Source: a virus. Taken from it: a stretch of DNA of 23,822 nt. A program made the translations under genes and the position numbers. The notes beneath the pieces were generated by a model. That model ran no database searches and was not told the DNA's origin. It saw only the letters and a list, made by a program, of their open reading frames with translations. Below are positions 1-23,822 of this stretch, in pieces. The stretch covers positions 1 through 23,822 of the IMG/VR virus record IMGVR_UViG_3300042465_000917. One strand, written 5' to 3'. How positions within the stretch are numbered: position 1 is the stretch's first letter; the number at the start of each line of letters is the position of its first letter.

Positions 1-1336
1 TTACATTCAGCGCCCCTTCGGGTCTAAGCGCAATCATGTGTACAGTGTGGTCGTTGTTGCTGTTGAGGATGTCCACAACAAACAACTCGTAAGGCAACAG
101 CATCACTTGCTTCTTGGACTTAACGCCCTCATCGTCTTCTACTGTGCGCTCCATGAACACACCGCCGTTTGTGCCGTAGGCGTAACCCCGTGGCGGTGTT
201 GGGCGCATGACCTTGATGACTTCTTTCGCAGTGACTGTGCTGTCGCTTGGTAGCCTTACCTCGATCTCTTTCTCTTCCACCTCAACAGACAACTCGCGTC
301 CCAAGATCAGGGGGTTGGTTATCTTGCCCCAATGCGCGCATGATTGGCACACTCCGGGGTTCTCTGAGTCCATCTTGACGCAGGGGTATGGGCCCTTGAT
401 GCTTTGCAGCTTCTGGTTCATGCGCTCAGGCTCGTAGGGGTGCATCTGGCTTAGCCAGACAGCCGCCTTGTTGCCGTCTTCACAAACCTTCGTCCATGAC
501 AGCAAGCCCCTCCAGATCGGCTCCATGCCGTCCTCGGTTGCATGCTCCACGTAGTGCGCTAACTGACCACAGCCACGGCCATTTTGCGTAGCAAGCCATA
601 TCGGTTTGAACTTGGTGATGCTGTTCTCATACAGCTTCACTGTCGTAGCCGATGGCGTTGCCTTGGTTGGCCGCTGTCCGGGCAAGTCAAGTGCTGGTGT
701 AGCCACAGGCTCATATACTGCGCCTGTCAGTTTCTCTCGGATGAGAGTCGCCAGACCCTCGAAGCTGAACACATCGCCTTCAGTCAGTATGCGCACAGGG
801 CGCGGCGTTGCGTACTTCTTCTTAAAGTTGGTTGTGTCAGGCACACGCAAGACTCGGGCGGCATCTGCCGTCACGGTCATGTCGATCGCCATGTTCTCCT
901 GCTTGCACAGGCGTTTGAAGTTCTCAGCCACCGGCTTCCATGAGTCGATAGGAACGGCAGTAAGTAGTGGCCAGTAGCAGTGCAACCCACCACCAGAGCC
1001 GACTACATAGGGCGTGCCCAAAGCATCAAGGCCAGTCTTTTCCAAGAACGCATTGAGCGCAAGGGCGGCATCTTTCTTCGATGCATAGCCATCCATGTCG
1101 ATAAACAGGGACTTCACATACCTTGCGTTTACAGCTTGTCGGTTGTCTTCCTTGCCAAAAGTAGCCAAGGCAAAGTAAACATCTAGCTTGCTGTCGTGCC
1201 AACCTTTAATTGGCGCTGTGGTCTGATCGAGCGCGTCAACAAACACATGCTCTTTCGTCCTAGTAAGTTCTGCTACACAGTACCGACCAAATTCTGGCGG
1301 CGGCAGAACAACCGCTAAAAACTCAAGCGGAGTCAT
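1..1336 (-). CDS. AEP-type primase (primase-polymerase), C-terminus outside window
   Basis: This is a 445-residue N-terminal part; the frame is still open at base 1. It has the three archaeo-eukaryotic primase (AEP) motifs in order: FIDMDG (D80, D82) for metal binding, SGGGLHCYW (H119), and DAARVLRVPDTTN about 50 residues later. Downstream is a Cys cluster (CVKMDSENPGVCQSCAHW) that may bind zinc. The last visible part could be the start of a DUF927/helicase-like domain, which is a guess. AEP primases make primers and sometimes copy DNA. The ATG at 1336 follows AAGGA by 7 nt and sits 17 nt after the previous stop. It is the last gene of the leftward replication cluster in view and presumably primes for the PolA at 6187-8157. 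Confidence 0.82.
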   Translation of the reverse strand, partial: MTPLEFLAVVLPPPEFGRYCVAELTRTKEHVFVDALDQTTAPIKGWHDSKLDVYFALATFGKEDNRQAVNARYVKSLFIDMDGYASKKDAALALNAFLEKTGLDALGTPYVVGSGGGLHCYWPLLTAVPIDSWKPVAENFKRLCKQENMAIDMTVTADAARVLRVPDTTNFKKKYATPRPVRILTEGDVFSFEGLATLIREKLTGAVYEPVATPALDLPGQRPTKATPSATTVKLYENSITKFKPIWLATQNGRGCGQLAHYVEHATEDGMEPIWRGLLSWTKVCEDGNKAAVWLSQMHPYEPERMNQKLQSIKGPYPCVKMDSENPGVCQSCAHWGKITNPLILGRELSVEVEEKEIEVRLPSDSTVTAKEVIKVMRPTPPRGYAYGTNGGVFMERTVEDDEGVKSKKQVMLLPYELFVVDILNSNNDHTVHMIALRPEGALNV

Positions 1337-1353
1337 TAGAGTCCTTGATCGGG

Positions 1354-1539
1354 TTACAGGAACAGGTCTAGCTGCTTTGAATCTTTAAGTTGGGATTCAT
1401 CAGGGGGCGCCATCACAGTCAAACGGCGTAGCACTTCCAGTTGCCACTCCTTGGGCAAGCCTGTGTCCAACTCCATGAGTTCTGCGCTAAAGCGGATCAG
1501 CTCTTGCGTGGTGAGGGATCGAGGTTGTATTCCGTACAT
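1354..1539 (-). CDS. Small protein ending in a beta-clamp-binding-like motif
   Basis: This 61-residue protein has no recognised domain. Its C-terminus reads KQLDLFL, and residues 56-60 (QLDLF) match the bacterial sliding-clamp-binding consensus QL(S/D)LF. The ATG at 1539 is preferred over the in-frame ATG at 1551 because GGAG lies 6 nt before it; the longer form would add four residues. The start lies inside the end of the helix-turn-helix gene (43-nt overlap, different frame), so the two are probably translationally coupled. Clamp binding is inferred from the motif only. The long overlap makes the gene somewhat less certain than its neighbours. Confidence 0.6.
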   Translation of the reverse strand: MYGIQPRSLTTQELIRFSAELMELDTGLPKEWQLEVLRRLTVMAPPDESQLKDSKQLDLFL

Positions 1540-1790
1540 ATTTTTCTCCATGCCTCGTCTGCTGAATGCGAGGTCTTCATTATGTGAGTTAAGAATTCGA
1601 CGCGACTGCGGTAGGCCACAAACACTTCCGTGCCTGTAAACCAGTTGTAGACAGTCTGTCGAGAGACGCCGAGAGCATAGGCAATCTTCGTGACCGGAAA
1701 GTCATGGTGGATCGCCCAACGCCCAAGCTGGTTGCCCAGAGACTTGGGAGTCTTTGCTACTTCGTCAATGATTTTTTGAGAGTAAGCCAT
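1497..1790 (-). CDS. Helix-turn-helix DNA-binding protein (XRE/Cro-like)
   Basis: This 97-residue protein has a clear helix-turn-helix at about residues 32-51 (PVTKIAYALGVSRQTVYNWF), where the second helix SRQTVYNW is a typical recognition helix. The preceding LGNQLGRWAIHH fits helix 1 of a Cro/XRE-like fold. It probably regulates phage transcription; no operator could be assigned. I see no Shine-Dalgarno sequence before the ATG at 1790, unlike nearly all other genes here. It also follows a 139-nt gap, so it may have its own promoter or a leaderless start. I found no convincing -10/-35 pair in that gap. Confidence 0.7.
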   Translation of the reverse strand: MAYSQKIIDEVAKTPKSLGNQLGRWAIHHDFPVTKIAYALGVSRQTVYNWFTGTEVFVAYRSRVEFLTHIMKTSHSADEAWRKICTEYNLDPSPRKS

Positions 1791-1929
1791 AGTGGTTTTG
1801 TTAAGGCGCTAGGACACGCAGAACGGGAAACGCAGTCGTGTGCTTGTGTGTGTGTATCTAACGAGGTAACTTTTAAAAACCCCGGCACACGCAATGCGAC
1901 CGCCGACTGCGGCCTAGCGAAACCTTTAA

Positions 1930-2913
1930 TTACTCATCGTCCCAGTCAGCAACGATGTCGGCCAGCTTGTTCTTCTTAGCTGGGGCGGCTTCCACCTTGG
2001 CAGGGGCTTTGCGAACTTCTGGCTCCTCTTCAGCCTCCACCTCAACAGCCTTGGCTTTCTTGGGTTTGGTGGCTTTGACTTCAGCCATAGCTTCGGCCTC
2101 GTCTTCGTCCAGCATATCACCCATAGGCTTAGCCGCAGGGCGCTTGCCTTCAATAGCCAATGGTGCAGGGGCAGTAACGCCATCCACAGCGGCAGGGGTA
2201 GAAGATACAGCCTTCTCAGCATCCTTAGACTGAGATTGCGACTGCACAATCTCGTACTCGTCATCAGTCAACCAACGCACAGGGGCGAAGATCAACTTGG
2301 GTGACTCAGCCTTGGTGTCAAACTTCATGCGGGTCACGATGGAGTCCAAGTTAACAGGAGGAGTCTGAGCCGCCATAGCACGGGCGTAGGCTTGCAGTGG
2401 GCGCTTGTCGCCTTCTTCCTTGCCGAAGATGGACGTAGCTGGCAGGGTGACCTGCAACACATCGCCTTCAGGGTTGTTAGCCAGCACCACAGCCAAGCGC
2501 TGTTGGTAACGGCAAGCACGGCTGTTGCCATTGCCTGACCCCGCGATGTTTTGTGGGCAAGCGGCACAGGTAGAAGCCTGTGGGTTCCGCACGCCTGCAT
2601 CAGGCTTGTCGCCATCGCCAGAGGTGCAGTCAGGGGGAGCCGCCGCCGCATCCTTGTCGTACGATCCTGCGTAGAAGATACGGCTGATCTTGGGGGCAGC
2701 TTTAACCACGATCACATCTAAGAAGCGCTCGTCAATAGCGGCCACTTCTTTGCCGCCAGAAAGCAAGCGGAACACGCCACCCTTGATAGAGACGCGTTTC
2801 ATGCCGCCGCCAGTGGGTACGCCACCGGCTAAGGCCAAAGTAGTTGCAGATAGAGCCGCGTTCTTAGCGAATGACGGCACGTTTGAGGGGTTGAACATTG
2901 CAATGTTGCTCAT
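1930..2913 (-). CDS. Probable ssDNA-binding protein with Cys4 zinc motif and acidic tail
   Basis: This 327-residue protein has an N-terminal beta-rich half, then four cysteines, C96, C116, C119 and C134 (C-x19-C-x2-C-x14-C), next to a basic stretch (RACRYQQRLA). A low-complexity Ala/Lys/Glu linker (about residues 230-315) follows, and the C-terminus is LADIVADWDDE. An acidic tail ending a flexible linker is typical of ssDNA-binding proteins such as SSB and T7 gp2.5, where it recruits replication partners. Its place between the primase/HTH genes and the SNF2 helicase fits. The assignment rests on architecture and context, not a recognised OB-fold signature. The ATG at 2913 has only a weak GGAAA upstream and follows the previous stop closely. 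Confidence 0.6.
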   Translation of the reverse strand: MSNIAMFNPSNVPSFAKNAALSATTLALAGGVPTGGGMKRVSIKGGVFRLLSGGKEVAAIDERFLDVIVVKAAPKISRIFYAGSYDKDAAAAPPDCTSGDGDKPDAGVRNPQASTCAACPQNIAGSGNGNSRACRYQQRLAVVLANNPEGDVLQVTLPATSIFGKEEGDKRPLQAYARAMAAQTPPVNLDSIVTRMKFDTKAESPKLIFAPVRWLTDDEYEIVQSQSQSKDAEKAVSSTPAAVDGVTAPAPLAIEGKRPAAKPMGDMLDEDEAEAMAEVKATKPKKAKAVEVEAEEEPEVRKAPAKVEAAPAKKNKLADIVADWDDE

Positions 2914-2924
2914 TTGATTTCCAT

Positions 2925-3326
2925 TTAAGTTGGTTTACGTACAGAGATATCGTACTCAGAGGCTGAGTTGAGTCCGGGCGGTACGACCCCGGGGTTTTCG
3001 TCCAAGAACTGCTTCATGTTGGTCTGTGCGATGCGCTTCTCCAAAAGCTCAATGGCTTCGTGAGCCAAGACAAACTTTTTAAATTCGTCCCAGTCTTGGG
3101 TGGAGTAGCGCGTTTTCACAGACAGCACCACTGTGCCTTCTGGAGTTCGTACAGATGTGACGCCAAGCGTCTTCATCTGGTCTTTCATTGCGTTCTTGAT
3201 CTCGTCCTGTTGCGCCTTGAGTAGCTCGACTTCGGTGTCGTACTCTTGGGTTAGGTCGGCAATCTTGCTACGCAGTTTGCGGTAGATTTTTGCTAGTTTG
3301 TCTAGCGGTACTGAGTCTTCTGACAC
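2925..3326 (-). CDS. Conserved phage protein with N-terminal coiled coil
   Basis: This 133-residue protein starts at GTG (3326), with AGGAG 6 nt upstream and no better ATG. Residues 8-55 are strongly helical and charged (KLAKIYRKLRSKIADLTQEY and on), consistent with a coiled coil. The rest contains GVTSVRTPEGTVVLSVKTRY and ENPGVVPPGLN, a pattern I recall from replication modules of uncultured phages without a proven function. It lies between the helicase and the probable SSB, 70 nt downstream of the helicase gene, and may be an accessory replication or recombination factor. No catalytic motif is visible. Confidence 0.65.
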   Translation of the reverse strand: MSEDSVPLDKLAKIYRKLRSKIADLTQEYDTEVELLKAQQDEIKNAMKDQMKTLGVTSVRTPEGTVVLSVKTRYSTQDWDEFKKFVLAHEAIELLEKRIAQTNMKQFLDENPGVVPPGLNSASEYDISVRKPT

Positions 3327-3397
3327 TTGCTTCTCCTGTTTAATTATTGTCTAAGGTTGGACAGTTTACACATATTTCAATTGGTTGCAACCCCCTT

Positions 3398-4957
3398 TCA
3401 TGATTTAATTTCAGTCTCGAACATGTCGGTAAGAAGTAAGTTATCGCTAACTTTCCCTGCCAACGCATCAAACATCTTCCTCTCGATAGCGCTACCCTGA
3501 ATGTGGATCACAGTAACTTTATCTGAGTCCTGCCCCTTGCGGTCAGCACGGGCACAGCACTGGATGTACTGCTCTACGCTCATGAGTGGGCCATAGAACA
3601 CCACAGTATCAGCGGCAGTCAGCGTGATGCCGTGGGCCGATGCCGCAGGCTGCATGACCAACACTCTAGGGTCGGCTTCAGTCTGGAAGCGATTGATTGT
3701 TTGCCCACGTTTGCTAGGCGTTACATCCCCGTGGATGCACTCGTTGACAATGCCCTTCTTGGTGAGGTACGTGCTAATGGTGTCAATGGTGCTACGGAAC
3801 AAAGCAAAGATGATGACCTTGCGATCGGTCTCGTCTAGTATCTCCTCCAGTACAGCCAACCGAGGCGCTGAGTCAAACTCAACAACTTCCTTGTCGTCTG
3901 TGTAGGCCGCACCACAACTGATCTGCAACAGCTTACTCACACCAGCGGCGGCATTGACTGCCGTGATGGTCTCGCCTGCGGCTAGCACAAGCATGCGTTC
4001 TTTGAGCATGTTGTAGTACTTGGCTTGCTGTGGTGTCAGAGCTACCTCACGAGTCATGGTAATGACAGGGGGTAAGTCAAGGCATTGTGCTTTGGTGTAG
4101 CGTATCGCTGGCTGTAGAGCCTCGTGTACCTTCTCTTTAGCATCAGCCTTTGGCGCCCACTTGAACAGCGTGATCTTGTTCATCACCTTGTCTCGCCACG
4201 CAGTAAAGAACTTAGGCACGCCATCAGGGTTAACTAGCTTAGCCAAGCCATACGCGTCCACTGGCGACTGAGATGCCGGCGTTCCGGTCATCATCCACAG
4301 GTATGTGGTTGGCGTAAGGATCGAGTTAAGTGCCTTCCATCTGCGTGTCGTTGGTGTCTTGTATGCGTTGGCTTCGTCCACAATCACAAGGTCAAAGCGG
4401 CCATCGTTACGCACCTCATCAGCGATCAGATTAAGACCTTCATAGTTGGTAATGACAATCTCGTAATCTCGCTGAATCATCTCGATGCGCCGACTAGCCT
4501 GCGCATGGTGCGCGATAACGGCAGAGCGATGAATGATGCTGTTGTTGATGTCGCCCATCCATGCGCTGTGCATGATGGACAAGGGGCACAGGATCAGAAC
4601 CCTACGCACCTTCTTAAGCTTCATCAAGTAGTCAGCCGCCCATAGAGCAGATAGCGTCTTGCCAGTGCCGGGTTCAGAGAACACAAAGGCTCTCCTGTAC
4701 ATCGTCAAGAACGCTGACGTCTCTATCTGATGAGCCATAGGCGTGTAACGCCCCGGCCAGTCGTAGCGCCTAATGATCGGCGATGGCACATCCTTAACAC
4801 CTAGGTTACGCAAAACCCGCGCTTCATCAAGACCCCAGTACACAGCAACGTCGTAGCCTCCGTCTGCACGAAGCATGGCTTTGCTCTTAGGGATGATTGA
4901 GTATTTGTGCGGGTTCCTTGTTCGTAAGATAAGTGCTCTGTCTTCTACAATTTCCAT
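3398..4957 (-). CDS. SNF2-like superfamily 2 helicase/ATPase
   Basis: This 519-residue protein has the full set of SF2/SNF2 motifs: a Q-motif-like HQIETSAFL (about 76-84), Walker A SEPGTGKT (94-101), Walker B with DEAN (194-197) instead of DEAH/DEAQ, motif III TGTPASQSP (224-232), motif IV VIIFALFRST, motif V with HGITLTAADTVVFY, and motif VI QCCARADRKGQ (about 466-476). It is an ATP-driven translocase on double-stranded DNA. No DnaB- or gp4-type helicase is visible in the window, so it may be the helicase used with the phage polymerase, or may act in recombination or replication restart. The ATG at 4957 has CGGAG 6 nt upstream. Confidence 0.93.
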   Translation of the reverse strand: MEIVEDRALILRTRNPHKYSIIPKSKAMLRADGGYDVAVYWGLDEARVLRNLGVKDVPSPIIRRYDWPGRYTPMAHQIETSAFLTMYRRAFVFSEPGTGKTLSALWAADYLMKLKKVRRVLILCPLSIMHSAWMGDINNSIIHRSAVIAHHAQASRRIEMIQRDYEIVITNYEGLNLIADEVRNDGRFDLVIVDEANAYKTPTTRRWKALNSILTPTTYLWMMTGTPASQSPVDAYGLAKLVNPDGVPKFFTAWRDKVMNKITLFKWAPKADAKEKVHEALQPAIRYTKAQCLDLPPVITMTREVALTPQQAKYYNMLKERMLVLAAGETITAVNAAAGVSKLLQISCGAAYTDDKEVVEFDSAPRLAVLEEILDETDRKVIIFALFRSTIDTISTYLTKKGIVNECIHGDVTPSKRGQTINRFQTEADPRVLVMQPAASAHGITLTAADTVVFYGPLMSVEQYIQCCARADRKGQDSDKVTVIHIQGSAIERKMFDALAGKVSDNLLLTDMFETEIKS

Positions 4958-4971
4958 TGCTTCTCCGAGGA

Positions 4972-5205
4972 TTATTTATTGTCTGCTCTGTTGGCAGATT
5001 TGCTACGCATACGCAGGTTACCTTTGGCTGATGTACCACCTGAGCGCATGGGCTTGATGTGATCCACATCTTTGCCGTCACCCTTGGTGGCTGCCCCCGT
5101 CTTCTCCATCATGCGGCGAGCCTTAACGCGCTCTGCTCGCTTCTTGATCTGATCGGGCTTGCCTTGGTAGTTAGCGTACTCTGACGAATAGTTTCTTGTG
5201 GCCAT
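4972..5205 (-). CDS. Small HNH-like endonuclease
   Basis: This 77-residue basic protein has a C-terminal half, KDVDHIKPMRSGGTSAKGNL followed by RMRSKSANR, that matches the short phage HNH pattern DH-(x)n-G-x-N-L-R-x-x-S-x-x-N. H49, N63 and N72 are the likely catalytic or metal-binding positions. The first His is replaced by Asp (D48), as in many phage DH-type HNH proteins, and there are no CxxC zinc knuckles. It may nick or cut DNA during replication or recombination. It sits 14 nt before the helicase gene and directly after the Cas4-like nuclease gene. Start ATG with AGGAA upstream. Confidence 0.7.
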   Translation of the reverse strand: MATRNYSSEYANYQGKPDQIKKRAERVKARRMMEKTGAATKGDGKDVDHIKPMRSGGTSAKGNLRMRSKSANRADNK

Positions 5206-5213
5206 GACTGTTC

Positions 5214-5879
5214 CTAATGCTTAGGGTTGAACTCGCATCCGGTGACCTGACACCATCCGCAAAGTGGGGTTTGATTGGGGTTCCATACCTCGTTCTCGAA
5301 GCATGCTTCAAGACGCGCAGTACGCTCACGATACTTCCACCAGAAGGCTTCAGACTGATCGCGTGTCATCTGCATCTTGACCATATCATTTTTCACAATG
5401 AACAGCAACGCTGAGTTAACCTTACGTATGTGCGGGAAGTGCTGGAACACCATGAGCGACATCAACACAAGCTGATCCCTGTCGGGGTACTTGTTGTTGC
5501 CGGTCTTCCAGTCTCCCACCCATGCCGTAAGGTTCTCATCGTCAACGATCAGAATGTCCGCGATGCCCCGCACCCAAACATCAGGTGCTTTCCAGTTAGT
5601 AGGCGTAAGGTCAGCGCGTAGCGCCATCTCGTACTCTGCTAGCTTTCGTCCGGGCTTGGCAAGCATGGCGTCCACCACAGGCTGGAACTGCTCGTACTCA
5701 GGCGGTATAGGCTTTTGATCCCTGATGTAGTGTTCAATAGCTTCATGCACCTGATTGCCGTAACGCGTGGCCTCAGTCTCTTGGAAGGGGTACTTCTTCA
5801 AGACCTTGACCTCGTGATACCTGCGTTGGCAACCCTCAAAATCTTTGAGGCTGCTGTGTGACCATGCTGGTTTTTTCAT
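5214..5879 (-). CDS. Cas4/RecB-like PD-(D/E)XK exonuclease with probable Fe-S cluster
   Basis: This 221-residue protein shows the RecB-family nuclease motifs: H45 in GNQVHEAIEHY, D108 in RGIADILIVDD, D123-x-K125 in VGDWKTGN, and a Q136-containing helix (DRDQLVLMS). C17 in the first helix plus C207, C210 and C215 near the C-terminus (CGWCQVTGC) reproduce the 1+3 cysteine layout that holds a 4Fe-4S cluster in Cas4 and AddB nucleases. It probably degrades or processes DNA ends during phage recombination or replication. No CRISPR array or cas1/cas2 is near. Its ATG overlaps the TGA of the upstream HExxH gene (ATGA), indicating translational coupling. Confidence 0.85.
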   Translation of the reverse strand: MKKPAWSHSSLKDFEGCQRRYHEVKVLKKYPFQETEATRYGNQVHEAIEHYIRDQKPIPPEYEQFQPVVDAMLAKPGRKLAEYEMALRADLTPTNWKAPDVWVRGIADILIVDDENLTAWVGDWKTGNNKYPDRDQLVLMSLMVFQHFPHIRKVNSALLFIVKNDMVKMQMTRDQSEAFWWKYRERTARLEACFENEVWNPNQTPLCGWCQVTGCEFNPKH

Positions 5880-6175
5880 TCGAACTTCGCTGTGTTAATG
5901 GCTTTGTTAAGCCGTGTTGCAAACGCGGATACAAAACGCTCGTCACGATACAAAGGGCTGTCCATGTCATGCAGGATTGCATGCGTAAGCTCATGCCAGA
6001 ATGTGTCGCCGACTTCGTGCTTTGTAAACGGTTTGCCTGAGTGGTCGCGTGTACCGATACGAATGTGTTGCGCGTCATAATGCACACGCCCCACATAACT
6101 CTTATCGATCATAGCCTCAATGACTTCCACGCTGTACCACCGCCTACCTACTCTTATTTTTGTTGGTAACCTCAA
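5876..6175 (-). CDS. HExxH metallopeptidase-like protein (TTG start)
   Basis: This 99-residue protein contains HELTH (61-65), a zinc-binding HExxH motif in a helix (TFWHELTHAILHDM), with possible third-ligand acids at D78/E79. It resembles small phage proteins of the zincin/SprT-like type; substrate unknown. The only usable start is TTG at 6175: a stop lies a few codons upstream in frame, AGGAG sits about 8 nt before the TTG, and the first ATG (residue 22) has no Shine-Dalgarno. That Shine-Dalgarno overlaps the stop codon of the DNA polymerase gene. The stop overlaps the start of the Cas4-like gene, so the two products are probably made together. Confidence 0.72.
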   Translation of the reverse strand: MRLPTKIRVGRRWYSVEVIEAMIDKSYVGRVHYDAQHIRIGTRDHSGKPFTKHEVGDTFWHELTHAILHDMDSPLYRDERFVSAFATRLNKAINTAKFE

Positions 6176-6186
6176 TAGTGCTTCTC

Positions 6187-8157
6187 CTAGTTTTTTGCTA
6201 ACCCATACCTACGGTGCGCGCCACCGTCAGCGGACAATGGTATGCCTTGCATATAGCTTGGCTCCATAGTCATCTGCGCCAAGACCCAAGTCTTAGCATC
6301 TTCCACCTCGGCATCAGGTACAACAGCGATCAATTCGTCGTGCACTGTGCCAGCTATGAAGTATCTTTTGGATACCCGTAGCATTCCGTCAGTCATCACA
6401 ATACGCGCCAGCGCTTGCGTGACATTGTTTGTTACCTTGCCTGCATACAACTTGGTTGCATCGGCGCCGTAAACCCACTGGTCTCTACCCTTCTCATCCT
6501 TCTCTCGTCTCAGAGCGGGGTAGTGCAAGCTCATTCCATTGGGTAATTCTATACGACCCTTGCGAAACGTCAAGCACTTGTATGTGTAGTCTTCGCCATA
6601 GTACAAAGCCGACTCAATCTGTCTCTCACACATCTGCCAGAACTCAACTACAGGGTACGCGGTGGCTCGGTACATATCAATGATGCGCTTGGATGCGACA
6701 GCGTGCATTGCTAACTCGTAGAGGCTACAAGTATGCGGGATGTCCCGCAGCTTGGCCTCGGTGTCGTGCCAGTTCAAGAACGCAATAGCCTGCTTCTTGC
6801 TGACCCCCAACTGCCGTGTGAACTCCGCCTCGTAGCGTACAGGTGGCGCACCCAAGAAACCTGTTGTGAGTTGCGAAGCGAATGAAGCCCAACCCAATCC
6901 ATAGCCGCACCCAAGTAGAGCTGACTTAGCCGATTGGCGTAGGTCTGGATGAGACTCTTTGGTAAGCCCCGGAATGTTAAACATCTGCGCACCGAACGCG
7001 GCGTAGGGGTCACCGCCAGCGCTGAAGATACCGAGCATGTCTGTGTAATCCGATAGCCACGCAAGGACTCGCGGTTCAATCTGCGAGAGATCACCGACGA
7101 CGAGTTGATGCCCTTCGGGAGCCATTATCGCTTTGCGTAAGAACGATCCTCGCTTGAGGTTCTGCATGTTGATGGCCGAACCCTTGCTTGCTGTCCACCG
7201 GCCAGTCTGCGCCCCGTAGTAGGAGAGAGGTACGGGTAATGCACCGCGTTGGCTGATGTCCAAGAACCTTTGTGCTCGTGTTCTCTCAGTGGTTGATTTA
7301 ACCCGAAGACGCGCTTCACAAAGTAGGGCAACGTCTTCACGTTCACTGTTGAGTAGCGTTTGAAATAGGGCATCGTTCTTAGCGAGGGCAAGTGTTTGCT
7401 TCCCAGTTGTCTTGCTTGTCTTGGTTGGCGGAACCACATTGAGTTTCTCAAGTAGTGCAGCAAACTGCGGGTTCGATGCCAGCGCAGTTTCTTCCACGCC
7501 GAGCTTTTGTAATAGGGCTTCACGTTTTTCCTTTTCGTCTAGTATGGCGTCCGTCAGCATGTTGGGGTCAAGCTGCAACACAGGGCGTGTGTACATCTTC
7601 AGCGTCATGTCTATGAGTCTTAACTCCTTGGATGGATAGGCATCCACCAACCGTTTGAATATTTCCTCGCACAGAAACACATCATGTTTGCAGTACTCAG
7701 CGAGGTCTCGCTCGAGCGTGGCGTCCAACTCGTGAACTCCGTTAGTTGAATGAACGGCGGTGCCTTTTTCTGCAAGTCCAAAATCCTTTGCGAGTCGGGC
7801 GAGACTGTTACCAACTTCCACGCCACGTAAAGCTCGCGCCATTGATAAGGTGTCGAAGATGAAGGCTGGATGTACAGCGTAGACCCACTCCATAATGGAT
7901 ACATCGAACTGTGCGTTATGCGCAAGCACTGCGGTTCGTCCCCAATCGACACCATTGAAGTACTCACGTAGTCCCTCTGCGCTAACCCATCTAGTTGGCT
8001 CATCGCTTCCGTATACATGGACGCAAGCTCCGAACGCTCTAAATTTATCATGGCGTATGTACTCCTCTGTTGTCATCTTGCTGAGTGTGTAACCTTCCTT
8101 GGTGTCCCAGTAGGTTTCGAAATCGATGGTTATTATTCTGTCGTATGGCTTGCTCAA
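6187..8157 (-). CDS. polA: Family A DNA polymerase with 3'-5' exonuclease (TTG start)
   Basis: This 656-residue protein is the phage replicase. The proofreading domain has exo I IDFET (D12, E14), exo II HNAQFD (N81, D85) and exo III YCKHD (D159). Polymerase motif A is DLSQIEPRVLAWLS (D356, E361), motif B RQSAKSALLGCGYG (R407, K411, Y419), then QALAR (581-585), and motif C VHDELIAV (H606, D607, E608). At the position of E. coli Pol I Phe762 it has Leu415. There is no 5'-3' exonuclease domain. TTG at 8157 is the start: an in-frame TAA lies directly before it, AAGGAG is 8 nt upstream, and the next ATG would remove exo motif I. The TTG overlaps the TGA of the preceding gene. Confidence 0.95.
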   Translation of the reverse strand: MSKPYDRIITIDFETYWDTKEGYTLSKMTTEEYIRHDKFRAFGACVHVYGSDEPTRWVSAEGLREYFNGVDWGRTAVLAHNAQFDVSIMEWVYAVHPAFIFDTLSMARALRGVEVGNSLARLAKDFGLAEKGTAVHSTNGVHELDATLERDLAEYCKHDVFLCEEIFKRLVDAYPSKELRLIDMTLKMYTRPVLQLDPNMLTDAILDEKEKREALLQKLGVEETALASNPQFAALLEKLNVVPPTKTSKTTGKQTLALAKNDALFQTLLNSEREDVALLCEARLRVKSTTERTRAQRFLDISQRGALPVPLSYYGAQTGRWTASKGSAINMQNLKRGSFLRKAIMAPEGHQLVVGDLSQIEPRVLAWLSDYTDMLGIFSAGGDPYAAFGAQMFNIPGLTKESHPDLRQSAKSALLGCGYGLGWASFASQLTTGFLGAPPVRYEAEFTRQLGVSKKQAIAFLNWHDTEAKLRDIPHTCSLYELAMHAVASKRIIDMYRATAYPVVEFWQMCERQIESALYYGEDYTYKCLTFRKGRIELPNGMSLHYPALRREKDEKGRDQWVYGADATKLYAGKVTNNVTQALARIVMTDGMLRVSKRYFIAGTVHDELIAVVPDAEVEDAKTWVLAQMTMEPSYMQGIPLSADGGAHRRYGLAKN

Positions 8158-8450
8158 TTAAAGTTCTCCTTGGGTGGTGCGCCTAGGACGTTGAGAAAGC
8201 CGAAAAAATCGTTTGCCGCCAACATAAGTTGCGACGCCTCCATCTCGTCACAGTTTAGGGTAACGACTCCTGCCAGCGCATCTTCAGCGCGTCCAATGAT
8301 GACAATGCCCTGCGCCTTGCCCTCGCCGTAGCACATCACCAACTTGTGAATCAGTAGCTTGAAGTGGGCTTGCTCTTCGTCAGACATAGCTGTTACCCTG
8401 CGGTGCAGTTCTGCCTCAGACATTGAGCCGTCAAAGTCCACGTAACTCAT
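8154..8450 (-). CDS. Hypothetical protein coupled to DNA polymerase
   Basis: This 98-residue protein has no recognised domain. It looks mostly alpha-helical with one short beta stretch (GIVIIGRAEDALAGVVTLNC) and no membrane segment or cysteine cluster. The ATG at 8450 has AAGGAG 7 nt upstream and lies inside the end of the VRR-NUC gene (20-nt overlap). Its TGA overlaps the TTG start of the polymerase, so ribosomes finishing here can restart on the polymerase, and this gene may help set polymerase levels. A role in replication is suggested only by position. Confidence 0.7.
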   Translation of the reverse strand: MSYVDFDGSMSEAELHRRVTAMSDEEQAHFKLLIHKLVMCYGEGKAQGIVIIGRAEDALAGVVTLNCDEMEASQLMLAANDFFGFLNVLGAPPKENFN

Positions 8451-8742
8451 TTTGTTTCTCCTTCAGTAGTAGTTCTAGGTCTGGTATGTTGTGCTCACGG
8501 GCAATGAACACAGTACCGCCTGCATTGAGAATCATGTTAAGTTCCCTGTCTTGCAGTGCAGTGGTCTGCCCCTTGCCAGCCTTGCACTCGATGGCGATGA
8601 AGTGCCCGTCCATACAGCCAACGATGTCAGGTATCCCTGCACGGCCAAAGCCGTTAGCAGGGGGCATGAAGTGGTACACGCCTAGCTTGTCAAGCAACAG
8701 CCGTACCGCCTTCTTTACTTTCCATTCAGGTGTCTCTGCCAT
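8431..8742 (-). CDS. VRR-NUC domain nuclease
   Basis: This 103-residue protein is a minimal VRR-NUC member of the PD-(D/E)XK superfamily. Motifs: GIPDIVGC (D39), FIAIECKAG (E52, K54) and LQDRELNMILNAGG (Q64 onward), plus E4 in the first helix. Stand-alone VRR-NUC proteins in phages can act as junction-resolving or structure-specific nucleases. Here it likely trims replication or recombination intermediates. The ATG at 8742 has a moderate AAGGT upstream and follows the previous gene's stop by 8 nt. Together with the HNH-like and Cas4-like proteins it makes three different small nucleases in one replication cluster. Confidence 0.88.
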   Translation of the reverse strand: MAETPEWKVKKAVRLLLDKLGVYHFMPPANGFGRAGIPDIVGCMDGHFIAIECKAGKGQTTALQDRELNMILNAGGTVFIAREHNIPDLELLLKEKQNELRGL

Positions 8743-8750
8743 GTTGTACC

Positions 8751-8972
8751 TTAGTCATTGATCTCTCTCTTTCTGTTTATAAAAGCAGCATCAGCAGGAT
8801 TGTGTATGCGCGCTAGTTCGTTGTCGTAGTACTGCTTGGGCATTGGTGCTTTCTTTTCAAGAAACCCACGCAACCATTCAGCCCCGCCAAGTTGGTTGAA
8901 TATGATCCACTGCCTGTCAGACATACGGATGTTTCTAAAAGTTATGGGCTCGGGTGGTTTAGGTCTTGGCAT
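8751..8972 (-). CDS. Small conserved phage protein, possible ribbon-helix-helix
   Basis: This is a 73-residue protein. The segment ITFRNIRMSDRQWIIFNQLG followed by GAEWLRGFLEKKA has the strand-helix-helix spacing of ribbon-helix-helix proteins, and similar short proteins (MSDxQWxxFxxLGGxxWLR) are frequent in phages and plasmids. DNA binding is possible but unproven. The ATG at 8972 has AGGAA 9 nt upstream and overlaps the end of the preceding zinc-binding ORF by 14 nt. Confidence 0.68.
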   Translation of the reverse strand: MPRPKPPEPITFRNIRMSDRQWIIFNQLGGAEWLRGFLEKKAPMPKQYYDNELARIHNPADAAFINRKREIND

Positions 8973-9150
8973 TTTTTAAGTTCCTACTTATTACTCCGTT
9001 GGCCCAGCATCGTGCGCAGTGCCATTTGGTATCGCTCAGTTGAATCCCGCCCTCTGGTGGCTTCGATTCATTGCACCGAGCGCACTCTTTGTACTTGTGC
9101 ACATGCTGTACGCCGCCAATAAATAATTGCCGCTTAACAAACCCACTCAT
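8959..9150 (-). CDS. Small zinc-ribbon protein
   Basis: This 63-residue protein has two CxxC knuckles separated by about 18 residues (CARC ... CARC, residues about 23-48), giving a single Cys4 zinc ribbon. The N-terminus and C-terminus are basic. The fold would suit nucleic-acid or protein binding; nothing more specific can be said. The ATG at 9150 overlaps the TGA of the previous gene (ATGA), indicating coupled translation, and its own Shine-Dalgarno is weak. Confidence 0.65.
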   Translation of the reverse strand: MSGFVKRQLFIGGVQHVHKYKECARCNESKPPEGGIQLSDTKWHCARCWANGVISRNLKNAKT

Positions 9151-9338
9151 GTCTTCATGTCCCTCACATACGTGGCAAAGCTGTGGGCTGTGTCACCAAA
9201 AGCAATGCGCATGGCATCGAACTCCAGCGCTACCTCTTCAAGCACAGCGTTGCGCACGAGAGGGTCTGGCCTTATATACATTTCGGGCTTGCCAAAGACG
9301 TTGTCGAAGTCTTCTTTGTTGAAAATTGTGTTGCTCAT
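9147..9338 (-). CDS. Hypothetical protein
   Basis: This is a 63-residue acidic, mostly helical protein, not recognised. The ATG at 9338 has GGAG about 8-9 nt upstream. Both ends overlap neighbours by 4 nt (ATGA at 9335-9338 and 9147-9150), so it lies inside a translationally coupled string. It has no cysteines, membrane segment or catalytic motif. Confidence 0.65.
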   Translation of the reverse strand: MSNTIFNKEDFDNVFGKPEMYIRPDPLVRNAVLEEVALEFDAMRIAFGDTAHSFATYVRDMKT

Positions 9339-9661
9339 GTGTTCATCTCCAGTTCGTTAATTTGGTCAATTATCCATTGGCAATCTTTGCGCAGGGCTTC
9401 AAAACGTGGCGTGTCTTTTTGCTGAATCTTTCCTCCAGCGTTGAACATTTCGTACGTGTCGTTGTAAACATCTTTAAGTTTTACATTGATCTTTATAGAC
9501 ACTTCTGTTTGCAAAGGCCAAAGATGTATCAAAGTCTCAATCGCCTCTTCAAACTCTTGCCCGCATTCGTTTGACGCGTACAGGTAGAAGACAAAGTCGC
9601 CTTGTTCGTTAACCTCACCCGAGTGCGGGTGCTCGTCTACTTCAAGTTCTATGGGTTTCAT
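9335..9661 (-). CDS. Hypothetical acidic protein
   Basis: This is a 108-residue protein, not recognised. A beta-rich N-terminal half (GDFVFYLYAS, EVSIKINVKL) is followed by a C-terminal helix (RFEALRKDCQWIIDQINELE). The ATG at 9661 is chosen over the in-frame TTG at 9673 because GGAGG lies 5-6 nt before it and it begins one base after the upstream stop. The gene is compact, and its stop overlaps the next start. Confidence 0.68.
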   Translation of the reverse strand: MKPIELEVDEHPHSGEVNEQGDFVFYLYASNECGQEFEEAIETLIHLWPLQTEVSIKINVKLKDVYNDTYEMFNAGGKIQQKDTPRFEALRKDCQWIIDQINELEMNT

Positions 9662-9662
9662 A

Positions 9663-10325
9663 TCAACCTCCAAACATTTGCTTCAAGTGTACATACAACT
9701 CGTGCGCCTGATACACAGTCATATCTGACAAAATATCCTGCGGTGTTTTATTACGCACAAGCTTTGTGAGAAATGCGCGTCTGTCTGTTTCAACAGTCCC
9801 GCCCATGGAAAAAGCAGCGGAGGCATCCAATGCAGCTTGGCTAGGCTCAGCCTCCAGCTTCTCGCGTAGCAACGCACCGATGCCTGTCACGGCTTTCTTT
9901 TCGTACTTGCGCTTGGGTGTGGCGTCTTTATCTTTGTTCATAGCTTTAAGTGTTTTGATCGGGCGGTACTCGTCAATGTCTGCGTAGTGCAGGCCGTTGG
10001 TTTCGTGAACCATTTTGTTACGGCGCATCTGCGCAATAAGGCTAGAGACTGAGCCGCCCCCAAACCCTTCGTGCTCAAGGTCTTGAATGATCTCCTTGCG
10101 TGTGGAGCCGGGGTTGTTCTTGATGTAGTCGAAGGTCACGCGTGACACATTGTTGGTGACGTTGAAAGTTTTCTTGGCCATGGGAATTCCTTGAGAAGGT
10201 GTAGATAAAGAGTTGTTGATAGTAGTGTTGACAGTAGGAGGAGGGGGAACTTGTTCCCCGTCGTCATCCCACTCCTGTAAGGTGCGGGTTAGTGCGTTTT
10301 TAAGGGCAGTTTGAATGTCAGGCAT
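9663..10325 (-). CDS. Winged-helix-like protein carrying a palindrome in its N-terminal linker
   Basis: This is a 220-residue protein. Residues 61-115 form a probable winged helix-turn-helix: FDYIKNNPGSTRKEIIQDLE, then SVSSLIAQMRRNKMV and a wing-like HETNGLHYAD. A Lys-rich linker (130-145) and a helical C-terminus follow. DNA binding is likely; the target is unknown. The first 48 residues are low complexity (VPPPPTVNTTINNSLST) and contain GEQVP (23-27), encoded by one copy of the dispersed palindrome. The ATG at 10325 has AGGAGG 8 nt upstream. An internal ATG at 10181 with AGGA before it could make a shorter form that starts at the folded domain. Confidence 0.72.
   Translation of the reverse strand: MPDIQTALKNALTRTLQEWDDDGEQVPPPPTVNTTINNSLSTPSQGIPMAKKTFNVTNNVSRVTFDYIKNNPGSTRKEIIQDLEHEGFGGGSVSSLIAQMRRNKMVHETNGLHYADIDEYRPIKTLKAMNKDKDATPKRKYEKKAVTGIGALLREKLEAEPSQAALDASAAFSMGGTVETDRRAFLTKLVRNKTPQDILSDMTVYQAHELYVHLKQMFGG
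10244..10259. repeat. Dispersed 16-bp palindrome inside the winged-helix gene
   Basis: GGGGAAC-TT-GTTCCCC on the plus strand; encodes GEQVP at residues 23-27 of the 9663-10325 product, within a low-complexity linker before a Pro run. It is the leftmost copy in the window. Confidence 0.85.
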
Positions 10326-10536
10326 TTGAGGTTCCTCCTGTTATAAGCATGACGATAACGATGAAAGCAATAAGCCCAATGGACTGTACTGTTGCGAGCG
10401 TAAGCTCGGACATACCCTGCTTGTCGCCAAGCAGTACGCCTTGTATCCATTCGGACTCAGGCGTACATTCAGGGGGTGGTGGGGTATAGGTCAGGCCGAT
10501 CTTGACTTTACCCGTGTTGTAGGGTGGGTGGTTCAA
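10318..10536 (-). CDS. Small single-pass membrane protein (TTG start)
   Basis: This is a 72-residue protein. Residues about 48-67 (ATVQSIGLIAFIVIVMLITG) are a clear transmembrane helix close to the C-terminus, while the first 45 residues are Pro-rich and soluble (YTPPPPECTPESEW). The TTG at 10536 is the only start with a ribosome site, and it is a strong one: AAGGAG six bases upstream. An internal ATG at residue 42 would leave little but the membrane helix. It directly follows another tiny membrane protein gene (10583-10675). Function unknown; membrane tethering, superinfection exclusion or a lysis role are all possible. Confidence 0.62.
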   Translation of the reverse strand: MNHPPYNTGKVKIGLTYTPPPPECTPESEWIQGVLLGDKQGMSELTLATVQSIGLIAFIVIVMLITGGTSNA

Positions 10537-10582
10537 TATTTTCTCCTTGAGTGAATATTATTTGTCCAAGAGTAGACAGAAG

Positions 10583-10675
10583 TCAATAGGGTCTCCAGTA
10601 TAAAAGATCCAGTATTAGTACAATCACCGATAACAAAAGTACTACTCTTTCGAATTTCTCCCAGCGTGTCATCAT
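10583..10675 (-). CDS. 30-residue membrane microprotein
   Basis: This very short gene has strong local support. AAAGGAG lies before the ATG at 10675, and that ATG overlaps the TGA of the preceding gene (ATGA), the same coupling used throughout this operon. The 30-residue product has a short basic amphipathic start (MMTRWEKFER), a hydrophobic stretch VVLLLSVIVLILDLLY long enough to span a membrane, and the end WRPY. A second ATG at 10672 would remove one residue. It is followed by a second membrane protein gene 46 nt downstream. Function unknown. Confidence 0.6.
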   Translation of the reverse strand: MMTRWEKFERVVLLLSVIVLILDLLYWRPY

Positions 10676-11469
10676 TGTTGTTTCTCCTTTGTTTGTGTAA
10701 CTGTGTAGCTGTGATAAATATAGCCAAACTCAATCTTGCCCACTAGGGCTTCGGGTATCCAAGTTCTGCGTCCATCCTTGTACTGCCTGAAATGTCCGCG
10801 TCTCTTGTGTTGTCGTGGGCTGTTACGCCCATTGCCTGTCGCCACGATGTCGTGGTCTTCAGGTCTAGCAGTCACGTCGATAACTTTCCACTCGAACAAG
10901 GGGTGCTTGCCTTTGCGGATACGCTTACTGTTGGATGGCGATGCGATGGGTTTGTACACACGGGTTCTCTCGTGCATATCCATAGCCTTACGCATGTACT
11001 CGGCATAAAGATGGCTGACCATTGAACTCCATATTTGAAACACATAACGCTCGGGAGTAAGCCCTTCGTCGGAAGGCGCCATCCCTCTGTCTCTCAAGGC
11101 TTGTATATAGCTTTCGGCTGTCTCGTTTGGGGGCATGGAAACAAACTGCTCTTTTCCTGTACTGCGTATCGCCCCTGCGTCGCCGCTCCTGCCACGCAAG
11201 CGAACAATCAATTCACCGACATTGCGCTCAATAGTTATGCCGAGCGGATGAACAGCCGTGGTTGGTTGCCGAACTATGCCCATCTGCTCAAAGGGTAGCA
11301 TCAGATCAGCGGGGTCAGAGGTAAACAAATCAGGTATAGCATCCATAACCTTATCGAATTTAGCGTCTATCATGGAATCAAAATTCCCAAGATCAACCCA
11401 TGTGTAGTCCATTGGATCGCCTTCGGTATAAACGTCCTCTTTGACCACCTTCATTATGTTAGGCGTCAT
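10672..11469 (-). CDS. Conserved phage protein with basic C-terminal motif
   Basis: This is a 265-residue protein of unknown function. The N-terminal 180 residues look globular and mainly helical. The C-terminal part contains SPRQHKRRGHFRQYKDGRRT followed by WIPEALVG, a His/Arg-rich motif (P-R-x-H-x-R-R-G-H-x-R) that I recall at the C-terminus of many phage hypothetical proteins and which probably contacts nucleic acid. The ATG at 11469 has AAGGAG about 8 nt upstream and overlaps the previous gene by 11 nt. The stop is coupled to the microprotein gene. Confidence 0.68.
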   Translation of the reverse strand: MTPNIMKVVKEDVYTEGDPMDYTWVDLGNFDSMIDAKFDKVMDAIPDLFTSDPADLMLPFEQMGIVRQPTTAVHPLGITIERNVGELIVRLRGRSGDAGAIRSTGKEQFVSMPPNETAESYIQALRDRGMAPSDEGLTPERYVFQIWSSMVSHLYAEYMRKAMDMHERTRVYKPIASPSNSKRIRKGKHPLFEWKVIDVTARPEDHDIVATGNGRNSPRQHKRRGHFRQYKDGRRTWIPEALVGKIEFGYIYHSYTVTQTKEKQQ

Positions 11470-11761
11470 CTTCGTGCTCCTTGTCTACATAGGCAGGATT
11501 GCCTGTTTGATCTCGATACTCTTTGGCATCTTTCTCAGCGTCATGCTCGTTGTCAAACACACCAAGTACTGTGTGGTTGTGGTTTCTAACTACGTATTGC
11601 ACTTTGTCAATCAACTCGGTGTCGTATGTCTGACCTTCCCCGACACGGGCTTTGGTAATGTCAAACTCATCGAACGCCTTGCTTGCAGCATCGGCACTGC
11701 TGTCGGCTTCGACCTCTACTGTCTGCCAGTAGGACATAACTACTTGTACTCTGTACTTCAT
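11459..11761 (-). CDS. Hypothetical small acidic protein
   Basis: This 100-residue protein begins MKYRVQVVMSYWQTVEVEAD and ends in the acidic tail KEHEDDA; it is not recognised. The frame is open further upstream, but ATG 11761 with AAAGGAG seven bases before it is clearly the start; the longer frame would run through a terminator hairpin and the end of the amidotransferase gene. It is the first gene after that terminator. Confidence 0.7.
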   Translation of the reverse strand: MKYRVQVVMSYWQTVEVEADSSADAASKAFDEFDITKARVGEGQTYDTELIDKVQYVVRNHNHTVLGVFDNEHDAEKDAKEYRDQTGNPAYVDKEHEDDA

Positions 11762-11779
11762 CTTCTCTCTCCTTTGGTT

Positions 11780-11805
11780 TAAAAATGCGGGGGTGTTACC
11801 CCCGC
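11780..11805 (-). terminator. Intrinsic terminator after the amidotransferase gene
   Basis: Read on the minus strand, an 8-bp GC-rich stem GCGGGGGT/ACCCCCGC with a 3-nt loop (11787-11805) is followed by A and five T. It lies 7 nt after the amidotransferase stop codon. The next gene starts only 18 nt after the T-run, so either termination is partial or antitermination operates. Confidence 0.75.
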
Positions 11806-11811
11806 TACACA

Positions 11812-12918
11812 TCAGGTCAACAGTGCAGGCAATGTTGACTTGAACGATACAGGCTTGCGTACATCCCATTGCAGGTAGTAACACATGACCTCGGCAATTA
11901 GGCTGACTGCACCAGACGACTTGGTCGCCGTGCTGATAAGACCAGACGCATCGCCCTCTATAAACATATCGTAGATACCCTGCTCGGCAAAGCACAAGTC
12001 ATCACGATGTGTGTAACTAAGTGGCTCGGGTGCGAGCAGGTGCAGTACAGTAGTCAACGTGTAAGCAGGCATCTGGTCAAGCCATATCTCCATCGTCTCT
12101 ACGTCTGCCTCAGTAAGCGCAGTAGCAAGATCATCAAGCTCAGGGCGAATGAAACCATCTTCGTCATCGGGAAAGTCAAACGCTGTCTCGTCATAGTTGG
12201 CGCTGTGTGCGCTGACACTGCGGGGATAGATGCCAAAGCTTGCGTTGTAGTCATACATCTCGTCGTACTCGTCATCCATGTAGCTACCATAGGCGCTGGC
12301 GTACTTGTATGACTTGAGTGTCGCACTCTTGTAGCTAGGGATCAGGCGTGATGGAGTCCAAGCATAGGTATTGCTAAACCACATATCGTCGTGCTCGATA
12401 CCCTGCTCGAAGTTGACGTGTTGCATACGACCCTCGCCATTCATGAACACGAAGCGATTGTTGCCGATGAACTCCTCCATCATAGACACGAAGCCCGTGT
12501 CATACACAAGGTCAGGTGCAGACGACACAGCGGTATGCAAGTAGTCCTTGATGAAGTGCCATGTATCTGACTTGGTCTTGTCAGCAGCATTGCCTGTATG
12601 CAGTACGCCGTTGTGCATCATGGCGATGAAGCCAGGAATCACATCATAGGGATGGCAGTTGAGCATGTCGGTCTTGCCGTGTGTAGTCCAGCGGAAGTGA
12701 ATGGCAATCTCACGATCGTCTTGCGGTAGGCGCTGAATGAATGCAGTAGCATCGCCAATGTTCTTGGGTAAAGTCTTGGTGACCTTGAGTCCCTTGGCTG
12801 AACCATACATAAAGCCAATGCCGTCAGGATTGGCTGTAAAGATGTCGCTCAGTAGCCCGTGTGTATTGAGCAAGGTTGAACGAACTTTGGCAGACTGACC
12901 AGTAATAATAAGACACAT
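11812..12918 (-). CDS. Class II glutamine amidotransferase (Ntn hydrolase)
   Basis: This is a 368-residue protein. Residues 1-200 match the class II glutaminase domain: Cys2 becomes the N-terminal nucleophile after Met removal (MCLII), FRWTTHG (75-81) matches the TRWATHG glutamine-binding loop, NCHPYD (87-92) matches NAHPH, and MMHNGVL (101-107) supplies the oxyanion Asn103-Gly104. Such domains release ammonia from glutamine or act as related amidohydrolases. The C-terminal 170 residues are acidic and Tyr-rich and are not a known synthetase partner such as the asparagine synthetase, PRPP or sugar-isomerase domains. It lies directly downstream of the amidoligase-like gene, suggesting a joint pathway. 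ATG 12918 has AAGGAA upstream. Confidence 0.87.
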   Translation of the reverse strand: MCLIITGQSAKVRSTLLNTHGLLSDIFTANPDGIGFMYGSAKGLKVTKTLPKNIGDATAFIQRLPQDDREIAIHFRWTTHGKTDMLNCHPYDVIPGFIAMMHNGVLHTGNAADKTKSDTWHFIKDYLHTAVSSAPDLVYDTGFVSMMEEFIGNNRFVFMNGEGRMQHVNFEQGIEHDDMWFSNTYAWTPSRLIPSYKSATLKSYKYASAYGSYMDDEYDEMYDYNASFGIYPRSVSAHSANYDETAFDFPDDEDGFIRPELDDLATALTEADVETMEIWLDQMPAYTLTTVLHLLAPEPLSYTHRDDLCFAEQGIYDMFIEGDASGLISTATKSSGAVSLIAEVMCYYLQWDVRKPVSFKSTLPALLT

Positions 12919-12936
12919 AATAAATTTCCTTGATGT

Positions 12937-12960
12937 AAAAGAATGGGGAGCAAGCTCCCC
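12937..12960 (-). terminator. Terminator-like hairpin, covarying copy of the dispersed palindrome
   Basis: GGGGAGC-AA-GCTCCCC on the plus strand (12945-12960). Relative to the seven exact family copies it carries paired changes (A to G and T to C) that keep the 7-bp stem. On the minus strand it is followed by ATTCTTTT, 17 nt after the amidoligase stop. The amidotransferase start codon is less than 20 nt beyond the T-run, so it may attenuate rather than end transcription. Confidence 0.65.
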
Positions 12961-12977
12961 GTTTGGTTGTTGATGAA

Positions 12978-15068
12978 TTAAACAGGCTGTACTTCAGACA
13001 CTCTGTATGAAGACTGCGCAAGCGAAGCAGCAAACTCCTCGTTCATAAGAACCCACAGTTGACCGATACGCATATAGACAACATCGCTACTGCTGATGGT
13101 TTCTAAGTCGCCCCCGTATGGGAAGTACACATACTCAGAGCCTGCGTATGTAGCGAAGCGGAAGTACAGACTGTGACGATTGACCCACGTTCTCAACGTC
13201 TCGGCCTCGTTGTCGTAGGGTATGTGCACTGGGTAGTCTCTGTCATGCCTATCCTCCGTATCCGCAGGTTGCCAAGGCGCAGGAGGCACAGCGTCAGTGC
13301 AAGTGTCCATCGCTGGCGCTATGACTGTCGGTGTGGATGTGTGTACATTGCGTACGCCATACCACTTAGTCAGCGCAGGGTACTGACCCGCCACAGTCTT
13401 GAGCCACTTGACGAACGATGTGCCGTTGAGATCACGCCACGATGCGACACGACAGAACATGACAGACGCATGAGTGAACTCGATCTGTGCAAGCAGACGT
13501 TCCTTCTTGAGCGAAGCACGGAAGATGCGAAGCTCGACAGTGTTGTACTTGCCGTTGTAGCTGTTGTCCATGCTAAGACCAAGACGCTGTGCCTCACGAC
13601 CACCAAGGTTGCACATATTGACCATGCGATAGCGCTCACCAGACTTACCCTTGACCGCCTTCTTGGGGTTGGTAAGGATAGACTGATGCTCTGCTGCACA
13701 GTAGCTACGGGCTTGGTCATCGACAGATGGGTGACGACCTGCAATCTTGCGAATGAAGTCAACGTTGCCAGAGCTATTGATGAACATCAAGAACTTACCG
13801 AGCGTCAACTGCGTGAAGGCACGAGAGTCAATGTGTACATGCATACCGCACTTGCCTGTGTTCCATGCACGATAGGCTGGGTCGATAATCCAGTTCTTGA
13901 ACTTGTCGATGTGAAGCGCAAGACCTTGCGGTGAAGTCACGACTTCGAAGCCATTGTGTGGAAGCGAGCCGTCACTCTTGATGATGCAGTAGGCGTTACC
14001 TAAACGGCTACGCACAGACTCAGCAGACTCGTTGGTATCGTGATCGCCAGACGTCATCTCAAGCTCGATGCCCATCGTGAACTCACCGAAGTGAGAAGAC
14101 GTGATGCCAGAGGGGTAGTCAAGAACACGAAGCACATTGGTAGAGTACGACATGATTGGCTGATCGCTGTCGTCATCGTCGTCGTCATCGTCATCGTCAT
14201 CGGTACGCTCATACGAGTAGTACAAGTCATCACTCTCGCTGTAGTACGCATCGTCACGAGGCCAGTACTCGTCTTGATCCTCGACATACACAGCGTTATC
14301 GTCGTAGCACGAGTCGCACCATGTATCGTTACGCACGCTGTGTGTGTTGTCGCTGTCCTCATAGTGACCGCAGTCGCAGTGCGTAATGTTCATGTCACCC
14401 ATCGCATCAATCACAGTGAACGCACTATCGATATGGCTTTCGGCCTCGCTGTAACGACCAGACAACTCGAAGAACTTAGAGCGAAGCTCATCGTTGGTGA
14501 TGGACTCATCGCCTGCCTTGGCACGAGCAACGAGCCTGCCGAAGTCTAAGTAATGCTTGCGAGCAATCTTGAAGTAGTCGTTGCTGTGATCGTAGTACCA
14601 AGAACCCTTGAACCTAGCGCAAGGCACAGGCGGTGACTGGTTTACATTCGGGTCATGCTTCTTGGCATAAGACTCGACGATTGTGTCGACACGAGTAGAC
14701 AACAGGTTACGAGCAAACCGTGGCAAATCCGCAGTGCTCGTGGGTGTCAACAACCTGCGCATCATCTGATGCATATCGTAGCGATCACGGCTCTCGACAA
14801 CAGCCTCTTTGTAAGTCATAGCACGAGGTGCAAAAGCACCCTCACCCTTGACACGATAGCGTGAGGTACGAGTCCACGCACATAGGTTCTCTACTGTGAT
14901 CAGATCGAGAGGTGCAATACCCGCATCCATGTGCAGCACATCCGACCAGACAAGACGCCTACGGGATGCGTTGTACACCATATACCGCTTGTTGAGTGAC
15001 ACGATGTAGATCACCTGATCTAGTGAGTCAACAAAATCTTCCATCACGAATCTAGTTATTTGAAACAT
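12978..15068 (-). CDS. Amidoligase-like protein (glutamine-synthetase-fold COOH-NH2 ligase) with zinc ribbon
   Basis: This is a 696-residue protein. Residues about 325-540 carry the pattern of the Amidoligase_2-type family: GIELE (333-337), SDGSLPHNGFEVVTSP (365-380), CGMHVHID (407-414) and NTVELRIFRAS (509-519), the expected metal/ATP-binding Glu, Asp and His residues. Such enzymes form amide bonds between a carboxylate and an amine. The N-terminal 220 residues are unassigned. A CDC...CDSC zinc ribbon (231-254) and Tyr/Asp-rich repeats follow, then eleven consecutive Asp (290-300). The substrate could be host peptide, peptidoglycan or protein; this is inference. Start ATG 15068 has AAGGAG 6 nt upstream. 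The amidotransferase gene follows immediately. Confidence 0.78.
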   Translation of the reverse strand: MFQITRFVMEDFVDSLDQVIYIVSLNKRYMVYNASRRRLVWSDVLHMDAGIAPLDLITVENLCAWTRTSRYRVKGEGAFAPRAMTYKEAVVESRDRYDMHQMMRRLLTPTSTADLPRFARNLLSTRVDTIVESYAKKHDPNVNQSPPVPCARFKGSWYYDHSNDYFKIARKHYLDFGRLVARAKAGDESITNDELRSKFFELSGRYSEAESHIDSAFTVIDAMGDMNITHCDCGHYEDSDNTHSVRNDTWCDSCYDDNAVYVEDQDEYWPRDDAYYSESDDLYYSYERTDDDDDDDDDDDSDQPIMSYSTNVLRVLDYPSGITSSHFGEFTMGIELEMTSGDHDTNESAESVRSRLGNAYCIIKSDGSLPHNGFEVVTSPQGLALHIDKFKNWIIDPAYRAWNTGKCGMHVHIDSRAFTQLTLGKFLMFINSSGNVDFIRKIAGRHPSVDDQARSYCAAEHQSILTNPKKAVKGKSGERYRMVNMCNLGGREAQRLGLSMDNSYNGKYNTVELRIFRASLKKERLLAQIEFTHASVMFCRVASWRDLNGTSFVKWLKTVAGQYPALTKWYGVRNVHTSTPTVIAPAMDTCTDAVPPAPWQPADTEDRHDRDYPVHIPYDNEAETLRTWVNRHSLYFRFATYAGSEYVYFPYGGDLETISSSDVVYMRIGQLWVLMNEEFAASLAQSSYRVSEVQPV

Positions 15069-15088
15069 ACGTTTCTCCTTGATGTATA

Positions 15089-15110
15089 AAAAATGGGGAA
15101 CAAGTTCCCC
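15089..15110 (-). terminator. Terminator-like hairpin (dispersed palindrome copy)
   Basis: GGGGAAC-AA-GTTCCCC on the plus strand (15095-15110). On the minus strand the 7-bp stem is followed by ATTTTTTAT, 19 nt after the stop of the 15130-15381 gene. The amidoligase start is only about 20 nt further on. The surrounding ~38 bp closely repeat the junction at 12927-12963. Confidence 0.68.
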
Positions 15111-15129
15111 GTTGTACTAACACACGATC

Positions 15130-15381
15130 TCAACAGACCGCAGGAACCTCCACTTCATCTATTGGGTTAAAGAAATTGATCGTGAAGTCACGATGCTTAC
15201 CTAAGATGCGCTCACCTGCCTCGAAGATATAGAACAGGTTGTGTCTGTCTATCAGGCTGTCGAGCACAGCGTCACGCATAGAGTCGGATAACCCTTGCGG
15301 CATGACTAAACAACGATGCTCGAATGGTTTGTTGTCATCGTTCCAATACCCCTCGATACAAATTAACTTAGCTGTACTCAT
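15130..15381 (-). CDS. Hypothetical protein
   Basis: This 83-residue protein begins MSTAKLICIEGYWNDDNKPF and is not recognised. It is a predicted alpha/beta mix without membrane segments. The start at ATG 15381 is set by AAGGAG 7 nt upstream; the open frame continues further upstream but overlaps the previous gene completely. The ATG overlaps the TGA of that gene (ATGA). Confidence 0.68.
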   Translation of the reverse strand: MSTAKLICIEGYWNDDNKPFEHRCLVMPQGLSDSMRDAVLDSLIDRHNLFYIFEAGERILGKHRDFTINFFNPIDEVEVPAVC

Positions 15382-15566
15382 ACTGTTTCTCCTTCTGGTT
15401 GATAATCTTCGCAACGATCGGCTACTGTCCGTAGATGTGCATCCATCGCTTGGTTCTCCTCTGTGCTCATAGACACACGCTGAACTAACTGCCCTTTGAA
15501 ACAAGCAAGCCCTACGTTCCAATTGCTTGTGTGCGTTGAGAGTGCGCAGTTCCTACATGATTTCAT
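15378..15566 (-). CDS. Small cysteine-containing protein, possible zinc binder
   Basis: This is a 62-residue protein. C4 and C7 (CRNC), C22 (ACFKG) and C52 (RCEDYQP) form a C-x2-C-x14-C-x29-C set that resembles small phage proteins with one zinc site ending in a C-x2-Y-x-P motif. Function unknown. The ATG at 15566 has AGGAG 6 nt upstream and overlaps the preceding TAA by one base (TAATG). Confidence 0.66.
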   Translation of the reverse strand: MKSCRNCALSTHTSNWNVGLACFKGQLVQRVSMSTEENQAMDAHLRTVADRCEDYQPEGETV

Positions 15567-15790
15567 TACTTACTCCTGTTGTTGATTGCTTCTACTACCT
15601 CATCAGCACACGCACGCCACGATTCCTCGCTTATGAATGTGTTGTCCTTTGACCAAGGCGGTGACACTTTGGTTTGTTCTGCGTACTTAGCAATAGCCTC
15701 GATGATGAACGCTTGCATTAGTACGCCCTGCTGTGAGTGCGTCATCAGCCCGTTGATAAGCTCTACGTTCGTTACGTGTTTAGATTTCAT
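15566..15790 (-). CDS. Hypothetical protein
   Basis: This 74-residue helical protein begins MKSKHVTNVELINGLMTHSQ and is not recognised. ATG 15790 is chosen because AAGGAG lies 7 nt upstream; the in-frame extension to 15853 has no ribosome site and would overlap the previous gene by more than 70 nt. It overlaps that gene's end by 11 nt. Confidence 0.68.
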   Translation of the reverse strand: MKSKHVTNVELINGLMTHSQQGVLMQAFIIEAIAKYAEQTKVSPPWSKDNTFISEESWRACADEVVEAINNRSK

Positions 15791-16073
15791 AGTTTTCTCC
15801 TTGGTTAAATGGTTTGGCTTGCATTGCTTCTTGCAGGCAGTCGATGAACTCAATCTCGTTATAACTAACGTCTAAGCCGTCAAGTATTCTGTCTAAGTAG
15901 TTATGCTCAGGCGAACCTCTGTACTCGTCTGGCGTAAGCCAGCGCTTAAAGTCCCAACACCAAGTCCAATCTCTGCTGGCTGTGAAGTAGAACTTGAGCG
16001 TGAACCGCCCAATACGGATGTCCGCCTCTGGTGCGTTTTGTATCCACGCACGAGCTTGTTCTTCATATGTCAT
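15780..16073 (-). CDS. Hypothetical protein
   Basis: This 97-residue protein is rich in aromatic residues (FYFTASRDWTWCWDFKRWL) with an acidic C-terminal half; it is not recognised. ATG 16073 has AAGGAG 7 nt upstream. It is the first gene after a short non-coding spacer that contains one copy of the dispersed palindrome. Confidence 0.68.
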   Translation of the reverse strand: MTYEEQARAWIQNAPEADIRIGRFTLKFYFTASRDWTWCWDFKRWLTPDEYRGSPEHNYLDRILDGLDVSYNEIEFIDCLQEAMQAKPFNQGENYEI

Positions 16074-16142
16074 TTGCTTTCTCCTTAAAAATACAAGGCA
16101 CTAACGGGATGGTGCTCGGCGTAGCCCACACGCCGAACGCTT

Positions 16143-16158
16143 GGGGAACTTGTTCCCC
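16143..16158. repeat. Dispersed 16-bp palindrome, intergenic copy
   Basis: GGGGAAC-TT-GTTCCCC on the plus strand, 28 nt after the stop of the 16187-16894 gene in the transcript direction. No T-run follows on the minus strand, so it is not a standard intrinsic terminator. Confidence 0.85.
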
Positions 16159-16186
16159 GAAAGATGTTGATAGTTGATGATAGTAG

Positions 16187-16894
16187 TCAGTCCTCCCCTA
16201 AGCTGAGTTTTGTCCATGTGGCAGGCACAGCTTCGTTCTTATCAAGCGTGTCAATAATCTTGAGGGCTTTGCGCATCTGCGCTAGTTTGGCTGTGCGTGC
16301 GTCTGTTGGTTTGATGGTGGCTTGGCGTTCGAGGGTTTCCATCTCCTTCCTTGTCTTGGTCAATAATCTCACCTTGGCTGTTTCATGTTGGTGGGGCAGC
16401 ATCGTGCGTTGGAAGGGTGTCTTGCGTTTGCCCCTAGGTACAACAGGCACGGCATCGAACAGCAAAGAGATTTTGTCCTTGACCCGTGCGGGTATCCAGT
16501 CAGTCCAATGCTCGCCATCGTTGGGTAGCCCCTTGTCACGGGCTATCTGTATGGGTGTGTGGTCAAGAGCCTTGTATGGGGCGTCTAGCATGGCTACCAG
16601 CTTCTCCATGATGCGTATGTACTCGCTGAACGCTAGCTTGCGTTCATTCTGGGGAACAAGTTCCCCGCCGTATCTCATGCCCACACGGGCGTTGTTGATC
16701 TCGTAGCGCAGGGGTGCTAATACCTTGTCCCATTCGGCTTTGCGTTGGGTGCGTGTGATGCGTGAGACACGTAGCGTTTCTTTCAACGCAGAGACTTCCA
16801 TTTTTATTCTTTCGATCTCGGCTGGGTGTAGCTTGCGCTCGGTTAGGCGGTTGTGTAGGTCGTTGGCTGAGAGTTTGAGGTAGGTTTCGTACAT
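16187..16894 (-). CDS. Hypothetical basic helical protein with embedded palindrome
   Basis: This is a 235-residue, strongly charged, Lys/Arg-rich, mostly helical protein; no domain is recognised. Two helical segments (about 15-60 and 190-225) look coiled-coil-like. Residues 77-81 (GELVP) are encoded by one copy of the dispersed palindrome (16651-16666), in a probable loop between YGG and QNE. ATG 16894 is preferred; GGAG lies about 11 nt upstream, a rather long spacing. The in-frame extension to 16939 would run across the GGACA/TGTCC inverted repeat and has no better ribosome site. Confidence 0.62.
   Translation of the reverse strand: MYETYLKLSANDLHNRLTERKLHPAEIERIKMEVSALKETLRVSRITRTQRKAEWDKVLAPLRYEINNARVGMRYGGELVPQNERKLAFSEYIRIMEKLVAMLDAPYKALDHTPIQIARDKGLPNDGEHWTDWIPARVKDKISLLFDAVPVVPRGKRKTPFQRTMLPHQHETAKVRLLTKTRKEMETLERQATIKPTDARTAKLAQMRKALKIIDTLDKNEAVPATWTKLSLGED
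16651..16666. repeat. Dispersed 16-bp palindrome, copy inside a gene
   Basis: GGGGAAC-AA-GTTCCCC on the plus strand; on the coding strand it reads GGG GAA CTT GTT CCC, giving Gly-Glu-Leu-Val-Pro without disturbing the frame. Confidence 0.85.
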
Positions 16895-17258
16895 GAGATT
16901 ATTTACTCCAAAAGTGAGGGTCGGACAAATGTCCAACACTACAGGGCTGTGACTAAGATGCGTGTAGGTTGTGAAGCCGCACCAGTACTAGCTTAGCACG
17001 AAAAGTGTGCGATGTATCTATCTTATTTCTGAACGGCTATAGCCAAACAAAAAAAGAAAGTGTCTCAAAGAAAAAGAATGAGCACCCCCTAATACATACA
17101 TCTATATATATAAATATATATTAAATAGATAGATAGATAGGACAGTTTTTGCGGAACGCTAGCGTGGATGCGGCTTGCGGGGTTACACGGAACTTAGTTC
17201 ACGGGTTGTAGTGTCGGACATTTGGCTGGGTCTTGTTTTTTGCCTCAATAATCTCGCA
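16895..17258. other. Gene-free, A+T-rich, palindrome-dense region; candidate origin or control region
   Basis: No convincing gene lies in these 364 bases. They hold an inverted repeat GGACA-AA-TGTCC (16923-16934), perfect palindromes GGCTATAGCC (17035-17044) and ACGCTAGCGT (17156-17165), the inverted repeat GAACT-T-AGTTC (17190-17200), an almost pure A+T tract (17102-17127) running into four ATAG units (17125-17140), and a purine-rich tract at 17041-17090. A further 12-bp palindrome, GCACTATAGTGC (17256-17267), straddles the right edge. An A+T tract, short tandem repeats and clustered palindromes are typical of replication origins or multi-operator regions, but no known initiator box is recognised and no clear sigma70 promoter was found. 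Confidence 0.5.
17125..17140. repeat. Tetranucleotide repeat (ATAG)4
   Basis: Four perfect ATAG units abut the right end of the A+T tract. Short iterated units beside an A+T tract can be initiator sites or simply slippage products. Confidence 0.85.
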
Positions 17259-17507
17259 CTATAGTGCAGATCGGGGAACTTGTTCCCCAAATGGTAGGTT
17301 TAACTGCTTAGGTTGTGTCTCAAGCCAGTCAAAGAAGGCGTCATCTGTGCTGAATACACGCCCTCGTTCAGCTAGGTTCTTGCTAAAGACATAGACAACG
17401 TAGTTGCTGCCCCCATTGGGGTAATGGTATTGCAGGTGATACTTACTTGCGCCCATTTGTACTACGCCTACTTCTTTGACTCTGTACTGATTGAATAGTT
17501 GGTACAT
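17259..17507 (-). CDS. Small protein with clamp-binding-like peptide and palindrome-encoded tail
   Basis: This is an 82-residue protein starting MYQLFNQYRVKEVGVVQMGA; no domain is recognised. Residues 68-73, QLNLPF, fit the six-residue form of the bacterial sliding-clamp-binding motif (QLxLxF/L, compare QLSLPL in Hda). The last nine residues (GEQVPRSAL) begin exactly at a palindrome copy (17273-17288), so the protein may once have ended near the motif. ATG 17507 has AAGGAG 9 nt upstream; the longer frame to 17558 lacks a ribosome site. Clamp binding is inferred from the motif only. Confidence 0.66.
   Translation of the reverse strand: MYQLFNQYRVKEVGVVQMGASKYHLQYHYPNGGSNYVVYVFSKNLAERGRVFSTDDAFFDWLETQPKQLNLPFGEQVPRSAL
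17273..17288. repeat. Dispersed 16-bp palindrome at the end of a gene
   Basis: GGGGAAC-TT-GTTCCCC on the plus strand. The coding strand reads GGG GAA CAA GTT CCC (GEQVP), directly after the QLNLPF codons and four codons before the stop. Confidence 0.85.
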
Positions 17508-17589
17508 GATTATTGACTCCTTGAGATTATTGATTGGACAGGAAAAGAAACACCGCAAGAGACTCGCCCTTGCGGTGATCTGGATAATC

Positions 17590-17605
17590 GGGGAACAAGT
17601 TCCCC
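17590..17605. repeat. Dispersed 16-bp palindrome, intergenic copy
   Basis: GGGGAAC-AA-GTTCCCC on the plus strand, 8 nt after the stop of the 17614-18060 gene. Only a short GATTATCC follows on the minus strand, so it is at best a weak terminator. Confidence 0.85.
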
Positions 17606-17613
17606 AAGATTAT

Positions 17614-18060
17614 TTACAATGGCAATGTTGCCAAGTAAGCACGCAACAACTCGACTTGCTTCTTGAGTGTGTCAGCAGGGAAAGATGCCAAGGCATTGTC
17701 ACAAGCCTTCACCTGCTCAGATGTGAACTTGACCACAGTCTTCTTGCCCGATGTGCGACCAGTCCTACTGATGTGGTCACGGAACTTTGCACCACCAGTA
17801 TTGACAGCCTTCTCCTGACTGGCTGTGCGTTTTGTGCGAGTCTTGCTACAAATAATCTCGGCTTCCTTCTGTGTGCAATCTAGGCGACCGATCACATAGT
17901 TCAGCACCCAGTCAGATCGCCACTCGCTTTGCTTACCTGCATCGAGAGTCAGATACTCTTTGTGCCATGCAAGGCTCGCCTCTAGTGTGATGCGATCAGT
18001 TGCACCTACACCTCTAGCGAACTGTTGATACGTTACTGTGATTGCGTTTGCTTTAGTCAT
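17614..18060 (-). CDS. Hypothetical basic protein, first gene of the leftward module
   Basis: This 148-residue protein begins MTKANAITVTYQQFARGVGA; no domain is recognised. It is helical with a basic middle (CSKTRTKRTASQ, HISRTGRTSGKKTVVKF) that could bind nucleic acid. ATG 18060 has AAGGAG 7 nt upstream. The open frame extends to 18231, but that part reads through the palindrome in another phase and lacks a ribosome site. As the gene closest to the divergent region it is probably among the first transcribed. Confidence 0.68.
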   Translation of the reverse strand: MTKANAITVTYQQFARGVGATDRITLEASLAWHKEYLTLDAGKQSEWRSDWVLNYVIGRLDCTQKEAEIICSKTRTKRTASQEKAVNTGGAKFRDHISRTGRTSGKKTVVKFTSEQVKACDNALASFPADTLKKQVELLRAYLATLPL

Positions 18061-18093
18061 TTGATTCTCCTTGAATTGACTATTGGTTAAAGC

Positions 18094-18109
18094 GGGGAAC
18101 AAGTTCCCC
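18094..18109. repeat. Dispersed 16-bp palindrome upstream of the leftward module
   Basis: GGGGAAC-AA-GTTCCCC on the plus strand, 34 nt upstream of the 18060 start codon. It is the rightmost copy; in a leftward transcript it would lie in the 5' leader. Confidence 0.85.
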
Positions 18110-18131
18110 ACATCGGCTAGGCTTGTCCCAA

Positions 18132-18178
18132 CCGATACCTCTATGTTACGTATGGGGGTCATTTTGGGGCTGTATCGG
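18132..18178. promoter_or_regulatory. Possible operator: inverted repeat CCGATAC/GTATCGG
   Basis: Two 7-bp inverted half-sites (18132-18138 and 18172-18178) are separated by 33 bp, and a third related ATCGG lies at 18112. They lie between the two transcription units. A regulator such as the HTH protein at 1497-1790 could bind here, but nothing in the sequence links them. Confidence 0.3.
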
Positions 18179-18237
18179 CTCTCTGAGGGGGCGTTTTTGG
18201 CGTGGCGTTGACCCCACCCATCCCCCACCAACCCTAT

Positions 18238-18266
18238 TTGAGGTCACCGTCACAGTCCTATATAAA
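18238..18266 (+). promoter_or_regulatory. Sigma70-like promoter for the rightward (terminase/portal) module
   Basis: TTGAGG (-35, 18238-18243), a 17-bp spacer and TATAAA (-10, 18261-18266). Transcription would start near 18273, giving a leader of about 180 nt before the small terminase start. It is the best promoter match seen in the window. Confidence 0.62.
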
Positions 18267-18387
18267 CACTGTTCCACACCCGCAATTCCAATTTTCAAAA
18301 ATTACGATCTAAAAACCAAACACCCCACCCCCCAAAAATTTTAAAAAATTTCCAAGGATCAATGTCAAACGTTGGACAATACCAAAT

Positions 18388-18417
18388 AAAAAAAGCCCCG
18401 ACCTTGCGAGCCGGGGC
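18388..18417 (-). terminator. Intrinsic-terminator-like hairpin facing leftward
   Basis: On the minus strand, GCCCCG...CGGGGC (6-bp stem, 11-nt loop) is followed by seven T, a textbook intrinsic terminator. No leftward gene lies to its right in this window, so it would stop antisense transcripts coming out of the late module. On the plus strand the hairpin has no T-run and would be part of the late mRNA leader. Confidence 0.65.
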
Positions 18418-18451
18418 AAAGATGGCAACTGGAAACCATCAAGGAGAAGCA

Positions 18452-19111
18452 ATGACTTGCGCCATCACCGAAAAGAAGTGTACACTAACACCAACGAGGC
18501 AACAAGTACGACGCCAGTACTACCCCTACGCAATGCTAGAACATTTGATTAACGGCGAGTTTGAACCAAACGTGGTCGACATGACTGAGGCTACGCCGTT
18601 GCCTTTTGCTGAAGCAGCGCCAGCAGACATCATTGACGCGCAAGTACAAACAGCCAACTGGCTAAAAGAGTTAGAGCTAGACGACGATGAGGCAGAATCC
18701 AAGGCAGACGCGCAAGCCGCACGTCAATCGTTTGCAAGCCTAGTCACCGGCCAGCCACCCCAGAACACACAGCAAGCGCTTGCTAACATTAAGGCTCCTG
18801 CTGCAGTGCAGCATTTAGTCGGGATGCTTACAGCCTACGATTGGGCGTTTGTTGAGCAGGCCAAGGAGCTACGGGGTTTTGCTGTGGCTAAAATCTTAGA
18901 TGAAGTCGAACATCCAGACGCCCGCATCAGACTCAAGGCGCTAGACATGTTGGGCAAGGTCACGGAAGTGGCCTTGTTCACGGAACGCATTGAGGTCAAG
19001 AAGACTCAGATGTCTGATGTTGAGCTAGAGACACGAATTAAAGAGAAGCTCAACAGGTTCATGGGTGTGATTGATGTGATTGACGTTACAGAAGATAAAG
19101 ATGAAGCCTGA
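18452..19111 (+). CDS. Terminase small subunit (probable)
   Basis: This is a 219-residue protein. The C-terminal half has the helical pattern seen in many small terminases of this phage type: FAVAKILDEVEHPDARIRLK, then ALDMLGKVTEVALFTERIEV and VELETRIKEKLNRF. The role is recognition of the packaging site and recruitment of the large subunit. It directly precedes the large terminase gene and overlaps it by 11 nt. ATG 18452 is chosen because AAGGAG lies 6-7 nt upstream. An in-frame ATG at 18362 with AAGGA close upstream would add 30 residues encoded across the hairpin, so it is less likely. The N-terminal DNA-binding part is not obvious. Confidence 0.75.
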   Translation: MTCAITEKKCTLTPTRQQVRRQYYPYAMLEHLINGEFEPNVVDMTEATPLPFAEAAPADIIDAQVQTANWLKELELDDDEAESKADAQAARQSFASLVTGQPPQNTQQALANIKAPAAVQHLVGMLTAYDWAFVEQAKELRGFAVAKILDEVEHPDARIRLKALDMLGKVTEVALFTERIEVKKTQMSDVELETRIKEKLNRFMGVIDVIDVTEDKDEA

Positions 19112-20642
19112 GAACTTCACGACGCTGAGCAAGATTGAGCTAGAAGCTATGGCCAAAGCTTTGCCGCGCATGAGCGTCAAAGAAAAGATGGAGCTCTTTG
19201 AAGACTTAGAGCTTCGGGAGTCCCGCGCTAGACTACAGGCGGCTAAAACAAACATGCTGGGGTTCGCTACTGCCGTGTACCCCGGCTTTAAGATTGGCCC
19301 ACACCATAAAAAACTTGCCAAAATCTTTACAGATGTGGTTGAAGGTCGCAAGAAGCGCGTGATTATCAACATCGCGCCACGTATGGGTAAGTCTGAGTTC
19401 TCATCTTACCTGTTTCCTGCGTACTTTCTAGGTAAGTATCCTGAGAAGAAGATCATCATGGGCACGCACACTGCGGGTCTGTCAGAGGACTTTGGACGGC
19501 GCATACGTAACTTGATCGATTCTGATGAATACAGAGAAGTTTTCCCCCAAACTATGGTGGCAGATGACCAGAAAGCTGCCGGTAAGTGGTCTACAAGCGC
19601 TGGCGGTCAGTACTATGCTGCTGGTGTCGGGGGCGCTCTTGCTGGTCGTGGTGCTGATCTGTTCGTTATTGACGATCCTCACTCGGAGCAGGACGTAAAG
19701 TCCAACTCTCGACTCGCATTTGATACAGCTTGGTCTTGGTTCCAGACGGGCCCACTGCAGCGTCTGATGCCGGGCGGGGGGATTATCATTGTGATGACCC
19801 GTTGGTCGCTCCTAGACCTGACTGGGCGCCTGATTGATTACCAAACCAAGAACCCAGAGGCTGTGCCATGGGAGATTGTGGAGTTGCCGGCCATTTTGAA
19901 CGACGGGGACGAAGACGAGAAGTCCCTGTGGCCAGAGCAGTGGTCGCTTGAAGCGCTGAAATCAACAAAAGCCAGTATTGACCCGCGGTATTGGAATGCG
20001 CAGTACATGCAGCAGCCCACATCTGAGAACTCTGCCATCGTCAGCCGTAAGATGTGGCGTATTTGGGAGCCGGATGACCCGCCCAAGTGCGAGTACATAA
20101 TTCAGTCTTGGGATACGGCGTTTGAAACTAAGAACACATCCGACTATTCCGCCTGCACAACGTGGGGCATCTTCTACAACGAGGAAGAAAATGACTCGCC
20201 CCAACTTATCCTACTGGATGCGTTTAAAGATCGCATGGCTTTCCCTGAACTTAAGGTGGTGGCGCTTAAGCAGTACAAAGAGTGGGAACCCGACGCGTTC
20301 ATTGTGGAGAAAAAGGCATCTGGGGGGCCGTTGATTCAGGAACTCAGGGCGTTGGGCATACCTGTGCAGGAGTTCAGCCCATCACGCGGCAACGACAAGA
20401 TGGTGCGCGTCAACGCGGTTGCGGATTTGTTCAGTTCAGGTAAAGTCTGGGCACCCGACACACGCTGGGCACGGGAAGTGATTGAAGAGATGGCCGCGTT
20501 TCCAGTTGGGGAGCACGACGACTACGTGGACACGACAACACAGGCGCTGCTACGCTTTAGGCAAGGCGGCTTTATCAGTTTAGACACGGACGAGAAAGAC
20601 GATCTTGCGATCTTTCACCGCAGGAAACACGAATACTACTAG
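19101..20642 (+). CDS. Terminase large subunit
   Basis: This 513-residue protein is the ATP-driven packaging motor and headful or end-cutting nuclease. Walker A-like APRMGKSE (92-99), Walker B LFVIDDP (187-193) and the coupling motif MTRW (232-235) define the ATPase. The RNase H-like nuclease follows with WDTAFETKNTSDYSA (D338), LLDAFKDR (D373) and a distal EHDDYVDTTTQA acid cluster. Length and motif order are typical. ATG 19101 lies inside the end of the small-subunit gene and its ribosome site is weak (AGAAGATAAAG), so translation is probably coupled to the small subunit. A TTG at 19080 is in frame but lacks support. Confidence 0.95.
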   Translation: MKPENFTTLSKIELEAMAKALPRMSVKEKMELFEDLELRESRARLQAAKTNMLGFATAVYPGFKIGPHHKKLAKIFTDVVEGRKKRVIINIAPRMGKSEFSSYLFPAYFLGKYPEKKIIMGTHTAGLSEDFGRRIRNLIDSDEYREVFPQTMVADDQKAAGKWSTSAGGQYYAAGVGGALAGRGADLFVIDDPHSEQDVKSNSRLAFDTAWSWFQTGPLQRLMPGGGIIIVMTRWSLLDLTGRLIDYQTKNPEAVPWEIVELPAILNDGDEDEKSLWPEQWSLEALKSTKASIDPRYWNAQYMQQPTSENSAIVSRKMWRIWEPDDPPKCEYIIQSWDTAFETKNTSDYSACTTWGIFYNEEENDSPQLILLDAFKDRMAFPELKVVALKQYKEWEPDAFIVEKKASGGPLIQELRALGIPVQEFSPSRGNDKMVRVNAVADLFSSGKVWAPDTRWAREVIEEMAAFPVGEHDDYVDTTTQALLRFRQGGFISLDTDEKDDLAIFHRRKHEYY

Positions 20643-20650
20643 GACTACAC

Positions 20651-23146
20651 ATGGCAACGAACATCGACAAAGCGCTGTACCAACAACCTATGGGCATTGA
20701 CGCGCTGGGTGAACAGGAGTCTCCTCTTGAGATTGAGATTGTTGATCCCGAAGAAGTCACCATCGGCATGGACGGGATAGAGATTACTCTCACGCCCGGA
20801 GAAGACGACGATGAAGAAGGTTTTGACGATAACTTGGCCGAGTACATAAAAGACGGTGTCCTGCAGTCGCTGGCTGGTGACTTGGTGTCTGACATTGACA
20901 ATGACAAAAATGGCCGCAAGGATTGGGAGAAGACGTACGTTGATGGTCTGAAGCTGTTGGGTCTGCAGATAGAAGAACGCACAGAACCTTGGAACGGTGC
21001 ATGTGGTGTGTTCCACCCCATGATTACAGAAGCTGTTGTGCGCTTTCAAGCTGAGACAATCACTGAGACGTTCCCAGCCCAAGGGCCAGTGCGCAGCAAA
21101 CTCATCGGTAAAGAAACGCCAGAGATGAAAGAGATTGCGGCTAACATCGAAGAGGACATGAACTACGAGTTGACGGAAGTCATGACGGAGTACCGCGCTG
21201 AACACGAGCGCATGCTCTGGTCACTACCGGCCACAGGCTCAGCGTTTAAGAAGGTGTACTACGATCCCAATTTGGGACGTCAGGTGTCGATGTTTATTCC
21301 TGCGGAAGATATGTATCTGCCGTACGGTACAACGGATTTGGATACTTGCTACCGCATCACGCACGTCATGCGCAAGACCAAGAACGAGATCGTCAAGCTC
21401 CAACAAGTGGGCTTCTACGTTGACATTGAGTTGCCTGACTCACCCAAAGATTTGACAGACATTCAGAAAGCCAAGGACAAAGAGACTGGCTTTAGTGACT
21501 TAAACGACGACCGCTACACACTATACGAGTGCCACGTTGACTTGAACCTTGAAGGTTACGAAGACAAAGACGACGCAGACGAAGAGACCGGCATCATGTT
21601 GCCGTACGTTGTTACGTTGATTAAAGGCTCTAACGACATTCTGTCAATCCGCCGCAACTGGAAGGAAGAAGATGACCTCAGACTCAAGCGCCAGCACTTT
21701 GTGCACTACCAATATATTCCGGGTTTTGGAGCTTACGGCTTCGGGCTTTTCCACCTTATCGGAGGCTTTGCTAAATCCGCTACATCCCTCATGCGCCAGC
21801 TTGTCGATGCAGGAACACTCAGCAATCTGCCCGGCGGACTTAAGACACGGGGTCTGCGCATCAAAGGAGATGACACACCAATCGCACCCGGAGAGTTCCG
21901 TGATGTAGACGTTGGCTCGGGCACAATTCGTGACAACATCTTGCCTCTGCCGTACAAGGAGCCAAGCGCTACGCTGTTTAACTTGATGCAGACCATCGTT
22001 GATGAAGGCAGGCGTTTTGCCGCGACTGCTGACATGAAGGTGTCTGACATGTCTGCGCAGGCTCCTGTGGGAACCACACTTGCGCTGTTAGAGCGCCAGC
22101 TTAAGGTGATGACGGCTGTTCAGGCCCGTGTGCACTTTGCGCTGAAGCAAGAGTTCAAGCTCTTGAAGAACATCATTCGCGACTACACAGACCCAGACTA
22201 CAAGTACACGCCTGAGTACGGCACACGTAAAGCTAAGAAAGCTGACTACGACTTGGTGGACATCATCCCCGTGTCAGACCCCAATGCGGCCACCATGTCT
22301 CAGCGCGTTATCCAGTACCAAGCTGTGATCCAGATGGCGCAGATGGCTCCGGATATTTACAACTTGCCAGAATTGCACAGGGGGATGCTCAATGTCTTAG
22401 GCATCAAGAACGCTGAAAAACTTGTGCCAATTGAAGACGACCAGAAACCGACAGACCCTGTGCAGGAGAATCAAAACGCACTCAAGGGCAAGCCGATTAA
22501 AGCGTTCTTACACCAAGACCATCAGTCACATATCCAAGTGCACATGATGCTACTCCAAGACCCAATGATGCAACAGTTTATTGGCCAGAACCCACAGGCT
22601 CCCAAGATCATGGGCGCAATTACGGCGCACATTGCAGAGCACGTTGGTTACCAAATGCGCCAGCAGATCGAGCAGCAGTTGGGCATGCCCCTGCCTCCCG
22701 AAGACGAGAAGTTGCCACCGCAGATCGAGATTGCCTTGTCGGGCATGATGGCTCAAGCAGCGCAACAGGTGATGATGCAAAACCAAGCCAAGGCTGCACA
22801 ACAGCAGGCACAACAACAGATGCAAGACCCCGTCATGCAGTTGCAGATGCAGGAACTCCAACTCAAAGGTCAGGAACTTGAGTTAAAGAAACAAAAGATC
22901 ATGATGGACGCTGCTGCCAAGGCCGACGCACAGGCTCTGAAAGAGCAAGAAGTCAGCGGCAAACTGGAACTAGAGGCTCTTCGCACAGGTGCGCAAATAA
23001 AAGAGAGCGAATTCAAGCAACAGTTTGAACAAGAACGTGCCGGCCTCCAAATGGGCGCCGACATCGCAAAGAGTAAAGCCCAGATGGATTTACAAGCGCG
23101 TACTGCTGCGCTCTCAAACAGTAGAAACCAAGGTTCTAGAAAATGA
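20651..23146 (+). CDS. Portal protein
   Basis: This is an 831-residue protein. Position right after the large terminase, the acidic N-terminus and segments such as GVFHPMITEAVVRFQAETIT, HERMLWSLPATGSAFKKVYY and MYLPYG identify a portal of the kind found in short-tailed and some siphovirus-like phages. The dodecameric ring is the DNA entry channel. It is long for a portal. The last 130 or so residues are Gln/Lys/Ala-rich and fully helical (AKAAQQQAQQQMQD...), which would suit a coiled barrel like that of P22 gp1. The start ATG has AGGA about 8 nt upstream and the stop overlaps the next start (ATGA). Confidence 0.88.
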   Translation: MATNIDKALYQQPMGIDALGEQESPLEIEIVDPEEVTIGMDGIEITLTPGEDDDEEGFDDNLAEYIKDGVLQSLAGDLVSDIDNDKNGRKDWEKTYVDGLKLLGLQIEERTEPWNGACGVFHPMITEAVVRFQAETITETFPAQGPVRSKLIGKETPEMKEIAANIEEDMNYELTEVMTEYRAEHERMLWSLPATGSAFKKVYYDPNLGRQVSMFIPAEDMYLPYGTTDLDTCYRITHVMRKTKNEIVKLQQVGFYVDIELPDSPKDLTDIQKAKDKETGFSDLNDDRYTLYECHVDLNLEGYEDKDDADEETGIMLPYVVTLIKGSNDILSIRRNWKEEDDLRLKRQHFVHYQYIPGFGAYGFGLFHLIGGFAKSATSLMRQLVDAGTLSNLPGGLKTRGLRIKGDDTPIAPGEFRDVDVGSGTIRDNILPLPYKEPSATLFNLMQTIVDEGRRFAATADMKVSDMSAQAPVGTTLALLERQLKVMTAVQARVHFALKQEFKLLKNIIRDYTDPDYKYTPEYGTRKAKKADYDLVDIIPVSDPNAATMSQRVIQYQAVIQMAQMAPDIYNLPELHRGMLNVLGIKNAEKLVPIEDDQKPTDPVQENQNALKGKPIKAFLHQDHQSHIQVHMMLLQDPMMQQFIGQNPQAPKIMGAITAHIAEHVGYQMRQQIEQQLGMPLPPEDEKLPPQIEIALSGMMAQAAQQVMMQNQAKAAQQQAQQQMQDPVMQLQMQELQLKGQELELKKQKIMMDAAAKADAQALKEQEVSGKLELEALRTGAQIKESEFKQQFEQERAGLQMGADIAKSKAQMDLQARTAALSNSRNQGSRK

Positions 23147-23337
23147 TCCAAGACTTCGTACGCGTATTACGTGAAAAAATACGCACTGACATGAACAACT
23201 ACGCTGATGACTTGGCTGGTGGTTCGTGCCGTACTTTTGAAGAGTACCAAAAACTCTGCGGGATTATTCAGGGTCTAGCCCTCGCAGAGCGTTATTTACT
23301 TGACCTTGCACAGAAAGTTGAACAATCCGATGAGTGA
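23143..23337 (+). CDS. Small conserved protein downstream of portal
   Basis: This 64-residue helical protein begins MIQDFVRVLREKIRTDMNNY and contains SCRTFEEYQKLCGIIQGLAL. I recall similar small proteins next to portal genes of this phage type; function unknown, perhaps head assembly. The ATG overlaps the portal TGA, and the end overlaps the next gene by 8 nt. Confidence 0.75.
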   Translation: MIQDFVRVLREKIRTDMNNYADDLAGGSCRTFEEYQKLCGIIQGLALAERYLLDLAQKVEQSDE

Positions 23338-23761
23338 TCTTGATCTCTCCCCCGGTGCTCTTGCACTGCCTGAACCCATCCAGCCTCTGGATGCTCCTGA
23401 AGCTACTGATGAGCTAAAGGCCACGCAACTCCCAATCCCCACAGGTTGGAAGATTCTTTGCGCCGTGCCTGACATCTCTGAACGTATCGACGGTACAAGT
23501 CTGGACTTAGTCCGGCCTATTGAGGGTATGCGTCTTGAAGAAACAGCAACCACTGTGTTGTTTGTTTTAAAAGTCGGCCCCGACGCGTACAACGACACCG
23601 CCAAGTTTCCTAACGGAGCATGGTGTAAAGAGGGCGACTTTGTGTTAGTACGTACTTACTCCGGCACAAGATTTAAGATTTTTGGCAAGGAGTTTCGTCT
23701 CATCAACGACGACCAAGTTGATGCTGTTGTGCAAGACCCCCGCGGCTTAACCCGCGCTTGA
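23330..23761 (+). CDS. GroES-like (Cpn10 fold) protein
   Basis: This is a 143-residue protein. After a disordered acidic N-terminus (1-35), residues 38-135 show the co-chaperonin pattern: PTGWKILCAVP, then VLFVLKVGPDAYND (77-90), GAWCKEGDFVLVRTYSGTRF (96-115) and FRLINDDQVDAVV (122-134), comparable with the G-D-x-V-x-F/V...G and I-x-D-D-x-V parts of GroES. Phage GroES homologues such as T4 gp31 help the host GroEL fold the major capsid protein, and its place between portal and the (unseen) capsid gene fits. The longer in-frame start at 23300 is rejected; ATG 23330 lies in the overlap with the previous gene. Confidence 0.72.
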   Translation: MSDLDLSPGALALPEPIQPLDAPEATDELKATQLPIPTGWKILCAVPDISERIDGTSLDLVRPIEGMRLEETATTVLFVLKVGPDAYNDTAKFPNGAWCKEGDFVLVRTYSGTRFKIFGKEFRLINDDQVDAVVQDPRGLTRA

Positions 23762-23771
23762 AAGGAAGAAT

Positions 23772-23822
23772 ATGGCTGAACCGTACAAGTTCCCCGACGA
23801 AGTCGAGGATAAAAAGACATCA
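23772..23822 (+). CDS. Start of next late gene (partial)
   Basis: Seventeen codons beginning MAEPYKFPDEVEDKKTS, open at the window edge. AAAGGAAG lies just before the ATG, and the gap to the previous stop is 10 nt. Position after portal and GroES-like genes suggests a head-assembly protein, but too little is visible to name it. Confidence 0.7.
   Translation, partial: MAEPYKFPDEVEDKKTS

Follow-up and report, generated by a model that had tools for sequence, protein, structure and literature searches.

Palindromic sites dispersed along the early operon of an uncultured phage vary together with its first gene, a proposed DNA-binding protein

We found that a family of short palindromic sites dispersed along the leftward operon of an uncultured phage changes, across related phages, together with the first gene of that operon, g1. 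The window examined is the whole 23,822-nucleotide stretch of IMG/VR virus record IMGVR_UViG_3300042465_000917. We consider it likely that the repeats are DNA operators of the g1 product, which would be a sequence-specific DNA-binding protein, and that g1 and its sites probably form a switch acting along the phage early genes. Binding sites of a phage protein were one of three possibilities raised for these repeats in an initial annotation, the others being a mobile hairpin and an RNA processing or stability element, and this is the one supported by the uniformity of the sites within a genome and by their co-variation and co-occurrence with g1.

All seven exact copies of the repeat described previously were confirmed in the window (S1 to S6 and S8, coordinates below), with both AA and TT centers, as was the eighth copy, S7, in which both arms are changed. 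Allowing up to three mismatches, the window holds 8 matches, compared with a mean of 0.14 and a maximum of 1 in 100 dinucleotide-preserving shuffles, and a chance origin of the eight copies was rejected on this basis. The window contains no further copies, the annotation having seen none in 1-10 kb or in the late module; the one other near match, at 22255, has 4 mismatches in 18 positions.

The gene g1 (17614..18060, minus strand), the first of the leftward operon, encodes the proposed site-specific DNA-binding protein of 148 amino acids and is placed between the first two sites. S1 (GGGGAACAAGTTCCCC, 18094..18109) is in the g1 leader and ends 33 nt before the g1 ATG, and S2 (17590..17605) is 8 nt beyond the stop codon of g1, ahead of an intrinsic-terminator-like hairpin downstream of both (17551..17577, minus strand; 11 pairs and a T-rich tail). 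S3 (17273..17288) lies in frame among the final codons of g2 (17259-17507, minus strand), S4 (16651..16666) is in frame within g3 (16187-16894, minus strand), 228 nt after its start, and S5 (16143..16158) follows the g3 stop codon by 28 nt. S6 (15095..15110) ends 26 nt before the ATG of g8 (12978..15068, minus strand), which encodes an amidoligase-like protein (PF12224, E 1.1e-5). S7 (GGGGAGCAAGCTCCCC, 12945..12960) ends at the same distance from the ATG of g9 (11812..12918, minus strand), whose 368-amino acid product has no Pfam match and which we take to be class II glutamine amidotransferase-like. S8 (10244..10259) falls within a conserved N-terminal coding extension upstream of g12 (9663..10325 with the in-frame extension, minus strand; MAKKT start at 10181; no Pfam match). 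The earlier remark that copies lie soon after stop codons holds for four of the eight (S2, S5, S6 and S7, 8-28 nt past the stop), while the others precede start codons or lie inside coding sequence; S1, S6 and S7 end 26-33 nt upstream of the next start codon. A T-rich tract follows in the direction of transcription at S6 and S7 only, also as previously described. No promoter was found at the sites with a sigma-70-like consensus, which may not be that of the host.

Searches of related genomes for the 16-mer and its compensated variants, as had been suggested, again placed the copies in one segment. Among the matches listed, 14 related records have them in a single segment of ∼8-10 kb, with 7-8 copies in each record that spans the segment and fewer in incomplete ones; three of the records listed have a single stray match outside it, and in one (G007) the repeat segment runs over the contig ends. 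Alignment of orthologous loci, also proposed earlier, revealed nine sites at fixed places in the operon, all palindromes of the form (Y)GGGGAxx-N(2-3)-xxTCCCC(R). S4 was found in frame at +228 of g3 in each of the 22 rows whose g3 allele is 75-100% identical and whose contig reaches the site; it is absent from 12 rows with g3 alleles of 51-56% identity, a more distant allele (L083, 33%) has one at +243, and one contig (L037) ends before it. The start of S1 precedes that of g1 by 47-52 nt in 20 rows from AC/GA phages and by 35-40 nt in AA and C phages. The annotation had named unrelated or absent hairpins at the same loci, at random density, as the observation that would count against a selected element, and we saw this only in L084, an 11.5 kb contig that carries g8, g9 and polA but not the g1 region and has no site of this kind. 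On its own, the 16-mer lacks specificity. It occurs in 45 viral stretches, of which 11 have at least two copies; three with one copy are relatives (L007, L025 and L038), and tblastn with the window genes tested found nothing in the other 31. In bacterial genomes it is mostly present as one copy per contig among the matches listed.

The two inner arm positions (xx) and the spacing differ between phages and are mostly uniform within one phage. Across 33 genomes, the proportion of site pairs of the same class was 0.896 for 450 pairs within a genome and 0.164 for 1896 pairs of the same site between genomes, the latter close to the 0.159 for pairs of different sites; a second site class is present in 10 of the 33. 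Seven classes were used for these pairs and for the g8, g9 and g1 tree comparisons below, and the 64-genome comparison adds CA16, giving eight classes among 64 genomes. The near-duplicate records L010, Wrc (the window itself), L052, L093 and L076 were left out of the Mantel test and the 91-contig survey described below, and L080 and L089 were additionally left out of the class trees, mismatch counts, class-uniformity pairs and 64-genome comparison.

At S6 and S7, site class tracks the tree of the distant g1 and not those of the adjacent g8 and g9. For S6 (n = 20), the g8 tree requires 12 class changes (shuffled mean 12.5) and the g1 tree requires 8, fewer than in any of 100 shuffles; for S7 (n = 12), the g9 tree requires 7 (shuffled mean 7.6) and the g1 tree 4, again fewer than in any of the 100. 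When the majority class at sites other than S1-S4 was mapped for 64 genomes, there were 10-11 changes on the g1 tree and 15 on the g3 tree against a shuffled mean of 43, and within the AC/GA group (25 genomes) there were 5-6 and 8, respectively. The nearest g1 relative shares the distant-site class in 65 of 80 cases (shuffled mean 10.8, maximum 24). We considered g3 as the cognate factor and rejected it as the weaker candidate overall on the 64-genome counts, although at S6 (n = 21) the two tie with 9 changes each. In a Mantel test, which kept 231 of 313 pairs after those too distant to align were dropped, g3 and g5 also correlated with site class, and g7, g8, g9 and g12 did not (g12 with only 10 genomes). 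Over S3-S8, the N-terminal part of g1 gave a Mantel value of 0.42, slightly below those of whole g1 (0.47) and g3 (0.44). The g1 alignment column at window residue T88 separates 7 AC from 11 GA proteins (T/C versus A/G/S), and T88, in helix 80-97, is a candidate specificity position. Site spacing also matches the g1 subfamilies. Between phages the spacing shifts by 1-3 bp, and it sometimes varies within a phage as well; this is unusual for a rigid dimer.

Uniformity of copies within a genome is also what gene conversion or short-homology recombination would produce with no trans factor, g1 then correlating with site class merely through its position between copies, and phages are mosaic, with g1 itself shuffled. 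We regard such concerted evolution as very unlikely. It needs conversion tracts of 16 bp at up to nine places with unlike flanks left in place, the flanks at each site remain site-specific, and neither the residue that separates the g1 proteins nor the match of spacing to g1 subfamily would be expected. A mobile hairpin of the REP/RAYT kind, as the annotation had proposed, would make g1 the mobilizing gene and the remaining sites its dispersed offspring. RAYT genes are flanked by two copies of their repeat with further copies dispersed elsewhere; the anatomy here is similar, and the repeat types are specific to g1. However, the places of the sites are kept between genomes at 53-60% protein identity, the S4 copy keeps the frame at the same codon, and no Y1 (HUH) transposase (PF01797) was detected in nine related, possibly incomplete records. 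The HUH motif requires histidine, and g1 of L051 and of L058 has no histidine at all and therefore no such motif. We judge mobility to be extremely improbable.

The association of sites with g1 extends to contigs that were fetched by g1 similarity alone. In all 91 such further contigs a site adjoins the g1 stop codon, using a relaxed pattern (GGGA..TCCC, with 4-8 nt between), whereas either of two intervals of the same sizes hit this pattern at 631 of 11,864 random places (5.3%); the 91 are separate records and include near-identical groups, for example L307-L311 and L336-L338. A site was also present upstream of g1 in 75 of the 91, a count lowered in part by the mechanical choice of start codons. 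The window g1 has no Pfam or PHROG match, and its relatives have only sub-threshold matches. Two AlphaFold models of g1 were of middling confidence (pLDDT 75 and 73); with them, Foldseek searches of the PDB gave best E values of 1.2 and 1.3 and VIA structure comparison best Z scores of 3.3 and 6.4, none significant, and the best BFVD match was an uncharacterized protein of an uncultured phage (E 1.2e-3). No DNA-binding family stood out in these searches, which exclude none. In cultured phages, no match to g1 was found at E 0.01 (queries from L058 and the window, 50,697 records).

If g1 acts through these sites, it could recognize either duplex DNA or the transcript. The annotation had read the paired arm change at S7 as evidence that the hairpin, not just the sequence, is selected, but a dyad read by a dimer predicts such a change equally well. 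Under an RNA reading, the sites would be hairpins in early mRNA. Either g1 would bind them, in the way that lambda N recognizes boxB, or host RNases would cut or protect them, and co-variation with g1 would reflect protein-RNA co-evolution. All the sites are transcribed in one operon and their arms are complementary (356 of 362 elements at position 6 and 257 of 282 at position 7). Complementary pairs are in excess at flank positions 2 and 3 (243 versus 150 expected, and 187 versus 128), as a stem would also give. The center shows a sense bias of ∼2:1 (TT 57, AA 33; CTT 33, AAG 12), and S6, S7 and S7b often have a U-rich tract behind them and stand at a fixed distance before start codons. Against this, loop sequence and orientation are not kept, even at a single site: at S3, S4, S5, S6 and S8, five of the nine, the center occurs in both orientations between phages. 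In a first set, S1, S2, S7 and S7b were TT in 34 cases and AA in none, and in a wider set S1 and S2 occur both ways. Arm mismatches in the sense strand are not biased towards G-U (12, versus 14 A-C). The Y and R flanks stand on opposite sides in 338 of 347 phage elements, compared with 23 of 93 matches on bacterial contigs, yet their commonest combination, C..A (156 of 361), cannot pair (Watson-Crick 128, U-G 70); all these mismatch and flank counts are of distinct elements and not of independent events. RNA does not allow a loop of 2 nt, and the repeat is predicted to fold into a stem with 4 nt in the loop; the six stretches that were folded did only modestly better than shuffled sequences (z -0.27 to -2.51). 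Rfam 15 had no match in the window above its gathering scores. The unpairable flanks, the lack of G-U bias and the variable orientation of the center favor double-stranded DNA read by a dimer, and we regard an RNA element, as entertained in the annotation, as decidedly unlikely as the common function. Two specific RNA roles were also rejected for the family as a whole. Intrinsic terminators do not account for it: a T-run follows two of the eight copies, and 62 of 362 elements have TTTT within 10 nt. Lambdoid nut/boxB sites have a fixed loop sequence in the RNA sense strand, and here both TT and AA centers are present. An RNA role may nevertheless apply to S6 and S7, given their T-tracts, and S6, S7 and S7b may serve additionally as terminators.

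We propose that each site would be a dyad-symmetric duplex operator with the consensus Y-GGGGAxx-N2/3-xxTCCCC-R, bound by a g1 dimer that would read xx and the spacing, so that a change in g1 specificity would oblige the sites to follow. Beyond S1 and S2, the other sites would extend binding over the next 8 kb, between and inside genes. Bound g1 would block or slow RNA polymerase along the operon, and accumulating g1 would turn down the early genes and g1 itself. A roadblock would be the most likely effect because the sites are inside the transcribed region and not at recognized promoter-like sequences; we hold this impeding of elongation to be plausible, though at somewhat less than an even chance. 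The same operators might instead be architectural, with bound g1 bridging or compacting the early region for replication, packaging, partition or protection and not acting directly on transcription. Such a reading keeps g1 and its operators from our preferred explanation and fits the presence of sites in coding sequence away from promoter-like sequences, as well as the argument of the authors who described the Cluster O repeats that those comparable repeats must serve a purpose other than control of initiation (PMC4351075). Confinement to one operon, beginning in the g1 leader, speaks against it, and recurrence just before start codons at a near-fixed distance would not be required, making it a somewhat unlikely reading.

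Should the g1-operator model with its roadblock hold, early genes would be shut off at the level of elongation, possibly with no dependence on lysogeny. The g1 protein of one phage might then not act on the operon of another, and the sites, some of them in coding sequence, might be converted at each change of g1 specificity; as many as nine sites, including some within genes, appear to have changed along with the specificity of the protein. Tyrosine integrase and resolvase families were absent from the nine possibly incomplete related records. We tentatively suggest that g1 could be the founder of a new family of phage DNA-binding proteins, so far seen in uncultured phages only, acting as a symmetric-site roadblock in an early operon of phages with no integrase or resolvase found, with rapidly diversifying specificity, and bringing about heterotypic shut-off or superinfection exclusion outside lysogeny. 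Up to eight protein-site classes provide material for swap tests, and the question can now be addressed with a 148-amino acid protein and an 18-bp duplex.

Our searches of open-license PMC papers turned up no mention of this repeat family, and four of its 16/17-mers were absent from those texts. The closest parallels are with the Cluster O repeats and the Cluster A stoperators. The Cluster O (Corndog) phages have 17-bp repeats with TGTTCGG arms in 34 copies over the whole genome, predicted to be dimer sites (PMC4351075). Like them, the repeats described here have two inverted arms around a short center (7-bp arms and a 3-bp A/T-rich center in Cluster O, 6-7-bp arms and a 2-3-bp center here), a center whose orientation is not clearly tied to transcription, a location both between and inside genes (with a higher density in one leftward operon in Cluster O) and mostly the same positions in related phages. 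They differ in being unrelated in sequence and in having 7-8 copies within one 8-10 kb segment. The dispersed dyad repeats of Cluster O had no known binder or purpose as of that 2015 paper, whose sections on the repeats name no binder and report no co-variation, whereas here natural variation points to a partner gene, g1, and to one residue.

The stoperators of Cluster A phages (L5, Trixie) are 13 bp long and asymmetric; most of them point in the direction of transcription, and the protein binds them as a monomer (PMC6550527, PMC9283540). Shared features are many sites for one phage protein across transcribed regions, and a site motif and protein that vary together between phages, although for g1 we infer binding; stoperators block elongation, as g1 sites may do, in a system of lysogenic immunity. 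In contrast to stoperators, the sites here are symmetric and their centers face either way, with the sense orientation favored 2:1; g1 shows no known family, and the two recombinase families mentioned above were not found in the nine records searched. The SP-beta repeated element (SPBRE), like ours, is dispersed in a phage genome and was discovered in silico, and its binder, MrpR, proved to be a phage-encoded DNA-binding protein, but SPBRE is found in promoter regions and MrpR, which maintains lysogeny, has the fold of a tyrosine recombinase (PMC10516654). Finally, Cluster K phages have SAS, which are asymmetric and immediately upstream of starts, and ESAS, imperfect 17-bp inverted repeats with spacers mostly of 4-13 bp (PMC3203893). 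As in our phages, these stand upstream of the start codons of certain gene families and are conserved between genomes; about half of the sites described here, however, are not associated with starts.

A search of the window, a virus record of 23,822 bases, returned the eight 16-bp palindromes of the initial annotation, S1 to S8 at 18094, 17590, 17273, 16651, 16143, 15095, 12945 and 10244 (against a shuffle mean of 0.14 and a largest value of 1 in 100 shuffles), and no others, a number well above chance. Their confinement to one 8-kb segment was also borne out. They lie in the minus-strand, leftward operon of 1-18.1 kb, which encodes DNA polymerase A, a SNF2-type helicase and a PD-(D/E)XK nuclease; a rightward module, which includes the large terminase, runs from 18.36 kb. 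The terminase shows 44-54% identity to the best five phages listed (two Pelagibacter phages, 023Pt_psg01, DSL-LC04 and one Synechococcus phage), and megablast of the window against the cultured phage collection gave no match.

Related contigs were collected by scans with the 16-mer, the amidoligase-like g8 (12978-15068, minus strand) and g1 (17614-18060, minus strand), the 148-aa protein encoded between S1 and S2. Relatives of g8 were encoded at 40 loci, and at least one GGGGA-x-TCCCC palindrome was present at 39 of these; the exception, L084, is a distantly related contig that encodes g8, g9 and polA and carries none. Between phages x varies (ACwwGT, GATTTC, GACTTTC, AAnnTT, C-NN(N)-G and CAnnnTG classes and a 15-bp A class; we name classes by these letters and, where needed, length in bp). 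In 14 longer records the copies again lay within a single segment; among the matches listed, three records had one stray match each. Also among the matches listed for the 16-mer, 15 of 80 contigs come from one proteobacterial MAG (WQTY01, MAG Cu122P3bin5), and a Methanoculleus contig (MPOY01000260) holds four copies within 1.9 kb; these are probably unrelated repeat families sharing the letters.

Measured from the element's first base, S1 lies 47-52 nt upstream of g1 in AC and GA phages and 35-40 nt upstream in AA and C phages, and S2 lies 3-8 nt past the g1 stop. S3 falls within, or directly past, the end of g2 (17259-17507, minus strand), S4 within g3 (16187-16894, minus strand) at +228, and S5 16-61 nt past the g3 stop. 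S6 is 41-51 nt upstream of g8, S7 40-53 nt upstream of g9 (11812-12918, minus strand) and S8 60-78 nt upstream of the putative MAKKT start of g12 (9663-10325, minus strand, with its upstream extension); some phages have a further site, S7b, 12-16 nt past the last matched g9 codon. Some genomes lack one or more of the sites. The reading frame at S4 is kept in 22 rows despite class change, with varying encoded residues (GELVPQ, GEKVSP and others), and S4 is missing from 12 rows whose g3 alleles are 51-56% identical.

Several other features were noted along the segment. Directly upstream of S1 (18111-18138), most of the AC and GA phages compared share another inverted repeat, ATCGGTTGGG..CC.AGCCGAT, which may be a hairpin of the leader or be recognised by a different protein. 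Between g3 and g2 lies a stretch rich in A/T (17095-17140) that contains ATATAT and GATA repeats. Several C- and AA-type phages (L063, L066, L073 and L059) have other palindromes past the g3 stop, directly before S5, which vary by phage: GGGAATTCCCATGGGAATTCCC-like, GTTTCACGTGAAAC, which resembles parS, and GGATTCCACGTGGATTCC-like. The amidoligase-like protein (PF12224) and g9, which we take to be class II glutamine amidotransferase-like, are adjacent (11812-15068) and kept together in the relatives examined. The g12 MAKKT frame runs on upstream in frame (10181-10325) with protein-like conservation (QTALKNALTRTLQEWDDD) and S8 inside; g12 looks by eye like a winged-helix protein and had no Pfam match.

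Site class depends chiefly on the genome and not on the site, since, over seven classes and 33 genomes with at least three sites, class was shared by 0.896 of 450 same-genome site pairs, and between genomes by 0.164 of 1896 same-site pairs and about equally (0.159) by different sites. A second class occurred in 10 of the 33 genomes, as expected of mosaics.

Class co-varies with g1. Distances among the distal sites (S6-S8) correlated with those of g1, g3 and g5, with Spearman coefficients of 0.31-0.33 that no more than 2 of 500 permutations reached, but not with those of g7, g8, g9 or g12. For matched genomes, S6 required 12 class changes on the g8 tree (shuffled mean 12.5) versus 8 on the g1 tree (fewer than in any of 100 shuffles; n=20), and S7 required 7 on the g9 tree (mean 7.6) versus 4 on the g1 tree (0 of 100 shuffles; n=12). 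Linkage inside one segment can mimic such co-variation, and the g3 tree equals the g1 tree for S6 (9 changes each; n=21) and is slightly worse for S5 (9 vs 7; n=23). Linkage as the cause is disfavoured, because g8, g9 and g12 lie nearer to S6-S8 (g8 some 40 nt from S6, g1 about 2.5 kb) and yet gave negative results. Across 64 genomes, with S1-S4 excluded, class changed 10-11 times on the g1 tree (minimum 7), 15 times on that of the last 42 g1 residues and 15 times on that of g3 (shuffled mean 43); in the AC/GA group (25 genomes) the corresponding counts were 5-6, 7 and 8. These counts come from trees built by a quick method, on relatives that are metagenomic contigs throughout, often short, and not independent as records.

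The association held in 91 previously unseen contigs fetched with g1 protein and profile queries alone. A site matching a relaxed pattern lay -10 to +130 nt from the g1 stop in all 91, with an upstream site as well in 75, whereas at random places on the same contigs either of two stretches of the corresponding sizes held a site in 631 of 11,864 cases (5.3%). For 65 of 80 genomes, the majority class of the distant sites was shared with the nearest g1 relative (<97% score similarity), against a shuffled mean of 10.8 and a maximum of 24; it was still shared for 49 of 80 when that relative was <70% similar. A g3 relative was present in 36 of the 39 longer new loci (at least 2.5 kb past g1).

In other phages the S1-S2 slot encodes a 135-156 aa protein of similar layout with 11-90% identity to the window g1. 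We recognised no family or fold for g1, and two g1 queries found no relative in cultured phages at E 0.01. C-terminal parts are swapped among phages independently of the rest; the final ~40 residues exist as a small number of exchangeable variants (VPKQLVSNIVSEIIDAGLTKAQF.. or VKFT.EQ..ACDNALASF..), whose distribution does not track the N-terminal part, which points to modular shuffling within a small phage gene. A single alignment column separates the g1 proteins of AC from those of GA16 phages (7 vs 11; T/C vs A/G/S). It corresponds to window T88, within a predicted helix (80-97), and A, G or S also occupies the column in the remaining GA-type or unlabelled copies among those listed; as the independent lineages are few, the column is an indication and not proof.

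At position 6 the arms are complementary in 356 of 362 distinct elements, and at position 7 in 257 of 282, as would be expected either of a dimer bound to DNA or of an RNA hairpin. Selection on an RNA stem should favour G-U mismatches, and these were not in excess over A-C in the sense strand (12 and 14), which favours DNA. The flanks, C/T before GGGGA and A/G after TCCCC, are conserved in 338 of 347 phage elements versus 23 of 93 same-pattern matches in bacterial contigs, yet the commonest pair, C with A (156 of 361), is unable to pair and Watson-Crick pairs fall below expectation (128 vs 168); each half-site thus seems to be read by itself, again favouring DNA. So does the asymmetric centre, which occurs in either orientation, at S3, S4, S5, S6 and S8 even between phages. 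Against DNA stand an overall sense bias of the centre (TT 57 vs AA 33, CTT 33 vs AAG 12), the lack of AA at S1, S2, S7 and S7b in the first set (in the newly fetched loci both versions are seen at S1 and S2), more complementarity than expected at flank positions 2 and 3, and variation in total length (14-17 bp). Length tracks g1, as expected if the protein sets the spacing: g1 N-parts differ between GA16 and GA17 phages, and the g1 of the phage with the 15-bp A class (L070) is closer to that of a C-type phage (49%) than the g1 proteins of AA16 phages are (29-44%).

The gene for g1 heads the leftward operon, with sites in its own leader and over the next 8 kb. Over 9 kb there were 3 sigma-70-like matches, where shuffling predicts 10.3, and no site coincided with one, although host promoters may differ. 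Because the sites lie in the g1 leader and along the operon, away from promoter-like sequences, we judge hindrance of elongation the most likely role, and hold such a roadblock tentatively, at somewhat below an even chance. The comparisons establish the sites, their positions and their co-occurrence and co-variation with g1; in the proposed further steps, putative g1 dimers would bind the DNA and hinder elongation, which would turn down an operon that gene order and content suggest is early. T-tracts are frequent after S6, S7 and S7b, which could also terminate transcription by themselves.

Comparable sites are described in the literature. Cluster O phages carry the repeat TGTTCGG-NNN-CCGAACA, present 34 times in Corndog. 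Its symmetry is that of the present sites, its centre is A/T-rich and shows little orientation, and its copies fall both between and inside genes; that study predicts a dimeric binder and names neither binder nor purpose (PMC4351075). Cluster A stoperators likewise co-vary with a phage protein, in their case the repressor (PMC6550527, PMC9283540); they block elongation, which here is only proposed, and are asymmetric and mostly oriented, whereas the present sites are symmetric (PMC6550527). For the SPBRE of SP-beta, 24 years passed between its prediction and the demonstration that MrpR is its binder (PMC10516654), and the SAS of Cluster K is associated with gene starts (PMC3203893), while the present sites also occur elsewhere. 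By the features tested, the present system is a member of none of the Cluster O, Cluster A, SPBRE and SAS systems, and works like them.

Follow-up and report, generated by a model that had tools for sequence, protein, structure and literature searches.

What chemistry is served by two phage genes, one resembling an amidoligase and the other a class II glutamine amidotransferase (GATase), that lie side by side? To our knowledge, annotations of phage amidoligase/GATase modules go back more than ten years, with no product assigned to them. The question is raised by a viral stretch of 23,822 nucleotides (IMG/VR record IMGVR_UViG_3300042465_000917, positions 1 to 23,822; hereafter the window), in which the ORF list confirms two such genes on the minus strand, read in the original prediction as a linked amide-forming and amide-trimming pair. 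The pair holds up, and its two genes co-occur in many phages. The genes and their parts are as follows:

12978..15068, minus strand: amidoligase gene, encoding a 696-aa Amidoligase_2 family protein (ORF call, PF12224, PHROG matches and conserved residues)
13353..14081, minus strand: amidoligase catalytic domain, residues 330-572, with E335, E337, D366-G-S, E375, H410, H412, E512 and R514
14307..14378, minus strand: putative zinc site C-x-H-x(15)-C-x2-C (C233, H235, C251, C254), N-terminal to the catalytic domain
11812..12918, minus strand: GATase-like gene, encoding 368 aa starting with Met-Cys (ORF call, GATase_4/GATase_6 matches and invariant residues)
12331..12918, minus strand: Ntn-hydrolase (glutaminase) half, residues 1-196 (Foldseek; dN/dS 0.05-0.13)
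11812..12330, minus strand: C-terminal half of the GATase-like protein, residues 197-368 (no Pfam match; dN/dS 0.18-0.25)

The larger protein matches PF12224 (Amidoligase_2) at 25.9 bits, above the Pfam cut-off of 22, and the same profile is matched at E <= 0.01 by 31 of its 32 divergent relatives. Its PHROG matches phrog_2443 and phrog_7469 are labelled 'amidoligase enzyme'. From N to C terminus it consists of a variable N-terminal region, a zinc-site module, an acidic linker, the catalytic domain and a variable C-terminal region. The predicted motif pattern is indeed present, comprising GxExE (E335, E337), DGS at 366-368 followed by E375, CGxHVHxD at 407-414 and ExR at 512-514, with residues that are invariant or nearly so within the close family. 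GxExE, DGS...E, HxH and ExR are invariant in 32 clade members and 12 phage homologues, and after distant phage homologues were added E335, E337, D366, S368, E375, H410, H412, E512 and R514 remained so. Mean pairwise identity across the clade is 66% in the catalytic domain vs 19% in residues 1-225, and dN/dS of the catalytic domain against relatives is 0.10-0.22; this domain is under strong purifying selection. C233, H235, C251 and C254 are invariant across the 32 divergent relatives, a conservation that suggests putative zinc binding.

As to the glutamine-synthetase (GS)-like fold proposed for this protein, the top 25 Foldseek matches of the model were all YbdK-type ligases or glutamine/gamma-glutamylmethylamide synthetases, but the matches are weak (best E 1.9e-3; model pTM 0.44). 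The top one is YbdK (TM 0.38 by target length), a carboxylate-amine ligase of the same type as gamma-glutamylcysteine ligase. The likeness to YbdK and glutamine synthetases lies in the predicted GS-like catalytic fold, whereas identity is 8-12%, Pfam gives no YbdK or GS family match and a PDB sequence search with the amidoligase returned no matches. From its family, the protein should carry out ATP-dependent amide ligation.

The smaller gene encodes an Ntn hydrolase that resembles class II glutamine amidotransferases and is termed 'class II GATase-like' here. The window protein itself scores below the Pfam cut-offs (GATase_6, 13.9 vs 27 bits, E 0.058; GATase_4, 11.3 vs 23); GATase_4 is matched at E <= 0.05 by 21 of 31 relatives, with a best E of 5.7e-5. 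The key residues named beforehand, Cys2, Arg76, N87-C-H-P and N103-G104, are all present and show little or no variation among close family members. Asp118, absent from that list, is invariant as well: among ten phage proteins Cys2, Arg76, Asn103-Gly104 and Asp118 do not vary, and these same five residues stay invariant when distant phage homologues are included. All family members examined start with Met-Cys, and removal of Met1 is assumed.

In fold searches, the best matches of the GATase model, whose confidence is moderate (pLDDT 66), were the GlmS glutaminase domain (E 2e-5), EgtC (E 1.9e-4) and PurF. The 24 PDB fold matches at E <= 0.001 are all class II GATases or of EgtC type; a PDB sequence search gave weak GlmS/PurF matches alone. 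The catalytic half is under strong purifying selection, with the dN/dS against relatives listed above. As anticipated, Pfam recognised no synthetase domain in the C-terminal half of the window protein or its relatives; the model has pLDDT < 50 at residues 184-218 and 228-254 and is helical from about residue 261. Together with conserved adjacency in unrelated phages, the profile matches, the fold searches and the catalytic residues, which do not vary even between phages of different hosts, support both assignments and the idea of a linked pair; the two outcomes set beforehand as refutations did not occur.

Co-occurrence across phage genomes, which had been proposed as a check, shows no loss of the neighbourhood: in all 99 fetched loci with both genes, the two are direct neighbours in an unchanged order. 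All lone copies of either gene but one can be put down to a contig end that cuts the locus short. One distant amidoligase homologue, from a C. difficile phage, comes without a GATase. Within the IMG/VR clade the other neighbours vary and the pair is retained. It is also adjacent in unrelated phages, namely Methylophilales MEP402, ctgrD200, Marvin, Laroye and an Acinetobacter phage, and within the larger cassettes of phiEco32 and LUZ24. The minus-strand block in which it sits in the window also encodes DNA polymerase, helicase and nuclease and lies opposite the genes for terminase and portal. A nucleotide search of this presumed early region against known phages gave no match; the window phage therefore represents a lineage without a close deposited genome.

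The original prediction had suggested a new system. Nevertheless, amidoligase plus GATase is an already described phage gene pair, of which the window pair is a new, reduced form. The pair alone has been reported in the OM43 phages MEP401, MEP402 and > 30 metagenomic relatives, with Marvin cited as a further carrier (PMC10580990). As in the window, the MEP401/MEP402 pair consists of two adjacent genes in the same order, an amidoligase of 548 aa then a GATase of 291 aa. The hhalign probabilities between the two pairs are 99.5% (amidoligase) and 99.3% (GATase), but identity is about 29% and 30%, the genome backbones differ, the MEP GATase has a shorter C-terminal half and the window-type zinc motif is not conserved in the MEP pair. 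In the actinobacteriophages Marvin (gp105-gp106) and Laroye (gp98-gp99), the genes are likewise adjacent, in the same order and with the same catalytic residues, whereas the hosts are Gram-positive and in Laroye a cyclotransferase gene adjoins the pair (PMC5513430).

Amidoligase and GATase genes also occur inside larger cassettes, for which Iyer et al. 2009 is cited as the source (PMC5498523; PMC3890496). In LUZ24 (gp18-gp19) and phiEco32 (gp84-gp83), as in the window, the amidoligase gene is immediately upstream of a class II GATase gene with the same catalytic residues, but sequence similarity to the window is low (hhalign probability 32% and 85%). A 'peptidoglycan modification' role of this cassette was reportedly proposed by Iyer et al. 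2009 and Hardies et al. 2013. The cassettes of phiEco32, LUZ24, RIO-1 and relatives add a COOH-NH2 ligase, a gamma-glutamyl cyclotransferase (found in the three named) and an ATP-grasp enzyme, whereas none of these was found in the relatives of the window. The window module combines Amidoligase_2 with a class II GATase, without detectable PF14395 or PF06094. Searches for the COOH-NH2 ligase (PF14395) and GGCT/AIG2 (PF06094), which did find the LUZ24 and phiEco32 cassette genes, gave none in 11 related IMG/VR contigs, which may be incomplete. RimK-type ATP-grasp (PF08443) was not found in these possibly incomplete contigs either, by a less sensitive search that scored weakly in phiEco32 and missed LUZ24. 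Since the window phage has no detectable cassette partner genes, conclusions drawn about a pathway from full cassettes may not apply to it. A lineage that retains the two genes alone, invariably side by side and strongly selected, focuses the search on two seemingly essential enzymes, and the window-type pair offers a small system for testing such modules.

We consider it somewhat better than an even bet that the pair is a two-gene amide-bond module, in which the ligase forms a gamma-glutamyl-type amide on a host peptide and the Ntn enzyme either trims that amide or feeds its formation. The amidoligase, with its predicted GS-like fold, would activate a carboxylate with ATP and couple the activated group to an amine of a peptide or small molecule, while its variable N-terminal part and zinc site may choose or hold the substrate. 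After loss of Met1, Cys2 of the GATase would form a gamma-glutamyl thioester, through which a gamma-glutamyl amide could be trimmed or ammonia released for the ligase. By analogy, trimming is the favoured role, because gamma-glutamyl cyclotransferases accompany amidoligase/GATase genes in several phages and because of the EgtA/EgtC precedent. In ergothioneine synthesis, EgtA is a ligase of the broad GS fold class and EgtC a stand-alone class II GATase-like hydrolase. The gamma-glutamyl hydrolase EgtC shares the Ntn fold and N-terminal Cys with the window GATase (TM 0.52 by target length), but it works with EgtA/EgtB rather than an Amidoligase_2 protein, and the window GATase carries an additional C-terminal half. 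The target probably comes from the host. Peptidoglycan peptides, a literature proposal for the cassettes (PMC5498523; PMC3890496), are the leading guess, with the cell envelope provisionally favoured.

A glutamine-dependent amide synthetase, in which ammonia that the GATase frees from glutamine is handed to the amidoligase for amidation of a carboxylate, is possible but clearly less probable. The complete glutamine-site residues, including Arg76, Asn103-Gly104 and Asp118, the GlmS glutaminase domain as best fold match and the strict gene pairing all fit it. However, EgtC matches the same fold about equally, the C-terminal half lacks a synthetase domain, and the enzymes are separate polypeptides at every locus read, with no demonstrable ammonia channel. 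For comparison, MurT/GatD performs such an amidation on the glutamate of peptidoglycan (PMC3267633), using another type of ligase together with a class I GATase. Rather improbable, in our estimation, is that the two enzymes produce or alter a small metabolite (gamma-glutamyl, glutathione-like or secondary) instead of the cell envelope, thereby aiding infection or blunting host defence. YbdK as top fold match of the amidoligase, and the proposed secondary-metabolite synthesis role in Marvin (cited in PMC10580990), would agree with this; nevertheless, no metabolic gene accompanies the pair among the window phage proteins scanned, and the large, fast-changing N-terminal region with its zinc site seems to resemble macromolecule recognition more.

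PafA is a GS-fold ligase, and the predicted GS-like fold, the divergent zinc-bearing N-terminal region and the placing of a ligase beside a hydrolase would all suit an amidoligase that tags host or phage proteins and a GATase-like enzyme that removes the tag. This we regard as unlikely, given that a conserved small protein that could serve as the tag was not identified and that the fold matches are small-molecule ligases, not PafA. Highly improbable is a contribution to hypermodification of phage DNA bases via amide-linked groups. It was set aside: the pair lies among replication genes, but the proteins scanned included no base-hydroxymethylating enzyme, kinase or other hypermodification protein, and the literature search gave no such link.

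Shared palindromes further tie the two genes of the preferred amide-bond module. A genome-specific palindrome occurs in eight copies in the module that holds the pair; scans for recurrent palindromes run without a complexity filter also recovered GGGGAAA and GGGGAGA versions. The relevant features are:

15095..15110, no strand assigned: palindrome copy GGGGAACNNGTTCCCC, 26 nt upstream of the amidoligase start
12945..12960, no strand assigned: variant palindrome GGGGAGCAAGCTCCCC, between the genes, 26 nt upstream of the GATase start
11787..11805, minus strand: terminator-like hairpin directly after the GATase gene

The variant is altered in both arms and is still a perfect palindrome. A copy 26 nt upstream of each gene suggests that both are under common control via the palindromes; the HTH protein encoded at 1497-1790 is one candidate regulator. 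Transcribed into RNA, the copy at 15095..15110 would fold as a hairpin with a T-run behind it on the minus strand. T-runs at both sites raised the possibility of plain terminators, yet this was rejected: termination alone is insufficient because six further same-arm copies occur in the module, some intragenic and most without T-runs. Such genome-specific palindromes provide a handle on the timing and manner of module expression. As a long shot, the pair might be a self-sufficient minimal amide-modification system, steered to a specific host macromolecule by its zinc-bearing, fast-evolving N-terminal region and switched, along with its module, by a regulator that recognises a palindrome with a half-site varying between phages, which could let it exclude superinfection or counter defences under control specific to the immunity group. 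The terminator-like hairpin after the GATase gene has 8 pairs, 7 of them G-C, and is followed by ATTTTT.

ORF calling recovered both genes on the minus strand at exactly the coordinates given in the original prediction. The window covers part of the genome of an uncultured tailed phage, and its main features are as follows:

1497-1790, minus strand, 97-aa helix-turn-helix protein with weak similarity to phage transcriptional regulators and small terminase families
9663-10325, minus strand, 220-aa protein of unknown function, widely retained in the vicinity of the pair among divergent clade members
11812-12918, minus strand, class II glutamine amidotransferase-like (GATase) protein, 368 aa
12978-15068, minus strand, amidoligase, 696 aa
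16187-16939, minus strand, 250-aa protein of unknown function, likewise widely kept near the pair across the clade
minus-strand block, family A DNA polymerase, helicase-like protein, PD-(D/E)XK and Hjc/VRR-type nucleases, and the pair
from 18362, plus strand, terminase, portal and related genes

The pair is also present, at 100% identity, in a 60,443-base IMG/VR contig whose remaining genes serve virion structure, lysis (glycosyl hydrolase 108) or replication. All 99 fetched loci holding both genes, among which some contigs are counted more than once, have them adjacent on one strand with the amidoligase first. Of 20 single-gene loci, 19 stop at the contig edge on the partner's side; the other is C. 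difficile phage AR1086-1, in which an unrelated gene comes after the amidoligase. In phages distantly related to that of the window, the pair persists while the flanking genes vary, and only the 250-aa and 220-aa proteins are otherwise widely kept.

The amidoligase exceeds the curated Pfam cut-off for Amidoligase_2 (PF12224), a profile also matched by 31 of its 32 divergent relatives, and matches two PHROG amidoligase families. The clade shows no variation at E335, E337, D366-G-S, E375, H410, H412, E512 and R514. When the protein is aligned with eleven others, including those of phiEco32, LUZ24, RIO-1, Marvin and Laroye, E335, E337, D366, S368, E375, H410, H412, E512 and R514 likewise do not vary. 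In the predicted structure (mean pLDDT 78, pTM 0.44), the first 25 PDB matches include YbdK, glutamine synthetases and gamma-glutamylmethylamide synthetase, none of them reaching E 0.001, which supports, but does not prove, a glutamine synthetase-like fold. Mean pairwise identity in the clade is 66% for the catalytic domain versus 19% for residues 1-225; between them lie an acidic linker and an invariant C-x-H...C-x2-C set (C233, H235, C251, C254), probably a zinc site. The amidoligase diverges much faster than the GATase, above all outside the catalytic domain, since two IMG/VR loci have GATases 98% (L103, partial, 107 aa) and 89% (L047) identical to the window protein but amidoligases only 65% and 54% identical; recombination has perhaps contributed.

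Pfam matches of the GATase-like protein fall under the cut-off, those of its relatives being better. Cys2, Arg76, Asn103-Gly104 and Asp118 are invariant in ten phage proteins, and correspond to GlmS Cys1, Arg73, Asn98-Gly99 and Asp123. Its model (pLDDT 66) gave 24 matches at E <= 0.001, including the GlmS glutaminase domain, EgtC and PurF. The C-terminal half, which has no assigned domain, evolves faster (dN/dS 0.18-0.25 versus 0.05-0.13 elsewhere).

A glutamine synthetase-like ligase would join a carboxylate and an amine into an amide using ATP, while an Ntn enzyme whose site is of the glutamine type could either cut a gamma-glutamyl amide or free ammonia. The latter activity would suit pure ammonia channelling by the pair. 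Gamma-glutamyl cyclotransferases accompany these genes in LUZ24 and phiEco32 (profile search), RIO-1 and Laroye (PMC5513430), which points to gamma-glutamyl chemistry and on that ground favours ligation plus trimming, a reading we hold to be reasonably probable, over channelling, which appears rather unlikely. This preference leaves the target uncertain; the envelope is a target proposed in the literature (PMC5498523, PMC10580990).

Common control of the two genes is supported by a 16-bp palindrome, GGGGAACNNGTTCCCC, that precedes both starts by about 26 nt in the window. Seven copies, plus one with both arms changed in step, span 10244-18109 (at 10244, 12945, 15095, 16143, 16651, 17273, 17590 and 18094), against a chance expectation of 0.03 matches; they are confined to this one module, with no copy in the rest of the 60-kb contig. 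Most relatives carry several repeats of their own version (arms GGGGAAA, GGGGAGA, GGGGACA, GGGGTCA, GGGAGAA), often with a variable centre. In most of 28 loci compared, the distance from the end of one copy to the amidoligase start is 24-38 nt; a second copy often precedes the GATase start by 25-27 (or 36) nt. Because the arms are identical within a genome and different between genomes, the palindrome looks like a site to which a phage regulator binds, either as operator DNA or as a hairpin in the RNA, with the 97-aa helix-turn-helix protein (1497-1790, minus strand) as a candidate reader. Terminator-like hairpins are also enriched at 9000-18500 (21 versus 7.7 +/- 2.8 in shuffles), several directly 3' of single genes of the minus-strand block.

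The pair is already known in kind. It has been reported in OM43 phages (PMC10580990), and larger cassettes have been described (PMC5498523, PMC3890496, both citing Iyer et al. 2009 as source). The genes adjoin in LUZ24 and phiEco32, and lie side by side outside the window lineage in MEP402, ctgrD200, Marvin, Laroye and an Acinetobacter phage. Whereas LUZ24 and phiEco32 match the COOH-NH2 ligase (PF14395) and GGCT/AIG2 (PF06094) profiles, none of 11 related contigs, some maybe incomplete, matches either, and the window lineage is therefore a reduced member of the known cassette kind. PF08443, a weaker test for the RimK-type ATP-grasp partner, was also absent from the related contigs. The pair is adjacent, too, on contigs filed under an Oxalobacteraceae MAG (L265) and Pelistega indica (L266, L267), which together with the Methylophilales phages gives a hint of betaproteobacterial hosts.
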